64,000 nt of DNA, from assembly GCA_029245245.1 (NCBI GenBank), contig JAQWPT010000027.1, positions 1-64,000 of the forward strand, given 5' to 3'. The notes beneath the pieces were generated by a model. The model did no database searches. It had not been told where the DNA came from and saw nothing but the letters and a program-made list of their open reading frames with translations. A program made the position numbers and the translations under genes. Within the stretch, counting starts at the first letter, position 1. Each line of letters begins with the position of its first letter. The stretch is from Phycisphaerales bacterium. Its GTDB lineage: Bacteria > Planctomycetota > Phycisphaerae > Phycisphaerales > SM1A02. This document shows positions 1-64,000 of the stretch, one piece after another.

Positions 1-1
1 C

Positions 2-613
2 GGAAAGCCCGGCGGCTACAAGAAGAAATTCAAGAAGAATGCCGGCGGCTACAACAAGGGTGGCTACGTCCCCCGCGACGATCGAGACGGCGACTCCGCA
101 AAGCCCGGCGGCTACAAGAAGAAGAAGTTCAAGAAGAACACCGGCGGCTACAACAAGGGTGGATACGCCCCCCGCGATGATCGCGACGGCGACTCCGGAA
201 AGCCCGGCGGCTACAAGAAGAAATTCAAGAAGAATGCCGGCGGCTACAACAAGGGTGGCTACGTCCCCCGCGATGATCGCGACGGCGACTCCGCAAAGCC
301 AGGCGGCTACAAGAAGAAGTTCAAGAAGAACGCCGGCGGCTACAACAAGGGTGGATACGCCCCCCGCGATGAACGCGACGGCGACTCCGGAAAGCCAGGC
401 GGCTTCAAGAAGAAGTACAAGAAGAAGTTCAAGAAGAACGCCGGCGGATCCAACCAGGGCGGCTACGCCTCCCGCAATGGTGACTCCGGCAAGCCAGGCG
501 GCTTCAAGAAGAAGACCTTCAAGAAGAACGGGGTCAAGAAGAGCGGCATGTCCGGCGGGTCCAAGGGGCACCGCAAGGGACAGAGCAGAAAGAAGTTCGC
601 TGCAGCACAATGA
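2..613 (+). CDS. Lys/Gly-rich repeat protein, C-terminal part (5' end outside window)
   Basis: This frame is open from the window edge to a TGA at 611-613. It encodes at least 203 residues made of six tandem units of 32-33 residues, built on GKPGGYKKKFKKNAGGYNKGGY followed by a charged PRDDRDGDS linker. The last unit degenerates into a basic tail ending KKFAAAQ. Units start near 2, 98, 197, 293, 389 and 488. Unit length changes by whole Lys codons. Such basic, Gly/Tyr-rich tails are typical of RNA-binding proteins, including the C-terminal extensions of planctomycete DEAD-box helicases, but the catalytic part would lie upstream and is not visible. The function is therefore inferred only. A strong terminator follows at 677-705. 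The frame choice rests on the regular repeat; the other open frame here gives an Arg/Ala/Thr-rich translation. Confidence 0.75.
   Translation, partial: GKPGGYKKKFKKNAGGYNKGGYVPRDDRDGDSAKPGGYKKKKFKKNTGGYNKGGYAPRDDRDGDSGKPGGYKKKFKKNAGGYNKGGYVPRDDRDGDSAKPGGYKKKFKKNAGGYNKGGYAPRDERDGDSGKPGGFKKKYKKKFKKNAGGSNQGGYASRNGDSGKPGGFKKKTFKKNGVKKSGMSGGSKGHRKGQSRKKFAAAQ
2..613 (+). repeat. Six tandem 96-99 bp coding repeats
   Basis: Near-identical DNA units begin at about 2, 98, 197, 293, 389 and 488. Units 1-4 are almost the same at base level and units 5-6 have drifted. Two units carry an extra AAG or longer Lys insertion, so the array keeps frame. The array probably extends left of the window. Confidence 0.85.
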
Positions 614-676
614 TGCTGCCGGCAAATCAACTGCGATGATGAGGCCTGATCGCCTCCACAAGATTGAGATCGACCA

Positions 677-705
677 CGGCCCCGCCCCACGGCGGGGCCG
701 TTTTT
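677..705 (+). terminator. Rho-independent terminator
   Basis: A perfect 10-bp stem (CGGCCCCGCC / GGCGGGGCCG) with a CCAC loop is followed by five T residues. It lies 63 bp after the stop of the repeat protein. Confidence 0.93.
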
Positions 706-850
706 GCTTTCTGAAATACCTCACTGGGCCACATGAGGCCTCGTTCCAGTAACAGGGGGAACATTGATTTCATCCATGCATCAAAGGGGGGACAGCATCT
801 GTGATTGATTTGTGTATTGGTTACACTGGTGTCAACAGGAAAACATCCCC

Positions 851-1945
851 ATGATCCATACCGCATCCCTGATCCGTTCCACGATCTGGAACACATCCAG
901 CGTCTGCCCGGCCCTGGCCATCGCCGCCAGCCTTGCATTGACAACCGTGGTCACGACTGGACCCGCCGTCGCCCAGGAAGGGCGTGCGGAGACCGCACGT
1001 GACACCGGCAGCAACACCTTCCCCACCGCCGAATCGATGAAGGCCGGCGTCGCTGAGGACGTCGAACGTGGCAAGTTGACCTCTGATCAGGGCGACATGA
1101 TCCTCCGTATCCACCAGAGGCTCCTGATGGGAATCGACAGCGGAAAACTGTCGGTCGACGAAGCCATGGGCATCATGGAGCAGCGAACTCAAGCCATCTA
1201 CACAGGAGATGGGGTTGAACGATCCATGTCAAAGGCTGATACCGAACTTGCCGAACTGAAGGCCGGAATCGAAGCACGCATCACGGCGATGAAAGAGGAT
1301 CTGGCTGCAATGGTCGCCGCCGGCAGCATCACGAAGGAAGACGCCGAAGCCCGCATGGCCGCAGCCGAACGCCAGATGTGGACTCGCTACCGCCAGGCCG
1401 AGATGGAACTCAAGGGCGACACCCCGAACAAGCAGATGACCCGGGCCGAATACGACGCAGCGGTCAAGAAGATGACCGAGATGGTCAAGACCGGCGAGAT
1501 CACCCGTGAGCAGATGCAGCAGCGTCTGGACCGGATGAAGACGATGATGGCGAAGGAACAGACGTTCACCCGCAAGGAGTATGCAGAAGCCGCAGCCAAG
1601 ATGGAGAAGATGGTCGAGGCCGGCGAGATCACTCGCGAGCAGATGCAGCAACGACTGGACCGGATGAAGACGATGATGACCGCGGAGAAGACGATCACCC
1701 GCCAGGACTATGCAGATGCCCAGGCCAGGATGGAGAAGATGGTCGAGTCCGGCGAAATCACTCGCGAGCAGATGCAGCAGCGCCTCGATCGGATGAAGGA
1801 GATGATGCGTCGTGATGCCGAGGAACGCAGCGAGCAGCCCTCGAACGACTGCATGGAACTTCGCCGCAAGCTTGGCGAAGCCGTCCGTTCCGGCGAAATG
1901 ACCCGCGAGGAAGCTGGCGAAGTCTGGAAGGAAGAAGGCTGCTGA
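851..1945 (+). CDS. Secreted protein with helical ITREQMQQRLDRM repeats, function unknown
   Basis: The protein has 364 residues. The ATG at 851 is preferred because AGGA at 837-840 precedes it and the first 41 residues form a signal peptide ending near TGPAVAQ; an in-frame ATG at 812 would add 13 unlikely residues. The mature protein is highly charged and helical. It has three 43-residue repeats from nt 1451, each with the core MVxxGEITREQMQQRLDRMK, and a final shortened copy (SGEMTREEAGEVWKEE). Short helix-turn units of this G-x-I-T-x-E-x-A type resemble SHOCT-like oligomerisation motifs, but I recognise no catalytic motif. A strong terminator follows at 1980. It appears to be a single-gene transcript. 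Confidence 0.85.
   Translation: MIHTASLIRSTIWNTSSVCPALAIAASLALTTVVTTGPAVAQEGRAETARDTGSNTFPTAESMKAGVAEDVERGKLTSDQGDMILRIHQRLLMGIDSGKLSVDEAMGIMEQRTQAIYTGDGVERSMSKADTELAELKAGIEARITAMKEDLAAMVAAGSITKEDAEARMAAAERQMWTRYRQAEMELKGDTPNKQMTRAEYDAAVKKMTEMVKTGEITREQMQQRLDRMKTMMAKEQTFTRKEYAEAAAKMEKMVEAGEITREQMQQRLDRMKTMMTAEKTITRQDYADAQARMEKMVESGEITREQMQQRLDRMKEMMRRDAEERSEQPSNDCMELRRKLGEAVRSGEMTREEAGEVWKEEGC
1451..1813 (+). repeat. Three tandem 129-bp coding repeats
   Basis: Units start at 1451, 1580 and 1709, and each encodes 43 residues (the last is truncated). The 17-residue core ITREQMQQRLDRMKTMM is identical in units 1 and 2 and differs at one residue in unit 3. Confidence 0.9.
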
Positions 1946-1979
1946 GGGACCAGGTCCCCCACGATGAAGAACTGAATGC

Positions 1980-2009
1980 AGCCCCCGCCCTCCGGCGGGG
2001 GCTGTTCTT
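1980..2009 (+). terminator. Rho-independent terminator
   Basis: A perfect 10-bp stem (AGCCCCCGCC / GGCGGGGGCT) is followed by GTTCTTC. It sits just after the helical-repeat gene. Confidence 0.88.
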
Positions 2010-2061
2010 CATGTCTTCTTCACGTGCGGTAAGGTGTTGTCGATCCACGGGAATACGACCC

Positions 2062-2856
2062 ATGCCGCACCGCGCGTTGACTGAAACCGATCTGCACCTG
2101 ATTCGACTGCATGGTCACGTGGAGGAGATCGACGGGATCACCGTTGCCCGCATTCCGGACAATCCCGGATACCGCTGGGGCAACTCACTGCATCTGCCTG
2201 CACCACCGTGCGAGCAGGATCTCGACACGCTGATCGCGATGTCCCGCGAAGTCTTCTCCGATCAACCAGAGACACGACATGTCATGCTCAGATGGGATGG
2301 AGCGGCCATCACGGACGGACTTGCTGCTCACGCAGCAACGCTGGGCATGAGTGTGGATTCAGGACAGGTGATGCATGCCGACATGATGGAGGCAGTGCAC
2401 GGACCGGACCTCGAGATCCGCCCGATGACCATGCAGGCACACCGGGAGGAGATCGTCGCCCTCAACATCGCCTGTGATCCCGAGGAGATCGACGGGGTCG
2501 ACGACTACATCGAATTCAAGGAAGGGCTTCGTCGAGCGTGGCTGGCCTGGGAGCACTCTGGTGATGCCACCTGGTGGGGCGCATTCATCGACGGCAGACT
2601 GGTCGGGCAGGCAGGAATGGTTCGCTGTCCGGGTGGACGGGGTCGATTCCAATCCGTGGAGACCCACCCCGATTTCCGCCGGCGAAGCGTGTGCACGACG
2701 CTGGTCTCCACCATGGGCAACCATGCTCTGGCGCAGCCATGGTGTGACACCCTGCTGCTGGGTGTCGATCCGCTGGGCCTTGCCATCCACATCTACGACC
2801 GCCTCGGATTCAGGCTCGGACAATGGCAGGTTGGCCTTGTCATCCTGCCTTCGTGA
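2062..2856 (+). CDS. GNAT-family N-acetyltransferase
   Basis: The protein has 264 residues. The C-terminal half has the GNAT pattern: a WWGAFIDGRLVGQAGMV strand pair, then FQSVETHPDFRRRSVCTTLV, matching the acetyl-CoA pyrophosphate-binding loop, and a terminal IYDRLGFRLGQ motif. The N-terminal 120 residues resemble a second, degenerate acetyltransferase half. The ATG at 2062 is chosen because an upstream in-frame ATG at 2011 starts right beside the preceding terminator. The family transfers acetyl groups from acetyl-CoA to amines; the substrate cannot be read from the sequence. It is followed 91 bp later by catalase on the same strand. Confidence 0.85.
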   Translation: MPHRALTETDLHLIRLHGHVEEIDGITVARIPDNPGYRWGNSLHLPAPPCEQDLDTLIAMSREVFSDQPETRHVMLRWDGAAITDGLAAHAATLGMSVDSGQVMHADMMEAVHGPDLEIRPMTMQAHREEIVALNIACDPEEIDGVDDYIEFKEGLRRAWLAWEHSGDATWWGAFIDGRLVGQAGMVRCPGGRGRFQSVETHPDFRRRSVCTTLVSTMGNHALAQPWCDTLLLGVDPLGLAIHIYDRLGFRLGQWQVGLVILPS

Positions 2857-2947
2857 AATCCACACCCGTATCCACCTGGAGTTTCCTACAATCTCCGGAT
2901 TGAACGTGACGCCAGACTGAAGACACCTTTGAAAATGGAAATGAACG

Positions 2948-4441
2948 ATGAGCACGAAGAAGAAATGCCCCGTGATGACGACGGCCGATGGCAATCCCAT
3001 CGCCATGCAGCAGGCCCTCACCGCCGGACCGCGCGGCCCGGTTCTCATGCAGGATGTCCAGCTGCTTGAACAGATGCAGCACTTCAATCGCGAGCGCATC
3101 CCGGAACGGGTGGTGCACGCCAAGGGTTCCGCTGCCCACGGCACCTTCACCGTGACCGGTGACATCACCGGGCACACGAAGGCGAACCTTTTCAGCGAGA
3201 TCGGCAAGAAGACCGACGTCTTCCTGCGATTCAGCACCGTTGCCGGAGAACGCGGCGCCGCCGACGCAGAACGCGACGTGCGTGGATTCGCCATCAAGTT
3301 CTACACCGAAGACGGCAACTGGGACATGGTGGGCAACAACACTCCGGTCTTCTTCGTGCGCGATCCATACAAGTTCCAGAACTTCATCCATACGCAGAAG
3401 CGTGATCCGAAGACGAACATGCGTGACATGGACATGCAATGGGACTTCTGGAGCCTGTGCCCGGAAAGCCTCCACCAGGTGACCATCCTCTTCAGTGATC
3501 GAGGACTCCCCCGCAGCTACCGTCATGTCAACGGCTACGGCAGCCATACCTACAGTTTCATCAACGATGCCGACGAACGCGTCTGGTGCAAGTTCCACTT
3601 CAAGACGGACCAGGGCATCGAGAACATCATGGACGACGAAGCCGCTTCGATCATCGCCAGTGACCGCGAGAGTCACCAGCGGGATCTCTTTGAATCGATC
3701 GACCGGGGCGACTTCCCGAGCTGGACGATGCATGTCCAGGTCATGACCCAGCAGCAGGCCGACACCTTCAAATGGAACCCATTCGATCTCACGAAGGTCT
3801 GGCCCCATGCCGAGTTCCCGCTGATCGAAGTCGGCCGTCTTGAACTCAATCGCAACCCCGAGAACTACCACGCGGAAGTCGAGCAGAGTTCCTTCAGCCC
3901 CAGCGCCCTGGTTCCGGGCATCCAACCGAGTCCGGACAAGATGCTCCAGGCCAGGCTCATGAGTTATGCCGATGCCCACCGGCACCGCGTTGGAAACAAC
4001 TTCCAGCAGTTGCCGATCAATCGGCCAAAATGCCCGGTCTTCAACAGTCAGCGTGATGGCGCCATGGCCACCGCCAGTGATTACCAGGGGCGGGCCAACT
4101 ACTGGCCCAGCAGTCGCGAAGGCATGCCGGAAGTCGACCCCGAGCTGAAGGACCCCGCCTGGTCACTGGGCGAAGCGGTGGTCGATCGGTTCGACTCGAC
4201 GGTGGATCACGATGACTACACGCAACCCGGCGATCTCTTCCGGATGTTCGATGACGAGCATCGCGATCGACTGGCCACCCGCATTGCCGGCGTGCTCGGC
4301 CAGGCCCGGGTCGAGGTGCAGCATCGACAGTTGTGCCACTTCTTCCGGGCCGATCCCGAGTATGGAACCCGCATTGCGGACAAGCTCGGCATCGACACCT
4401 CTTCATTCATGCAGGACGCTGCGGATCACGTCGAAGCCTGA
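2948..4441 (+). CDS. katA: Catalase (heme, small-subunit type)
   Basis: The protein has 497 residues, the usual size of small-subunit monofunctional catalases, which convert hydrogen peroxide to water and oxygen. The essential residues are present: His57 in RVVHAKGSAAHG, Asn130 in VGNNTPVFFVRDP, and the heme-ligating Tyr340 in RLMSYADAHRHR. There is no signal peptide, so it is probably cytoplasmic. GGAA lies 8 bp upstream of the ATG. The gene stands alone and is followed by a membrane acyltransferase with its own start signal. Together with the photolyase and glutathione peroxidase it indicates strong oxidative and light-stress defence. Confidence 0.97.
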   Translation: MSTKKKCPVMTTADGNPIAMQQALTAGPRGPVLMQDVQLLEQMQHFNRERIPERVVHAKGSAAHGTFTVTGDITGHTKANLFSEIGKKTDVFLRFSTVAGERGAADAERDVRGFAIKFYTEDGNWDMVGNNTPVFFVRDPYKFQNFIHTQKRDPKTNMRDMDMQWDFWSLCPESLHQVTILFSDRGLPRSYRHVNGYGSHTYSFINDADERVWCKFHFKTDQGIENIMDDEAASIIASDRESHQRDLFESIDRGDFPSWTMHVQVMTQQQADTFKWNPFDLTKVWPHAEFPLIEVGRLELNRNPENYHAEVEQSSFSPSALVPGIQPSPDKMLQARLMSYADAHRHRVGNNFQQLPINRPKCPVFNSQRDGAMATASDYQGRANYWPSSREGMPEVDPELKDPAWSLGEAVVDRFDSTVDHDDYTQPGDLFRMFDDEHRDRLATRIAGVLGQARVEVQHRQLCHFFRADPEYGTRIADKLGIDTSSFMQDAADHVEA

Positions 4442-4526
4442 CCCCCAGGCTTGAACATGCTCATGCCGCCACGCCGCGGCGCAGTACCACCGGCGATCGC
4501 TGAACGCACTGGCCAGCATCAGCATG

Positions 4527-4532
4527 TAGAAT
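4527..4532 (+). promoter_or_regulatory. -10-like TAGAAT, 9 nt before ATG 4542
   Basis: TAGAAT lies 9 bases upstream of the acyltransferase ATG. No Shine-Dalgarno sequence and no clear -35 are visible. It fits a leaderless or very short-leader start. Confidence 0.5.
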
Positions 4533-4541
4533 CCTCCTGCG

Positions 4542-5747
4542 ATGAATGCGCACACACCCCCGGCACTCGCCCAGTCACCACAGCGCTACCACGGCCTCGA
4601 TGCGCTGCGGGCATTCGCCATGCTGCTGGGCGTCGTCCTGCATGTCGCTCTCTACTTCCAGGAGTCGCCTCCTGATCTCATCTGGCCCATTCGAGACATC
4701 GAACGCAGCCCGCTGGCCGGGTGGCTCGTGGTCATCATCCACATCTTCCGAATGCCGCTGTTCTTCGTGATGGCCGGCTTCTTCGCCGCCATGATCCATC
4801 AACGACGCGGCACGGGGCGATTCATCAGCAACCGCATCCTGCGCATCGGGGTTCCCTTCGTCGTGGGCTGGTTCATCCTGTTCCCGCTGGTGAAGTTCGC
4901 CTTCATCTTCGCGATGGTCCGCGGTGGAGATACCGAGAACATCCCGGCCATGAGCATGGCCGCCGACATCCTGCTCTCGGAAGGTGCATGGACCGATCCT
5001 GGTCCGATGCACCTCTGGTTCCTGTACTACCTCCTGATCCTCTACGTCGCAGCCCTGTGCTGCGGACTCCTGATGCGACTGGTCCCGCCACTGCAGCGAG
5101 CATGGGATGCGATGGCCCGGTTCATCGTCACCAGTCGCTGGCGACTGCCGGTCCTTATCGCCGCCACCTTCGGGCTGCTGACGACGATGGAGATGCCCGG
5201 TGCGGACACCCCCATGGACTTCGTTCCGCAGGTCCGCGTCCTCCTCTACTACGGATTCTTCCTGCTGGCGGGCTGGGCCCTCTGGAAGCACCGGGCAACA
5301 GTGACCGAACTGCATCAAGGTTGCTGGCTGCGATTGCTGCTGGGACTGCTTGCACTCTGCGGCAGCGCCATCCTGATGATCGCGTTCTTCATCACGGCCT
5401 TCGAGGGTGTGGGGCGCGATTCAATCGCAGCCGAGGTGCTCTACTACCTGACCCAGGCCGCCATCGCGGTGACGGTGTGGCTCGTGATTCTCGGCGGCAT
5501 CGGCGTGGCTGAGCGGATCATGCGTCGACACCATCCTGTCATCCGGTACCTCGTGGATGCGTCGTACTGGATCTACCTCGCCCACCTGCCTCTGTGCGTG
5601 TTCCTGCCCGCCCTGTTCCGCACCTGGGACATCAACGGCACCCTCAAGATGTTCGTGATGATGGCACTGGTCACCATTCCCCTGCTGCTCATGTGGCAGG
5701 CCATCCTCGGCATCGTCCCATCACGCCGCACGAGCCGGCAATCCTGA
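4542..5747 (+). CDS. Acyltransferase-3 family membrane protein (OpgC/MdoC-like)
   Basis: The protein has 401 residues and about ten predicted membrane segments. The N-terminus carries the family motif RYHGLDALRAFAMLLGVVLH, followed by IFRMPLFFVMAGFFAAM with the conserved RxPLFFxxSGF-like pattern and RRILRIGVPF-type basic loops. A C-terminal SYWIYLAHLPL motif closes the domain. Acyltransferase-3 proteins O-acylate sugars or lipids at the inner membrane; the OpgC/MdoC branch succinylates periplasmic glucans, but the substrate here is unknown. Start choice is supported by a -10-like box directly upstream. The gene converges on the phosphatase gene, whose stop is 26 bp away. Confidence 0.9.
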   Translation: MNAHTPPALAQSPQRYHGLDALRAFAMLLGVVLHVALYFQESPPDLIWPIRDIERSPLAGWLVVIIHIFRMPLFFVMAGFFAAMIHQRRGTGRFISNRILRIGVPFVVGWFILFPLVKFAFIFAMVRGGDTENIPAMSMAADILLSEGAWTDPGPMHLWFLYYLLILYVAALCCGLLMRLVPPLQRAWDAMARFIVTSRWRLPVLIAATFGLLTTMEMPGADTPMDFVPQVRVLLYYGFFLLAGWALWKHRATVTELHQGCWLRLLLGLLALCGSAILMIAFFITAFEGVGRDSIAAEVLYYLTQAAIAVTVWLVILGGIGVAERIMRRHHPVIRYLVDASYWIYLAHLPLCVFLPALFRTWDINGTLKMFVMMALVTIPLLLMWQAILGIVPSRRTSRQS

Positions 5748-5772
5748 GCCGGTGCCCGATGGACAGGGTGCT

Positions 5773-7740
5773 TCAGGTCATCTTGACGATGACGAAGGTG
5801 ACGTCGTCGTCCTGGATCGCTTCGCCCCGGTACAGGGACAGTTCATCACGCATCGCCTGGCTGAGCTCGCTGGACGACATGGATGCATGAGAACGAATGA
5901 ATGCACGGAGTCGATCCATTCCGTACAACTCTCCATCGTTTCGCTTGGTCTCCCAGATTCCATCAGTGGCTGCAAGCACCACTGAACCGGGGTCAAGGCC
6001 TGGGTGACGATACTCCTGGTAGTCCGTTCCATCGACGAGTCCCAGCGGAATACTGGCCCCCTCCAGGTCGAGGAACGAATCGGAGGCGGGATCATAGACC
6101 AGCGGGGCTCCATGACCCGCCGAAGACCAGCGGAGCTCCCGGGTCCGACCACTGATGGTCATCAGGAGCATCGTCATGAATCGGTATCCACTGGTGTCGG
6201 GAACCAGCATCGAATTGAGGTGACTGAGAAAGTCGGCCAGTGACCCGGGAACGGCACAGCGACTTCGCAGGATCCCCCGCGCCGTCGCCATCAGCATGGC
6301 GGCGGCAACACCGTGGCCCATGACATCTCCCACCGCCACCACCACGGTGTCTTCCTCGGCATCGATGACATCGAGAAAGTCGTAGTAATCGCCACCGGTC
6401 TCATCGCAGTAGGTGCTGTGGCCGACGATGTCCATGCCCTCGAATGCCGGCGACTCTGCCGGCAACAGGTTCCGCTGGACTTCCATTGCCAATGAAAGCG
6501 ACTTTCGCATCCGCATCCGGTCCTGCAGGCCGATCGTCATCTCGTTGATCTCTTCGGCAAGCTTCGTGTACTCCGGCGCATGCGCAAACTCGACGCGGGT
6601 CTCCAGGTCACCCTGCCCGATGCGACGGACGGCTGCTACGAGTTTCAGCAGCGGATCAACGAGCCAACGTGCCGCGAGCATGCCCACCAGGACCGCCAGG
6701 GCGACCGCAATCAGGCTGGCAATGGAACTCCGGCTGAACTCACGATCGATGTTCGAAACGAAGTCCTTCTCGGGAATGACGGTGGCCAGTGTCCAGTCGA
6801 GCCCGAGTTCGGCTCCGATCGGAGAAACCTGGAGGTAGTTCAACTCCCCGTCGACCAGGATGTCCTTGCTTGACCCGAGGGTCGGCTCCCCCTTGCCGAT
6901 GAATCGACTGGCCGCACTGATCATCCGGTTGCCGGATTCGGACGCAAGCACACGCGTTCGATCGTCATTCACGATCAAGGTGGGACTGGACACCGCCACC
7001 AGCCTGCCATCCGGTGTCGCCAGCATCGCCACACCGGTCTGCCCGATGGACATGGACTGCAGAAATCCGGACAGGTCATTGAGTGAAAAGTCGGCATCCA
7101 CGATGCCCAGCAGAGAACGATCGTCCCTGTACATCGGGATCCCGTAGGAAATTCCCAGTGTCTTGTCCTTGATGTCCTCTCCGCCGACCCAGACATACGG
7201 TTCGCTCCAGGCCGGTACACCTGCATCCCTTGGAGCGGTGAACCATGGGCGGGAGTAGAGGTCGAACTCGAATGTATTGGAAGGCGTTTTCTCCATGATG
7301 CCCTGGTCATCGACCCGCCACTCGATCATCGTGCCGACGGAGGCATCATCCTTGATCGCCCAATAGTAGGAACCGTCGACGTACCGGCTGATCCACACGC
7401 AACGCCCGTCACCACTTCCCCAGGTGATCGCACTGAGCATGTCAAACGCCAGGAACTCGTCGGTGAACGTGCTGCGCCACGACGAGAGATCATCCGGATC
7501 CAGCACGCGTGCATTGACCAGGTCCTCGTTCAACTGGCAGATCCGGGGGGGGATCGACAGCAGGTCGGTCACCTTCGTGGAAACCATGTCATGGATCTGC
7601 TGGATGTTCTGGTCAGCGATTTCACGCACCGCTTCGCGTGACTGGGTATTCCATCGCACGAGCAGGCCCAGGCCCACCAGCAGAACGGGCACGCCGACCA
7701 GCAGCGGAGCGGATACCTTGATGGGGAGGCGTGTCAGCAT
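5773..7740 (-). CDS. Membrane sensor phosphatase: dCache-HAMP-PP2C/SpoIIE (RsbU-like)
   Basis: The protein has 655 residues. A membrane segment at about 10-30 is followed by a roughly 300-residue periplasmic double-Cache-like sensor (DLYSRPWFTAPR, GVAMLATPDGRLVAV), a second membrane segment near 335-355, a HAMP linker (RWLVDPLLKLVAAVRRIGQG) and a C-terminal PP2C domain (GGDYYDFLDV, VAVGDVMGHGVAAAMLMA, SSAGHGAPLVYDP, LAATDGIWE). SpoIIE/RsbU phosphatases dephosphorylate anti-sigma-factor antagonists, so this protein probably passes an external small-molecule signal into a partner-switching pathway. No antagonist or kinase partner lies next to it. A TACACT box is found 8 bases before the ATG. 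Confidence 0.93.
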   Translation of the reverse strand: MLTRLPIKVSAPLLVGVPVLLVGLGLLVRWNTQSREAVREIADQNIQQIHDMVSTKVTDLLSIPPRICQLNEDLVNARVLDPDDLSSWRSTFTDEFLAFDMLSAITWGSGDGRCVWISRYVDGSYYWAIKDDASVGTMIEWRVDDQGIMEKTPSNTFEFDLYSRPWFTAPRDAGVPAWSEPYVWVGGEDIKDKTLGISYGIPMYRDDRSLLGIVDADFSLNDLSGFLQSMSIGQTGVAMLATPDGRLVAVSSPTLIVNDDRTRVLASESGNRMISAASRFIGKGEPTLGSSKDILVDGELNYLQVSPIGAELGLDWTLATVIPEKDFVSNIDREFSRSSIASLIAVALAVLVGMLAARWLVDPLLKLVAAVRRIGQGDLETRVEFAHAPEYTKLAEEINEMTIGLQDRMRMRKSLSLAMEVQRNLLPAESPAFEGMDIVGHSTYCDETGGDYYDFLDVIDAEEDTVVVAVGDVMGHGVAAAMLMATARGILRSRCAVPGSLADFLSHLNSMLVPDTSGYRFMTMLLMTISGRTRELRWSSAGHGAPLVYDPASDSFLDLEGASIPLGLVDGTDYQEYRHPGLDPGSVVLAATDGIWETKRNDGELYGMDRLRAFIRSHASMSSSELSQAMRDELSLYRGEAIQDDDVTFVIVKMT

Positions 7741-7748
7741 GAAGACGC

Positions 7749-7778
7749 AGTGTAGAAACTTGCCGCGGAGGCAGCCAA
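7749..7778 (-). promoter_or_regulatory. Promoter TTGGCT-18-TACACT, 8 nt before ATG 7740
   Basis: On the minus strand, TTGGCT (7773-7778) and TACACT (7749-7754) are separated by 18 bases. The -10 ends 8 bases before the ATG. No Shine-Dalgarno sequence is present. Confidence 0.55.
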
Positions 7779-7838
7779 GGGTTCGAAATTCAACGGCTCA
7801 ATGCGGCGTCCCGACCTACTGGGATTTACGCGGCGAGA

Positions 7839-9695
7839 TCAGTCGGTGGCCCGCTGGTGCCGGCCCTGCTGCTTCCGTTTGTTCTCATCAAGAATCCGCT
7901 TGCGAAGTCGAATCGCATCCGGCGTGATCTCGACCAGCTCGTCATCCTGGATGTATTCCAGTGCGGACTCGAGGTTGATGTCTCGAGACGACTTCAGGAC
8001 GACCGTCGCCTCCTTGTTGGATTCACGCACGTTGGAGAATGCCTTGCCCTTGGCGATGTTGACACCGAGGTCGTTGTCACGAGCATTTTCCCCGACGATC
8101 TGACCGGTGTAGACGATCTCCTGCGGCTCCACGAAGAGAACACCACGCTGTGACAGGTTGATCATCGAGTAGGTCGCAGCCTGGCCATCTGCCGTGGCTA
8201 CCATCACCCCGTTCGTTCGGCGATACGTCGTTGATCGAACCGGTGCATAGCGACTGAAGCTGTGGTACATGACCGCTTCGCCGCCCGTTGCCGTCAGGAG
8301 GTGACTGCGCAGGCCGATGAGTCCTCGTGCTGGAATCTCACACTCGATGTGCATGCGATCGCTTCGCTGGTCAAGTGACTGCACTTCACCACCGCGTGAA
8401 CCAAGCAGCTCCATGGAAGGACCCACGTTGGCCTCGTCGACATCGATGGTCAGCAGTTCGATGGGCTCGCTACGAACCCCGTCGATGGTCTTCTCAATGA
8501 CCTGTGGGCGACCCACCGTCAACTCGTATCCCTCCCGCCGCATGTTCTCAAGCAGGATGCCAAGGTGCAGAAGACCGCGGCCGGATACCTTGAACTCATC
8601 GGCGGTGTCGCCGGGCTCCACACGCAATGCGAGGTTGCTTCGAAGCTCGCGATCGAGTCGCTCCGAGATCTGTCGAGAAGTCACGTACTGCCCGGATCTG
8701 CCGGCATTGGGCGAATCATTGATTCTGAAGAGCATGTGCAGCGTTGGTTCGTCAACCGCGATGCGGGCGATCGGGTTCGGCTGCTCGGGACATGCGATGG
8801 TGTCACCGATCTCGAACTCGCCGATGCCCTCGACCGCGCAGAGATCGCCGACCGAAACGATGTCGGCCTGGACACGCCCGAGATCCTTGAATCGATAGAT
8901 CTTCTGGGCCCGGGCATGCCGATGCTCGTGCTTGTGGCAGATCACCACCGCCTGGCCAGCTGTCAGGGCGCCGGCGAAGACCCGACCCACCGCGATCCGA
9001 CCGGCGTACGGGGAGTAGTCCTGGCTGGCAATGAGCATCTGAAGCGGGACGTCGGCGTATCCCACCGGGGGCGGCAGGTGCTGCATGACAGACTCCAGCA
9101 GCGGCTGCATGTCACCCTCGAAGACACCTTCCTCGAGATTGGTCCACCCATCACGCCCCGATGCGTAGACCACCGGGAAGTCGAGTCGCTCATCGCTGGC
9201 CCCGAGCGCCACAAGCAGGTCGAACACTTCGTTGAGCACCTCGTCGGGCCGGGCATTGGGGCGGTCGCACTTGTTGATGACCACGATGATGGGATGGTCC
9301 AGTTCCAGCGCCTTGCCGAGAACGAACCGGGTCTGCGGCATCGGACCCTCGAACGCGTCCACCAGCAGGAGGACCCCGTCGGCCATCGTCAGCACTCGCT
9401 CCACTTCGCCGCCGAAATCCGCGTGACCGGGCGTGTCGATGATGTTGATCCGGCAGGTCTGCCCCTCGTAGAGGCCACTGCGGGGCCGCCAGGTCACGGC
9501 ACAGTTCTTGGAGGTGATCGTGATCCCCCGCTCCTTCTCCAGCGGATCGGAATCCAGGATGCAGTCTGCTTCCTCTCGATTGAGTTCCATTGAACCGCAA
9601 TAGGCAAGCAGCGAATCGACCAGCGTGGTCTTGCCATGGTCGACGTGCGCGATGATCGCGAGGTTCCGGAGATCGGGGTCGGCGGTATGAAGCAT
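7839..9695 (-). CDS. typA: TypA/BipA ribosome-associated GTPase
   Basis: The protein has 618 residues, normal for TypA/BipA. It has the translational GTPase G1 motif AHVDHGKTT (residues 16-24), a G2 region with [11 protein letters not shown]3 [12 protein letters not shown], and G4 NKCD. These are followed by EF-G-like domains III and V and the BipA-specific C-terminal domain ([52 protein letters not shown]). The family binds the ribosome and helps 50S assembly and translation under stress such as cold. It is a single gene between the phosphatase and a divergent dockerin protein. Confidence 0.98.
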
Positions 9696-9788
9696 GGGTG
9701 GTCCAGTGCGTGGGGCCGGGCATGGTATCCGAAAGAAGGCAGTAAACCGGCTTGGAATGACCAGAAACCGCCACCTTGGACAACTTCC

Positions 9789-9816
9789 TTGACCCGCAAC
9801 GATTCATGACAACAAT
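9789..9816 (+). promoter_or_regulatory. Promoter TTGACC-16-AACAAT, 6 nt before ATG 9823
   Basis: A near-consensus -35 (TTGACC, 9789-9794) is followed after 16 bases by AACAAT (9811-9816). The ATG begins 6 bases later and no Shine-Dalgarno sequence is seen. Confidence 0.55.
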
Positions 9817-9822
9817 GACATC

Positions 9823-10623
9823 ATGCTGAGCACCGCGATCATCCTGGCACTCCTCGGCACCGGCCTCGAGCCCCTCTCGGGGGGTGGAAGCACCTACGTG
9901 ATCTCGATTCTCGGGCCGTCAAATGATCCCTACTGCCTCGAGTCGAACACGAACGATTTTGAACTTCCCGAATTTCTCAACGGGGTCAACGAGCATGCCA
10001 TCTGCAACGAGACCACCTTCGGCTGCCAGGCCATCGCCGAGACGAGGGTCGAACTTCACGAGGAAGGGTTCATCGCCAAGATCAACGGCTGGGGGGATGC
10101 AATAGGCACCGAAGAGATCAGTGCCTTCAGTCGCCACGACATCTACGCCTCGATGGAACTTGCCGCTGAGGAGGACCTCCGTGTCCACTTCAGCTGGTTC
10201 GTATTCGCAGCCGGTCTTGGAACGGTGAACATCGAGATCAGTCGGCTCGGTGACATCGATGGCCCCGACGAGCCAAGCCCACCGATCATCGACCGTGGAG
10301 CCAGTTCCTACATCGACCCCATATCCCTGTATGGATTCGACGTCATCACGATGCCCGCCGGAAGGTGGCGCATCAGCATGTTCTCCACCCACCAGGCGAT
10401 GGATACCAAGGAGGGATTTGGCCTCGCCTTCGCCCGAACCACCCACACGGCCACCTACGTCGCCCTTGGTGACGTCGATGGGGACGGACAGGTCGGGGTA
10501 AACGACCTGCTGGAAGTCATCGGATCCTGGGGACCCTGCAGTGAGTCCTGCCGAGCCGACCTCGACGGCGACGGCCAGGTCGGTGTAACGGACCTGCTGC
10601 AGGTCATCTCGGACTGGAGCTGA
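9823..10623 (+). CDS. Secreted protein with C-terminal GC-type dockerin pair
   Basis: The protein has 266 residues. A short hydrophobic N-terminus (LSTAIILALLGTGL) suggests export. The middle of about 190 residues is a beta-rich domain with four Cys that I do not recognise; it looks like PPC or PEP-type extracellular modules. The C-terminus has two EF-hand-like units, DVDGDGQVGVNDLLEVIGSW and DLDGDGQVGVTDLLQVISDW, linked by a GPCSESC segment. This is the 'GC-type' dockerin arrangement common on planctomycete secreted proteins. The Asp-rich loops should bind calcium. The gene ends 20 bp inside the convergent peptidase gene. Confidence 0.8.
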   Translation: MLSTAIILALLGTGLEPLSGGGSTYVISILGPSNDPYCLESNTNDFELPEFLNGVNEHAICNETTFGCQAIAETRVELHEEGFIAKINGWGDAIGTEEISAFSRHDIYASMELAAEEDLRVHFSWFVFAAGLGTVNIEISRLGDIDGPDEPSPPIIDRGASSYIDPISLYGFDVITMPAGRWRISMFSTHQAMDTKEGFGLAFARTTHTATYVALGDVDGDGQVGVNDLLEVIGSWGPCSESCRADLDGDGQVGVTDLLQVISDWS

Positions 10624-12115
10624 ACCCGCGGGCCGCGTCCCCGGTCGACTGTTGTTCCGCGATGGACCAGTCCAGTGCGGATCGCAGCCACGATTCGAGC
10701 CCCTCGGTCTTCTCCGGATGGGGTGAGAAGAGCAGTACACGACCTTGGCCGAATCGACCACGCACGATGGCCGGTGTATCGACCATGACCTGAGGATCCG
10801 CCCCGTTCTCCCCCACTCCGGTCCGGAACCAGGCGAGCACCTCCGCCTCGTCACGCCCGTCCAGTTCGGCGCTGGGTCGCATCAGTGGGCCCTGTCGGAA
10901 CGAGATGTCCAGCGTGGAATCGCCTGTATCGAAGACCTCACGTCCCGGCTCGGTCAGATCGATGCGGAGCATCGCCCGGCCACGGCGCCAGTGCTCCCGG
11001 TCGATACTGTCCAGGGCAAGCAGTTGCAGGCTCCACGAGTAGTTGTCGAGTGCCAGGTACGCTCCCGCGCAGACACCGATGTACGCCCCACCATCCTTGA
11101 CGAAGGAACGGACGGAGTCCCGGCCGCTCTGCTGGATCGCCTTTGCCTGGCCGCTGCCGCTGCCCCCGGGGAAGATCACGGCGTCGAACTGGTCCAGGCC
11201 CCCGGCCTGAATGTCGGCGGGCCCGATCCGATCCACCCGGCAACCGGGCAACTGGGCCTCGAAGCGTCGCCCCTGGCTTGCGCCGCCAGCACCTCCGCCG
11301 TCGTAGATCGCGATCGTCGGCCGTGCATCGACCGGGCAGACCAGTTGGTTCACGATGGAGGCGTCCTCGATCATGTCCAGGGCTACGAGGCGGGTGGCCA
11401 CCATCGTTCGATGCTGCCGGCACCGGCGTGACAACGGCTGCTTGGCGGTGGTCGTTTCGAAGATATGCCCCTCGGCGTCCAGCGAGACGGCGGCACCCCG
11501 GGCCAGACTCCTGGCGACGATGCTTCGAAGTGGGACGAACTGTCGCTCTGGATCCTCGATGCCCGTATTCACCGCCTCGAGCATCAATGCCTGCGCGGCA
11601 TCATCTGCACGCCGGTGGGTGATGATGCTCGAACCGACGCTCTTGGAACCGGCGGCACGAAATCCGTACCCCTCGTGCAGATCGATCACCACGTCGGGTT
11701 CGACCGACACCACGAAGGACCAGAGGGCCGGGGCGGCCGGGCCGGTGGGCGTGACGGTTCCGTCGACCACCGGGAAGTGCCGGTTCAGGTCGCCCGCATC
11801 CTCTTCAAGACCTGGAATACGGCGGGTTCGATCGGCCAGTGCTGGTGGATTCGCCGCGGGCACGACGACGATTCGACCACGATCGACCGACCAGGTCGCA
11901 ACCTGTGTCGCAGCGCGATGGCCGGCGGGTTCATCTCCGTGCATGCCGCCGATGATCAGCACCGTCGGCCCTTCCACTTCGCTGTCGTGGCTGTACCAGC
12001 GGGTCGCGAACGGCGTCCCCTCGCCGATGATCCCCTGCTCGACGATCTCCGCAGCGACCGGCGCTGCCAGCAGCAGCGTTGCTGCAAGTCTGATCCATGG
12101 TCTATTCATCTTCAT
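10604..12115 (-). CDS. Exported fusion: M14-like zinc carboxypeptidase + BPL_N amidotransferase-like domain
   Basis: The protein has 503 residues with a signal peptide (LAATLLLAAPVAA). Residues 45-240 form an M14/AstE-like domain with zinc ligands His59 and Glu62 in GGMHGDEPAG, His147 in DLHEGYG, and a likely catalytic Glu220 in FETTTAKQPLS. Residues 265-480 form a class-I glutamine-amidotransferase-like BPL_N domain with FPGGSGSG and the nucleophile elbow GVCAGAYLA (Cys349). Each half is usually found alone. The combination suggests a periplasmic enzyme trimming or sensing amide-linked small substrates. The start overlaps the end of the kinase gene by 14 bp, so the two are probably cotranscribed. 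An alternative ATG lies at 12109. Confidence 0.85.
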   Translation of the reverse strand: MKMNRPWIRLAATLLLAAPVAAEIVEQGIIGEGTPFATRWYSHDSEVEGPTVLIIGGMHGDEPAGHRAATQVATWSVDRGRIVVVPAANPPALADRTRRIPGLEEDAGDLNRHFPVVDGTVTPTGPAAPALWSFVVSVEPDVVIDLHEGYGFRAAGSKSVGSSIITHRRADDAAQALMLEAVNTGIEDPERQFVPLRSIVARSLARGAAVSLDAEGHIFETTTAKQPLSRRCRQHRTMVATRLVALDMIEDASIVNQLVCPVDARPTIAIYDGGGAGGASQGRRFEAQLPGCRVDRIGPADIQAGGLDQFDAVIFPGGSGSGQAKAIQQSGRDSVRSFVKDGGAYIGVCAGAYLALDNYSWSLQLLALDSIDREHWRRGRAMLRIDLTEPGREVFDTGDSTLDISFRQGPLMRPSAELDGRDEAEVLAWFRTGVGENGADPQVMVDTPAIVRGRFGQGRVLLFSPHPEKTEGLESWLRSALDWSIAEQQSTGDAARGFSSSPR

Positions 12116-14426
12116 TCAACCGCTCGAGCACTGACAGTTCATCGATAATGGCTGGATGGTCCTGAATTCGCCCCTGTACTTCCGGGCAGGAGAAGAACTC
12201 CTGCATGGTGAATGTTCTGCCGGATTCGTCAGCGAACTCGAGGTCCCGAATCCGTCTCTTGACTTCCTCTTTCGCCACATCGAAATGACCCTGGATGATG
12301 AGCTGCTCAAGATAGAAGTCCGCATACCACCTTGCCAGGGGCTGCAGGGGACCCAGGGTCAGGCGTGCCCCCTCCCAGGCCTCACCGAGCATCTGAAGTG
12401 CCTCCTTCGGATGCGATTGAGCCTTGAGAACAGCCACATTGAACACCAGGTTCAGTACAGCGGGATGCGTATTGCCAAGAATGGAGTTGAAGAATTCACC
12501 ACGACGATCATAGACGTCGATCATGTACGACTCGTTGCCGATCTGCATTTCGAGGAATGCGATCTTGATCTGCCAGGCGCAGTGCTCGCTGCTGTCCACC
12601 CCATAGAGTTGCATGAAGTCCTGCTCAAGCAATCGAGCAAGTTCAAGAGCATGGATCGGGTCCACACCTCGCTCGTAGTACCTCGCCAATGCCGTCTTCG
12701 CACTGATGGTGAGTTGATGAAGTGGGCCAAGGTTTGATTCAGCGAGCTCCAACGTGTCGGAGAGGAACCCAAGCTGCGACTCCTGGGTGATACCCAACTC
12801 CTCCCAGTGGTGATCAAACGTGGACGCGATGACGATGCCCAGCCTTGCCTGAATCACTGATTCGACCGACATGTTTGAGTTGGCCAGATCGTCGAGAACC
12901 TGTTCAAGCAGCAGGTAGGCACGAACTGCCTCGTCCATGCCTGCCAATGCGAGACCAAGATTCAACCTGACTTCAATTCCCAGGTCGTGATCAACGCCGG
13001 GATGCCGGTCCAACTGGACCTTGGCAGCCTCCAGGAAGACGAAGGCTCTGCGGTACTGCTGGATGCGCACGAACTGCTTGCCCAGATCGGCGAGCGCCTT
13101 GATCAGAATCTCTTCGTGCACATCGCTCAACCCGACCAACGCCCTGTCGAGCGACAGTCGAAGCAGATCGATCGGGTCGAGTTCCCGTGCTCCTGGCTCC
13201 GCCACTTCAGCCATGGTATTGACCACTACCCTGCCAAGAACCAGGTTGACCTCACTCTGCTCCGTAGCCTGCTCGCGAAGTTCACGCTCAACGATCGCGA
13301 AGTACGTGGCACCGATTCCAACCAGACCAGACAGCACAAGGGCCAGGACCAATCCAATGAACCACCCGCGGCGGCGATCGATCACGGCGATTCCCCGATC
13401 AAGCAGGCCCGGAACCGCATTGGAAACACGCAGCCCCATCCTCCACCGTCGCAGATCCTCTGCCAGCGATTCGATCGACTGGTATCGATCTCCCTGGTCG
13501 GTTTGCAGGCACTTACGAACAATCCAGCCCAGTGCCTGTCCGGCCGCTCGGTCCAGATCCGCACCTCGCATGGATCGAAGTTCAGCCAGTTCCGCGTACT
13601 CAACGGGCGAGCTCGCCTTCATCTCCTGCAGGGATGCCTTCGGTCGGAAGGCTGCCAATGCCGCCCGCCATGCACCAACCCCCTGTCCACCCAGCATCGT
13701 GGGGGCAGATGGACGTACGCCAAAGATCAACTTGCAGGCGAGCGTGCCCATGCTGAACACATCTGTCCGTGCATCTGATTCACCCTCCCATTGTTCCGGA
13801 GCCATCCAGCCTGGGGTGCCGATGGGCCTGCTGGCCATGGTGATCATGGTCTGGTCATTCTGCATGAGCCGGGCAATCCCGAAATCGATCAGTTTGACCC
13901 TTCCTTCATCCCGCTCCACGAGCACATTTTCAGGCTTGATGTCACGATGCATGACACCCTTTGCGTGCGAATACACCAGTGCATCACAGGTATCCAGCAG
14001 TAGATCAACCCGCTCTTCGATCGTGGCCTTTCGCTGATCGCAATAGTCCGTGATCGGATCGCCTTCAACGTACTCCATGACGATGCATGGCTGCCCCTTG
14101 CGCGTCGCCACCAGTTCCAGCACCTGGGCGATGAATGGATGCTCAAGCTCCGAGAGCAGAAGTTGTTCTCGCTCAAACCGACGCTGCACCTGGATCGTGT
14201 CGATCCCGGGCTTGAGCATCTTGATTGCCGCCTGCCGATCAGCCGAACGATCCCTGGAGGACGCCAGAAAGACGATTCCGTACCCTCCTTCACCGATCTG
14301 CTGCTGGAGCACCCAGTCCCCGACCTGATCACCGGGTACGGGAATGCCGAGACCGGAGCTCAGGGCGCTCGAAAGTACATCGCCCTGATGAAAATCGCTT
14401 TCTGTTGGTACTGAATCCTGATCCAC
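12102..14426 (-). CDS. Transmembrane Ser/Thr protein kinase with TPR-like C-terminal half
   Basis: The protein has 774 residues from a GTG at 14426. That start is chosen because TACCAT lies 6 bases upstream and the upstream extension to 14591 does not look like protein. The kinase domain spans about 35-330: glycine loop IGEGGYGIVF, Lys69 in AAIKML, HRDIKPENVLV with catalytic Asp162, DFGIA with Asp181, and APEQWEG. A membrane segment (GLVLALVLSGLVGIGATYF) follows near 357-377. The C-terminal half of about 370 residues is helical with TPR-like repeats and should be extracytoplasmic. This is the common planctomycete Hanks-kinase layout. The FHA-sigma factor 1.3 kb away is a plausible target. Confidence 0.93.
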   Translation of the reverse strand: MDQDSVPTESDFHQGDVLSSALSSGLGIPVPGDQVGDWVLQQQIGEGGYGIVFLASSRDRSADRQAAIKMLKPGIDTIQVQRRFEREQLLLSELEHPFIAQVLELVATRKGQPCIVMEYVEGDPITDYCDQRKATIEERVDLLLDTCDALVYSHAKGVMHRDIKPENVLVERDEGRVKLIDFGIARLMQNDQTMITMASRPIGTPGWMAPEQWEGESDARTDVFSMGTLACKLIFGVRPSAPTMLGGQGVGAWRAALAAFRPKASLQEMKASSPVEYAELAELRSMRGADLDRAAGQALGWIVRKCLQTDQGDRYQSIESLAEDLRRWRMGLRVSNAVPGLLDRGIAVIDRRRGWFIGLVLALVLSGLVGIGATYFAIVERELREQATEQSEVNLVLGRVVVNTMAEVAEPGARELDPIDLLRLSLDRALVGLSDVHEEILIKALADLGKQFVRIQQYRRAFVFLEAAKVQLDRHPGVDHDLGIEVRLNLGLALAGMDEAVRAYLLLEQVLDDLANSNMSVESVIQARLGIVIASTFDHHWEELGITQESQLGFLSDTLELAESNLGPLHQLTISAKTALARYYERGVDPIHALELARLLEQDFMQLYGVDSSEHCAWQIKIAFLEMQIGNESYMIDVYDRRGEFFNSILGNTHPAVLNLVFNVAVLKAQSHPKEALQMLGEAWEGARLTLGPLQPLARWYADFYLEQLIIQGHFDVAKEEVKRRIRDLEFADESGRTFTMQEFFSCPEVQGRIQDHPAIIDELSVLERLNEDE

Positions 14427-14432
14427 GGAGCA

Positions 14433-14438
14433 ATGGTA
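14433..14438 (-). promoter_or_regulatory. -10-like TACCAT, 6 nt before GTG 14426
   Basis: TACCAT on the minus strand ends 6 bases before the GTG chosen for the kinase. It supports a leaderless GTG start. Confidence 0.5.
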
Positions 14439-14453
14439 CCAGCAGGGTTTATG

Positions 14454-14487
14454 ACCTGGTTCCCCCCACTGGCGGCGAGAACCAGGT
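14454..14487. promoter_or_regulatory. 9-bp inverted repeat, candidate operator or hairpin
   Basis: ACCTGGTTC (14454-14462) and GAACCAGGT (14479-14487) form a perfect inverted repeat with a 16-base spacer. It covers the expected -35 position of the kinase promoter and lies upstream of the divergent beta-helix gene, so it could control both. Confidence 0.4.
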
Positions 14488-14602
14488 GATTCTTCCGGTT
14501 TCCGGAGTAACACGGAGCCCCGGCATGGATATGGGTTGGTAAGGACGCAAGGGAGTTCAGAAAGCCCCTCAGAAACCTCATATTTACCCAATGGAGCAAG
14601 AA

Positions 14603-15622
14603 ATGCATCACGGAATACTCACAACATGCTCGATCACCGCCCTCTTCCTGGGCGTCACGACCGCTGGCGCAGCCGAACGGTACGTTCCCGGTGACCACGA
14701 CACCATCCAGGCCGCCATCGACGCCTCCGTCAACGGGGACGTCGTGACGGTCGGCCCAGGAACATGGCCGGAACAGATCAACTTCAACGGCAGGAACATC
14801 ACCGTCAGGTCCTCGGACGGAGCAGAGGCAACGGTACTCGACGGCTCAAGCACCGGAAGTGTCGTCACCATCAACTCCGGAGAGTCAGAGCAGGCTGCCC
14901 TGCAGGGATTTACCCTCGCCAACGGCTGGATGACGGGAACATCGTGCTCGGCTTCCGGCGCGCTGCTCGAAGTCAGCAACGCATCCCCGCTGATTACCGA
15001 GTGCATCTTCTTCAAGAGTGGCGGCGACGGAACCGATGGTGACATTTCGATCCAGAACCAGGCAAATCCAACGATCTCGAACTGCCTCTTCCCGGACGGT
15101 GCGACGACCTACGTGATCTGCTTCGCAAATCTGACCGTCAAGGAAAGTGAATTCCGGGATGCCGATACGTCAATCATGATCGCTCACTATGGCGGGAACA
15201 TGCTGTTTGAAAGTTGCACGTTCACCGACATTGCCGGAAATGATGACAACGGCCTGGGCTGGGCCTGGTGGGACGCTACGATCGAGTTTGATGCCTGCAC
15301 ATTCACAAGGATCAACTGGGACGGCGCCAGAAAAGTCTTCAACTCGACGACCCCGGATCCAGCGTACGGCGTCTTCTCGAATTGCATCTTCAACTGCCAC
15401 GTCCCGAGTGATATCACTGGCACCTGGTACGACAATGGCGGAAACAACTACATTGTTCCTGTCGGGGACTCGAATCTCGACCGAAACGTGGACATCTTCG
15501 ATTTGCTCATCATCATCAACAACTGGGGCCAGCCCGACAGCGAGTTCGATCAGAGCGGCGACGGTTCCATCGGCGTCGATGATCTGCTCATCATCCTCTC
15601 CAACTGGGACTCCACCTGCTGA
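14603..15622 (+). CDS. Secreted right-handed beta-helix protein with dockerin-like tail
   Basis: The protein has 339 residues. The ATG at 14603 is chosen over the one at 14591 because GGAG lies 6 bases before it and it starts a clean signal peptide (MHHGILTTCSITALFLGV, cleaved near TAGA/AERY). The body has the pectate-lyase-like opening DTIQAAIDASVNGDVVTVGP and repeated short beta strands with paired Cys. The C-terminus has two EF-hand-like units (DSNLDRNVDIFDLLIIINNW and DQSGDGSIGVDDLLIILSNW). Such proteins are usually extracellular carbohydrate-binding or lyase-like factors. No catalytic residues can be assigned. A hairpin at 15641 follows. Confidence 0.87.
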   Translation: MHHGILTTCSITALFLGVTTAGAAERYVPGDHDTIQAAIDASVNGDVVTVGPGTWPEQINFNGRNITVRSSDGAEATVLDGSSTGSVVTINSGESEQAALQGFTLANGWMTGTSCSASGALLEVSNASPLITECIFFKSGGDGTDGDISIQNQANPTISNCLFPDGATTYVICFANLTVKESEFRDADTSIMIAHYGGNMLFESCTFTDIAGNDDNGLGWAWWDATIEFDACTFTRINWDGARKVFNSTTPDPAYGVFSNCIFNCHVPSDITGTWYDNGGNNYIVPVGDSNLDRNVDIFDLLIIINNWGQPDSEFDQSGDGSIGVDDLLIILSNWDSTC

Positions 15623-15640
15623 ACCAGTTCGACAAACCGT

Positions 15641-15669
15641 GGCCTGCTCCCCACTGCCGGGAGCAGGCC
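15641..15669 (+). terminator. Perfect 11-bp hairpin without T-tract
   Basis: GGCCTGCTCCC and GGGAGCAGGCC pair around a 7-base loop, 18 bp after the beta-helix stop and 46 bp before the sigma factor. There is no following T run, so it may be only a partial terminator or an mRNA-protecting stem. Confidence 0.5.
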
Positions 15670-15715
15670 GAAGAGGAATCTCGATTACCCTGATCCGTCG
15701 AATGACAGGCAGACC

Positions 15716-16642
15716 ATGAGCAACTTCTATCTCACCTCCAGCCACGATTCCGAGAACCAGTTCCTGGTCGAATCACCCGGACCGCACGCACTGAATGCGG
15801 GCGGGCTCAATCCCGCTGGTGATGCAGAGGCGAGACTGGCACTCAACCCGGATGATTCCTGGATGCTCCAGTCCACTGGGAAGCAACAGGTACGTGTCAA
15901 TGGGCTGCTCGTTTCCGACGATGCTCCGGAGCTGATCAAGGCCGGCGACTTCATCAGCATTGACGACGCACTGTTTCGAGTCGATGAACTTCGCAGAATC
16001 GATGGCCAGGCTGTCGCGGTCGATTCTGAACAGGGATCAACCCTTACGACGAGAAATTGGACCGCAACCAACGCCACCAGGCCGAGCATCTTCCTTCGCC
16101 TCCAGGACGAGGGTTCCGTGCGGGAACTCGGCTGGGGTGAGTTCGTGGAACAGTACGGACCGATCGTCCGCAATTATGCAATGAGCAGAGGACTCAAGTG
16201 GGATGACGCGGACGACATCGTCCAGGATGTCATGTACTCGTTTCTCAAGAGAAGTGATACCTTCGAATACGACCTGGAACGTGGCAGATTTCGATCCTAC
16301 ATGCGTACCATCACGCTCAACTCGATCCGCAAGAGAGCACGATCTGAGACTCGATCCGCACGCATCGAGGAGGAACTCGTGGCGAGCAGCGAATCAAACC
16401 TCGAGATCCAATGGGATCTGCAATGGATGGCGCACATCGTCCAGAAGAGCATGCAGGCGATCAAGGGGCGATTCGATGAAAAGACGATGGACATCTTCGA
16501 ACGCATTGCGATCCGCAGCGAAGCCACCACGTCGGTCGCAGAATCACTCGGGATGACCGAAGTAGCGGTTCGGCAGTCACGATTCCGCGTGGCCAAGGCG
16601 TTGCGGGAACAGGTCGAACTGGAGAAGCAGGCTCACGGCTGA
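15716..16642 (+). CDS. ECF sigma factor with N-terminal FHA-like domain
   Basis: The protein has 308 residues. Residues 1 to about 97 resemble a forkhead-associated domain: a serine-rich strand region, then VNGLLVSDD, LIKAGDFISIDDALFRV, matching the C-terminal FHA pattern of VNG and L-x-x-G-D-x-I. Residues of about 135-205 form sigma region 2 (FVEQYGPIVRNYAMSRGL, DADDIVQDVMYSFLK, FRSYMRTITLNSIRKR). Residues of about 245-300 form region 4 (VAESLGMTEVAVRQSRFRVA). FHA domains bind phosphothreonine, so sigma activity could be controlled by the nearby Ser/Thr kinase; this link is inferred from proximity. No anti-sigma gene is adjacent. Several FHA phosphopeptide-binding residues look degenerate. 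Confidence 0.88.
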   Translation: MSNFYLTSSHDSENQFLVESPGPHALNAGGLNPAGDAEARLALNPDDSWMLQSTGKQQVRVNGLLVSDDAPELIKAGDFISIDDALFRVDELRRIDGQAVAVDSEQGSTLTTRNWTATNATRPSIFLRLQDEGSVRELGWGEFVEQYGPIVRNYAMSRGLKWDDADDIVQDVMYSFLKRSDTFEYDLERGRFRSYMRTITLNSIRKRARSETRSARIEEELVASSESNLEIQWDLQWMAHIVQKSMQAIKGRFDEKTMDIFERIAIRSEATTSVAESLGMTEVAVRQSRFRVAKALREQVELEKQAHG

Positions 16643-16667
16643 TTCCCGAAGGGAACCACCGATCAAG

Positions 16668-17818
16668 CTACTCCCCCTCGACCGGCAGATCCGCCAGCGG
16701 CATGCGGGCAAAGACCATGCGCTGGTACCCGTCCGCCTCGTAGAGGCAGCCCAGTTCGTCACCGGGCAGGGCCACGAGGCAGGAGTAGGCACTACCTCCC
16801 TCGTGCAGCGGGTACACCAGCGGCCAGGTGACGCCATCATCGTGGCTGCCTCGAATGGTCATGTTCACCCGGTGATCCCGGCTGCCGGGGTTGGAGAACA
16901 CGATCAGGCCGGGCGTGTCACCATCCGGCCAGGACATCCGGCGAATGCTGGCCTGGCAGATCGGCTCGATGAGGGCCTCGTCGTGGGACTGGTCCGTCCA
17001 GGTCATGCCTCCGTCGGCACTGGTGGCGACCTGCCGCGTCTTCTTGGCGCGATCGTAGTTGCGCATGTTCAGCATCAGTCGGCCATCCGACAGTTCAACC
17101 ACCTCGCACTCGTTGACCTGGTGCTCCGGGGTTGAACCACCCAGGTGCCAGGTGGCCCCGTGGTCGTCGGAGTAGATCACGTGCGAGTAGTAGTGGTTCG
17201 TCTTCGACTCGATGTGATCGCATGGAATGACCAGGCGACCGGCATGTGGCCCCCGCGTGAGCTGGATGCCCGCACCGGGTCCCGTGGCGTACCACGTCCA
17301 GTCCGCCTGCTTGACGTCCGCCGTGATGTCCTGGGGGTCCGACCAGGTACGCCCGTCGTCCGTACTGCGACTGATCCAGACCGTGCGAGACCCCTCGGCA
17401 TCACCCCGAATGATCTCCGGCTCGGTGTCATGGCCGAGGTTGTGGGTCATGAGCACCATCAGGTCGCCCGTCTGTTCGTCGGCGACGACGCAGGGATTCC
17501 CGCAGGTGTTCTTCCCGTCGTCACGGAGGACCTGCATCTCACCCCAGGTCAGACCGCCATCCTCGGATCGACGCAGGAGCAGGTCGATGTCACCCGCGTC
17601 ACCACTGCTGTTGAGTCGTCCCTCGCAGAAGGCGACCAGGGCGCCGCCGGGAGTGTGGATGATGGATGGAATGCGGTAGGTGTCGTATCCCTCTTCACCA
17701 CTGGTGAAGACGTCGACCTGGACCAGTTCATCCACGCTGCTGCCGGTCTGTACCGGATCGGGAGGCCCCGATGAGGCACACCCGGCCAGCATCGCGATGG
17801 CCCCAAGCAACAGACGCA

Positions 17819-17819
<1 letters not shown>
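16668..17819 (-). CDS. Sialidase (GH33-like) lipoprotein
   Basis: The protein has 383 residues. The lipobox LAGC follows a short hydrophobic stretch, so it is probably a lipoprotein. The body carries the sialidase signature YRIPSI near the N-terminus and four Asp-box repeats (SEDGGLTWGE, STDDGRTWSD, SDDHGATWHL, SADGGMTWTD) of a six-bladed propeller. Exo-sialidases release terminal sialic acid from glycans, and planctomycetes often encode many. The ATG at 17819 overlaps the isocitrate dehydrogenase stop (TGATG), giving tight coupling to an unrelated metabolic gene. A TTG one codon upstream is also possible. Confidence 0.9.
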
Positions 17820-20062
<2,243 letters not shown>

Positions 20063-20110
20063 CGAGGTGGTACTCCGTAGACGGTGCGTGAACGTGTCGA
20101 GCCCGCGATT

Positions 20111-21127
20111 CTAGTCGATCGCCTTGGAACGCGGGCCGGGCCTCGTCTCCAGGAAGGCTGCGAACGTTCCCAGCCAGTGGGATGAGGTGTAGTGCCCGGA
20201 CTCGATCCCCTCGAGCCCGGCGATCCGATGCCGGTCGGCCGATACCCGCAGGGCCTCGCATCGGGCATCTCCACCGGGCAATGCATCGGCAAGGTCACGC
20301 AGCATCCAGGCCCGGCTGAGATTCAGGCCATCGAGGTGGCAGAGTCGCCCATCGCTTCGATCGGACGGACAGGCAGGCACGAGGTCGACCCCCCGGCCAA
20401 GCCGCGGCATGGCACGATCGACCCAGGATGACAACGCACCGGAATCCAGCACCCGGCTCATGATCCACGCGGATGCCAGTGCTGGAGACAGGAAGTCCTC
20501 GCCCGAAGGCTCCAGGTGCAATGCAGAGTCGGCATCGTCACCATAGAAGTCCCGTGCCCGCTCCCTGACGAGGCGCTGCATGGGCTCATTGCCGGTGATG
20601 TCGGCCCAGTCCAGCACCAGCACCAGGGCAAATGCAGTCTGGTTGTGGGTTCCGCTGCGAACGGGATGGGTCAGTTTCGGCAGCCAGGTCCCGATGTGCT
20701 CGGCTGCGACCTGCTCAAGGGGTCGAAGCGCTGCTCGCCACCGCTGCATGGCCGGATCGTCCTGACCATCAAGTTCCGCAGCCAGCAGCAGCAGCCACGA
20801 CAGACCATAGGGACGCTCGAACCCGGGACGGGCCGAAAGGTAGTCCCGCTCGGCGAGCAGGTGCTCGGCCGTCAACTGGGCATCCAGGGCGGCGCGGCAC
20901 ACATCGACAAATGATCCGGGCTCCAGGACACGGCAGGCTCGCACCAGCAACCAGTGCCCATGCACCGCTGAGTGCCAGTCAAAGCACCCGTAGAACACCG
21001 GGACCAGCGATCGTGGGGACTCGATCACGCCCGGCTCCATCACGACGTGCGACAGGTGGTACGGGTACTCGCGGGTAATCCCATCAAGGGCCATCTGGGC
21101 ACAACGACGCAGATCAAGAGCACTCAT
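20111..21127 (-). CDS. DUF2891 family protein
   Basis: The protein has 338 residues, with no signal peptide. The motif FYGCFDWHSAVHGHW near residue 45 and the GTHNQTAFALVL and SGHYTSSHWLGTFAAF segments identify DUF2891, an alpha/alpha-barrel-like family of unknown activity. Conserved Trp, His and Asp in the first motif suggest a sugar-binding pocket. The start overlaps the DUF3817 stop by 4 bp (ATGA), so the pair is translationally coupled. Confidence 0.9.
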   Translation of the reverse strand: MSALDLRRCAQMALDGITREYPYHLSHVVMEPGVIESPRSLVPVFYGCFDWHSAVHGHWLLVRACRVLEPGSFVDVCRAALDAQLTAEHLLAERDYLSARPGFERPYGLSWLLLLAAELDGQDDPAMQRWRAALRPLEQVAAEHIGTWLPKLTHPVRSGTHNQTAFALVLVLDWADITGNEPMQRLVRERARDFYGDDADSALHLEPSGEDFLSPALASAWIMSRVLDSGALSSWVDRAMPRLGRGVDLVPACPSDRSDGRLCHLDGLNLSRAWMLRDLADALPGGDARCEALRVSADRHRIAGLEGIESGHYTSSHWLGTFAAFLETRPGPRSKAID

Positions 21128-21435
21128 GGCACATCACCGGAGGCAGCATGCTCCTTGCGGAGCCACCGCTCGACCCAGAGAGGCGCAAATGGGATCAACG
21201 AGGCCAGGAAGATCAGCAGTGGCGGCTTCAGTTCCCATTTCGCCACGAGGTACGCATTGAGCAGCGCAACGCAGAAGAGCAGGAACAACACGCCGTGGAT
21301 CATCCCCACCACCGTCACTGCCCACGGCATGTCCCATGCGTATTTCAACGGCATGGCGATGCCAAGGAGTACGAGGAACGAGACCCCCTCCACGAGGCTG
21401 ATGATCCGGAGGCGTCCGATGGGCGACTGCAGCAT
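21124..21435 (-). CDS. DUF3817 small integral membrane protein
   Basis: The protein has 103 residues from the second of two adjacent ATGs; the first is at 21438. Three hydrophobic segments fit DUF3817: IISLVEGVSFLVLLGIAMPL, VTVVGMIHGVLFLLFCVALL and LLIFLASLIPF. The family is found beside MFS or other membrane genes and has no known function. The second ATG is favoured because TACAGT then lies exactly 6 bases upstream. It is coupled to DUF2891. Confidence 0.9.
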   Translation of the reverse strand: MLQSPIGRLRIISLVEGVSFLVLLGIAMPLKYAWDMPWAVTVVGMIHGVLFLLFCVALLNAYLVAKWELKPPLLIFLASLIPFAPLWVERWLRKEHAASGDVP

Positions 21436-21441
21436 CATGCC

Positions 21442-21447
21442 ACTGTA
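21442..21447 (-). promoter_or_regulatory. -10-like TACAGT, 6 nt before ATG 21435
   Basis: TACAGT on the minus strand lies 3 bases before ATG 21438 and 6 bases before ATG 21435. It suggests a leaderless start for the DUF3817-DUF2891 operon. Confidence 0.5.
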
Positions 21448-21477
21448 GCGGTGTCCGCCGGGGCAATCACCCCATTG

Positions 21478-22380
21478 TCAGATGGAAGTGGCCAGGTCCG
21501 CGATGCTCTGGAGCGAGGCGTGCATTGTCATGCCCGGAACGTGCTCCAACGCCAGATGCCCTATGTTCCGGCCTCCGACGGCAAGCAGAATCCCCGCTTC
21601 ATTGCAGTCCCGTGCGAACTGGCTGACCTGGTTCGACTGCTCACGCCCATCGTCGACGATGCTCACCGACAGCCAGGCCAGGTCGGGACGTTCGCCTTCG
21701 GGAAGATCCACGGTGCCACAACGCAGCACGTCCAGTGGCGTGTTCGGCCCGATATTTGACGTATCGCCCCCGCATTCATCGATCACCGCGGCAACCAGCA
21801 TCGAGGGAAGGATGTAGGGATCCGGAGCCAGGGCTGCACCCACTGCCTTGAAACGCGGTGAAGCGGGCTTGACCATGGACTGCATCTGCTGGAGCACCTG
21901 TACGCAGATCTGCGTTGCACAATGTTCGATAAGAATGGTCTGCGGAGTGTGCACACCGTCACCAATGACCTGCAGAGCATATCTCATGTAGGCGTCACCG
22001 ATCTCGGTGATCTTCATCCCCGCCATGAAATGCGAGAGCAGGATCTGCTGTGCAGACTCCTCCTGCCCTTCCTGCAACATCTTCAGGAAATCGTCCGCGG
22101 TATCGGATTCTGCTGCACCAGCATCGATGCCTGCCGGCAACCCAATCGCGGCAGGGTCAAGGATGTCGATGGAGCGATTCCGAATGAAGGTGATCGCTTC
22201 CTTCAGTGAAATGCGTCGGTGCCCCCCGCCGGTCCGAGTCACGGCAAGCAACCCCTGGTCGGCCCATCGCTTCAACGAGGACTCGCTGATTCCAATCGCC
22301 TTGGAAAGGTCGCGGGGCGAAATACTGCGATTGAGGGCCAGTGGCTGCATTGACATCATCTTAGAACCAATTTCGGTCAT
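21478..22380 (-). CDS. MerR-type regulator with cobalamin-binding-like domain (CarH/LitR-like, ligand residues changed)
   Basis: The protein has 300 residues from ATG 22380; an in-frame GTG at 22392 and ATGs at 22359, 22356 and 22350 are alternatives. Residues 20-75 are a MerR-like winged helix (SPRDLSKAIGISESSLKRW, then TGGGHRR). Residues 95-170 form a helical cap, and 175-300 a Rossmann-like B12-binding-type domain with DTSNIGPNTPLD and LLAVGG. CarH/LitR photoreceptors bind B12 through a His in D/E-x-H-x-x-G; here the position reads D187-P-Tyr189. The cap tryptophan of the W-x9-EH motif is also missing (Val143; EH is at 152-153). It may therefore work without B12. It is divergent from the fasciclin-photolyase island. 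Confidence 0.88.
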   Translation of the reverse strand: MTEIGSKMMSMQPLALNRSISPRDLSKAIGISESSLKRWADQGLLAVTRTGGGHRRISLKEAITFIRNRSIDILDPAAIGLPAGIDAGAAESDTADDFLKMLQEGQEESAQQILLSHFMAGMKITEIGDAYMRYALQVIGDGVHTPQTILIEHCATQICVQVLQQMQSMVKPASPRFKAVGAALAPDPYILPSMLVAAVIDECGGDTSNIGPNTPLDVLRCGTVDLPEGERPDLAWLSVSIVDDGREQSNQVSQFARDCNEAGILLAVGGRNIGHLALEHVPGMTMHASLQSIADLATSI

Positions 22381-22393
22381 TTGCGTAAGCACT

Positions 22394-22478
22394 TTGAACG
22401 GATTGAACGATTTTATTGGCTTGTACCCCTTGCATTGCCATGAAATGGTTATATAGTGATGAACGTTATGAACGATTT
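22394..22478. promoter_or_regulatory. Paired direct-repeat operator, TGAACG every 9 bp
   Basis: TGAACG occurs at 22395, 22404, 22460 and 22469. The two 20-bp blocks TTGAACGGATTGAACGATTT (22394-22413) and ATGAACGTTATGAACGATTT (22459-22478) share TGAACG-N3-TGAACGATTT. The first sits just upstream of the regulator start and the second overlaps the predicted start of transcription toward the fasciclin gene. Head-to-tail repeats suit CarH-type tetramers. Confidence 0.65.
22430..22457 (+). promoter_or_regulatory. Promoter TTGCAT-16-TATAGT of the fasciclin-photolyase island
   Basis: TTGCAT (22430-22435) and TATAGT (22452-22457) are separated by 16 bases in an unusually AT-rich stretch. Transcription would begin near 22464, inside the downstream TGAACG pair, which fits repression by the divergent regulator. 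Confidence 0.6.
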
Positions 22479-22535
22479 GGTCGTATTGACTGTTTAAGGC
22501 CCCGAATGGCCCACTACCCCGGAAGGAACTCCACC

Positions 22536-23465
22536 ATGCTTCTCAATCCCATCCTCATCACCGTCATGGCCAGCCTCGGACAGTGCTCGGCAACCAAGAA
22601 TGCCGCAGCCCACTCCGCCGCTGAAGCTCCCACGATTGCTGCCGCTGCTGCCTCACAGGAACAGTTCAGCACGCTCGTGGCCGCACTTGAGGCTGCCGAC
22701 CTTGTCGACACCCTCAACGCCAATGGCCAGTTCACCGTGTTTGCTCCTACCAACGACGCGTTCGCAGCCCTTCCGGAGGGCACCATTCCCGCACTCCTGA
22801 AGAAGGAAAACAAGGGGCAACTCACCGACATCCTCACATACCACGTCGTTCCTTCGAACATGAAGGCCACCGAGGTCATCGGCAGCAGCGGATCCAGAAC
22901 TGTCAATGGACAGTGGGTGGATTTCACCTACGGACCCAACGGCGCCTTCATCGATAACGCTCGAATCACGACGACCGACATCGAGTGCAGCAACGGAACA
23001 ATCCACATCATCGATCAGGTCATCCTTCCCACCGGGAAGAACATCGTTGCAACCGCTTCCGACACGGGAACGTTCAACACACTGCTTGCTGCGGCAGAAG
23101 CAACTGGCCTGGCCAGGAACCTCGGGCACGACGGTCCGTACACGGTCTTTGCTCCCACGGATGATGCATTTGCCCGCCTCGGCAAGAAGAACATCGAGGA
23201 ACTGCTGCTTCCGGAGAACAAGGACAAACTCGCCCGCATCCTCGGAAACCATGTCGTCTCAGGACGCATCTACTCACCGGATGCCCTTGCAGCGGGACAC
23301 GCCAAGACACTGGCCGGAACGCACCTGACCATCAGCATGGTCGAAGGTCGGGCACGCGTCGGCGATGCGAATCTCCTGCTGACTGACATCGATGCCTCCA
23401 ACGGCGTCATCCATGTAATCGACACCGTGCTCATCCCCTCCGAGGAGCAGGCACGTCTCGACTGA
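22536..23465 (+). CDS. Fasciclin (FAS1) protein with two domains
   Basis: The protein has 309 residues. GGAAGGA at 22521-22527 places the start at ATG 22536. A short signal or anchor region is followed by two FAS1 domains at about 40-165 and 170-305. Each has the H1 motif (FTVFAPTNDAFAALP and YTVFAPTDDAFARLG), the H box (YHVVPS, NHVVSG) and the terminal NGTIHIIDQVILP / NGVIHVIDTVLIP. FAS1 domains mediate adhesion at cell surfaces. FAS1 genes recur near LitR/CarH-type regulators and photolyases in other bacteria (from memory). It is the first gene of the island. Confidence 0.95.
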   Translation: MLLNPILITVMASLGQCSATKNAAAHSAAEAPTIAAAAASQEQFSTLVAALEAADLVDTLNANGQFTVFAPTNDAFAALPEGTIPALLKKENKGQLTDILTYHVVPSNMKATEVIGSSGSRTVNGQWVDFTYGPNGAFIDNARITTTDIECSNGTIHIIDQVILPTGKNIVATASDTGTFNTLLAAAEATGLARNLGHDGPYTVFAPTDDAFARLGKKNIEELLLPENKDKLARILGNHVVSGRIYSPDALAAGHAKTLAGTHLTISMVEGRARVGDANLLLTDIDASNGVIHVIDTVLIPSEEQARLD

Positions 23466-23574
23466 TCAGGCCCTCCCTCCCCGGGGCGGTACCCAGCGTG
23501 GGCACCGTCCCGGGTCCCGGGGCCCCGAACAAACTCATCACACAAGACACCCCGAATACAGAAAGAACTGAACA

Positions 23575-24966
23575 ATGAAACTCTTCATCCCCACCATCGT
23601 CGCTGCTACGGCACTCGCAACCACTGCTCAAGCCGGAAACGTACGAATCGCCCACCTGAGCCCTGATGCCCCTGACGTAGACGTCCTCGTCGATGGCAAC
23701 GTGGCATTCGCAGGCGTCGCGTTCAACGAGCTCACCGGCTACGCGAACCTTCCACAGGGCGACTACCTCATCCAGGTCGTTCCCGCCGGTGCCAGCAAGC
23801 CGGTCGTCATTGAAACCGTCCTTGCCGTTCCCGCCTCCGGTGACTTCACTGCGGCGGCAATCAATCCCCTCTCCACGATCACGGCCGCGGTCTTCGAAGA
23901 CGACAACCAGCGTAAACCCGGCAACACCCGGGTCCGCTTCGTCCATGCTTCACCCGGCACGCCAGCCGTCGACATCGCCCTGGCCAATGGGGGCCCAGTG
24001 CTCTTCTCGAATGTCGCATTCGGCGAATCTGGCGGCTACATCGAGGTTCCAGCCGGAACCTACGATCTCGAAGCCCGCGTCGCCGGCACCGATACGGTTG
24101 CACTGTCACTCCCCGGCACGGCGCTGTCCGGCGGCACCAGCATCACCGTATGGGCATCCGGCCTCCTCAAGGGAAACCCTGCCCTGGGCGTAGCGGTCTC
24201 ACTCGACGTCGCTCCGATTTCCAAGGTCCGAGTGCTCCATGCAAGTCCCGATGCACCCTCGGTGGACATCCGTGTCAATGGCCTGACCGCCATTCAGGAT
24301 CTCAGCTACCTCGAGAACACCGGCTACGTCGACCTCGATACCGGATCGACCAACATCCAGGTGGTCCCCAGCGGGCTCGAAGGCCCGGTCGTCATCAATG
24401 CCACCCTCGACCTCGTGGCCGCGGACTACTCCGTGCTTGCCATCGGTGAACTGGCAGACATCGCCCCGCTGCCGCTGGCTGATGACAACATGCTTGCCGA
24501 CGGCGCCAGGATCCGATTCGTCCATGCCTCCCCGGATGCTCCGAGCGTGGACATTGCCCTTGCCGACGGCGGACCCGTTCTCTTCGCCGATGTCTCCTTC
24601 GGAACCTCCGGCGGCTACATCGAGGTCCCCGGTGGCATCTACGACCTGGAAGCACGGGTCGCCGGCACGGACACCGTCGCACTTTCGGTTCCCGGCGTGA
24701 ACGTCACGGGGAACCGCGTCTTCACGGTTGTCGCAACCGGCCTTCTCTCGGGTACACCCAGCCTCAACGCCCTTGCGCTCCTGGACGCAGAGGCATGTCG
24801 AACGGATGTCAATGGCGATGCCAAGACATCTGTCGACGATGTGCTCGCCGTGCTCACGGCCTGGTCGACGACCGACCCCTGGGCTGACTTGAATGGCTCC
24901 GGCACCGTCGAGGTGATGGATCTCATGGCAGTCATCCAGTCATTCGGGGTATGCAGATCCGAGTAA
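23575..24966 (+). CDS. Secreted DUF4397 protein (four domains) with dockerin-like tail
   Basis: The protein has 463 residues. The signal peptide MKLFIPTIVAATALATTAQA is followed by four DUF4397 beta-sandwich units, each opening with the VR-x-x-H-x-SP pattern: VRIAHLSPDAPDVDVLVDG, VRFVHASPGTPAVDIAL, VRVLHASPDAPSVDIRVNG and IRFVHASPDAPSVDIAL. Units 2 and 4 resemble each other most, as do 1 and 3, so a two-domain block was duplicated. The C-terminus has two degenerate EF-hand-like units (DVNGDAKTSVDDVLAVLTAW, DLNGSGTVEVMDLMAVIQSF). DUF4397 is a surface domain of unknown function. It probably belongs to the same transcription unit as the fasciclin gene. Confidence 0.92.
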   Translation: MKLFIPTIVAATALATTAQAGNVRIAHLSPDAPDVDVLVDGNVAFAGVAFNELTGYANLPQGDYLIQVVPAGASKPVVIETVLAVPASGDFTAAAINPLSTITAAVFEDDNQRKPGNTRVRFVHASPGTPAVDIALANGGPVLFSNVAFGESGGYIEVPAGTYDLEARVAGTDTVALSLPGTALSGGTSITVWASGLLKGNPALGVAVSLDVAPISKVRVLHASPDAPSVDIRVNGLTAIQDLSYLENTGYVDLDTGSTNIQVVPSGLEGPVVINATLDLVAADYSVLAIGELADIAPLPLADDNMLADGARIRFVHASPDAPSVDIALADGGPVLFADVSFGTSGGYIEVPGGIYDLEARVAGTDTVALSVPGVNVTGNRVFTVVATGLLSGTPSLNALALLDAEACRTDVNGDAKTSVDDVLAVLTAWSTTDPWADLNGSGTVEVMDLMAVIQSFGVCRSE

Positions 24967-25005
24967 TGAAGGGCATGCGTCTTCGTGACTTGTGACATCT
25001 GCATG

Positions 25006-25063
25006 CAGTGCCCGGCGGGGGCTCTTGGAAGCTCCTCGACCAAAGCCCCTGCCGGCTGCACTG
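25006..25063 (+). other. Long imperfect stem-loop between DUF4397 and DUF378 genes
   Basis: CAGTGCCCGGCGGGGGCT near 25006 can pair with AGCCCCTGCCGGCTGCACTG ending at 25063, with a few mismatches. No T run follows. It may attenuate or protect the mRNA between the secreted proteins and the downstream DUF378-photolyase operon. Confidence 0.5.
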
Positions 25064-25118
25064 AAACGAACTACGAACACACTCTCTCTCAACTCCATCG
25101 AAAGCAAAGGAACATACA

Positions 25119-25388
25119 ATGAGAATCATCGACGTCATCGCGGCCGTGCTGCTCGTCATCGGCGGACTGAACTGGGGCCTCTGGGGCTTCTTCGAGTTCG
25201 ATCTCGTCGCGACCATATTCGGCGGAAACACCGCCGCTGCTTCCCGGCTCGTCTACATCCTCGTGGGTACCGCAGCCATCTACCAGGCTGCCAACCTCAA
25301 GGGCATCCAGGCCCGCTGGAATGTATCACTGACTGAACTCCGCCCTGCTTCTGGCAAGCGGAATGACCAAGCAACGAGTTCCTCATGA
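25119..25388 (+). CDS. DUF378 small membrane protein
   Basis: The protein has 89 residues, with AAAGGA 9 bases before the ATG. The pattern MRIIDVIAAVLLVIGGLNWG, then FDLVATIFG and RLVYILVGTAAIYQ, is the DUF378 signature, with two membrane helices. The role of the family is unknown. Its stop overlaps the start of the DUF2867 gene by 4 bp, making a three-gene coupled operon ending in photolyase. Confidence 0.93.
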   Translation: MRIIDVIAAVLLVIGGLNWGLWGFFEFDLVATIFGGNTAAASRLVYILVGTAAIYQAANLKGIQARWNVSLTELRPASGKRNDQATSSS

Positions 25389-26902
25389 ACACTGCACACG
25401 ACTCCCCACGGAATCCCGGCTCACCTCTCCGTATTGCGCTCACCGGAGCGACCGGGTACGTGGGGGGTCGACTGGCACCGCGACTGCTTGCTTCGGGTCA
25501 CCAGTTGAACTGCCTCGTCCGATCAAGGCAGAAACTCGAGTCCCGTCACTGGTCCGGAGATTCGAATGTCTCCACCTTTGAAGTCGACATGACCGACGAG
25601 GACAGCATGGTCGAATCCCTCAGGGGATGCGACGTCGCCTATTACCTCGTGCACTCGATGCAATCCAGCCGAGACTACGCTCGACAGGACGATCTGCTGG
25701 CGAACAACTTTGCACGTGCGGCGGAAACCGCCGGCGTGAAACGAATCATCTACCTCGGTGGGCTGGGTGAAACCGGTGACGGCCTGAGCACCCACCTGAC
25801 CTCACGTCGACAGGTCGAATCCGCCCTGGAGTCCACCTCCATTCCGGTCACCACCCTTCGCGCAGCGATGATCATCGGATCGGGTTCCGCCTCCTTCGAG
25901 ATCCTCCGGTACCTGGTTGAACGACTTCCCATCATGGTGACTCCCAAGTGGGTCTCTACGGAATCGCAACCCATTTCGGTCATTGACGTGCTCTTCTACC
26001 TCGAGGCCTGCCTCGACAGCCCCGACAGCATCGGCCGGACGATCGATGTCGGGGGCTCAAGCATCATCACCTACCGCGAACTCATGAAGATCATGGCCAA
26101 GGCACTGGGACTCAGGAAGCGGTTCGTGATCCCGGTCCCCCTGCTGACGCCCCGCCTCAGTTCCTACTGGATCCACTTCGTCACCCCGGTGATCGCTCGC
26201 ATTGCCCAGCCACTGGCCGAGGGGCTCAGCAACCGCGTGGTCTGCCGCGACGATATCGCTCGCCGCATGTTCAAGCACGAACCACTCGATCCAGCAGAAG
26301 CAATCAAGCGGGCCCTCCAGCACGAAACGACGAACGAGGTCATGACCTCCTGGATGGATGCAGGCCGCGTCCCCGGAGATCCGGACTGGTCGGGTGGCAA
26401 GGTCTTCATTGACCAGCGATCCACCACCGTCAATGCCGACGCGCAATCGATCTACGAGGCGATCCGGATCATCGGCGGCGGGCACGGGTACTACTCGGCG
26501 GACTGGCTCTGGCATGTCCGCGGGTTCATGGACAAGGCACTTGGTGGGCCCGGACTTCGCCGTGGTCGTCGTGATCAGCGAGAACTCGCCTTCGGAGATG
26601 CCCTGGACTTCTGGAGAGTGCTCCATGCAGATCCTGGTCGCCGACTCACCCTCTTTGCGGAAATGAAACTCCCAGGCACGGCGACCCTCGAATTCGACAT
26701 CAAGGCGCCCACGGCTGCTGGCGAATCTCCCTCTCTGGTCCAGGTGGCCCGGTTCCGACCGCGAGGCCTGCTGGGCATCCTCTACTGGTATTCGATCAAG
26801 CCACTGCACGGCATCGTGTTCAACGGCATACTCAACGGCATCAAACGCGAGGCCGAGGCCACATCACCCTCTGCAGAATCAGGAGCACACACCCATGCCT
26901 GA
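25385..26902 (+). CDS. Atypical short-chain dehydrogenase with DUF2867 domain
   Basis: The protein has 505 residues. Residues 15-310 are an NAD(P)-binding Rossmann fold with TGATGYVGGRLAPRLL, DVAYYLVHSM and IIYLGGLGE. Residues of about 330-490 are a DUF2867 (START-like) domain with DWLWHVRGFMDKALGGPG, DFWRVLHADPGRRLTLFAEM and LLGILYWYSIKPLHGIVF. This two-domain protein is a common companion of photolyase and LitR-type regulators (from memory), and a role in quinone or lipid repair has been suggested, not shown. It overlaps DUF378 by 4 bp and the photolyase by 8 bp. Confidence 0.93.
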   Translation: MNTAHDSPRNPGSPLRIALTGATGYVGGRLAPRLLASGHQLNCLVRSRQKLESRHWSGDSNVSTFEVDMTDEDSMVESLRGCDVAYYLVHSMQSSRDYARQDDLLANNFARAAETAGVKRIIYLGGLGETGDGLSTHLTSRRQVESALESTSIPVTTLRAAMIIGSGSASFEILRYLVERLPIMVTPKWVSTESQPISVIDVLFYLEACLDSPDSIGRTIDVGGSSIITYRELMKIMAKALGLRKRFVIPVPLLTPRLSSYWIHFVTPVIARIAQPLAEGLSNRVVCRDDIARRMFKHEPLDPAEAIKRALQHETTNEVMTSWMDAGRVPGDPDWSGGKVFIDQRSTTVNADAQSIYEAIRIIGGGHGYYSADWLWHVRGFMDKALGGPGLRRGRRDQRELAFGDALDFWRVLHADPGRRLTLFAEMKLPGTATLEFDIKAPTAAGESPSLVQVARFRPRGLLGILYWYSIKPLHGIVFNGILNGIKREAEATSPSAESGAHTHA

Positions 26903-28268
26903 ACTCCTGTGGATTCGCAACGATCTTCGCATCGCTGACAACCCTGCGCTGACCATGGCACTTCAGGGCACCGACAGGAGTGTCATCGGCCTCTTCGTCT
27001 GCACACCCGGGGCATGGAAACAGGATGACTGGGGATCTCCGCGAGTCACCTTTCTCCTGGAATCGCTCCGCGAGTACCAGAGCAGCCTCAGAAAGCTGAA
27101 CATTCCCCTGCTCGTTCGAATTGTTGATAGCCATGCAGATGCCGCCAGGGTGGTGCAGGACGTCGCGTCCCTGCATTCATGCTCTTCCGTACATGCAGGG
27201 TTGGAGTTCGGACTGCATGAGCAGGCAAGGGACCAGGAGGTGGCCACGAGACTCGCCGACGTTGGCATCGCATTCCACCTCCACCACGACCAGATGGTGA
27301 TCCCCCCCGAGAACGTCCTGACGAAGACGGGAACCAGTTTCAAGGTCTTTACCCCGTTTCGCAATGCGTGGAACAAACAGTTCATCGGCAGCGGGCTTCC
27401 CCCGGTGGTCGAACACACCCCAGCTGACCCCCTGGACATCGCATCCGATCCAGTCCCTTCCGAACTCGATGGATTTCCCGCCTGGGCCGGCATGTCCCGT
27501 TGGAATCCAGGGCACCATGCCGCCCTCCGCCAGTTGAATCGATTCCTGTCGAACCCCATCGGCTCCTACCACGTCGATCGAAACCGTCCGGACATTGATG
27601 GATCCAGCTCACTGTCACCGTGGCTGGCGGTCGGAGCCATCTCCCCGATCTCGTGCCTGCGCCCACTCGTCCAAGAGCATGGACCGGATCCCCAGCACTG
27701 GCCGGCCGGCCCCGGAACCTGGCAGAGCGAACTGGTTTGGAGAGAGTTCTATCGCTACGTGATGCACCACAATCCACGTGTCAGCATGCGCATGCCCATG
27801 CAGGAATGGACCGAGCAGCTGCAATGGCGGAAAGACGATGACGGGTTCGCCGCCTGGTGTGAAGGCAGAACAGGCATCGACATCGTGGACGCAGGCATGC
27901 ACCAGCTCCTGGAGACGGGATGGATGCACAACCGCATGCGAATGATCACCGCCATGTTCCTCACCAAGAACCTGCTCATCGACTGGCGCCATGGCGAGCG
28001 GTTCTTCGCACGCCACCTCGTGGACTACGACTTCCCGAGCAACAACGGCGGCTGGCAGTGGGCGGCCTCCACCGGGACCGATGCGGCTCCGTACTTCAGG
28101 ATCTTCAACCCGGAACGCCAGGCCGTGCTGTTCGATCCTGATCACGAATACCGGCAACGATGGAACCCCGGCTTCAGTCCGATGACCACTCCACCCATCG
28201 TGAATCTGGTTGAAACCCGTCGGCGCGCGATCGAGGCCTTTAAGCAGGCCCGGACCGTGACCAGCTGA
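26895..28268 (+). CDS. phrB: Deoxyribodipyrimidine photo-lyase (class I CPD type)
   Basis: The protein has 457 residues. The N-terminal antenna domain opens with LLWIRNDLRIADNPAL. The FAD domain carries SSLSPWLAVGAISP, WQSELVWREFYRYV, DIVDAGMHQL, GWMHNRMRMITAMFL and NNGGWQWAASTGTDAAPYF, with Trp387 and Trp389 at the electron-transfer end. These are hallmarks of light-driven repair of cyclobutane pyrimidine dimers. It ends the DUF378-DUF2867-photolyase operon and is followed by a strong hairpin at 28295. Confidence 0.97.
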   Translation: MPELLWIRNDLRIADNPALTMALQGTDRSVIGLFVCTPGAWKQDDWGSPRVTFLLESLREYQSSLRKLNIPLLVRIVDSHADAARVVQDVASLHSCSSVHAGLEFGLHEQARDQEVATRLADVGIAFHLHHDQMVIPPENVLTKTGTSFKVFTPFRNAWNKQFIGSGLPPVVEHTPADPLDIASDPVPSELDGFPAWAGMSRWNPGHHAALRQLNRFLSNPIGSYHVDRNRPDIDGSSSLSPWLAVGAISPISCLRPLVQEHGPDPQHWPAGPGTWQSELVWREFYRYVMHHNPRVSMRMPMQEWTEQLQWRKDDDGFAAWCEGRTGIDIVDAGMHQLLETGWMHNRMRMITAMFLTKNLLIDWRHGERFFARHLVDYDFPSNNGGWQWAASTGTDAAPYFRIFNPERQAVLFDPDHEYRQRWNPGFSPMTTPPIVNLVETRRRAIEAFKQARTVTS

Positions 28269-28294
28269 GATACGTCCCCCTCCTCCATGGCATG

Positions 28295-28323
28295 GGGCGG
28301 GCCTTCCACTGGAAGGCCCGCCC
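28295..28323 (+). terminator. Strong 13-bp hairpin after photolyase
   Basis: GGGCGGGCCTTCC and GGAAGGCCCGCCC pair perfectly around a 3-base loop, 27 bp after the photolyase stop. There is no T run, but the stem is very stable. Confidence 0.65.
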
Positions 28324-28456
28324 ACGCCTGGACGACTCGACCACGTGCCTCACCCCATCTCTCCCCAGTTGGCAAGCACGGGCACGAGGTCTCGAGCGTC
28401 CACGCTGACATGGCCCAAAGAAGGCTCCCGAGGGGAGCCCGTGCGCAGGATTCCTG

Positions 28457-28496
28457 AAAAAAGAGACAGGCCCCCGGACCGGACCGGGAGCCTGTC
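28457..28496 (-). terminator. Rho-independent terminator of beta-helix gene
   Basis: Read on the minus strand, GACAGGC and GCCTGTC close a stem that includes CCGG pairs and is followed by TCTCTTTTTTC. It lies 21 bp after the stop of the minus-strand beta-helix gene. Confidence 0.9.
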
Positions 28497-28517
28497 TGCC
28501 TCATGCAGGAATATCGT

Positions 28518-29948
28518 TCAGGTGCCCCAGTATCCGAAGAGCTTCAGGAGATCATTGATGTCGACATTGCCGTCGCGATCGAGATCGCCGGGCTTGGGTT
28601 TTTCGCAGGAGGCGTCGGCACAGAACACTGCGGCACCATGCCAGCGACCATCGTGCTGCCCACACTCCCACTCGGTCATGAGCAGGCAGTAGGAGCCGAA
28701 GCAGCAGGCGCCGGTTTCGAAGGTGCACTGGACCTTTTCGCAATCAACGTTGGCACCGTGCCAGGTTCCCGCAGCTTCCATGCAGGCCGACTGGGTCAAC
28801 TGGACACACATCTCTTCGAGGCAGCAGGCGCCGGTTCCGCAGGTATCGACGACCGGCGTGTTTGAAAGATAGAGGTTGCCGCTGGCGGGCTCCGGCAGAT
28901 TGCCGCAGATCAGGCTGTCATAGAGTTCGACCTCGCCCAGGCCGGTGTTTGCCACGCCCCCTCCATCCCACTGCCCCATGTTGTCGGTGATCTCGCAGCT
29001 CTTGAACCGCACGTCGCAACTGGTGTTGAACAGTTCGACCATGACACCGCCGCCACTGGCATCCGCGAGGTTGCCGGTGATCAGGCAGTTGGTGAACTTC
29101 TGGGTGACGTACCGATCGGGCAGGAGGCTGATACCGCCCCCACGCACGCCGGCAACGTTGCCGGAGACGAGCGTATCCCAAACCTGCAGGCTGGTATTGC
29201 CGGACCAGATCGCACCGCCATGCGTACCGGCCTGGTTGCCGATGAATCGGCAACCCTCGATCACGACGGTCTCCTGGCTGGACCCGACCCACAAGGCGCC
29301 ACCGTGGACACTGGCATGATTGCCAATGAAGTCCGTACGACGCAGGACGAGTCTGGTACCCAACCAACCCCTGGCTTCGATGGCTCCACCAACATCACCG
29401 CTGTTGTTCTCCAGGAGACTGTCGAGGATCGTGATTGTTCCGGTGCTGTGCCATGCCTCGACTCCCCCACGCACCATCCCGGAGATGACCCCGGCGGAAA
29501 AAGTTACGTTGGACTCCCCGCGGATGGTCAGGCCGACGCCCTCGGCATCCTCGAGCCGGCAGCCTTCGAATGTGGCGGTGGAATCATTGACCTGGACAAG
29601 GTTCCACCCCCGTGTCCGTACGACCAGTCCTCGGAACGTCGCCTCGGCATACTCGGTGAGATTGATGGCCGACTCATCAAGTTCGTCTCCCTCGATGATG
29701 ACACTGCCTTCGGGCGCCCAGTCGACCGCTTCGATCGTCACGGCATGCGTTTCACGCCCATCGATGCCGACCCCCCCGTAGACACCAGGCACCACGGTGA
29801 TGGTGCTGCCCTCAGGAGCCCACCGCACTGCGGTCTGAATCGACAGGTAATCACCGTTGCCGGCGGGGTCGACGATGTAGGTGTCTGCATGGGCCCAGCC
29901 AGCAATCGCCAGGGTGGCCAGTACACAGCATGTCGTAGGCGTCTTCAT
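28518..29948 (-). CDS. Secreted beta-helix protein with GACC modules and half-dockerin
   Basis: The protein has 476 residues. AGGAG 8 bases upstream marks the ATG at 29948, and a signal peptide ends near GWAHA. Residues 25-360 form a right-handed parallel beta-helix (YLSIQTAVRWAPEGSTITVVPG, then repeated GGAIxx...NxA/SGxxGG strands), as in Pel/PbH1 polymorphic outer-membrane-type proteins. Two Cys-rich modules follow, starting GACCLEEMC and GACCFGSYC, and then a single EF-hand unit DLDRDGNVDINDLLKLFGYW. The GACC modules recur in the 31551 protein. It is probably a cell-surface carbohydrate-binding factor. Confidence 0.88.
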   Translation of the reverse strand: MKTPTTCCVLATLAIAGWAHADTYIVDPAGNGDYLSIQTAVRWAPEGSTITVVPGVYGGVGIDGRETHAVTIEAVDWAPEGSVIIEGDELDESAINLTEYAEATFRGLVVRTRGWNLVQVNDSTATFEGCRLEDAEGVGLTIRGESNVTFSAGVISGMVRGGVEAWHSTGTITILDSLLENNSGDVGGAIEARGWLGTRLVLRRTDFIGNHASVHGGALWVGSSQETVVIEGCRFIGNQAGTHGGAIWSGNTSLQVWDTLVSGNVAGVRGGGISLLPDRYVTQKFTNCLITGNLADASGGGVMVELFNTSCDVRFKSCEITDNMGQWDGGGVANTGLGEVELYDSLICGNLPEPASGNLYLSNTPVVDTCGTGACCLEEMCVQLTQSACMEAAGTWHGANVDCEKVQCTFETGACCFGSYCLLMTEWECGQHDGRWHGAAVFCADASCEKPKPGDLDRDGNVDINDLLKLFGYWGT

Positions 29949-30290
29949 GATTCAATCTCCTGCAAGAGACGGGGTTGAGGCAGTTGGAGACGACTCCAGG
30001 ACCGCTCGCAACCAATGCGACCACCGCAGCCTGTTCTCACAGTGAAAAACCAACATGCTTCAATGAGCTGAAATCAGTGATTCTGGGGCTTCAGCGGCGA
30101 TTGGACGGAAAAAATGGTCACAGCAACTGTCCACAAGGCCCCAGGTGATGCCCTTGACTGTTGATGCCCCTCCCGGGGGTGGATACCATCTCCGGATCTT
30201 CAGCCCGAGCCACCTATTTGAGGCAGCTGAGGATCTTGTTTTTCCCGTGGCAACTCTGCCACTTCTGACCCTGATCGAAGGATACCTGCC
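29949..30290. other. 342-bp intergenic region between divergent beta-helix and RRM genes
   Basis: No gene is visible. It holds the Shine-Dalgarno site of the beta-helix gene, a TTGACT (30154-30159) that could be a -35 but lacks a well-spaced -10, and an attenuator-like hairpin at 30195-30243 in the leader of the RRM gene. Confidence 0.7.
30195..30243 (+). promoter_or_regulatory. Attenuator-like hairpin in the RRM gene leader
   Basis: GATCTTCAGC (30195-30204) pairs with GCTGAGGATC (30226-30235) through ten base pairs including one G-U, and is followed by TTGTTTTT. It looks like an intrinsic terminator 48-55 bases before the RRM start, so it could control read-through. Confidence 0.5.
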
Positions 30291-30542
30291 TTGAAACTCT
30301 ACGTTGGTAATCTCAGCTACTCCACGAATGAAGAATCACTCCGCACCCATTTCGAAGCCTACGGTAGCGTGGCTGAGGTGGCTGTCATCAGCGACCGTGA
30401 CACCGGTCGCCCTCGCGGATTTGGATTCATCACCATGAACAACGATGACGAAGCCCGCTCCGCCATGGAAGAACTCAATGGCAAGGACCTTGAAGGTCGA
30501 GCACTGAACATCAACGAGGCACGCGAGCGCACCAGCCGCTAA
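30291..30542 (+). CDS. RRM-type RNA-binding protein (single domain)
   Basis: The protein has 83 residues, the size of bacterial and cyanobacterial Rbp proteins. It is one RNA recognition motif with RNP2 KLYVGNLSY and RNP1 RGFGFITM, plus conserved aromatic residues for base stacking. The start is TTG at 30291, chosen because GAAGGAT lies 7-9 bases upstream and the RRM begins at once. Such proteins bind single-stranded RNA and are often cold-induced. The weak TTG start and the attenuator-like leader suggest tight control. A terminator follows. Confidence 0.94.
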   Translation: MKLYVGNLSYSTNEESLRTHFEAYGSVAEVAVISDRDTGRPRGFGFITMNNDDEARSAMEELNGKDLEGRALNINEARERTSR

Positions 30543-30565
30543 GCCACCTCGATGCCAGATCTCAG

Positions 30566-30604
30566 CAACGGGCGTCGTCCTCGACGCCCGTTGTTGCGTT
30601 TTGA
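30566..30604 (+). terminator. Rho-independent terminator
   Basis: A perfect 12-bp stem (CAACGGGCGTCG / CGACGCCCGTTG) with a TCCT loop is followed by TTGCGTTTT. It is 24 bp after the RRM stop. Confidence 0.88.
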
Positions 30605-30619
30605 AGACCCCGGGAACGA

Positions 30620-31531
30620 TCAGGCCGACGCCATGCCCAGCAGAACTCCCCGCCCCACGCCGCCTTCGTGCACGTGAACGCGGGAAAGGCTCAGGGCCCG
30701 CATGGTCATTTCGGCCAGGGTCACGCCGGCGACGATGATGCCCGCACGCTGCAGGCTGATGCCCTTGAAATCGGCTCGGCCGGCTGCATCGACCGATGCG
30801 AGGTCCCCGCAGAGCCCGACAACCTGTTCGAACGTGAGCACCGCCCCCTCGATGTCCGCCTCCATCTCCCCAAGCACGCGGGCAATGGTGGTGAAGGTGC
30901 CGCCCGTGACGAAGCCTTCTCCAAGCACGATGTCTGCAGGAGGGACCCAGTCCATCAATGCGGACTCGATCTCCGTTCGCATGAACGCATGCATCGACGG
31001 ATCGATCACGTCGGACTGCTCGTACCGTGCCGCGAGGTTGACCGCCCCCAGTGGCATGGATGCCAGATGAACGATGTCATCATCGTGAGCCACGATGACT
31101 TCGCTGCTTCCCCCACCGATGTCGATGGCCACGATGCTCGATGCATTCGATCCCGGACCATCCAGCACGCTTTGAAGCACGGACTCGGCCTCTGCACGCT
31201 CGCTGAGCACTGTGATCTCTTCACCCGTGACCTCCCGAACCGCATCGATCAGATCCGACGCGTTGGAAGCGTTCCGAACCGCGGCGGTGGCCACGATTCG
31301 AACCCGCTGCACGTCGTAGCGTGAAGTCTCTTCGAGCATGCGGGCAATGGCGAGCACCGTCGCCATGATGGCCGACGGGTGCAACGTGCCCTCGGCAGTC
31401 CCGAGGCGTGTCACCACTCGATCCCGGTGCAGATTCGTAAGAGCTCCTCCCGTCCAACTCGCGACCTCGAGCCGGACGCTGTTGCTTCCGACGTCGAGGA
31501 CCGCGAGATGGACGGGAGGTGTACTGCTCAC
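30620..31531 (-). CDS. Ppx/GppA family phosphatase
   Basis: The protein has 303 residues from a GTG at 31531, supported by TACACT 6 bases upstream. It has the ASKHA-fold motifs of exopolyphosphatase / guanosine pentaphosphatase: LDVGSNSVRLEVA, ATAAVRNASN, IVAIDIGGGSSEVIVA and VTGGTFTTIARVL. It is of the short form lacking the C-terminal HD-like domain. The family hydrolyses polyphosphate or pppGpp, linking phosphate status with the stringent response. Which substrate applies cannot be decided here. It lies 19 bp downstream of the Cys-rich protein gene, but probably has its own promoter inside that gene's end. Confidence 0.93.
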   Translation of the reverse strand: MSSTPPVHLAVLDVGSNSVRLEVASWTGGALTNLHRDRVVTRLGTAEGTLHPSAIMATVLAIARMLEETSRYDVQRVRIVATAAVRNASNASDLIDAVREVTGEEITVLSERAEAESVLQSVLDGPGSNASSIVAIDIGGGSSEVIVAHDDDIVHLASMPLGAVNLAARYEQSDVIDPSMHAFMRTEIESALMDWVPPADIVLGEGFVTGGTFTTIARVLGEMEADIEGAVLTFEQVVGLCGDLASVDAAGRADFKGISLQRAGIIVAGVTLAEMTMRALSLSRVHVHEGGVGRGVLLGMASA

Positions 31532-31537
31532 GTGCCC

Positions 31538-31543
31538 AGTGTA
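31538..31543 (-). promoter_or_regulatory. -10-like TACACT, 6 nt before GTG 31531
   Basis: TACACT on the minus strand ends exactly 6 bases before the GTG of the Ppx/GppA gene. No Shine-Dalgarno site or -35 is evident. It decides the start codon. Confidence 0.5.
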
Positions 31544-31550
31544 GGCCCAA

Positions 31551-33143
31551 TCACTCCGGTCGCACCTCCACGTGGTGACACTGGACGACCTGCAGGTAAT
31601 GCGGCTGGATCGGGTCCCGCCAACCACACTGGCAGTTCTCGATCAGCGCCGGATGCGCCGCCCCGCCCTGGTGGAACCACCATCGGACCAGGAGCATGTC
31701 ACCGAGCACCTCGTGCTCCCAGGTACAGATGACGATGCCGTGGTCTCCGCGATCAAGGTCTTCGTCGTCCAGCGGGCGGTTGACCAGCAGTTCGACTCGA
31801 TCACCCACCGCGAACTGCTCATCACAGCCACAGAGCACCTCGCCACCACAGTTTTCGGCATCGCAGCGAACGCGATCTCCGCCCCAGTCTCCACCACGAT
31901 CGAGGCAATCCGCCTCCGGCAGAGGCTGGCAGAATTCGCCGAGACAGCAGGCACCGACCTCGTCGAGTTCCCGCCAACCGGGCAGCAGGTTCTCGCAATC
32001 GACTGTCCAGGTTTCCAGTCGGTGGATGCCCAGTTCCTGCATGCCGTGCCCGGAATAGATGCCGCAGTCGCACAGGAACGTCGCGTCGCGACGCGGGATC
32101 TCGCCCGGGTTGTCGTGATCACGGAATCCTTCCCAGGCGACGGCCACGCGATCCCATCCACTGGCATCGGCGCAGAGGACCACACCACGTGCCCCACGAA
32201 GCAGTTCTGGACGTCCATGGTTCTGGACCGCTCCGGCTCGACCGGGATTGTCCATGAGCAGGGTCACCCGATCTCCGGCACGGAACTGCCCCTCGCACTG
32301 GCAGAGTTCCTCGTTGGAGACGGCACGCACCCGGCAGTCGATCTGCTCGCACGTCGAGTCTTCACCGAGCCAGTCGCCCTGGCAGTCGGCCTCGACCTGG
32401 ATGGCACATTCATCACCGGTGCAGCAGGCCCCGGTCGGCTCGGGTTCGGGCTCGGGCTCGGGCGCGTCCCCCATGTTCGGCTGCATGTTCATGCATGGGC
32501 CGATGGCATCGATGATCAGGACGAGATCTCGAATGTCGAGTTCACAGTCGGCATTGAGATCGGGGACGGGCGCGTCAACACGACCGATCCACCGAAACAC
32601 GAACTCGTAGACGTCATCGACGTCGACGACGCCGTTGCCATCGAGATCCGGGCATTCGACGGGAACTCCGCAGCCACAGGCCCGGTCATCGCAGGGCGTA
32701 CCGTCTCCGAGGTACTCCCCTCCAAGTCGATCGCACTCGGGTTCGAAGAGCCCCTGGCACTGGCCATCGATGCAGCAGGCACCACGAACGGGTGCCCAAC
32801 CGGCCTTGAGGTCATTGCACTTGACCCACCAGCCCCTGGCATCCAGATCAGGTTCACCACACGCGCAGAAGTTGTTCAGATCCCTGTTGCCGTTGTTCCA
32901 GTCGAGGAAGCCGACCTGGATCCATCCGTTGAAATCAGGATTCCCGCAGAGCACCTTTCCATTGGATCCCGCGGGCAGGTTGGGAGCTCGATTGGGGCTG
33001 TCCACCGTGACGTGAACAACCTGGCCGACCTGGTACTCGTTGTCACACGAACAGAATGCCTCCTGGGGGGCGGCATTGGAGCCCGTGGCCATGCCGGCAA
33101 GGGCCAGCATGCCCGTAAGGGCCCATGATGTCTTGGCACGCAT
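31551..33143 (-). CDS. Secreted Cys-rich modular protein: three copies of an unrecognised domain, three GACC modules, internal dockerin
   Basis: The protein has 530 residues. AAGGAG is 7 bases before ATG 33143, which begins a signal peptide ending near GSNA. Three copies of a module of about 85-110 residues lie at 31-117, 281-390 and 438-523. Each has C-x-C at the start, a VGD/AGDRVxLLV-like strand, G-x-VxC, a central W strand, a second C-x-C-G and a final VxC. GACC modules lie at 121-158, 238-270 and 397-432. Two EF-hand-like units sit internally at 164-217, and a PEPEPEPEP linker follows at about 229-236. I do not recognise the triplicated module; its alternating strands suggest an SH3- or KOW-like barrel held by disulfides. 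Confidence 0.85.
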   Translation of the reverse strand: MRAKTSWALTGMLALAGMATGSNAAPQEAFCSCDNEYQVGQVVHVTVDSPNRAPNLPAGSNGKVLCGNPDFNGWIQVGFLDWNNGNRDLNNFCACGEPDLDARGWWVKCNDLKAGWAPVRGACCIDGQCQGLFEPECDRLGGEYLGDGTPCDDRACGCGVPVECPDLDGNGVVDVDDVYEFVFRWIGRVDAPVPDLNADCELDIRDLVLIIDAIGPCMNMQPNMGDAPEPEPEPEPTGACCTGDECAIQVEADCQGDWLGEDSTCEQIDCRVRAVSNEELCQCEGQFRAGDRVTLLMDNPGRAGAVQNHGRPELLRGARGVVLCADASGWDRVAVAWEGFRDHDNPGEIPRRDATFLCDCGIYSGHGMQELGIHRLETWTVDCENLLPGWRELDEVGACCLGEFCQPLPEADCLDRGGDWGGDRVRCDAENCGGEVLCGCDEQFAVGDRVELLVNRPLDDEDLDRGDHGIVICTWEHEVLGDMLLVRWWFHQGGAAHPALIENCQCGWRDPIQPHYLQVVQCHHVEVRPE

Positions 33144-33239
33144 CTTCATTCTCCTTGTGAGCAGGATCCCTGCGCGCCGTCTGCACCCATCGCCTACGCA
33201 TGGACCGCCCGGGCGTGTGCAGATGATTCACATTTTCTT

Positions 33240-33770
33240 CTACTCACCGCAGGGATCGCCCCAGAGGTCCCGCAGGATCTGCTTGCGGTAGCCGAAGATC
33301 TTCAGCACATCCCGCTTCACCAGCAGGGCATGGACCAGTCGGCCACCAAGCACCTTGTAGCGAACCATGTCCTGCATCAGGGTGGTGTCCCCCTCGTCCA
33401 CGAAGGCATGCTCATGAATCCACTGCCGGTACGGCCCCTTCAACTGGGTGTCTTCGAAGCGATCCGGCGGTTCCCAGGCCGTGATCCGCGTACGCCATCG
33501 CACCGGAATACCGCGGATGCGGATCTGGTAATCGATCAACGCCCCGGTCTGCATCTTGATCTCACCCTCGGTGAGAATCCTGAACTGCAGGAGTTCCGGT
33601 GTCAGGCGTTCGAGGTTGCGGGCGTTGGAAAAGAATGGAAAGATCTCGGACCGTGGCTTGGGAACACGGAGGCGACAGCACAAGACGTACTCGCCACCGC
33701 TTCGAGTGATCGTCGGTGGAAGTTCCGGTACCCCGGGAGCCAATGGAGGCATGGGCTGGACATCGTTCAT
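33240..33770 (-). CDS. SRPBCC/START-like family protein
   Basis: The protein has 176 residues from ATG 33770, 7 bp after the glutathione peroxidase stop, so the two are an operon. The helix-grip pattern is clear: PRSEIFPFFSNARNLERLTP at the start of the fold, ILTEGEIKMQTGALIDYQIR, WRTRITAWEPPDRFEDTQL, FVDEGDTTLMQDMVRYKV, and a C-terminal helix. The family binds hydrophobic ligands or acts as a cyclase/dehydrase. Genes of this type are common near photolyase and LitR loci. The exact ligand is unknown. Confidence 0.88.
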   Translation of the reverse strand: MNDVQPMPPLAPGVPELPPTITRSGGEYVLCCRLRVPKPRSEIFPFFSNARNLERLTPELLQFRILTEGEIKMQTGALIDYQIRIRGIPVRWRTRITAWEPPDRFEDTQLKGPYRQWIHEHAFVDEGDTTLMQDMVRYKVLGGRLVHALLVKRDVLKIFGYRKQILRDLWGDPCGE

Positions 33771-33777
33771 CGCTGTT

Positions 33778-34377
33778 TCAGGAACCCGCCCCGCCAGGTA
33801 CCGGCAGCAATGCCTCGATGCGTTCAGTGATCTCCAGTGACATCGGCTTGACACTGGAGCCGAAGAAGGCGACGGCCCGACCATCGGGACCCACGAGGTA
33901 CTTGCCGAAGTTCCACGAGGGCAGTTCCCCGGTGGACATGGCCATCTCGGCATAGATCGGCGACTGGTCCGCCCCCTCGATCACCACGACCTTCTCCATG
34001 ACCGGGAACGTCGCACCGTAGGTGGCTCGACAGGTCTCGGCGATCTCCTTCGCCCCACCGGGCTCCTGGCCTCCGAAGTCGTTGCACGGAAATGCCATGA
34101 CCGTGAACCCGCGATCCTTGTACTGCGTGTGCAGTGACTCGAGGTCCTCGTACTGGGGGGTATAGCCACAGTGACTGGCAACGTTGACGACCAGGACCAC
34201 CTGCCCCTTGTACTGGCTGAGATCAACGGGCGACCCCTGCAGATCGTTGCAGGGCTGAGCATGAAACGTGGTATCCATCGAGGGCTCCGAATCAACAACC
34301 CGCGTATCACAACTGGCCAGGACAAGCGACAGTGGCCAGAGTTTCAGCAGGACTCGCATCCAGGGGGTGACGTGCAC
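33778..34377 (-). CDS. Glutathione peroxidase family lipoprotein
   Basis: The protein has 199 residues from a GTG at 34377, set by AAGGAG with 6-base spacing; an ATG six codons later is an alternative. The lipobox LASC (Cys23) suggests membrane anchoring. The thioredoxin-like fold carries NVASHCGYTPQYEDL with a catalytic Cys (Cys70) in place of selenocysteine, the FPCNDFGGQEPG motif with the catalytic Gln, and the Trp in SWNFGKYLV. It reduces peroxides, often with thioredoxin in bacteria. It is followed by an SRPBCC gene in the same operon. Confidence 0.94.
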   Translation of the reverse strand: MHVTPWMRVLLKLWPLSLVLASCDTRVVDSEPSMDTTFHAQPCNDLQGSPVDLSQYKGQVVLVVNVASHCGYTPQYEDLESLHTQYKDRGFTVMAFPCNDFGGQEPGGAKEIAETCRATYGATFPVMEKVVVIEGADQSPIYAEMAMSTGELPSWNFGKYLVGPDGRAVAFFGSSVKPMSLEITERIEALLPVPGGAGS

Positions 34378-34610
34378 GGTGATCTCCTTGTGGGTCGGGC
34401 ATTCTAGGCCCGCCGAACCCGGGACTCCAGACTGGATGCCGATAGCATGCAGAAATGAACTTGGATCCAATACGCATGCCTGCCATTGCGTTCCACCTGA
34501 GCGGGCACAGTGCCCCTCGAGTGGTTTCCATCGCATGAAACCGTACTGGATGCCTGCCTCCTGCATAGCCACGTCAAATCCGACACACAGCAAGCACAAG
34601 TGAGCCCTCC

Positions 34611-36602
34611 TTGAAACACCACATCCTGACACTTGCAACTGTTCTCGCGATGGCATCGATCACCTCTGGTGACACACCAACCGATGACACCTCCGACAAT
34701 GCGTCCGGCTGGAGCTCCCTCTTCAACGGCCAGGATCTGTCCGGCTGGAAGGTCAAGGCCATGGGCCATGAACTCGGCGAGGACCCCTGGAACACGGTGC
34801 GGGTCGAGGACGGCATGATCCGCATGAACTACGACAACTACGAGGGCACCTTCGACGATCGATTCGTCCACCTGTTCCACGAGGTCCCCTGGTCCCGGTA
34901 CCGGCTGCGAGTGGAGTACCGTTTCCACGGCGAGCAGGTCCCCGGTGGGCCCGGATGGGCCTGGCGCAACAGCGGAGCCATGCTCCACTGCCAGGACCCC
35001 GCGACAATGGGAACCGACCAGGCCTTCCCGGTCAGCATCGAGGGACAGTTCCTCGGTGGTGACGGCACCAACGAGCGATCCACCGGCAATCTCTGCACAC
35101 CGGGAACCCACGTACGCCTCGACGGCAAGTTGGATCGGCGCCACTGCATCAACTCGAACTCGCAGACCATGCACGGTGACCAGTGGGTCACGGCCGAGTT
35201 CGAAGTCGATGGAGGCGGCACCGTCCGGCATTTCATCAACGGCGAACTGGTGATGGAGTACGAGAAGCCGATCCTGGACACCAACGACCCGGATGCCGCC
35301 GCCATCGCGCCAGCGGACAGGGTCACCATTCTCGATCGCGGCTGGATCGCCCTGCAGGGCGAAAGCCATCCCGTCGATTTCCGCCGGGTGGAGATCAAGC
35401 CCCTTGATGGCCTGCGGGTCATCGGCGGCCCGATCCTCGGGAACCTGCGTGAGGACGGAGCCTCGGTCTGGCTGCGGTTCAATGAACCGGGCCCCATTCC
35501 CTACGAGCTGACGAACCTCGACAAGGACATCAGCTGGAACCTGGAAATCCCGGCCAAGGGCGTGCATGACGGAAGCGTCACCTTCCACTTCGGTGACCTG
35601 GAACCTGCCACCCGGTACCGGCTTCGCCTGGACGATGCCACGGGAACGGATTTCCACTTCACGACCCTGCCACGTGGTGGCGGCAATCATGCACGCATCG
35701 CCTTCGGATCCTGCGCGAAGGAACAACCGGGATCCGCGAGCGTGTGGAAACGCATGGCGGCCGACGACATTACCGCCCTGGTACTCCTGGGCGACACGCC
35801 GTACATCGATACCACCGACCTGGAGATCCAGCGGCGGCGGTACCGGGAGTTCGCGGCCGCCGACGGGTTCCGCCAACTGGCCACCCACGTCCCGGTCTAC
35901 TCGACCTGGGACGACCATGACATCGGACGAAACGACACCGACGGCAACCTTGAGGGCAAGGACAACAGCCGCAAGGCATTCATCGAGCATCGACCCAACC
36001 CCGGTTCCGGGAAAGATGGACAGGGCATCTTCACGAGTTTCCGACAGGGCCCGGTCGAGGTGTTCATTCTCGACACCCGCTGGTTCGCCCGCACCGAGGG
36101 CGGCGAGGACGATCCAACCCTGCTGGGCGCGGCACAATGGGCCTGGCTCGAACGCGGCCTGGAAGCATCGGATGCTCCGTTCACCATTCTCTGCAACGGC
36201 ATGGTCTTCAACGGATCGGTCCGCCCGGGCAAGACCGACTGCTGGGGCCGATACCCCAAGGAATACGATCGACTCATCACCCTCCTGGAGCGAACCGGCA
36301 CCCGTGACGTGGTGCTGGTCTCCGGTGACGTCCACTGGTCACGAAGCATCCGGCACGAAGCAAGTGACCGACTCGGCTTCGACCTGGTCGAGTACACCAC
36401 GAGTCCGATCCACGAACACCTGATCAAGGCTGCGGATGCACCGCACCCGGGCCTGCGTTGGAGTCGCGGCGAGGTCAACTCGTTCCTGCTGGTGGACGCT
36501 TCAACGAACCAGGATGGCTCCGGCACGCTGACCGCCTCGTTCCGCAACGCCGCCGGCGAGGTGATGCACTCGGAGACGATGACCATTGCGGCCGAGGACT
36601 AG
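34611..36602 (+). CDS. Exported fusion: DUF1080 sugar-binding/hydrolase domain + PhoD-like phosphatase
   Basis: The protein has 663 residues from a TTG at 34611; ATG 34650 is an alternative that would cut the signal peptide (HHILTLATVLAMASITSG). Residues 32-265 are DUF1080, a lectin-like 3-keto-disaccharide hydrolase family (SSLFNGQDLSGWKV, GWAWRNSGAMLHCQ, GWIALQGESHPVDFRRVEI). Residues 270-655 are a PhoD-like metallophosphatase: RIAFGSCAKE, LLGDTPYID, TWDDHDIGRND, VFILDTRWF and VLVSGDVHWSRS supply the metal ligands. Both families are plentiful in planctomycetes but are normally separate. The fusion suggests phosphate removal from a bound glycan. Its stop overlaps the ABC permease end by 4 bp. 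Confidence 0.9.
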   Translation: MKHHILTLATVLAMASITSGDTPTDDTSDNASGWSSLFNGQDLSGWKVKAMGHELGEDPWNTVRVEDGMIRMNYDNYEGTFDDRFVHLFHEVPWSRYRLRVEYRFHGEQVPGGPGWAWRNSGAMLHCQDPATMGTDQAFPVSIEGQFLGGDGTNERSTGNLCTPGTHVRLDGKLDRRHCINSNSQTMHGDQWVTAEFEVDGGGTVRHFINGELVMEYEKPILDTNDPDAAAIAPADRVTILDRGWIALQGESHPVDFRRVEIKPLDGLRVIGGPILGNLREDGASVWLRFNEPGPIPYELTNLDKDISWNLEIPAKGVHDGSVTFHFGDLEPATRYRLRLDDATGTDFHFTTLPRGGGNHARIAFGSCAKEQPGSASVWKRMAADDITALVLLGDTPYIDTTDLEIQRRRYREFAAADGFRQLATHVPVYSTWDDHDIGRNDTDGNLEGKDNSRKAFIEHRPNPGSGKDGQGIFTSFRQGPVEVFILDTRWFARTEGGEDDPTLLGAAQWAWLERGLEASDAPFTILCNGMVFNGSVRPGKTDCWGRYPKEYDRLITLLERTGTRDVVLVSGDVHWSRSIRHEASDRLGFDLVEYTTSPIHEHLIKAADAPHPGLRWSRGEVNSFLLVDASTNQDGSGTLTASFRNAAGEVMHSETMTIAAED

Positions 36603-37468
36603 CCCTTGGTACCTGAAGTCGAGATGCCCTCGATGAAGGACCGCTGGGCCAGCAGGAACAGCAGCAGCACCGGGGCCACCATGATGGTGCTTGCCGCCAT
36701 CAGCAGGTTCCACGGCGTCGTTCCCAGTCGCGACATGTAGAGTTCAAGCCCCAGTGCCAGCGTGTACTGGTCCCGATGGGTGAGGAAGACCAGCGGGCCG
36801 AGGAAGTCGTTCCACACGAACATGAAGTGCAGCAGCGCCACGACCAGCAGTGCCGGCAGGGACAGCGGCACGAGGATCCGCAGCAGGATGCCCATGTGTC
36901 CACACCCGTCGAGGCGGGCCGCGTCGTCGAGTTCGCGGGGAATCGTCATGTAGAACTGCCGCAGCAGGAAGATGCTGAAGGCACTGCCGAACCAGGCCGG
37001 CACCCACAGTGGAAGGAAGGTGCCGATCCAGCCGAGGCTGCGGAAGATCACGAACAGCGGCACCATGACCACGGGAAATGGAATCATCATCGTCGCAAGC
37101 ATCACGATGAAGCAGCACTGACGCCCACGCCAGGACACCCGGGCGAACCCGTAGGCGACGATCACGCTGGACACGACCACGCCCGTGACCGAGAGCAGTG
37201 CGATCACCAGGGTGTTGCGGAAGTACAGCGGGAAGTTGACCGTGCCATCGGTAAGCACCGACCCGTAGTTGGCGGCGCCATCGGAGGCCGCCGAGGCCGG
37301 AGACGCTGGCAGCAACATGCCCGCATCGCTCATCGCCTGCTCGGCCGGTTGCAGCGAGATCATGCCCATGTAGAGCACCGGGAAAATCGCCACCAGGGCG
37401 CACAATGCCAGCGCGAGGTAGAGCACACCACGACCAGTGCGTGTCGGGCTGGTCATCGCCAGGCTCAT
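36599..37468 (-). CDS. Sugar ABC transporter permease (MalG/UgpE type)
   Basis: The protein has 289 residues from ATG 37468, which overlaps the upstream permease stop by 4 bp. Six membrane helices and the EAA loop (IPRELDDAARLDGCGHMGIL) identify the inner-membrane half of a carbohydrate uptake-1 family importer. A family-typical Asn-containing region VWNDFLGPLVFL follows. It pairs with the 37465 permease and the 38340 binding protein. The gene converges on the DUF1080-PhoD gene. Confidence 0.95.
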   Translation of the reverse strand: MSLAMTSPTRTGRGVLYLALALCALVAIFPVLYMGMISLQPAEQAMSDAGMLLPASPASAASDGAANYGSVLTDGTVNFPLYFRNTLVIALLSVTGVVVSSVIVAYGFARVSWRGRQCCFIVMLATMMIPFPVVMVPLFVIFRSLGWIGTFLPLWVPAWFGSAFSIFLLRQFYMTIPRELDDAARLDGCGHMGILLRILVPLSLPALLVVALLHFMFVWNDFLGPLVFLTHRDQYTLALGLELYMSRLGTTPWNLLMAASTIMVAPVLLLFLLAQRSFIEGISTSGTKG

Positions 37469-38343
37469 GGCATTGCTCCGCGGTAGAAGACGAATCGCCG
37501 ACCCACCAGCAGCAGGCCGATCGTCAGCAGCAGGATGGCCAGGAACTGCACGATGCCCAGCGTGCTTGCGTAGCCCATGTCGCCGTAGCGGAAGGCCGCG
37601 TCGTAGACGTACATCGACCAGAAATAGGTGCCGCGGTTGGGGCCGCCTCCCGTCATGATGTAGGGAACCACGAACACCTGCGCGGCATTGATGAGCCCGA
37701 TGATCACGTTGAAGAGAATCACCGGCGAGATCATCGGCAGCGTCACGTGCACGAGTCGCCCCCACCAGGTCACCCCGTCGATGGATGCCGCCTCGTTCAG
37801 ATCGCGTGGCACGTCCCGCAGTGAGGCGAGGTAGATCACCATGGCCGGGCCGACCACCCAGAGGTTCATGAGGATGATCGCGACCATGGCCCAGGTCTCA
37901 CTTGCGAACCACTCGGGCCCCTGGACCCCGACGGCATCGAGGCCCCGGTTGACCACGCCGAGTTCGCCGTCGTACATGAGCTTGAAGATGGTTGCCAGTG
38001 CGACCAGCGGCAGCACCGACGGAGCGAACACGGCAACACGCCAGAGGGCCTGGAATCGAGCTGGTCGTGACAACAGGATGGCCAGCGCGATCGAGGCGAC
38101 CGTCAGCAGCGGGATCGTGATCACGATGTACAGCAGCGTGTTCCAGAGTGCCACGTGCACGACCTGGTCTCCCAGCAGTCGCTCGTAATTCTCCGTGCCC
38201 ACCGGAATCGGCGCCTCCAGCAGCGTCCAGTCGGTCATCGAGTACCAGACGCCGAGCGCCAACGGCAGGATCGTGAAGCAGGCGAAGCCCACGATCCACG
38301 GCGAGATCCACAGCAGGCCCGTCCCGGTGTTGCGCCACCTCAT
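37465..38343 (-). CDS. Sugar ABC transporter permease (MalF/UgpA type)
   Basis: The protein has 292 residues, six membrane helices, and an EAA loop (VPRDLNEAASIDGVTWWGRL). The start WRNTGTGLLWISPWIVGFACF and the YDAAFRYGDMGYASTLG segment match UgpA/MalF-like permeases. It overlaps the binding-protein stop and the next permease start by 4 bp each, giving strict coupling. Confidence 0.95.
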   Translation of the reverse strand: MRWRNTGTGLLWISPWIVGFACFTILPLALGVWYSMTDWTLLEAPIPVGTENYERLLGDQVVHVALWNTLLYIVITIPLLTVASIALAILLSRPARFQALWRVAVFAPSVLPLVALATIFKLMYDGELGVVNRGLDAVGVQGPEWFASETWAMVAIILMNLWVVGPAMVIYLASLRDVPRDLNEAASIDGVTWWGRLVHVTLPMISPVILFNVIIGLINAAQVFVVPYIMTGGGPNRGTYFWSMYVYDAAFRYGDMGYASTLGIVQFLAILLLTIGLLLVGRRFVFYRGAMP

Positions 38344-39695
38344 GGTCGGGCTCCGAATCGTTCCTGCCCGCGTCGCTGACGGCGGATCCTGGCTCGTTCA
38401 AGTTGTCCCTCCACTTCGGCCTGCACCTCGGACAGCGCGGTGGCAACGTCTTCGTCCCCATTCCAGATACGGTCGACACCAGCGGTCAGCGCCGCGTTCA
38501 TCTCGGGCCATGTCGCCACTGGTGGGGTCCCGAACCCGTTGGGACTGTGCAGAATCGCCTCGTGGGCGGCGATCGAGGTGTTGAGATGATTGAAGTAGAA
38601 ATCGGCCGAGACATCCATCAACGGAGAAGGCTTGGCATGCAGTGAACTGACGAGTTCCACCATGTCCTGTCGCTGGGTGAAGGCAATGAACTCCATGGCC
38701 TCATCCGGGTGCGGCGCACCACGCGGCACGACGAGGATGTCGCACTCGATCGGACCCGCGGGAGCGTCCGGCGATCCCACCGGACCCGGCAGCGGCCAGG
38801 CGGCCCAGTTGAGTTCCGGTGCCGACTCCGCGATGACACGAGCCATCCATGGTCCCTGGATGGTCATGGACAGACGCCCGGTCAGGAAGTTCCGGTACGG
38901 GCTCGGGTTGTCCGTCGGAGCGGATTGGAATCGACGCAGTGCATCGCGCCCATAACGGCGCTGCCCCTCCTGGAACCAGGTGAAGGCAGCGATGTTCTCG
39001 GGAGAGTCGATGGTTGCGGTGTCGGTTTCAACGTCGTAGAGCTGTCCACCGAAGTAGCCCGGCCAGCACCAGTGCCACCACCCTGGATCCATGTGCAGGA
39101 AAGCCGCCTGCTCGACGTTGCCCTCCTCGTCGTGGATGGTCAGGTGAGGAATCATCGCGTCGAACTGCTCAAGCGTGCGGGGCGGCCCCCCGTTTCGCCA
39201 GTCGAGACCGGCTCGATCAAGATGCGTCAGGTTCACGTACACCGCCACGGACGAGCAGGTGTTCACCCCAGCGAGCTGCTGGTCGCCATCGAAGACCAGC
39301 GGCCGCACCGCCGGTGCATAGGTCTCCGCAACGATGCCCTGCAGGTCCAATGGAAGGATGGCATCGGCCTGGGCGTAGAACGGCAGGTTGAAGCTCCAGA
39401 GGCCCAGCACATCCGGGGGGGCCCCGCCGGCGATCGACAGCATGGCCTTCTCGTCGATGCTGGACATGGTCAGGTAGTTGACGTGGACCCGGTCCTGCGA
39501 AGCGTTGAAGGCATCGACTACCTGCTGCATGGCCGCAGCCTCGGAACCGGTCCACTTCTCCCAGTAGTTCAGAACGATCCGGTCTCCCGAAACCGCTGTC
39601 GCGGGTTTCGGACCGAAGATCGCGTAGCCGAGGGCCGCCAGCGCAATGCCGCCCAGGAACACGAGACCGATAAACCTGCCGGACGATTCCCGCAT
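38340..39695 (-). CDS. Sugar ABC transporter substrate-binding protein
   Basis: The protein has 451 residues from ATG 39695; a GTG three codons upstream is possible. TACCGT 7 bases upstream supports the ATG. An uncleaved-looking N-terminal helix (FIGLVFLGGIALAALGYAIF) may tether it to the membrane. The body is a family-1 solute-binding protein: LNYWEKWTGSEAAAMQQVV, GAPPDVLGLW, MTIQGPWMA and PLPGPVGSPD. It delivers a sugar or oligosaccharide to the two permeases encoded downstream. It is divergent from its ATPase gene. Confidence 0.93.
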   Translation of the reverse strand: MRESSGRFIGLVFLGGIALAALGYAIFGPKPATAVSGDRIVLNYWEKWTGSEAAAMQQVVDAFNASQDRVHVNYLTMSSIDEKAMLSIAGGAPPDVLGLWSFNLPFYAQADAILPLDLQGIVAETYAPAVRPLVFDGDQQLAGVNTCSSVAVYVNLTHLDRAGLDWRNGGPPRTLEQFDAMIPHLTIHDEEGNVEQAAFLHMDPGWWHWCWPGYFGGQLYDVETDTATIDSPENIAAFTWFQEGQRRYGRDALRRFQSAPTDNPSPYRNFLTGRLSMTIQGPWMARVIAESAPELNWAAWPLPGPVGSPDAPAGPIECDILVVPRGAPHPDEAMEFIAFTQRQDMVELVSSLHAKPSPLMDVSADFYFNHLNTSIAAHEAILHSPNGFGTPPVATWPEMNAALTAGVDRIWNGDEDVATALSEVQAEVEGQLERARIRRQRRGQERFGARP

Positions 39696-39702
39696 GGCGT
39701 GC

Positions 39703-39712
39703 ACGGTACCAT
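39703..39712. promoter_or_regulatory. Overlapping divergent -10 boxes sharing GGTACC
   Basis: The minus strand has TACCGT (39703-39708) 7 bases before ATG 39695, and the plus strand has TACCAT (39707-39712) 7 bases before ATG 39720. The two start codons are only 24 bp apart, so both transcripts would be leaderless or nearly so. Confidence 0.5.
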
Positions 39713-39719
39713 GCCGGCC

Positions 39720-40775
39720 ATGGCATCAGTCGAACTCCAGGCAATCGGCAAGACCTACCCCGGCGGGACCCGGGCCGTGGACGGCTGTACGCTCACCATC
39801 GAGGATGGGGAGTTCCTCGTGCTCGTTGGCCCCTCCGGCTGCGGCAAGTCCACCCTGCTGCGCATGATCGCCGGGCTTGAGGACGTGACCGACGGCACCA
39901 TCGCCATCGATGGTTCCCAGGTCAACCGCGTCGCTCCCAAGCAGCGTGACATCGCGATGGTCTTCCAGAACTACGCCCTCTACCCGCACATGTCCGCCAG
40001 GAAGAACATGGAGTTCGGGCTGAAACTTCGCAAGGTACCCCGCGACGAGCGACGAACCCGCGTCGAGGAGGTGGCCGGACAACTGGGCATCACCGAACTG
40101 CTGGATCGTCGACCCGGAGCGATGAGCGGCGGGCAGCAGCAACGCGTCGCCCTTGGCCGAGCCATCGTCCGCCAACCCAAGGTGTTCCTCTTTGACGAAC
40201 CGCTTTCGAACCTGGATGCGAAACTGCGAACCCAGATGCGGGCCGAGCTCAAGTCCCTGCACCAGCGAGTGGGCACCACGTCCATCTATGTCACCCACGA
40301 CCAGGAAGAAGCCATGACCCTCGGAGATCGAGTGGTGGTCATGCGTGACGGGCACATCCAGCAATGTGGCTCGCCGATGGAGGTCTACACCCGACCGGCC
40401 AACCGGTTCGTGGCCGGATTCATCGGGGCACCCACCATGAACTTCATCGAGGGGCGCATCGAGTCGCAGGGCGGACAGGGCACCTTCGTGTCCGATGCGG
40501 TCCGCATCGATCTCACCGGCCCGGATGGTCCCACCACCATCGGCATCCGTCCCGAGCACCTGGTCCTCGACGAACACGGCCCCATCGAGCTGATCGTGAA
40601 CGTCAGTGAACCACTTGGTGACGCCACGGACGTGGTGGGCACCTGCGGTGGTTTGCACCTGGTGGCCAGGCTTCGCCGCATCGAACCGCCCCGCCCCGGC
40701 GATCGCCTGCGACTGGGCATCGAGGACGGGGCCATGCACCGGTTCGACGCCGACGGGACATCGATCGAGTCGTAG
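39720..40775 (+). CDS. Sugar ABC transporter ATPase (UgpC/MalK/MsmX-like)
   Basis: The protein has 351 residues from ATG 39720; an ATG at 39711 is also in frame. Walker A GPSGCGKST, Q-loop MVFQNYALYPHMS, signature MSGGQQQRVALGRA, Walker B VFLFDEPLSNLDAKL and the switch His in YVTHDQEEAM are intact. The C-terminal TOBE/OB domain (IGIRPEHLVL) is typical of MalK-like subunits that power carbohydrate uptake-1 importers and can serve several transporters. It completes the binding protein and permease set on the opposite strand. Confidence 0.96.
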   Translation: MASVELQAIGKTYPGGTRAVDGCTLTIEDGEFLVLVGPSGCGKSTLLRMIAGLEDVTDGTIAIDGSQVNRVAPKQRDIAMVFQNYALYPHMSARKNMEFGLKLRKVPRDERRTRVEEVAGQLGITELLDRRPGAMSGGQQQRVALGRAIVRQPKVFLFDEPLSNLDAKLRTQMRAELKSLHQRVGTTSIYVTHDQEEAMTLGDRVVVMRDGHIQQCGSPMEVYTRPANRFVAGFIGAPTMNFIEGRIESQGGQGTFVSDAVRIDLTGPDGPTTIGIRPEHLVLDEHGPIELIVNVSEPLGDATDVVGTCGGLHLVARLRRIEPPRPGDRLRLGIEDGAMHRFDADGTSIES

Positions 40776-40790
40776 GCACCGGGCGAGAGG

Positions 40791-40796
40791 TACAAT
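40791..40796 (+). promoter_or_regulatory. -10-like TACAAT, 6 nt before ATG 40803
   Basis: TACAAT ends exactly 6 bases before the ATG of the small unknown protein. No Shine-Dalgarno site is visible. Confidence 0.55.
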
Positions 40797-40802
40797 GAGA
40801 TC

Positions 40803-41351
40803 ATGGCCAAGCCCAAGAAACGAAAGAAGAAGCCCGGCTACGTCGCCCCCCCGACGACCGTGGACACCGATGCGGTGATCACGGAACTGCTGGCCTTGCG
40901 CGGGGAACTGGAAGCCGGCGCCGAGGGGGCAACCTGGGGCCACGCCCAGAAACTGCTCCTGTCGATGAAGGCCGATGCCTCGGAAGTCGCCAAGGCCGTG
41001 ATGGGCCGCGACCTGCCGACCTTCGACCGGTTGCTCGCCACGTTGCAGGGCGAAGTGGTCGAGGCCCCGGTTGAACAGGACGACGCCCCGCTCCCGGAGA
41101 TCCCGGACGAAGAACTACGCAAGGCGATGAAGGCGTTCCGACGGCGGCTGAAGCTCACCAAGCTTGATCATGAATCGAAACTCGGTCGCAGCCCGCTCTC
41201 GACCGGCAAGGATGCGGACTTCGACTCCATCATCCCTCCCATGGAGTTCTCACCCGAGACATGGAAGGTGCTCGCCGCCCGCGGAGAACTGGAGTCCACC
41301 GGTCGCGGCTTCTACATGCTGCCCAAGGCACCACCGAAACTTCGCACGTAG
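40803..41351 (+). CDS. Conserved-looking hypothetical protein with basic N-terminus
   Basis: The protein has 182 residues. The first 11 are strongly basic (MAKPKKRKKKP), the middle is a helical acidic region, and the last 70 residues read SIIPPMEFSPETWKVLAARGEL, a motif I cannot assign. There is no signal peptide or membrane segment, so it is probably cytoplasmic and perhaps nucleic-acid-associated. The coding call rests on good codon use, the -10-like box upstream and the lack of overlap with other genes. It converges on the oxidase gene with 1 bp between stops. Confidence 0.75.
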   Translation: MAKPKKRKKKPGYVAPPTTVDTDAVITELLALRGELEAGAEGATWGHAQKLLLSMKADASEVAKAVMGRDLPTFDRLLATLQGEVVEAPVEQDDAPLPEIPDEELRKAMKAFRRRLKLTKLDHESKLGRSPLSTGKDADFDSIIPPMEFSPETWKVLAARGELESTGRGFYMLPKAPPKLRT

Positions 41352-41352
41352 T

Positions 41353-42453
41353 TCAGGCTCCCGGCTGTTCGCCGACCAGCTGCACGAGATCACGCGTGAT
41401 CTCGTGCACGTCGCGACACCCGGCAAGCGCCATCGCAAGGTCGAGTTCCTCGGCCATGATCTTCCAGACCTGCTCGACGCCCTGCTGCCCGTCGGCAGCA
41501 AGTCCCCAGAGCACCGGTCGACCGATCAACGTGGCCGTCGCGCCGCAGGCCAGCGCCTTGATCACGTCGGTGCCGCGTCGGATACCGCCGTCGACCCAGA
41601 CCTCCCCTCGCCCGGCAACGGCTTCGCAGATACCCGGCAGCACGTCGAAGGTGGCCGGTGACGTATCCAGTTGTCGACCACCGTGGTTGGACACCACGAT
41701 GGCGGATGCGCCTTCATCGAACGCCCGCGTCGCATCGTCGCGACGACAGATTCCCTTGAGCACGATCGGGAGATCGCTGATTTCCCGCAGCCATGCCAGG
41801 TGCTCCCAGCGCAGCCCCGGATCCTGGTGATCCTGTACGAACCTGGCGAGTCCGGATCCCCCGTCGGACGTGCACTCCAGCGGCCCCCTCGCCGTCAGGT
41901 TCCGAACCGAGATCCCCTCGGGAAGCTGGAACCGGTTGCGTACGTCACGTTCCCGGTTGCCCAGCAACGGCGTATCCACGGTCAGGATGATCGCGCTGCA
42001 ACCGGCCGCCGTGACACGTTCGATGAGTTCCCGGCTGATCTGGCGGTCGCGATAGAGGTAGAGCTGGAAGAAGACCGGCCCCGTCGCCGCCTCGAGTACC
42101 TCTTCCACGTCAACGGTCGACAGGCTGCTGAGGATCATCGCCGTCCCGGCACCGTTGGTTGCCCGCACCGTGGCAAGTTCGCCCTCGTCGTGGGCCATCC
42201 GGTGGAAGGCGGTCGGCGCCGCCATCACGGGCATCGACAGTTCGTGTCCGAGCACGGTGCAGCGCGTGGAGCGCTCCGCAACGTCGGCCAGTACCCGATA
42301 CAGCAACCGGGCCCGTCCCCAGGCCGCGGTGTTTTCAAACAGGGTGATCTCGTCGTCGGAGCCACCAGCGTAGTAGTCGAAGGCCATGCGACCAACCGAC
42401 GTCATCGCGATTGCTTCAAAGTCACGGACGCTGGTGGGACCTGGATCGCTCAT
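41353..42453 (-). CDS. FMN-dependent alpha-hydroxy-acid oxidase/dehydrogenase
   Basis: The protein has 366 residues from ATG 42453, overlapping the upstream stop by 4 bp. The fold begins FEAIAMTSVGRMAFDYYAGG and carries MPVMAAPTAFHRMAH, FFQLYLYRDR, ILTVDTPLLGNRERD, VLKGI with the catalytic lysine region, and SNHGGRQLD with the active-site His and Arg, then VWVDGGIRRGTDVIKALA. The family includes lactate dehydrogenase LldD and glycolate oxidase; the substrate is unresolved. It is probably cotranscribed with the large transglutaminase-esterase gene. Confidence 0.94.
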   Translation of the reverse strand: MSDPGPTSVRDFEAIAMTSVGRMAFDYYAGGSDDEITLFENTAAWGRARLLYRVLADVAERSTRCTVLGHELSMPVMAAPTAFHRMAHDEGELATVRATNGAGTAMILSSLSTVDVEEVLEAATGPVFFQLYLYRDRQISRELIERVTAAGCSAIILTVDTPLLGNRERDVRNRFQLPEGISVRNLTARGPLECTSDGGSGLARFVQDHQDPGLRWEHLAWLREISDLPIVLKGICRRDDATRAFDEGASAIVVSNHGGRQLDTSPATFDVLPGICEAVAGRGEVWVDGGIRRGTDVIKALACGATATLIGRPVLWGLAADGQQGVEQVWKIMAEELDLAMALAGCRDVHEITRDLVQLVGEQPGA

Positions 42454-45389
42454 TGGTTTCTCCGCTGCTGAAACAGCCAGTCCATTGCTCCCCCCTCTTC
42501 GGCGGGCCCGAACGCGGTGTCCCACGAGTTGTGACCGACACCGGCCAGTGCCGAGTAGCGAGGCGTTCCCCCGGCGGAGCGGATCGCCTCGACAAGCGCG
42601 ACCGTCCTGGTCTCGGGCACGACCCGGTCGGCCGTTCCGTGGAATGCCCACGTCGGCAGATCGGCCAGTCGATGCATGGTTGATGGGTTACCACCACCAC
42701 ACACGGGCACGATGGCCGCAAATCGTTCCGGTTGCCGGGCTGCCAGGTCCCAGGTGCCGTAGCCACCCATGGACAGGCCGACGAGGTACACCCGATCCGG
42801 ATCCACGTTCTCCTCCATCATGATCCGGTCGATGGCCGCGATCGCACCACGCATGGCTGGGGTCGGATCTGGATTGTCCGGCTCGTCCCACCTGGACCAG
42901 GTGTCGTCTTCCGGGCACTGCGGGGCCAGGACGAAGCAGGGCTTGTCGGCGAAGTGGTCCTCGCGAATCACCCGGTGCGGAAAGTGACCCAGTTGGGCCA
43001 GGTTGTCGCTTCCCCGCTCACCCATGCCGTGCAGGAAGACAACCAGTGGTGCCGGTTCATCCCCATCGGGTCGGCGCAGACGGTAGTTGTACGAACGAGG
43101 CTTGCCCTCGACGTCGATCTCGACGGATCCCGCCTCGTAGGTATCCACGACATCCTCCTCGCTGAGATCCACCACCAGTTCGGCACTGAAGATGCCGGTG
43201 GGATCACCACGCTGCGACAGGGTTCGACGCATTGCACCACGGGTCCTGGGGACGATGCCGCGGAAGAGCACCTTGCCGGCCATGCGCACCACGACCTCAC
43301 GGTCGAGATCCATCATGGAATCATCGAGCAGGAAGCGAAGTTGCTTCGCCCCTCCCGCTGTGAAGATCCTGATCACCTGCCCGTGACGACCGACGACCAC
43401 GCGTCGTCGCGCCATGGGTTTGTCCACCGACAGCCAGTAGAACCGGTCGTGGGTCACATCGTCCTGCAGCCACACGATCAGTTCCGGACGGAGATTCCGA
43501 TCGTGCCGGGCCATCCATGGCACCGCGACCGCATCCTCACGCTCCATCCAATGGCCTTTGCCCTCATGGATCTCCACCTGGTGCGGATACCCATTGGGGT
43601 CCTTGCCATGAAGCTTCGCGAGTTTCTCCTTCCACTGCCGACCGATCTTGTTGCGGTCGTACGACGCATCCTCGCCGCCCATGTGCAGGGTGAACGGAAG
43701 ATTCCGAAGCCCATCGGGCCTCGTTTCGTTGGGGTGTCCGGCCATCATCGCCGCGGCAGCCAGTCGATCGGCCATGCGTGGCGCCAACTGGTACACACCG
43801 TCGCCACCGGCGCTGTAGCCCATGATGTACACACGGTTCGGATCGACGTCCTCGAAGACGATCATGTTCTCGATGAGCCGGTCATAGAACTCGTCGATGT
43901 GCCCCTGGTGCCAGAGGTTCCACGTGTTCGTGGGCGCCCGAGGGGCCAGGTACACGCCCTCTTGCGGTTCATAGAGTTTCTTCTGGTTGTCCCACTGTTG
44001 ATCATTGACCTCGGCCGGGGCGCCGCCACCACCGTGCATCGAGATGTACAGGCTCCGCCCATCCGCGGGCTTGTCGCCGTAGATCGTGTACCAGAACGGC
44101 ATCTCGTGATCACCGATCTTCAGAACACGGGCATCGTGCTCGGCCCGACGGGTACGGCGGATCATCTCCGCGTGCGCCACTCGAAGCCGTGTGGCCTCCG
44201 CCTCGGCTTCTTCCCTCGACAATGGCACGTCGTCGGAGCGGCGAGGCATCTTCATGGAGAAGAGTTGTTCATCCTCCTCCACGGTGAACTCCGCCGTGCC
44301 CGCCCCGCCGTCGAATTCCGCGATGACGACCGTCCCGATCGGCAGCAGGACCTCGGCGTGATCATTGGAATCGAACCGCTCATCACGGGTGGTGGTTTCC
44401 ACCGCATCCATGCCCTGGCCGGTGACACGCACCGAGACGGGCATGCGCTGGTCGTGCTCATCCACCGCCCGGAACCGGACACGAGCCATGCCATCGGGAA
44501 CCGGTTGTCGGTCGATGGTGTACCGGTCGGTCACATCGATGCCTCCGACGGACATGTCGTGCATTCGCCAACTCATCGGGAAGTGGATCGGGCTGTCCTG
44601 CCAGGTCACCGCATAGATGGCGTTGCGAGGGTCGTCCCGCTTCGCGGTCGATGCTCGGCCAGTGAACCAGGCCTTGTCCAGATCCATGCCCGTGGGTTCG
44701 GCGGCCCCGGTGAAATGCCATTGGCCATCGTCCCAGACTTCGACCCACGAGTGGTTCCCGCTTTCATCACTCCACAACGGAGTTCCGACAAAGCGAGCCG
44801 GTACACCAACAGATCGACAGGCATCGACGAGAATGACGGACAGGCCGGTGCAGGACGCCATGCCGGCATCGATGCTCTCGTGCGGGCTCTGGTCGGCCTT
44901 GGGACGCTTGGTGGAATAGATCACCCCCACCTGCGGATACACGGTGTTGTTGAGAATCGCAGCGGCTTCACCCGGCGAGCGTGCCTCGGCCACCAGCGGC
45001 GCAAACTGCTCTCGGAACCCGGTACGCCAGTCTTCCCGTCGCTCGTTGACGCTTGCGTAGGGCAGGATGGTGTCGACGAAGAGCGCTTCGTCGATCTGAT
45101 CGTGCCACGGCGCGGACCGCCATGCATCGTAGGCCTGGTTGCAGTTGGTCAACATGAAGTCGGCATCGAGCGACTGCAGGTCCTGTGGCGGCATGTGGAC
45201 GATCAACCACCGCATGCCGCGCCGCTGATCGGCGGGCACCTGCTCCAATGCACGTTCCATCTGCTGCCGGTTGTCACCGGCAACCTGGAGCGAGGACTCC
45301 ACCTGGGCGTCGGTCACCTCGACTGCACCGAGGACAAGGCTTGCGGGAATCAGGAGGAGCATGGTGATGAGCATGGTGAGTCGTTGCAT
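42450..45389 (-). CDS. Exported tripartite protein: transglutaminase-like domain + two alpha/beta-hydrolase esterases
   Basis: The protein has 979 residues with a signal peptide (LITMLLLIPASLVLGA). Residues 130-235 are a transglutaminase-like fold with Cys180 in MASCTGLS, His213 in GNHSWVEVW and Asp220. After a beta-rich linker, residues 430-640 form a PHB-depolymerase-like esterase with Ser526 in GYSAGG, Asp574 in GGED and His613. Residues 755-975 form a second esterase with Ser873 in GLSMGG, Asp921 in GTADRVVP and His953 in GVGHNSWD. All three triads look intact. It may be an extracellular polymer- or ester-degrading machine; no specificity can be read. Confidence 0.9.
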   Translation of the reverse strand: MQRLTMLITMLLLIPASLVLGAVEVTDAQVESSLQVAGDNRQQMERALEQVPADQRRGMRWLIVHMPPQDLQSLDADFMLTNCNQAYDAWRSAPWHDQIDEALFVDTILPYASVNERREDWRTGFREQFAPLVAEARSPGEAAAILNNTVYPQVGVIYSTKRPKADQSPHESIDAGMASCTGLSVILVDACRSVGVPARFVGTPLWSDESGNHSWVEVWDDGQWHFTGAAEPTGMDLDKAWFTGRASTAKRDDPRNAIYAVTWQDSPIHFPMSWRMHDMSVGGIDVTDRYTIDRQPVPDGMARVRFRAVDEHDQRMPVSVRVTGQGMDAVETTTRDERFDSNDHAEVLLPIGTVVIAEFDGGAGTAEFTVEEDEQLFSMKMPRRSDDVPLSREEAEAEATRLRVAHAEMIRRTRRAEHDARVLKIGDHEMPFWYTIYGDKPADGRSLYISMHGGGGAPAEVNDQQWDNQKKLYEPQEGVYLAPRAPTNTWNLWHQGHIDEFYDRLIENMIVFEDVDPNRVYIMGYSAGGDGVYQLAPRMADRLAAAAMMAGHPNETRPDGLRNLPFTLHMGGEDASYDRNKIGRQWKEKLAKLHGKDPNGYPHQVEIHEGKGHWMEREDAVAVPWMARHDRNLRPELIVWLQDDVTHDRFYWLSVDKPMARRRVVVGRHGQVIRIFTAGGAKQLRFLLDDSMMDLDREVVVRMAGKVLFRGIVPRTRGAMRRTLSQRGDPTGIFSAELVVDLSEEDVVDTYEAGSVEIDVEGKPRSYNYRLRRPDGDEPAPLVVFLHGMGERGSDNLAQLGHFPHRVIREDHFADKPCFVLAPQCPEDDTWSRWDEPDNPDPTPAMRGAIAAIDRIMMEENVDPDRVYLVGLSMGGYGTWDLAARQPERFAAIVPVCGGGNPSTMHRLADLPTWAFHGTADRVVPETRTVALVEAIRSAGGTPRYSALAGVGHNSWDTAFGPAEEGGAMDWLFQQRRNQ

Positions 45390-45436
45390 GGGGCCATCAT
45401 TTCAGGAACCAGGGCTCCACGCCACCCCCTGATGAC

Positions 45437-45442
45437 TAGGAT
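45437..45442 (+). promoter_or_regulatory. -10-like TAGGAT, 6 nt before ATG 45449
   Basis: TAGGAT ends 6 bases before the ATG. No Shine-Dalgarno site is seen. Confidence 0.45.
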
Positions 45443-45448
45443 GTCCGC

Positions 45449-46663
45449 ATGCTTCACCTCGGCCTGCTGCTGCTGCTTCTGGGAACACCCACTCCCCCCG
45501 TCACGGCTGCGCCGATCCCGATCGATCCCGATCGGCTTGGCATCCGGCCCCTGCCCGAGGAATCCCCGGCATCCTGGCGACGCGAGGGGTTCACGAAGTT
45601 CACCGAGGTGATCGCCCCCAACGGGCGGCCCATCCGGATCATCGCCCAGCCCGGGGTGCGGGACATTGCCGTGGCCCGGGCCCGCAACCTGCTGGTGTTC
45701 TTTCTCACCGATGTTCCCGGCTCGCGCTACGGAGCCGACAAGTCCGCGATCGCCGATGCCATGGCGAACAACGGCGCCCTGCTGATGATGCCCGAGGGTG
45801 CTCACGAGGAAGGCCATGAGCCCGACCTGCCCGCCCAACCACTCTACGAAAGCGAAACACCGGTCGACGGATCGCGCTGGTACCTGCAGAACGAGTGGGA
45901 ACACCGAGATGCGGGTTTCGAGGAGATCTTCCACCTCGTACACGATGCGGGCATCGGCACCTTCATGCCCGGAGCTCGCCCTGAATACCAACGTGCACTC
46001 AAACAGGAAGCGATTTCCGCGATCCGTGACGGTCGATGGGGCATCCCCATCGACCCGGAGGTTCGGGAGTGGATCCAGGAACTGACCGAGGAAGACAGCC
46101 TTGCACAGGAATACATCGCCTCGGTCATCGACACCTACTACGGACTGTGGTCAGCGTTCGATGAACGGCCCGGAGGCATGTGGGGCATCTACATCGCCAA
46201 GACACGCGGGGAACTTGCGACCACGGACCCCCGGGGGCAGGCGCTCCTGGAAGCCTTTCTTCCCCCGATGATGCACGGGTACGAGGCACTGATCGATCCC
46301 CGGTTCGAGGGCGAGTTCACGCTCACCCATGACCCCACTCGACCCTGGACCGCCAAGTCACGCTGGTACGTGAATGCCCGGCTCACCGGCACGAAGCCGA
46401 GTCACCTCATCGGCAACGACGCGGACAACACGCTCACCGGCAACCGTGGCGACAACCACATTGATGGCGAAGCAGGCACCGACACCACGATGTTCCAAGG
46501 CCCCATGGCCGACTACGCCATGGACGAGACACCAGATGGCCTGGTCGTCCGCGATACCGTGTCCGACCGTGATGGCACCGATACCCTCGTGAACATCGAG
46601 CGACTTCAGTTCGCAGACCAGCTGGTACAGCGACCTGGCAGGTCGACTACTGCTGACGAATGA
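45449..46663 (+). CDS. Secreted protein of unknown function with RTX-like C-terminus
   Basis: The protein has 404 residues. A hydrophobic N-terminus (MLHLGLLLLLLGT) indicates export. The central 250 residues contain NNGALLMMPEGAHEE, GFEEIFHLVHDAGIG and DTYYGLWSAFDERPGGMWG; the EExxHxxH stretch could bind a metal, but there is no HExxH. The C-terminus has a short hemolysin-type calcium-binding run (IGNDADNTLTGNRGDNHIDG) and a VSDRDGTDTLVNIERLQFAD block, typical of RTX-type secreted proteins. I do not recognise the central domain. It overlaps the convergent CRTAC1-like gene by 17 bp. Confidence 0.8.
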   Translation: MLHLGLLLLLLGTPTPPVTAAPIPIDPDRLGIRPLPEESPASWRREGFTKFTEVIAPNGRPIRIIAQPGVRDIAVARARNLLVFFLTDVPGSRYGADKSAIADAMANNGALLMMPEGAHEEGHEPDLPAQPLYESETPVDGSRWYLQNEWEHRDAGFEEIFHLVHDAGIGTFMPGARPEYQRALKQEAISAIRDGRWGIPIDPEVREWIQELTEEDSLAQEYIASVIDTYYGLWSAFDERPGGMWGIYIAKTRGELATTDPRGQALLEAFLPPMMHGYEALIDPRFEGEFTLTHDPTRPWTAKSRWYVNARLTGTKPSHLIGNDADNTLTGNRGDNHIDGEAGTDTTMFQGPMADYAMDETPDGLVVRDTVSDRDGTDTLVNIERLQFADQLVQRPGRSTTADE

Positions 46664-48314
46664 CGTGATTCCCGGCATCAAGCGAATCAACCCCGGTGGT
46701 CGTTCCATCCGGCCAGGTCACCTGCACATCGTCCAGAGACGTTGCGGTTCCAAGTCCGACATGCACGATCGGCTCGTTGGAAGCCAGGTATGAATAGGCC
46801 GGTTGCATCGTGATCGTGACGCGGCGTTCACCCAGTCGGCCCGACAGGATCGCCCCATGGGCAGGTCTGCCGTTTGCATCGAGAAGACGGACACGAACCG
46901 CCCCCGGTCCCCCGCGGCCGACCTGGTTCATCATGACCGCTGCGGGGGCATCCATGTTCACGACGACCATGTCGATGTTGCCGTCCCCGTCGATGTCACC
47001 GAAGGCGGCCCCTCGGCTGATGCGTGCCGAGGCAGCGGATTGAAGTGATACCACCTCGAACCGACCACCGGTTGTGCCTCGGAGCAGCATGTTGGGCTGT
47101 GCGAAGCCGTCCACATTTCCCTTGCTCCACGAAATATCACCATTGGCTTGGAAGAGATCCAACAGGCCATCGTTGTCGAAGTCGACAAGACCCATGCCGA
47201 AGCGGGTGTACGGGCGAGTGGTCTGCCTCAGGCCACTGAGACCGGTGCGATCCGTGAAGTAGGTGCCACGGTTCTCATGGAAGGAATCCGTTTCCCGGCG
47301 GAGATTGCAGACAAGAATATCCTGATCGCCGTCATCGTCGATGTCGCCAAGGGCCACGCCCATCCCGGCCTTGGCCTTGCCGTCGTCGTCCACGGCACAC
47401 CCCATCATCATGGCTTCATCCCGGAACGTCCCGTCTCCACCATTGATCCAGAGCTGATCCGGCATGCCGTCGTTGGCGATGAAGATGTCGACGAATCCGT
47501 TGCCCGTGAAGTCTGCGCATCCGATTCCCATTCCATTGCCGCGAGCCGCACTGATCCCCGCCTCCCGCGTGACGTCCTCGAATCGGCCGTCTCCCTTGTT
47601 CCGATAGAGCACATCCCCTGCCGGCCGGCCGAAGGTGTCGGGACTGCAGTACCCGGGCTGATTGAGCGAGTTGAGGCACTTCCTGGGTTCCCAGTTGATG
47701 TAGTTCAGCACGTACAGGTCGAGGTCTCCATCCCGGTCGTAATCGAGCCAGGCCGCCGATGCTCCCCACAGTTCGTCCCCCACTCCCGACTCGGCGGTCA
47801 CGTCCTGAAAATGCCCGGTTCCATCGTTGCGAAGCAGGACATTGGATCCGAGGTTCGTCACGTAGAGATCGATGTCACCGTCGTTGTCAAAGTCACCCGC
47901 AGCCACTCCCATGCCGTAGCCAGTGTCATCGGCACCGCTGCCCTCGGTCACGTTCACGAACACCCCGCCATCATTGCGGTAGATCTGATTGCTGGACCGT
48001 GCACCATCGTCGTTCCGGGCTTCCGGGGAGACCGGCACCGGGCCGCCACCCTGGACGAAATAGAGGTCGAGGTCCTCGTCGCCATCCATGTCGAACAACG
48101 CAACCCCGCCACCGGTGATCTCCGGCAGGTGGTAGTCGCCGGATCGACCCGATTCCCAGGTGAACTCGATTCCCCGTTCCGCCGCTTCATCGAGGAACCA
48201 CGGAGCCGAACCACCCGCAGTGGTCGCTCCTGAACTGGAGGACGTTGTTGTTGTCGAGTCATCGCAACTGCACAGCAGGAGCGATGCAAGCAGCAATGCT
48301 GACCGAGTGATCAC
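46647..48314 (-). CDS. CRTAC1-like lipoprotein: FG-GAP/VCBS repeats + ASPIC/UnbV domain
   Basis: The protein has 555 residues with a lipobox LCSC near the N-terminus. Repeated calcium-binding propeller motifs (DMDGDEDLDLYF, DFDNDGDIDLYV, DYDRDGDLDLYV, DIDDDGDQDILV, DFDNDGLLDLFQ, DIDGDGNIDMVV) form an integrin-like seven-bladed propeller. The C-terminal ASPIC/UnbV domain carries VHVGLGTATSLDDVQVTWPD. Such proteins are common on planctomycete surfaces, often beside TPR lipoproteins. Its start overlaps the TPR gene stop by 4 bp. Confidence 0.95.
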   Translation of the reverse strand: MITRSALLLASLLLCSCDDSTTTTSSSSGATTAGGSAPWFLDEAAERGIEFTWESGRSGDYHLPEITGGGVALFDMDGDEDLDLYFVQGGGPVPVSPEARNDDGARSSNQIYRNDGGVFVNVTEGSGADDTGYGMGVAAGDFDNDGDIDLYVTNLGSNVLLRNDGTGHFQDVTAESGVGDELWGASAAWLDYDRDGDLDLYVLNYINWEPRKCLNSLNQPGYCSPDTFGRPAGDVLYRNKGDGRFEDVTREAGISAARGNGMGIGCADFTGNGFVDIFIANDGMPDQLWINGGDGTFRDEAMMMGCAVDDDGKAKAGMGVALGDIDDDGDQDILVCNLRRETDSFHENRGTYFTDRTGLSGLRQTTRPYTRFGMGLVDFDNDGLLDLFQANGDISWSKGNVDGFAQPNMLLRGTTGGRFEVVSLQSAASARISRGAAFGDIDGDGNIDMVVVNMDAPAAVMMNQVGRGGPGAVRVRLLDANGRPAHGAILSGRLGERRVTITMQPAYSYLASNEPIVHVGLGTATSLDDVQVTWPDGTTTGVDSLDAGNHVIRQQ

Positions 48315-49744
48315 GGCGCGGTTTCCGATCCCGGCTCGAGTGTTCCTTCCGGTGCGGAGGCTGCCGGAGGCTCCAGCAGTTTCCGGAGTCGGGCAAGGAA
48401 TGCCTGGTGACCGGGCTTGATGATCAGCCCCTGCTCGAGCGCGACGATGGCGGCATCCCGCTTCCCCACATTGACCAGGCTGACCACCAGCAGCAAGCGG
48501 GCCCTGTCATTCAGCGGCAAGGCTCCCACGACGATCGTGAGCGCCTCGCTTGCCTCCTGGAAGCGATTCAACTGGACAAGGGCGGCCCCTCGCAGCAAGT
48601 GCAGCGAGGGATCAACTGACCCCAGACGCAATGCCTCGTCGGCTGCGGCGAGTGACTCCTCTATCTGGTCCTTGGCGAACAGCAACTTGGCTTCGCGAGC
48701 GTGGGCAGCAGGCATCGCCGGATTGATGGCCAGTGCCTTGCGTGCCCAGTCCAATGCCTCGGCCGGCTGGTCCTTGGCCAACAGAACCGAGTAGTTCATG
48801 TTGGTTTCATAGTTCTCTGGTTCGAACTCGAACGCACGATCGAGAGCGTCCCTTGCCTGCTCGGGATTCCCCATGGCGAAATGGGCCCGACTGATGGCAT
48901 TCAGCAGCATCGGGGAACGATCCGGATAGATGGCCAGCATGTCCTGGTAGAGCTTGATGGCTTCTGGCCCGTTGCCCTGCATCTGCAGCGTAGTGGCCCG
49001 CTTGAACCCCGGGTTGAATCCACGTCTTTCCTTCATGACCTCCCATATCAGGGGGTCCTGCATCTGCTGTGGCACGGGGTCACCAAGCACCCGCAGGCGG
49101 TATGCCTCCCGCTCGTTGCCCAGTTGGCGGTGTGCCTGCCCAAGCAGGTGCATCCAGTAGGGATGAGGGCTCCCGGATTTGACCATCGGAGTCAGGATGT
49201 CAACCGCCACCCTGGGCCGGTCGAATGCCATCGCCAATCGGGCATCCAGGATCCGGAGGTTCATGTTGTTCGGGTTCGATGCCCGCAGTGGCTCCAACAG
49301 CGACTCGACCTGTTGGTGATCCCCCGCATCCATGGCCCACGAAGCCTGTCGCAGCCCCATGGTCAGATCATCGGGAGCGGCATCCACTGCTTGCTGGATC
49401 AGGATATCTGCGCGGTCCTGGTTTCCAGACTGCTGCTCAAGCATGGCCAGCCAATACAAGGTCGGTGCATGGGCGGGAATCACGGCGATGACCTGCTCGT
49501 AGGCTGTCCGGGCTTCGTCGGAGAACGTGTTGGCGTGGTAGACCCGGGCGAGGCGTGAGCGGGCGTTGATGTCCCCCGGAGCCATGGCGGATGCCTTGTA
49601 AGCGGATTCGACCACCGCCACGACGTCGGGCCCGGCCCCATCCATCTCAGGTGGATCCGGGGGAGAAGGAAGGGATCGACCACAGCCCGCAAGCAGAGTG
49701 CTCGCCAGGAACAGGATGCTCATGATGGATGAAATACGGCCCAT
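48311..49744 (-). CDS. TPR-repeat lipoprotein
   Basis: The protein has 477 residues with lipobox LAGC. At least eight tetratricopeptide repeats span about 45-450 (for example PTLYWLAMLEQQSGNQDRA, SPMLLNAISRAHFAMGNPEQA, NYSVLLAKDQPAEALDWA and SLHLLRGAALVQLNRFQEA). TPR scaffolds bind protein partners; the coupled CRTAC1-like lipoprotein is the obvious candidate. The pair probably forms a surface complex. Confidence 0.93.
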   Translation of the reverse strand: MGRISSIMSILFLASTLLAGCGRSLPSPPDPPEMDGAGPDVVAVVESAYKASAMAPGDINARSRLARVYHANTFSDEARTAYEQVIAVIPAHAPTLYWLAMLEQQSGNQDRADILIQQAVDAAPDDLTMGLRQASWAMDAGDHQQVESLLEPLRASNPNNMNLRILDARLAMAFDRPRVAVDILTPMVKSGSPHPYWMHLLGQAHRQLGNEREAYRLRVLGDPVPQQMQDPLIWEVMKERRGFNPGFKRATTLQMQGNGPEAIKLYQDMLAIYPDRSPMLLNAISRAHFAMGNPEQARDALDRAFEFEPENYETNMNYSVLLAKDQPAEALDWARKALAINPAMPAAHAREAKLLFAKDQIEESLAAADEALRLGSVDPSLHLLRGAALVQLNRFQEASEALTIVVGALPLNDRARLLLVVSLVNVGKRDAAIVALEQGLIIKPGHQAFLARLRKLLEPPAASAPEGTLEPGSETAP

Positions 49745-50270
49745 GTCTCACTCAATCGGTCATCGAATGCTGAAGGGATGATCAGGGATTCATTGTCGTG
49801 GCCCTGCTGAATGCACCCCCGAGGAGCCTGCCTTCGAGCAGTCTGATTTGTGCCCATAATATGCACGCCGAAAATACCTGAACCCGATTATTGGCTGAAA
49901 AAGGGCACTGGAGTCATTTGAGGGCTGGATAACATGGATTTCCCTGTCCCTTTTGTTAACAAAGCGTTGACAGTGGGTTGGACCCGCTGCACTATGGAAT
50001 GTGGTCGATGGGAGCCAAGGCACCCCCGGCCAGGTAGAGAGAGAGAAGAGGAGCTGGAAGAGAGCACCTCAACATTTTGACTCCTTCTCATGCGGTTTCT
50101 CAACCGCACTCCAACTGATGGGCTCCGAGCGCTCATCACTCGTTTCAGGCTCGGTCTCTTGGGATAATCGACAGAGTCCCAGACGTAGAGGAATTTCGCA
50201 TGCAATTTCATCATCCTTCAGATCACTGTCGAGATCAGGAAGGGAGAGAAGATATGAGGAGGTATTACCA
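49745..50270. other. 526-bp intergenic and leader region before the PEP-CTERM gene
   Basis: The region holds a promoter and palindrome at 49952-49995 and a probable leader of about 270 bases. The leader contains a TGCGGTT-TCTC-AACCGCA hairpin at 50091-50108 and ends in GAGGAGGT. A reading frame is open from a GTG at 50001 into the PEP-CTERM gene, but its translation lacks a signal peptide at the right place. I see no recognised riboswitch. Confidence 0.65.
49952..49995 (+). promoter_or_regulatory. Promoter TTGACA-17-CACTAT with upstream palindrome TTTGTTAACAAA
   Basis: TTGACA (49967-49972) is a perfect -35, and CACTAT (49990-49995) is a weak -10 after 17 bases. The 12-bp palindrome TTTGTTAACAAA (49952-49963) abuts the -35, a typical place for an activator or repressor. 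Confidence 0.55.
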
Positions 50271-50783
50271 ATGAGCAAGCGATTTATGCTCACAGCAGCT
50301 GGAATGAGTGCCGCTGCAATCGGTGGAGCCGCCAGCGCAGCCGTCATGTCGTTTAACTACGACAGGTACTTCGGTGAAGCAAGCTGGACGATTCTTGACG
50401 ATGAAGGCAACGCAATTGCTTCAGCATCACGCGCGTCCGATCCGAACATCTCGGGTTGGTTCCCTGTAAACACACTTGTCGGCGCAGCGTGGTCCACGAC
50501 CACCTACGTCACCTCAAGCAGTGTTTACATTGCCAGTTTGGCCCAGACTGTCGACCTTGATCTTGCCGCAGGCGATTACACGATCGTCCTCGGTGACACT
50601 TGGGGAGATGGCTGGACATACCAGGCCAATGGTGGAGCTTCTGCATTCGTGTACGGCGACCTTGTGCTCGCCTTCACGAGCGGCAACTCAACGAGTGCCA
50701 GCTTTACAGTTGTTCCGGCACCCGGTGCCCTGGCCCTTCTGGGCCTCGCCGGTCTCGCCGGTACTCGTCGTCGTCGCGCCTGA
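50271..50783 (+). CDS. PEP-CTERM sorting-signal protein
   Basis: The protein has 170 residues. GAGGAGGT 7 bases before ATG 50271 and the signal peptide (LTAAGMSAAAIGGAASA) fix the start. The beta-rich middle contains YTIVLGDTWGDGWTY, a fold seen on other short PEP-CTERM proteins. The C-terminus is VPAPGALALLGLAGLAG followed by RRRR, the VPxP-helix-Arg signal recognised by exosortase for sorting to the exopolysaccharide/cell surface. No exosortase lies nearby. It is transcribed from a long leader and is followed by a strong terminator. Confidence 0.92.
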   Translation: MSKRFMLTAAGMSAAAIGGAASAAVMSFNYDRYFGEASWTILDDEGNAIASASRASDPNISGWFPVNTLVGAAWSTTTYVTSSSVYIASLAQTVDLDLAAGDYTIVLGDTWGDGWTYQANGGASAFVYGDLVLAFTSGNSTSASFTVVPAPGALALLGLAGLAGTRRRRA

Positions 50784-50811
50784 TCGCTTCGACCACGAAC
50801 CAGAATCAAAG

Positions 50812-50846
50812 CAGGCCAGCCCCTCGGGGCTGGCCTGTTTGTTTTT
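50812..50846 (+). terminator. Rho-independent terminator
   Basis: An 11-bp stem (CAGGCCAGCCC / GGGCTGGCCTG) is followed by TTTGTTTTT. It also lies 16 bp past the stop of the convergent sulfotransferase gene and may end both transcripts. Confidence 0.93.
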
Positions 50847-50861
50847 GATGCCGTGTGAAAC

Positions 50862-52355
50862 TCAGAGGTAGTCTTCGAGAAGGTCGATCAGCGGGCCCAG
50901 ATGCTTCTCATATCGCTTCCATCGACCCGACGACGAGGTGTACATCTTCTGATTGACCTGGTCGTAACTGATCGTGGCGGCAACCCGACTGGATTTGTGG
51001 AACTGAAGGCAGTCGTCGTTCCAAGGCACCTCGAGGAACTCCAGCAGGCGACGGGTCTCGGCTTCCTGATTTGCCACGAGATTCTCGTAGTGGAGTTCCA
51101 GGATCGGCATGTCCAGCACCGTCGGCCAGTAGTCCTGCAACTTGCGGCGGGAAATCCATGCCTTGCCAAGGTTCTCGATGTCACCGGCGTAGTGATGACC
51201 GGAGCCGGCGATATTGGTCGTGAAACAGGAAACACAGTTGTCCAGTGGATGCCGGCGAAGATTGACCGCCTTTGCATTGGGCAGCACGACGGACAGGAAG
51301 CCCAACTGGTACTGCAGGGTCAGGACCTTGTTGGAGATGTGTGTTCCTCCGCCCACCGCGGCCCGGCGAGTCGCCTCGGCATACATGCCGGCAAGGGCGT
51401 TGACATCATCCTGGCGCATGTCGATCAGGCACTCCGGCCAGGACAGGAATGAGTCCGTCATGAACTGGAGCCGTTGCTGCATGAGGACCGAAACCGAGAG
51501 CTCACCAGCGTTGCTCACCTGCGGGTGCATGCTCAGGATCTGTTCCATGAGGCTCGTCCCGCTGCGAGGATTGCCCACGATGAGCACCGGGCATTCCGCG
51601 GTCTCGCTGGAGACGGCGAGGGACTTGATGAATTCCGGCGTCATCAACTCGATCATGCCCCTGTTCCGCCGGTCGTATGCCTCGGCACTCCACTTGGGAT
51701 AATTGGCGGCCGCGTGGGCTGCCTCGGCCGCCGCCCAGGCCTTGTCGTAGTCACCGGAACGGTCGTAGACCTTCACCAGGCTGAAATGAAGTTCCGCAAG
51801 CAGGTTCTCCGACTGCTCGACCTCGGTGGAGGCCCTGCACACCTCGATGGCGGCGTTGAGAGCATCGATCGCGGCACCGTATTCCTTCTCCTGGATCAGC
51901 AGACGCGACTTGAGGAACCGGAGATAGATGGGGCGCTTGAGCGTATCGATCGCCTCAAGCCTGTCGACGCATTCACGGGCCTCGCCAAGCATCCCGTTGC
52001 GTTCGTAGATGTCCGAGTAGAGGCACAGGGCCCTCTCCAGTGGGACATGCTTTTCAAACCTTTTCGCGTACCCAATGGCTTCGTCACGGAAGCCCGAACG
52101 AAGGCAGCAGTGGGAGGCCTGGTAGAGGTACCGCTGATCGTCGGGCTTGCGGGAAATCAGTTCCTCGACCAGGTTCAACGAAGCGTGGTAGTCACTGCTC
52201 TCGAAGTAGCATACCGAGAGAGCAAAGCGAACTTCATCATTGGATGGATCGGCTTCAAGGCATTCCTGGCCAGCCTGGATTGCCATGGTCGACATCTTGG
52301 TTTTCATCAGTTTCTGGAACTGCGCTACCTTGTCGCCGGGCTTCACTTTTGACAT
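50862..52355 (-). CDS. TPR-sulfotransferase fusion protein
   Basis: The protein has 497 residues from ATG 52355. The first 250 residues are TPR-like helices (EVRFALSVCYFESSDYHASL, DKAWAAAEAAHAAANYPKW). The C-terminal half is a sulfotransferase with the PAPS 5'-phosphosulfate loop PVLIVGNPRSGTSLMEQIL, then KAVNLRRHPLDNCVSCF (3'-phosphate binding) and LHYENLVANQEAETRRLLEF. TPR-sulfotransferases transfer sulfate from PAPS to glycans, peptides or small molecules; the substrate is unknown. The start is supported by TATACT 7 bases upstream. It is divergent from trigger factor with 47 bp between start codons. Confidence 0.93.
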   Translation of the reverse strand: MSKVKPGDKVAQFQKLMKTKMSTMAIQAGQECLEADPSNDEVRFALSVCYFESSDYHASLNLVEELISRKPDDQRYLYQASHCCLRSGFRDEAIGYAKRFEKHVPLERALCLYSDIYERNGMLGEARECVDRLEAIDTLKRPIYLRFLKSRLLIQEKEYGAAIDALNAAIEVCRASTEVEQSENLLAELHFSLVKVYDRSGDYDKAWAAAEAAHAAANYPKWSAEAYDRRNRGMIELMTPEFIKSLAVSSETAECPVLIVGNPRSGTSLMEQILSMHPQVSNAGELSVSVLMQQRLQFMTDSFLSWPECLIDMRQDDVNALAGMYAEATRRAAVGGGTHISNKVLTLQYQLGFLSVVLPNAKAVNLRRHPLDNCVSCFTTNIAGSGHHYAGDIENLGKAWISRRKLQDYWPTVLDMPILELHYENLVANQEAETRRLLEFLEVPWNDDCLQFHKSSRVAATISYDQVNQKMYTSSSGRWKRYEKHLGPLIDLLEDYL

Positions 52356-52362
52356 GGGTTCC

Positions 52363-52391
52363 AGTATAACAGGGCCTCCAAGGACATCGAA
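52363..52391 (-). promoter_or_regulatory. Promoter TTCGAT-17-TATACT, 7 nt before ATG 52355
   Basis: The minus strand has TTCGAT (52386-52391), a 17-base spacer and TATACT (52363-52368). The ATG follows after 7 bases, so transcription should begin at or beside it. On the plus strand the same AT-rich core reads TATAAC and may serve trigger factor. Confidence 0.6.
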
Positions 52392-52402
52392 CCGGATTTC
52401 GA

Positions 52403-53728
52403 ATGACGACCGACCAACCACCACATGACGATCTGCCCATCGATTTGTCAGAGATCATCATCGAGTGTACGTCGGTCGATGAGGTGGATCATCGCCTCGA
52501 TATCGAGATCCCGGCCAAGTTGATCAAACGGTTCCAGAAGAAGATCAAGAAGGCCGGCCAGCAGGTGGATTCAGAGCAGATCCTCTCGGCCCTCGTGAAA
52601 CTGGGACTTGATGAGGCCCTTCGAAATCAGGACTTCAACCCCGTCTGGGGCCCCCGCCCATTCGGTGATCCATCCACGTGGCGAGTTTCCAAAGACAAAC
52701 CCCTGCAGTTCACCTTCATGATCGATGATCGTCCGGATGTCACCTGGCCTCCGTTTGAGCAGATCGAGATCACCCGACCGGTCCTTGAAATCGATGACCA
52801 ACTGATCAACGCGGAACTGGAACAACAGAAAATCGTGGAAGGGCCCAGGATCCCCTGGGACGGGCCCATCAAGCCCGGGCTCGAGATCCTCCTGGACCTG
52901 CGGCTGACCGGCCTTGACGAGGACCAGGCCCTGAACATCAAGGACGTCACCGTCATGGTCCCCGATGGGGACGAGGAAGCAGTCATCGCCGGCATGCCCG
53001 TGCCGGAGTTCGCCAAGTTGGTCGAGGGCGCCGCCACCGACGAGGAGATCGTCGTCGATCTCGCGGTCCCGGATGAACTGGCCGGTGAACTCGGTCGTGA
53101 CACCGCGGTGCTGACCCTCATGGTCCGCAAGGCCTGGAGCATTGAACCGGCGACGATCGAACAACTCGTGGAGACCTATGGAAGCCGCAACGAGCAGGTA
53201 CTTCGCCAGCAGATCAGGCTCTCGCTGAAGGCCAAGGCCGACCAGGACCAGCAGCAGATCATGCTCAGCCAGTTCTTCGAAATGGTCTCCGAACGCGTGA
53301 ACATCCCCGTCCCCAACCAGGTGGTCGACCACATCATCCAGCAGCGGGCCGAAGCGACCCGTCAACACCTGACCAAGGAAGGCCAGTCCGAGCAGGAGAT
53401 CGATGACTACCTCAAGAAGCAGCACCCGGAATGGTTCGAACAGGCTCTTCACCAGACCCGGAGCCGCGGTGTGGTGAACATGCTCGCCCGGCAGGAACAG
53501 ATCAAGGTGACCGAGAGCGAGGTCCAGAACGTACTCAATGCCATGGCGATCAACCGCGGCATCCGTCCCGAGCAGATGCGGCGGGAAGCCATTGAGAAGG
53601 ACATGCTCTCGGGTCTGAGTTTCCGCTGCCTGCAGATCAAGACCTTCGAACACTTCCAACCGCAACTGACGATCACCGACATGCCCGCCGACGAGTGGGC
53701 CGCGGAGCATCAGGTCGATCAGGACTGA
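52403..53728 (+). CDS. tig: Trigger factor-like chaperone
   Basis: The protein has 441 residues. The long helical C-terminal arm domains are clear (QLVETYGSRNEQVLRQQIRL, VNIPVPNQVVDHIIQQRAEA, and a TESEVQNVLNAMAINRGI arm). The middle is a divergent FKBP-like region. The N-terminal ribosome-binding segment lacks the usual FRKGK-type loop; it reads IPAKLIKRFQKKIKKAGQQV, so ribosome docking may differ. Trigger factor binds nascent chains at the exit tunnel. The gene converges with the MFS gene and overlaps its 3' end by 10 bp. No Shine-Dalgarno site is evident. Confidence 0.9.
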   Translation: MTTDQPPHDDLPIDLSEIIIECTSVDEVDHRLDIEIPAKLIKRFQKKIKKAGQQVDSEQILSALVKLGLDEALRNQDFNPVWGPRPFGDPSTWRVSKDKPLQFTFMIDDRPDVTWPPFEQIEITRPVLEIDDQLINAELEQQKIVEGPRIPWDGPIKPGLEILLDLRLTGLDEDQALNIKDVTVMVPDGDEEAVIAGMPVPEFAKLVEGAATDEEIVVDLAVPDELAGELGRDTAVLTLMVRKAWSIEPATIEQLVETYGSRNEQVLRQQIRLSLKAKADQDQQQIMLSQFFEMVSERVNIPVPNQVVDHIIQQRAEATRQHLTKEGQSEQEIDDYLKKQHPEWFEQALHQTRSRGVVNMLARQEQIKVTESEVQNVLNAMAINRGIRPEQMRREAIEKDMLSGLSFRCLQIKTFEHFQPQLTITDMPADEWAAEHQVDQD

Positions 53729-54978
53729 TCTTCGAAGGCCGTCTCACGACAGAGCCGCACCCCGACCAGTGATGCGATCGCAAGGAGGACCAGCACCCCG
53801 CCCGGGGCGAGGTCCGACCCCGTGACATCGACGAGCCAGAGGGCCAGCAGTGGCTGGGTCCCACCTGCAATCGCGTAGGTCACGTTGTAGGAGATGCCGG
53901 TGCCAGTCGCCCGGACCCGCTCGGGGAACTGCTCGACGAGTGCGACCGCCGTGCCTCCCTGCATCAATGCCAGGACGAGCCCCCCGACGATCACCGCCCC
54001 CACGACGATTCCAGTGGCGGCGTTGTCCACCAGGGCAAGAATCGGTATTCCAAGCACCAGCCCGGCAATCGAACCGGCGTACATGACCGGTCGCCGACCC
54101 ACTCGATCCGAGATCGCCCCGACCACCGGCGTCACGAGAATGGGAATGGCCGCGGCGATGGACCCCATGGTCCCGGCGAACACCGCATCCGCCCCCAGGC
54201 GATGGTGCAACAGCACCACGATGAAGACCGTGACCGAGTAGCACCAGGCCGCGGGCAGGGCCAGGAACAGGATGCTGCGCAGAATCGTCCGTCCGTGTCC
54301 TCGGATGCACTCGCGGATGGGCGTCTCGTTCGCCGCCTCGTCCACGAACTCCTGGGAATCCTCGGAGGTCCGCAGCAGGAACCAGGAAACCAGCCCCAGC
54401 ATGGCCCCGAAGGCGAACCCGATCCGCCAGCCCCAGACCCCCAGCATCTCCGGGTCCATGATCGAACTCAGCAGCGTGTAGACCAGCGACCCCAGCAGGA
54501 TGCCGGCCATGGCCGTGGCCACGGAGCACCCCGTGGCAAACCCCCGGTGCCCGCGGTTGGCCAGTTCCGAGAGGAAGACAAGCGACCCGGTGAACTCCCC
54601 ACCGATGGCGATGCCCTGGACCAGTCGAAAGACCAGCAGGAGAATTCCCGAGAGTATTCCGATCTGGTCGTACGTCGGCAGGATTGCGAGAAGGAAGGTC
54701 GGGATGATGATTCCCAGCACGCTGAGAATCAACGCCTTGCGGCGGCCGAAGCGGTCCGCGATCGAACCCAGCAGCGCTCCTCCGAACGGGCGGGCCAGGA
54801 ACCCGATGGCGAAGATGGTCAGGGCCTCGAGGGTGCCTCCATCCTGGCCACTGCCCAGCAGGGCCCTGCCGATCTCGACCGCGAAGAAACCGTAGACGGT
54901 GAAGTCGTACCACTCCAGGAGATTCCCGAAGACTCCTGAGACCATTGAACGCAGTCGTGGGGTGGATGTGGTTACCAT
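53719..54978 (-). CDS. MFS transporter (metabolite:H+ symporter, ProP/ShiA-like)
   Basis: The protein has 419 residues from ATG 54978, twelve membrane helices. The MHS-subfamily opening SGVFGNLLEWYDFTVYGFFA, the loop GSIADRFGRRKALILSV, RLVQGIAIGGEFTGSLVFL and the second-half loop GAISDRVGRRPVMYAG identify the sugar/organic-acid symporter branch (ProP, ShiA, KgtP). The substrate could be betaine, shikimate or a dicarboxylate. TAGGAT lies 8 bases before the ATG. It is divergent from another MFS gene and overlaps trigger factor at its 3' end. Confidence 0.95.
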   Translation of the reverse strand: MVTTSTPRLRSMVSGVFGNLLEWYDFTVYGFFAVEIGRALLGSGQDGGTLEALTIFAIGFLARPFGGALLGSIADRFGRRKALILSVLGIIIPTFLLAILPTYDQIGILSGILLLVFRLVQGIAIGGEFTGSLVFLSELANRGHRGFATGCSVATAMAGILLGSLVYTLLSSIMDPEMLGVWGWRIGFAFGAMLGLVSWFLLRTSEDSQEFVDEAANETPIRECIRGHGRTILRSILFLALPAAWCYSVTVFIVVLLHHRLGADAVFAGTMGSIAAAIPILVTPVVGAISDRVGRRPVMYAGSIAGLVLGIPILALVDNAATGIVVGAVIVGGLVLALMQGGTAVALVEQFPERVRATGTGISYNVTYAIAGGTQPLLALWLVDVTGSDLAPGGVLVLLAIASLVGVRLCRETAFEDQS

Positions 54979-54986
54979 CGCCAGAG

Positions 54987-54992
54987 ATCCTA
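54987..54992 (-). promoter_or_regulatory. -10-like TAGGAT, 8 nt before ATG 54978
   Basis: TAGGAT on the minus strand ends 8 bases before the MFS ATG. No Shine-Dalgarno site is seen, whereas the divergent MFS gene has one. Confidence 0.4.
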
Positions 54993-55015
54993 GCACCTTC
55001 CGAAAGGACGACGCG

Positions 55016-56644
55016 ATGAACGACGTGACGCCGAACCGCTCTTTCCTCTTCTGGACCTGCTTCATCGCCCTGGTCACCACGGCCTTCGCATTCATGCTCC
55101 GCATCCAGCTGATGCCCGAGTGGGAAGCCGCATTTGAACTGGACAAGACGGAGATGGGCACCATCTTCGGGGCCGGGCTCTGGCCGTTCGGAGTGAGCAT
55201 CGTGCTCTTCAGCCTGGTCATCGACCGCATCGGCTACGGGAAGGCCCTGGGATTCGCCTTCATCTGTTTCGTCCTCTTCGCCGGCCTCACGATCTTCGCC
55301 AGCGGCTTTGAAATGCTCTACTGGGGCAGCGTGGCCGGCGCACTCGGCGCCGGTGCCGTGGAAGCAGCGATCAACCCCCTGATCGCCACCGCCTACTCCG
55401 AGCAGAAGACGAAGTGGCTCAACATTCTTCACGCGGGCTGGCCGGGAGGACTCGTCGTCACCGGCATCGTGGTCCTCGTCATCGCCGACACCTTGTCCTG
55501 GCAATTGAAGATCGCCCTGATCCTGGTGCCCGCGATCATCTTCGCCCTGATGATGCTCCGAGTGAAGTTCCCCACCAGCGAGCGGGTCATGGCCGGTGTC
55601 TCCTACCGGGCCATGCTCAAGGAAGTCGGCTGGGCCGGGGCCTTCATCGTCGCCCTGATGATCGTGATGGAACTGACCTCCAACGTACTGGGCATCGCGC
55701 AGTTGCAGAACTTCACCGCGCAGGTGTGCATCGCCGCCGGCATCGCCGCGATCTACGGCATCTACATCACCGATGACGAGGGAGATGGCCTCCTGGCGAT
55801 CCTTCGTTCCTTCGGTCGCCCGATGTACGTGTTTCTCCTGCTCGTGATGCTGCTGTTGGCGACAACTGAACTGGGGACCGATGCCTGGGTGAAGGACCTT
55901 CTGAAACCGGTCATCCAGAGTTCCATCGGCATCGACTCGGGCTGGGTTCTCGTCTACACCGCAGCGATCATGATGACGCTTCGCTTCTGCTGCGGTCCCC
56001 TGGTCAATACCTTCAAGCCCCTGGGGATCCTGGCGATCAGTGCTGTCCTGGCCGCATGGGGCATCTACTGGCTGGCGTCGCTCAGTGGCAGCGACGCGAC
56101 CGCCTCGGCAGCGATCATCATCATCGCCGCGACCATCTACGGCGTCGGCCAGACCTTCTTCTGGCCGACCACCCTCGGATTCGTCTCCGAGCAGTTTCCC
56201 CGAGGCGGAGCGATGACGATCAACATCATCGCCGGCGTTGGCATGCTTGGTGTCGGCGTACTTGGTGGGGCGTGGCTGGGCAATGTCCAGGATCGCGCCG
56301 TCGTTGCCGCCCTGCAGGAACAGGCCCCGGCCATCAGCAAGCAGTACATCACGGACGAAAAGCAGAGCCTGTTCGGCTCGTACAACGCCATGGCTCCGGA
56401 TGCGAAGGAACTGGCTGCCGAGCACATGTTCGAAATGGAATACACCATCGGTGGTGAATCAAACACCAGGACCAGGACGAAGAAGATCTCGGCCCTGGCT
56501 GCCATCGAGATCGCCGAACGTGAAGGCAAGAGCGTCGCCCTCCACGAAGTCGCCATCCTTCCGGTGATCATGTTCTGCTGCTACATCGGGCTGATGCTGT
56601 ACTTCCATTCCCGCGGCGGCTACCGGCCCGTGCGAATGGAGTAG
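55016..56644 (+). CDS. MFS transporter (sugar or nucleoside type)
   Basis: The protein has 542 residues from ATG 55016, with AAAGGA 8 bases upstream. There are about twelve membrane helices, with an insertion of about 70 hydrophilic residues between helices 11 and 12 (residues 435-510). The first-half segments GTIFGAGLWPFGVSIVLFSL and VIDRIGYGKALGFAFICF and the second-half MMTLRFCCGPLVN resemble FucP/NupG-like members common in planctomycetes. The substrate is unknown. It overlaps no gene but is 1 bp from the ABM protein stop. Confidence 0.9.
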   Translation: MNDVTPNRSFLFWTCFIALVTTAFAFMLRIQLMPEWEAAFELDKTEMGTIFGAGLWPFGVSIVLFSLVIDRIGYGKALGFAFICFVLFAGLTIFASGFEMLYWGSVAGALGAGAVEAAINPLIATAYSEQKTKWLNILHAGWPGGLVVTGIVVLVIADTLSWQLKIALILVPAIIFALMMLRVKFPTSERVMAGVSYRAMLKEVGWAGAFIVALMIVMELTSNVLGIAQLQNFTAQVCIAAGIAAIYGIYITDDEGDGLLAILRSFGRPMYVFLLLVMLLLATTELGTDAWVKDLLKPVIQSSIGIDSGWVLVYTAAIMMTLRFCCGPLVNTFKPLGILAISAVLAAWGIYWLASLSGSDATASAAIIIIAATIYGVGQTFFWPTTLGFVSEQFPRGGAMTINIIAGVGMLGVGVLGGAWLGNVQDRAVVAALQEQAPAISKQYITDEKQSLFGSYNAMAPDAKELAAEHMFEMEYTIGGESNTRTRTKKISALAAIEIAEREGKSVALHEVAILPVIMFCCYIGLMLYFHSRGGYRPVRME

Positions 56645-56645
56645 C

Positions 56646-57299
56646 TCACCCCATCGGGATCTGCAGGAAGAGCCACAGCATCGCCAGCAGGGCGATCACG
56701 ATCGCGAGCACGCCCACGATGTTCACCGTCGGCGACACGGCAGCCGTGGGCGCCATCCATCGACCAAGCAGTCGCCGAACCAACGGCATCGAAATCCACG
56801 ACACGCAGGACACCGCGACGATGTTGCTCACAAGCAGTTTCACCGGAAAGTTCCAGTCCACCCGGCTGGTGAGCAGCCAGGAGATCAGGAAGATCGACGG
56901 GTAGAGCGCCAAGACGACCCCCATGGTCATCTTCCATGCCGGCGGCGGCCCTCCAGTCGCTGGAGCTTCCGAAAACCAGCCACTGAATCCCGGGGCGATT
57001 CGGGACTTTGCGACACTGAAACACAGTGGTTCAACTTCCGCCACCAGGTCCCGGCAGGTGCTCGACTCCATCCAGGCATCGAGGTTGGCGGCCGTATCGA
57101 AGCGAATCACCGACGTGTACCAATCCTGCCCATCCGGCAGCGGAGGGATGTCTTCCCGGTTCAGGAACCCCGGGGCGGCCAGCTCCGCCTGCGCGATTCG
57201 GCCGAGCCAGTCATCATAAAATGACTCATTTCCCGGGAGCACCTTCCTCGTGACGACGAGAATGACCCCGTCTGCCGATTCCTGGAGTGACTGTTGCAT
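56646..57299 (-). CDS. ABM-domain protein with three membrane helices
   Basis: The protein has 217 residues. Residues 8-105 resemble an antibiotic-biosynthesis-monooxygenase ferredoxin-like domain: VILVVTRKVLPGNESFYDDW, APGFLNREDIPP, WYTSVIRFDTAANLDAWMES. Residues 120-215 form three hydrophobic helices. Cytoplasmic ABM domains act as small quinone or heme oxygenases or as ligand sensors, and the membrane form is of unknown role. CATAAT is 6 bases before the ATG. It is divergent from carbonic anhydrase. Confidence 0.9.
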   Translation of the reverse strand: MQQSLQESADGVILVVTRKVLPGNESFYDDWLGRIAQAELAAPGFLNREDIPPLPDGQDWYTSVIRFDTAANLDAWMESSTCRDLVAEVEPLCFSVAKSRIAPGFSGWFSEAPATGGPPPAWKMTMGVVLALYPSIFLISWLLTSRVDWNFPVKLLVSNIVAVSCVSWISMPLVRRLLGRWMAPTAAVSPTVNIVGVLAIVIALLAMLWLFLQIPMG

Positions 57300-57305
57300 G
57301 TGGCC

Positions 57306-57311
57306 ATTATG
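57306..57311 (-). promoter_or_regulatory. -10-like CATAAT, 6 nt before ATG 57299
   Basis: CATAAT on the minus strand ends 6 bases before the ABM protein ATG. No Shine-Dalgarno site is seen. Confidence 0.4.
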
Positions 57312-57409
57312 ACATCGTTTGAACTAGTACACTCTGCACCGGACCGGAACAGGTACTCCGTGTATCCCTTCGGCACGACGCGGTTCTCCAAGACACCCCT
57401 CCAAACCTC

Positions 57410-58057
57410 ATGAACACCTCCTCTGAAACCGGATCACCGACTCCCCACCACTGCTCCGGGCCGGCCAGGATCACGAATCCAGATGAAGCGATCCAAGCTC
57501 TCATCGAGGGCAACGAGCGGTTCATCAAGGGCTCGACGCACAACCACGATCACGAGGCGGCACGTCGCCGCGGTGCCGATGGACAGAGCCCCTTCGCCGC
57601 CTTCATCCGCTGTGCCGATTCCCGGGTCGCACCGGAACTGGTGTTCGACCAGACCATCGGAGGGCTCTACGTCTGCGGTATCGCCGGCAACATTCCGACC
57701 TCGGAGATCATTGCCAGCCTCGAGTACTCCGTCGCGGTGCTCAAGACACCCCTGGTGGTGGTCATGGGCCACAGCAACTGTGGAGCCGTCGAAGCAGCCA
57801 TCGAGCATGAACACGATCCCGGCAGCCTCCCGGGTCACCTTGCCGACCTGGTATCGAACATACTTCCCGCCTGCATCGAAAGCCGCAGCGCCGAGGACCG
57901 CCTGGCCAGGGCCATCGAACTCAACGTGCACAACGCCATGACGGAGGTGAGGAACAGATCCGAGGTGATCACCAAAGCAGTCGACTCCGGCACCTGCAAG
58001 ATCGTCGGCGGTGTCTACGATCTCAAGTCCGGCATGTTCACACTGGTTTCAGGCTGA
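57410..58057 (+). CDS. Beta-carbonic anhydrase
   Basis: The protein has 215 residues, a normal length. The zinc ligands Cys68, His121 and Cys124 and the Asp70-Arg72 dyad are in FIRCADSRV and GHSNCGAVEAA. The family interconverts CO2 and bicarbonate and supplies bicarbonate for carboxylation. No Shine-Dalgarno site or -10 box near the start is clear; TACACT lies about 80 bp upstream. It converges on the HlyD gene, 9 bp between stops. Confidence 0.96.
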   Translation: MNTSSETGSPTPHHCSGPARITNPDEAIQALIEGNERFIKGSTHNHDHEAARRRGADGQSPFAAFIRCADSRVAPELVFDQTIGGLYVCGIAGNIPTSEIIASLEYSVAVLKTPLVVVMGHSNCGAVEAAIEHEHDPGSLPGHLADLVSNILPACIESRSAEDRLARAIELNVHNAMTEVRNRSEVITKAVDSGTCKIVGGVYDLKSGMFTLVSG

Positions 58058-58066
58058 TCCAACCGC

Positions 58067-59140
58067 TCAGGGCGATTCCATCACCAGGGCATTCGGCTGC
58101 TCGTGTCCCGTACCACGGTGAATGATCACCGTCGCGGTCGACCCGCTGTGGAACGAGCAGTCCGGTGTTTCCTCGATGAAGATCCGCACCGGGAACCGCT
58201 GGGCCAGGCGGACCCAGTCCAGCGTCGGCGGAACATCGGCCAGTTCGTCATTGCCGGCTCCCACGACCTGGTAGATCGCCCGACCCACACCCTGCACTGT
58301 TCCCTTCAGCGGTTGCCCCGGGCACGACAGGAGCCAGACTTCAGCCTCCATGCCGGGCTCGATGCGGTTGAGCAGCGTTTCACGGAAGTTCGCCAGTACG
58401 TACCACTGTGAATCATCCACGAGTGCGAAGACCTGCTGCCCCTGGTTCGCATACGTTCCCTGGGCGATGTTGAGATTCGTGATGTATCCGCCCACTGGAG
58501 CCCGCACGTAGCAATACTCGATGTTCAACTTCGCATCGACGAGGACGGCTTCCGCCTCGAGACGGCGTACGTTGGTTTCACCCTCGTCACCGGTAAGGCG
58601 ACTCGCCCGCTGCAACTCGGCTTCTGCGCTCACCACGGCCGCCGCGGCGGACTCGGCCTTGCTCCGTTCCCGTTCGACCTCATCGGCCGTGACGAACTCA
58701 TCGACCAGCAGCGGCTCCAGTCGTGCGAGGTGATCGATGGCGTAGGTTGCATCCGCCTTCGCCTTCACGACCATGGCCTCCGCTGCCACCACCGCACGAC
58801 GATAGGCATCGATCTCCAGTTCGACCAGGTCCAGCGCCGCTTCCGCCTCGGCCAGCGCGGCCTCGTAGGGGCGAGGGTCGACGATGAACAACAGGTCACC
58901 CTGCTTCATTCGCTGGTTGTCGACAACATTCAACTCGACGATGTTTCCACTGACATGTGGAGCGATGCCCACGATGTTCGCCCGGACGAAGGCATCGGTC
59001 GTTCTCGGATGCCGCATGAGTTCCGACCACACCAGCACGCTGGCCACGATCCCACCGATGATCAGCAGCAACGAGATCAGCCGTCCCACCGGACGGCGTG
59101 TCAAATCGGTCCTGGGCGTTTCGGGGGCATCAGGAGGCAT
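58067..59140 (-). CDS. HlyD/EmrA-type membrane fusion protein (MdtN/AaeA-like)
   Basis: The protein has 357 residues. One N-terminal membrane helix (LISLLLIIGGIVASVLVW) is followed by TDAFVRANIVGIAPHVSGNI, the lipoyl half motif, a long alpha-hairpin (90-190), a second lipoyl half with YVRAPVGGYITNLNIAQGTY, and a beta-barrel domain. The family bridges an inner-membrane exporter to an outer-membrane channel. Its start overlaps the YtcA gene by 11 bp. The FUSC pump and TolC-like channel encoded next door make a full tripartite set. Confidence 0.93.
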   Translation of the reverse strand: MPPDAPETPRTDLTRRPVGRLISLLLIIGGIVASVLVWSELMRHPRTTDAFVRANIVGIAPHVSGNIVELNVVDNQRMKQGDLLFIVDPRPYEAALAEAEAALDLVELEIDAYRRAVVAAEAMVVKAKADATYAIDHLARLEPLLVDEFVTADEVERERSKAESAAAAVVSAEAELQRASRLTGDEGETNVRRLEAEAVLVDAKLNIEYCYVRAPVGGYITNLNIAQGTYANQGQQVFALVDDSQWYVLANFRETLLNRIEPGMEAEVWLLSCPGQPLKGTVQGVGRAIYQVVGAGNDELADVPPTLDWVRLAQRFPVRIFIEETPDCSFHSGSTATVIIHRGTGHEQPNALVMESP

Positions 59141-59390
59141 AGAGCACCAACCAGATCGTAAATGTCATCATGACGAAGGTCGCAAAGTAGACCAGAGTCC
59201 GCGGCCAGAGGTGTTCATCGATTCCCATCTTCAGGAGGATCGCATGCAGGACGACCGTCCCGATGACTCCCCCGATGCCCGAAACCAGCCACGAGGGGAA
59301 GTAGGCCCCCTCGATGTTGATCAGCGGGTCGCACCCCGCCATCAGCAGGCAAGGCGGCAGAAGGCATGCCAAGAGAGGTTTTTGCATCAT
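59130..59390 (-). CDS. YtcA-family small lipoprotein
   Basis: The protein has 86 residues, lipobox LMAGC, then IEGAYFPSWLVSGIGGVIG and two membrane helices. The GAYFPSW motif and size match YtcA, encoded beside mdtNOP in enteric bacteria. Its role is unknown, though it may help assemble the pump. It overlaps the HlyD start by 11 bp and shares a divergent 55-bp interval with the outer-membrane channel gene. Confidence 0.9.
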   Translation of the reverse strand: MMQKPLLACLLPPCLLMAGCDPLINIEGAYFPSWLVSGIGGVIGTVVLHAILLKMGIDEHLWPRTLVYFATFVMMTFTIWLVLYAS

Positions 59391-59445
59391 GAATGGGACT
59401 TCGATCTGGTGCTTGGGGGTCTTCCCAGTCGATATCGACAACACG

Positions 59446-60951
59446 ATGGCCCGCGCATTGACCATTTCGAGTCTTGTCCTGCTGGCCGCCGGTGGATGTG
59501 GCCGCCCACATCCCCTCGCCGAGTGGAATCCCGATGCATATGCCCCGGAGACCCCCACTGCCAGCTGGTCGGCCAACTGGTGGCCCGCGGCTCGGGACCA
59601 GAACGCCACCAGGGAAGAAGCCCGCCAGAAGGCCCTCGATCCGGAACTGCCCGTGACCATCCTGCGCGAGATGGGCCCACTCCCAACGAAAGCGAACCTC
59701 ACCGTGGCCGTGGACATCGCCCTGCTTCGAAACCCGGAGACCCGGGTGGCCTGGGCCACTGCGAAGGTCAAGGCGGCCGAGTACGCGATGTCCCGCAGCG
59801 ACTGGTACCCCACGCTTGCCGCGATCTTCGATGCCACCTACGAGCAGTCACTGCTGGCGTTCGGTGGCCGCGTGGGCATCCAGGAAGACGTCCTTGCCAC
59901 GACCAGCATCGGTCTTGAACTGACATGGACGCTGCTCGATTTCGGCCGACGCGAAGCTGAGGATGATGAATTCAGCAACGCGCTTCTGGCCTCGAACTTC
60001 ATGTTCAATCGTTCACTGCAGAACGTGGTGCATGCCGTGCAGATCGACTTCTTTGAACTGGAATCGGCGGATGGAATCGTGGATGCCAGTGAACAGGATC
60101 TCCTGCTGGCGGAAACCGTACTTTCCGGCATCGAGCAGAAGTACATCGTCGGCCTGGCGACGCTGCCTGAACTGCTCGTCGCCCGCCAGTCACGCGAACT
60201 CGCCGGCTACGAAGTCGAGTCGGCACGGGCGCTTCGACACCAGGCCCGCAGCGATCTGTTGATTGCAATGGGACTGGTTCCCGGCGCCCCCATCGACTTC
60301 GATCTCGATTCAGACGCCCCCCTGCCCACCGACCTGACCATCGGGGTCGAGCGATTGATCGAATTGTCCATGGCGTCACGGCCGGACCTGGCCGCAGCCA
60401 TGGCGAAACTCAAGCAGGCGGAGGCCGCCATCGCATCCGCCGAAGCGCAAATGGCACCGCAGGTCAACGTGTTCGCCAACGTGAACTACAACTGGATCGA
60501 CTACTGGCTGACACCGACATTTGAAGCCCCCGGTGACGGCCATGGCCAGGACCCGAGTTGGTTGGTGGGTATCGTGGGCTCCTGGGTCCTCTTCGACGGC
60601 GAGGAACGGACCAACAGAATCCGCGCGGCCCGCGCCCAGCAGATGGTGGCAATGGAACAAATGCAGCAGGCCAGGCTCTCCGTCGCGGGAGAAGTCTGGG
60701 ACGCCTATTTCCTGTGGGAAGCGGCAACCAAGCAGTACCAGTGGGCCGAATCACTGGTGGAAAGCTCCGTCGCCAACCTCGACGCCACCCTTGCCGCCTA
60801 TCAGGTCGGTCTTCGCACGGCCCCCCAGGTGCTCGCCGCCCGACGCAGCATGGCCGATGCACGAGAAGCCTTCATCACCAGCCGGGCCCAGGTCCTCTCG
60901 GCCTCTGCGAATCTGGTGCACGCCACCGGCGACCTTCGCATCGAAGGCTGA
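59446..60951 (+). CDS. TolC-family outer-membrane efflux lipoprotein (MdtP-like)
   Basis: The protein has 501 residues from ATG 59446. An N-terminal lipobox (LLAAGGC) is followed by two long OEP repeats: helices at 115-310 and 320-495, with the paired motifs TSIGLELTWTLLDFG and LVGIVGSWVLFDGEERTNRI. These are typical of TolC/OprM-like channels. The stop abuts the FUSC stop at 60952. With YtcA and HlyD on the other strand it forms an MdtNOP-like efflux system. Confidence 0.93.
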   Translation: MARALTISSLVLLAAGGCGRPHPLAEWNPDAYAPETPTASWSANWWPAARDQNATREEARQKALDPELPVTILREMGPLPTKANLTVAVDIALLRNPETRVAWATAKVKAAEYAMSRSDWYPTLAAIFDATYEQSLLAFGGRVGIQEDVLATTSIGLELTWTLLDFGRREAEDDEFSNALLASNFMFNRSLQNVVHAVQIDFFELESADGIVDASEQDLLLAETVLSGIEQKYIVGLATLPELLVARQSRELAGYEVESARALRHQARSDLLIAMGLVPGAPIDFDLDSDAPLPTDLTIGVERLIELSMASRPDLAAAMAKLKQAEAAIASAEAQMAPQVNVFANVNYNWIDYWLTPTFEAPGDGHGQDPSWLVGIVGSWVLFDGEERTNRIRAARAQQMVAMEQMQQARLSVAGEVWDAYFLWEAATKQYQWAESLVESSVANLDATLAAYQVGLRTAPQVLAARRSMADAREAFITSRAQVLSASANLVHATGDLRIEG

Positions 60952-63132
60952 TCACGTGAAGATGCCGTGGCACCGGGCCCCTTCCTGCTCGATCTCGGGA
61001 AGCAGGGCGACGATCTCCGCGTAGTACCCGACCTGGGTCCGCACCAGCAGCACATCCGATTCATCGAGTCCCGTCATGGTGTCGATGACACTCCTGGCCT
61101 TCTTGAGTTTGGCGTCCAATGTCGATGGTGGCAGGGCCGTGCCATGTTCCACCAGATCGCCGATGGCATCGAGACGATCATCCATCGTGTCCAGGAGATC
61201 CCGGACATCATCCAGTTTCCCATAGGAAATGACTTTTGCATGCTCCATGCGATTCTGAACCACCGCGTGGATCCGAAGGTTCAGCGACTGCAGCAGAACA
61301 CCCAGCTCCAGAGCCGGCGATCCGTCAGTCGGTCCCATCTTCTGCTCGAACCTGGCTTCCTCACGATATTGATAGGTGTCCGCGAGCAGCCATGCGATGT
61401 GGTACCTGAACCCATTCAGTGGACGCTGCTCGCGTTCCTCTTCCGAGGTCAGCAGTCCACGCTGAAGGAACTTGCCCATCAAGCGAGCTGACTCTCCGAG
61501 CGAAAAGAGTAACCTGCTGCTGGCACGAACCGGCCAGACCAGCCACAGCACGAGCATCGACACGACAAGACCGACGAAGACGCCGAAAACGCGATTGATT
61601 CCCGAACTGATGTCCGCGGTTGGTTCGTGATAGGCCAGTGAAGTGATTGCGAACGCGAAGGCGAACTGCATGCCTGCATAGGACACATCCCACCGACCCA
61701 GCATGACCCATTGCGAGACGAACCCGATCACGGCGACCAGCAGCAGCAGAATGCCGATGTCGTACGTATTGGGAGCCAGGGCCGCCATCGTGGCGATGCC
61801 GCACACCGCCCCGAAGAACGCGCCGGTGATACGCTGAATGGACTTGGACACACTGCCACCGATGGTCGGCTTCACGACCAGCACGCAGGTGACGACAGCC
61901 GTGGCTCCAGCACCGGTCCAATGCATCGATGCGACCAGCAGCAGCGTGATCGCCGCGGCCATGGTTCCCTTGACCGCGGTGTGCATGGCCAGCACATCGA
62001 TCTTTTCGAAGGGCGTGAACGGGGAGTGGACCAGTCTCGCCGACCCCAGCGGCGTTTCACCCGCCAGGTACGTCGTATCGACAAGCCTGCCTCCGCACCA
62101 CTGGTCCAACACACTGAGGCGTTCGGCCATCTTGCCCATCCGGACAATGGACGAGGTCAATGAGAGCATCGCTGGATCCCTGATGGGGCCACGAAGCTCG
62201 TCCAGGCGCTCAGCCTTTCGTTCAAGCTCATCGAGAAGTGCCGTGGTCAACTTTGCCGCACGCTCTCTCCTTGCATCCACGATCTTCGAGAGAATCGTGT
62301 CGAGCAACTGGAGCATCTCGACGCTCAGACGACGGCATTCCGGATCAAGATCTACGAATCCGCGGCGCGACGCCTCCTGATCGATTTCAGCCCCCAGGGA
62401 ACACAGGCGATCCACGATGGTCAGCAGCACCATGATCGTTTCCCGGTGGCGATCGACGATGTGGGATTCCATCGATGCCGACTGGAACAGGGTCAACTGT
62501 GTCGCCAAGGGGCTGAAATCAAGCAATGGCATCGGCTTGGGATCGCTTCCATCCCCATCGATGCACGTGAGAATCCACTGGATCCGCTCGCGGGAGTTTC
62601 GGATTCGCGTGACCATCGAATCGATCAGCTCGTCCTCGGCCCGAATGGGCCAGAGCATCGTTGAACCGAACGTCACGCAGACAACCCCGAGCATCGTGTT
62701 CTGAAACCGTTCCAGGGCCAGCGACTGCACTCCCAGTGGATCGTCCCACGCCGACGTGGAAACGATGATCATCGTCACCACCACCATGAAATAGGTGTAC
62801 ATGGAGGTGATCATGGTCATGCTGAGGTACAGGCCCAGAATCAGGACCAGACTGAACACGATGATCACCATGCTCGGCGACTCCGGGAACATGACGATCA
62901 TCGCCAGTCCACCAAATGCACCGACAAGCGTGCCACAAACACGGTGCAGCGCCTTGACCCAGGTGGTACCGACCTCGGGCATCGACAGGATCAGGATGGT
63001 GATCACGGTCCATGCCACCTGATCGAACTGCATGATGAAGGAGATCAGGATCGCAACCACCATGACGATGGCGGTCCGCAGCGACCGGCGCCATCGCGTG
63101 GGAGTCGCCGGCAGAGCCAGAGCAGGTATCAA
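60952..63132 (-). CDS. FUSC-family inner-membrane exporter (MdtO/AaeB-like)
   Basis: The protein has 726 residues from a TTG at 63132; no in-frame ATG precedes the first membrane segment. Two blocks of about six membrane helices (residues 15-165 and 375-530) each precede a soluble helical domain, as in AaeB, YccS and MdtO. Key segments are LISFIMQFDQVAWTVITILI and MHWTGAGATAVVTCVLVV with IGGSVSKSIQRITGAFFGA. The family exports aromatic acids or cationic compounds. It faces the TolC-like gene tail to tail. Confidence 0.92.
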   Translation of the reverse strand: MIPALALPATPTRWRRSLRTAIVMVVAILISFIMQFDQVAWTVITILILSMPEVGTTWVKALHRVCGTLVGAFGGLAMIVMFPESPSMVIIVFSLVLILGLYLSMTMITSMYTYFMVVVTMIIVSTSAWDDPLGVQSLALERFQNTMLGVVCVTFGSTMLWPIRAEDELIDSMVTRIRNSRERIQWILTCIDGDGSDPKPMPLLDFSPLATQLTLFQSASMESHIVDRHRETIMVLLTIVDRLCSLGAEIDQEASRRGFVDLDPECRRLSVEMLQLLDTILSKIVDARRERAAKLTTALLDELERKAERLDELRGPIRDPAMLSLTSSIVRMGKMAERLSVLDQWCGGRLVDTTYLAGETPLGSARLVHSPFTPFEKIDVLAMHTAVKGTMAAAITLLLVASMHWTGAGATAVVTCVLVVKPTIGGSVSKSIQRITGAFFGAVCGIATMAALAPNTYDIGILLLLVAVIGFVSQWVMLGRWDVSYAGMQFAFAFAITSLAYHEPTADISSGINRVFGVFVGLVVSMLVLWLVWPVRASSRLLFSLGESARLMGKFLQRGLLTSEEEREQRPLNGFRYHIAWLLADTYQYREEARFEQKMGPTDGSPALELGVLLQSLNLRIHAVVQNRMEHAKVISYGKLDDVRDLLDTMDDRLDAIGDLVEHGTALPPSTLDAKLKKARSVIDTMTGLDESDVLLVRTQVGYYAEIVALLPEIEQEGARCHGIFT

Positions 63133-63242
63133 CCCGGGCCAGGCCTGCGGCTCATCGGGTTTTTCGGACGTCGTCGCGATGTCCCGATCCTACCTCCAAG
63201 GGACGGAATGAGCGACATCCATGATGCATCCTGCCTGCTTCC

Positions 63243-63270
63243 TTCATGGTGATCATCCAGTCGGTAGACT
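63243..63270 (+). promoter_or_regulatory. Promoter TTCATG-16-TAGACT, 6 nt before ATG 63277
   Basis: TTCATG (63243-63248) and TAGACT (63265-63270) flank a 16-base spacer. The H-NOX ATG follows after 6 bases with no Shine-Dalgarno site. Confidence 0.5.
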
Positions 63271-63276
63271 CCAGTC

Positions 63277-63822
63277 ATGTATGGACTCATCAATATCGCC
63301 ATCAAGGACCTGGTGACCGAAGGCTACGGAGCAGACGCTTGGGAACGAATCCAAGCAAGAGCCGGCCTGCAAGGCACTGAGTTCATTCTCATGGACCAAT
63401 ACGAGGACTCGGTCACCTATGACCTCGTTGGCGCCGCGTCGGAGGAACTCGGCATCACTCCGGCCCAGGTACTCGAAGCATTCGGCGCGTACTGGACCAA
63501 ATACACCGCGGTCAAGGGATACGGCCCCCTGCTCGATTCGGCTGGCAAATCCTTCCCCGAGTTCCTGCAGAACCTCGACCTGATGCACACCCGCGTTGGC
63601 ACCATGTTCCCGGACTTCGTCCCCCCCTCCTTTGAATGCCACAACATCACCGACAACTCGCTGGACCTGCACTACACCTCCGAACGCGATGGCCTCGACC
63701 ACCTCGTGATCGGTCTGCTGCATGGCCTGGCAGAACGATTCAAGCTCACGCTCGAGATCGACCAGCGTGCTGCCAAGGGCGAAGGCTCGGACCACTCCAT
63801 TTTCCATGTGGCGTGGCACTGA
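63277..63822 (+). CDS. H-NOX heme nitric-oxide/oxygen sensor
   Basis: The protein has 181 residues, a stand-alone H-NOX domain. The proximal heme ligand is His104 in NLDLMHTRV, and the heme-propionate motif Y-x-S-x-R is Tyr133-Ser135-Arg137 in HYTSERDGL. The helical start GLINIAIKDLVTEGYG is family-typical. Bacterial H-NOX proteins bind NO and control an adjacent kinase or cyclase. The next gene begins 3 bp downstream and encodes an HNOBA domain, the standard partner. Confidence 0.96.
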   Translation: MYGLINIAIKDLVTEGYGADAWERIQARAGLQGTEFILMDQYEDSVTYDLVGAASEELGITPAQVLEAFGAYWTKYTAVKGYGPLLDSAGKSFPEFLQNLDLMHTRVGTMFPDFVPPSFECHNITDNSLDLHYTSERDGLDHLVIGLLHGLAERFKLTLEIDQRAAKGEGSDHSIFHVAWH

Positions 63823-63825
63823 CTC

Positions 63826-64000
63826 GTGGGATCATCCGATCTCTCCATTACCGATCTGAATGGCCCACTGCCCTTTCATCTGCTGCTGGACTGGGATCTG
63901 TCCATCACCTCGATCGGCCCTGGGCTCAAGAAATTGATCTCGAAGCTCTCCAGCGGTGATCGGTTCCAGGATCGATTCAAAATGGCTCGCCCCCACCATG
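63826..64000 (+). CDS. HNOBA-domain signalling protein, N-terminal part (runs off window)
   Basis: Only 58 codons are visible, from a GTG at 63826, 3 bp after the H-NOX stop. The segment PLPFHLLLDWDLSITSIGPG followed by LKKLISKLS and DRFKMARPHH matches the heme-NO-binding-associated (PAS-like) domain. In other bacteria this domain precedes a histidine kinase, guanylate cyclase or GGDEF module, so the output domain lies beyond the window. Tight spacing implies translational coupling to H-NOX. Confidence 0.8.
   Translation, partial: MGSSDLSITDLNGPLPFHLLLDWDLSITSIGPGLKKLISKLSSGDRFQDRFKMARPHH

Follow-up and report, generated by a model that had tools for sequence, protein, structure and literature searches.

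Nine-base-pair tandem repeats as probable operators of a MerR-type, CarH-fold regulator divergent from a photolyase island

In the 64,000-nucleotide stretch of DNA analysed here (the window), a gene for a MerR-type regulator and a photolyase island diverge from an interval that carries two pairs of TGAACG direct repeats, and the locus raises the question of which protein reads these repeats and with what consequence for the flanking genes. The genes concerned are as follows.

21478 to 22392, minus strand: regulator, with a MerR-type winged helix-turn-helix (HTH), a CarH-like four-helix bundle and a Rossmann domain; likely start ATG 22380 or later
22536 to 23465, plus strand: fasciclin (FAS1), first gene of the island (PF02469, E 1.3e-69)
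23575 to 24966, plus strand: DUF4397 protein
25119 to 25388, plus strand: DUF378 protein
25385 to 26902, plus strand: NAD(P)-binding/DUF2867 protein
26895 to 28268, plus strand: DNA photolyase

We consider it highly probable that the repeats are operators of the divergent MerR-type, CarH-fold regulator, which would bind head-to-tail on 9-bp units and repress both the island and itself. The repeats, their 9-bp period, their association with the regulator gene and their overlap with predicted promoters are established at the sequence level, and the repeats very probably form the docking site of the adjoining regulator.

The exact copies of TGAACG-N3-TGAACG (22395-22409 and 22460-22474) lie precisely where the original prediction had placed them, within TGAACGGATTGAACGATTT (22395-22413) and TGAACGTTATGAACGATTT (22460-22478) as read directly from the sequence. 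The larger pattern behind these pairs is a tandem of the 9-bp unit AAWCGTTCA, from which two operators are predicted.

22395 to 22412, minus strand: operator 1 (predicted, regulator promoter), two 9-bp units reading on that strand AATCGTTCA (22404-22412) and ATCCGTTCA (22395-22403); the homologous block is kept in four species
22460 to 22495, minus strand: operator 2 (predicted, island promoter), four 9-bp units, AAACAGTCA (22487-22495), ATACGACCA (22478-22486), AATCGTTCA (22469-22477) and TAACGTTCA (22460-22468)

Within operator 2 the units AATCGTTCA and TAACGTTCA are strong, and AAACAGTCA and ATACGACCA weaker; scored in 9-bp steps, the array reaches 30/36, whereas the best of 100 mononucleotide shuffles scores 21. 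A four-unit operator 2 is also present in the related loci L039 (31/36), L040 (30) and L041 (28), with shuffle maxima of 20, 23 and 21, respectively, and operator 1 comprises two or three units across the window and these three loci. Across the four species concerned, the aligned interval has 39 invariant columns, of which 29 (manual count) fall inside the two operators; these account for 54 of the 176 window bases of the aligned divergent interval. Four units as a general rule were considered and rejected: averaged over 32 loci the in-phase flanking rise is slight (best at +18, z 2.3), the PWM version of the flanking-unit test gave no clear third unit, and four units are clear only in the window, L039, L040, L041, L057, L062 and L069.

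The window's genome (2.69 Mb, 38 contigs) contains three exact copies of TGAACG-N3-TGAACG, two being operators 1 and 2 and the third lying at C30:125298. Sought across the whole genome with up to two mismatches, AAWCGTTCA-WAWCGTTCA matches the two operators only, which led us to discard a wider regulon in this genome; at exactly three mismatches five more matches appear, one overlapping operator 2 and four elsewhere. Inside the window a looser motif is mildly in excess, with 12 matches (up to two mismatches) against 6.0 expected and 2 of 100 shuffles as high. Since this window-only excess is modest, the case rests on conservation.

The upstream regions of related regulators provide that evidence. 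Among 132 distinct regulators, the window's included, 73 are preceded by a 9-bp CGTTCA pair within one mismatch and in the direction of the regulator, versus 8 on the opposite strand; at the other spacings between 6 and 20 bp the count is 0-2, apart from 19 at 18 bp. No pair within one mismatch occurs in the regulator direction in 59 of the 132 (on neither strand in 54), and none within two mismatches in that direction in 39. The set combines order relatives, a phylum sample and a named-genome search, 174 of 176 sources having passed the filter; its members are distinct over the first 200 residues, and near-identical relatives remain among them. The best 80 of 321 loci from the named-genome search were used, and the window protein as a lone query against the named genomes found no relative.

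The order set taken separately gives the same picture. Its 67 distinct regulator places (68 found, two G076 pieces being merged) yield 66 rows, window included, with the contig-end fragment G139 left out; alignment A1 holds 64 of them, L101 and L102 being omitted as degenerate. The 9-bp CGTTCA pair is present, in the regulator direction and within one mismatch, in 36 of these 66 upstream regions and on the other strand in 3, other spacings from 6 to 20 bp giving 0-2 in the regulator direction and 18 bp giving 12. In control windows taken from other, mostly coding parts of these loci, it occurs in 3 of 1850 on one strand and in 4 of 1850 on the other. Judged from these counts, the recurrence of the repeat across relatives appears clearly beyond chance, and conservation, which the original prediction had left to a search of the genome and of orthologous intervals, is borne out. 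Furthermore, 15 of 17 loci titled as other phyla (Acidobacteriota, Myxococcota/Deltaproteobacteria, Gemmatimonadota; titles of metagenome bins can be wrong) carry the pair. Loci with no phylum in their title (L183, L188) were grouped with Planctomycetota, a group that overlaps the 66 rows.

Base composition defines the unit. With a background A/T content of 44%, the 73 aligned pairs show 91-99% A/T in the three spacer bases, for which the search pattern did not select, 83% at the position preceding the first AAW and 50-66% in the five bases past the second unit. The A/T-rich spacer and preceding base thus point to a repeating unit AAWCGTTCA, preceded by A, while the strong constancy of CA inside CGTTCA is in part imposed by the pattern used for searching.

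What kind of protein would occupy such sites? The regulator is 304 aa long, sensor domain included, and its AlphaFold2 model (mean pLDDT 95.5) shows a MerR HTH, a four-helix bundle and a Rossmann fold in the layout of CarH. The best Foldseek matches are the cobalamin domain of CtMerR (8jbt, E 2.8e-10) and CarH (5c8f, 9.2e-10), and the family profile matches CtMerR at 3e-45, CarH at 7.7e-16 and two BldC entries at about 2e-7. These matches favour an AdoB12-dependent photoreceptor of the CarH type, a tetramer that would sit on DNA in the dark and fall apart in light, as does conservation within the Wx9EH motif, whose E is retained in 130 of the 132 regulators and whose H in all of them (the complete motif in 111). 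A B12-binding_2 domain, which would suit such a photoreceptor, also occurs in a 1184-aa open frame of the window's genome, putatively methionine synthase as judged by length only. Nevertheless, we regard this reading as unlikely. The window protein keeps EH without the W of Wx9EH, and at the position of the axial cobalamin-ligating His it has Tyr (DPYILPS), a replacement that makes His-ligated AdoB12 photosensing doubtful. The same position, window included, is Tyr in 113 of the 132 regulators, His in 10 and another residue in 9; an unrooted FastTree tree of the 132 places 12 changes among Tyr, His and other here and does not tell the older state. The window protein also reaches only 23 bits with the NCBI CarH model, whose cut-off is 400, and the operators argue against this photoreceptor through their 9-bp period, set against the 11-bp repeats given for CarH in the accessible parts of the literature.

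Those published CarH operators are described there as 11-bp repeats, nAnnTnnACAn or, more loosely, nnnnTnnACAn (PMC9304148, PMC8156234). Sought upstream of all 132 regulators, a run of three TnnACA at 11-bp steps was found in none; at most one of the three is present in the window, and at most two, in a single case, among the 132 regions. CarH operators of the published kind are thus ruled out for these upstream regions, in agreement with the original prediction, which had set the repeats apart from them. The proteins of Thermus, Bacillus and Myxococcus share with our regulator the two-domain layout, photo-oxidative defence genes and direct repeats; they differ in their 11-bp repeats and in AdoB12 use with His and Wx9EH, none of which the window has. 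The best match in both sequence and fold, CtMerR of Chloracidobacterium thermophilum (PDB 8JBS/8JBT), likewise combines a MerR-type HTH with a CarH-like domain, with SESS-KRW-D-G and RT-GGHRR common to its HTH and those of the regulator family. The window protein, with Tyr instead of His and lacking Wx9EH, differs from CtMerR, where both the axial His and the Trp are present according to the part of its description available to us, which also reports a tetramer turning into a monomer in light and calls its DNA site "alternative" (PMC11796333).

Class II LitR proteins of Pseudomonas (PplR1, PmlR2) offer another comparison. As described in the available portion of the source, they are B12-independent relatives of CarH that repress light-inducible genes, as proposed here; unlike our regulator, they keep one of two B12 domains and have a LOV protein partner (PMC9758184). 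Their site is given as TGTACA-N12-TGTACA, with an 18-bp period, twice 9 (PMC9758184). Sites of this type, sought as T(G/A)TACA-N12-TGTA(C/T)A, were found in 0 of the 132 upstream regions and are ruled out there. The 18-bp CGTTCA signal noted above (19/132) is twice the 9-bp unit and has the same period as these Pseudomonas sites.

The closest precedent for the DNA geometry comes from BldC of Streptomyces (PDB 6AMK/6AMA), the 9-bp period and the A/T tract having been established here before the comparison was made. According to the accessible part of the structural report, BldC protomers line up head-to-tail on 9-bp direct repeats of consensus AATTXXXX(C), of which whiI has two and smeA-ssfA four; its Arg30 reads a C-G pair via a TpG step, and His46, Arg47 and Arg48 lie at the AT-rich minor groove (PMC5859096). 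The 9-bp repeats, the two or four units and the frame of an AT tract, four bases and a C all recur in our operators, a likeness of sequence pattern only. Placed in the BldC register, the unit would read AAAW-CGTT-C, the next A giving a TpG on the other strand. The main DNA-contact residues described for BldC also appear conserved. In equivalents mapped from the alignment and the published residue names, Arg30, Trp31, His46 and Arg47 are invariant in 132/132 regulators and Arg48 is kept in 129/132. BldC differs, as far as that description goes, in having 68 residues without a sensor domain and in controlling development, whereas the regulator here has a large sensor domain. Furthermore, the base contact Lys26 is replaced by Ser in 131/132, and Arg22 of the inter-protomer salt bridge Glu16-Arg22 by Gly in 130/132. 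The window protein is not of the BldC family proper, scoring 27.5 bits with the NCBI BldC model at a cut-off of 77. By analogy with the published portion available to us, BldC seems to fit the DNA geometry better than the CarH tetramer does. Of the CarH-like head-to-tail tetramer evoked by the original prediction, the CarH fold and the direct repeats are retained, and the DNA geometry, at 9 bp, is better matched by BldC. Binding of the regulator to the repeats is thus a strong inference from sequence.

The effect of such binding depends on the promoters, which we predict as follows.

22430 to 22457, plus strand: predicted island promoter, TTGCAT (22430-22435), 16-bp spacer, TATAGT (22452-22457)
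22410 to 22415, minus strand: predicted -10 element for the regulator, TAAAAT, overlapping operator 1 by three bases (its last three, the operator's first three)

The predicted island promoter ends 2 bp ahead of operator 2. Its elements TTGCAT-16-TATAGT are present as had been claimed, and the predicted +1 (about 22464) falls inside operator 2, so that a repeat indeed covers it. The accompanying claim that the other repeat abuts the start of the regulator holds for the most upstream start only (GTG, 22392) and not for the likelier ones; ATG 22380 or later is preferred because alignments begin at residue 6 for the nearest relative and at about 13-23 for the others. A consensus promoter scan of 22300-22560 reported none, the island -35 being weak. 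The two predicted promoters point apart with overlapping -35 regions, and in relatives TANAAT is fused to the unit in 14 of 43 upstream AATC units versus 0 of 9 units in a small control set.

Both arrays therefore sit on predicted -10/+1 regions, where a bound oligomer should block polymerase at both promoters, and the position on the +1 suggests repression. MerR proteins classically activate, and the regulator might instead be an activator or a MerR-style promoter twister at the repeats. The tandem of locus L137, which ends 8 bp before a TATAAT ahead of a phytoene-desaturase-like gene, can be cited for this and fits either sign. We judge activation distinctly improbable, given the obstruction expected from the arrays in the window and the fact that CarH, class II LitR and BldC are all described as repressors in the parts of their accounts available to us.

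A DNA loop joining the two operators, which the original prediction had allowed for on account of the 65-bp spacing, deserves little credence. In ten of the fourteen loci inspected (core sites hand-picked) the operators stand 63-75 bp apart. The variation in distance exceeds one helical turn, with no clear phasing, and the remaining four loci show 84 bp, 152 bp, three sites and one site. The near-constant distance is explained as well by the overlapping divergent promoters, and we have dropped the loop.

The distribution of the tandem also follows that of the regulator gene. Kinship being uncorrected in all these comparisons, the exact tandem AANCGTTCAWANCGTTCA is present in 20 of the 63 regulator-bearing genomes of the order and in 0 of the 188 that lack the gene, and the tandem within one mismatch in 40/63 versus 17/188; 23 of the 63 have the regulator yet no tandem even at one mismatch. 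In the phylum sample the corresponding figures are 19/53 versus 3/241 for the exact tandem and 38/53 versus 39/241 within one mismatch. The order sample comprises 251 genomes, with the regulator called at E <= 1e-8, and the phylum sample 294 genomes at E <= 1e-40, a threshold picked after seeing the matches (100 genomes pass at E <= 1e-15). G378, one of the three phylum-sample exceptions, has a partial, HTH-only regulator match (4e-22). That another transcription factor reads the repeats, with the regulator gene only a neighbour, is hardly credible: some response regulators do bind direct repeats according to the accessible part of the BldC report (PMC5859096), and a tandem within one mismatch is present in 17 of the 188 genomes of the order that lack the regulator, but exact tandems in the order are confined to regulator-bearing genomes, pairs upstream of the regulator run overwhelmingly in one direction, and the BldC base frame and invariant contact residues fit the regulator. 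The window's genome has a single copy of the regulator. At L240 (G292:C96:20539-22283) two copies are convergent, tail to tail, 23 bp apart by match coordinates.

In this context, we put forward that the winged HTH of each protomer would dock on one 9-bp unit, AAAW-CGTT-C in the BldC register, and that a unidirectional head-to-tail stack would form, of two protomers at the regulator promoter and of up to four at the island promoter. The bound oligomer would keep RNA polymerase off both promoters, with repression of the island and autorepression as the outcome. Light or photo-oxidative stress, a signal suggested by gene content only, would be sensed by the C-terminal CarH-like domain and loosen the oligomer, and FAS1, DUF4397, DUF378, DUF2867 and photolyase would then be switched on. 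The operator shared by regulator and island, as originally proposed, is upheld by recurrence in relatives, presence/absence, both predicted promoters and structural precedent, its repressive sign being deduced from position only.

The same features may extend well beyond this locus. We tentatively suggest a widespread CarH-fold class that combines BldC-type 9-bp binding with a mostly Tyr pocket, detects light or photo-oxidative stress by way of some ligand or state distinct from His-ligated AdoB12 and sets promoter strength by unit number (2-4). Candidate members occur in Planctomycetota and in loci titled Acidobacteriota, Myxococcota/Deltaproteobacteria and Gemmatimonadota. Such a class would join the CarH sensor fold and the 9-bp head-to-tail stacking of BldC in one protein. 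It would also provide a testable operator code across phyla for a large group of probable light or photo-oxidation regulators, and it suggests an operator for CtMerR. The Tyr at the place of the axial His allows a direct test of whether CarH-fold sensors work without His-ligated B12. We found no earlier description of the 9-bp operator in a literature search that covered mainly open-access work and top-ranked matches, mostly at title or abstract level.

Regarding gene content, the neighbourhoods of the 66 rows, which differ in length and are in some cases truncated at the end of a contig, include photolyase in 19, fasciclin in 19, DUF378 in 15 and DUF2867 in 12. Behind the regulator of the window lie a DUF3817 and a DUF2891 gene (21438-20111, minus strand), with relatives in only 2 and 1 of the 66 rows; given this rarity, they are probably outside the system.

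Tandems remote from the regulator gene were found in 20 further regions of relatives, 17 of which have a site under a stricter pattern (all except L146, L147 and L153). Nine remote sites precede an assignable gene. Fasciclin follows the site in L135, L138, L140, L141 and L143, the last of these adjoining a regulator. The site of L137 precedes an amine oxidase by Pfam, phytoene-desaturase-like being our own reading, and that of L144 a fatty-acid desaturase followed by an amine oxidase. The sites of L134 and L136 precede sigma-70-type genes (regions 2 and 4), which suggests that the regulator sometimes stands above a sigma factor; these genes (L134:5089-6108 and L136:5135-6145) lie directly behind the tandems. 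Of the other sites, that of L139 falls between a mechanosensitive-channel gene and an ORF with no Pfam match, those of L142, L145, L148 and L149 lie within ORFs and are probably due to chance, and those of L150, L151 and L152 have no gene assigned. An ORF on the minus strand of L152 (3466-4110) resembles superoxide dismutase by eye, and roughly 200 bp separate its start from a weak tandem site. Finally, the window's genome encodes a stand-alone corrinoid-type (B12-binding_2) protein (L282:1036-1734, minus strand; G000:C5:94627-94839), which spans about 230 aa, carries no HTH and could be an unlinked B12 sensor or partner.
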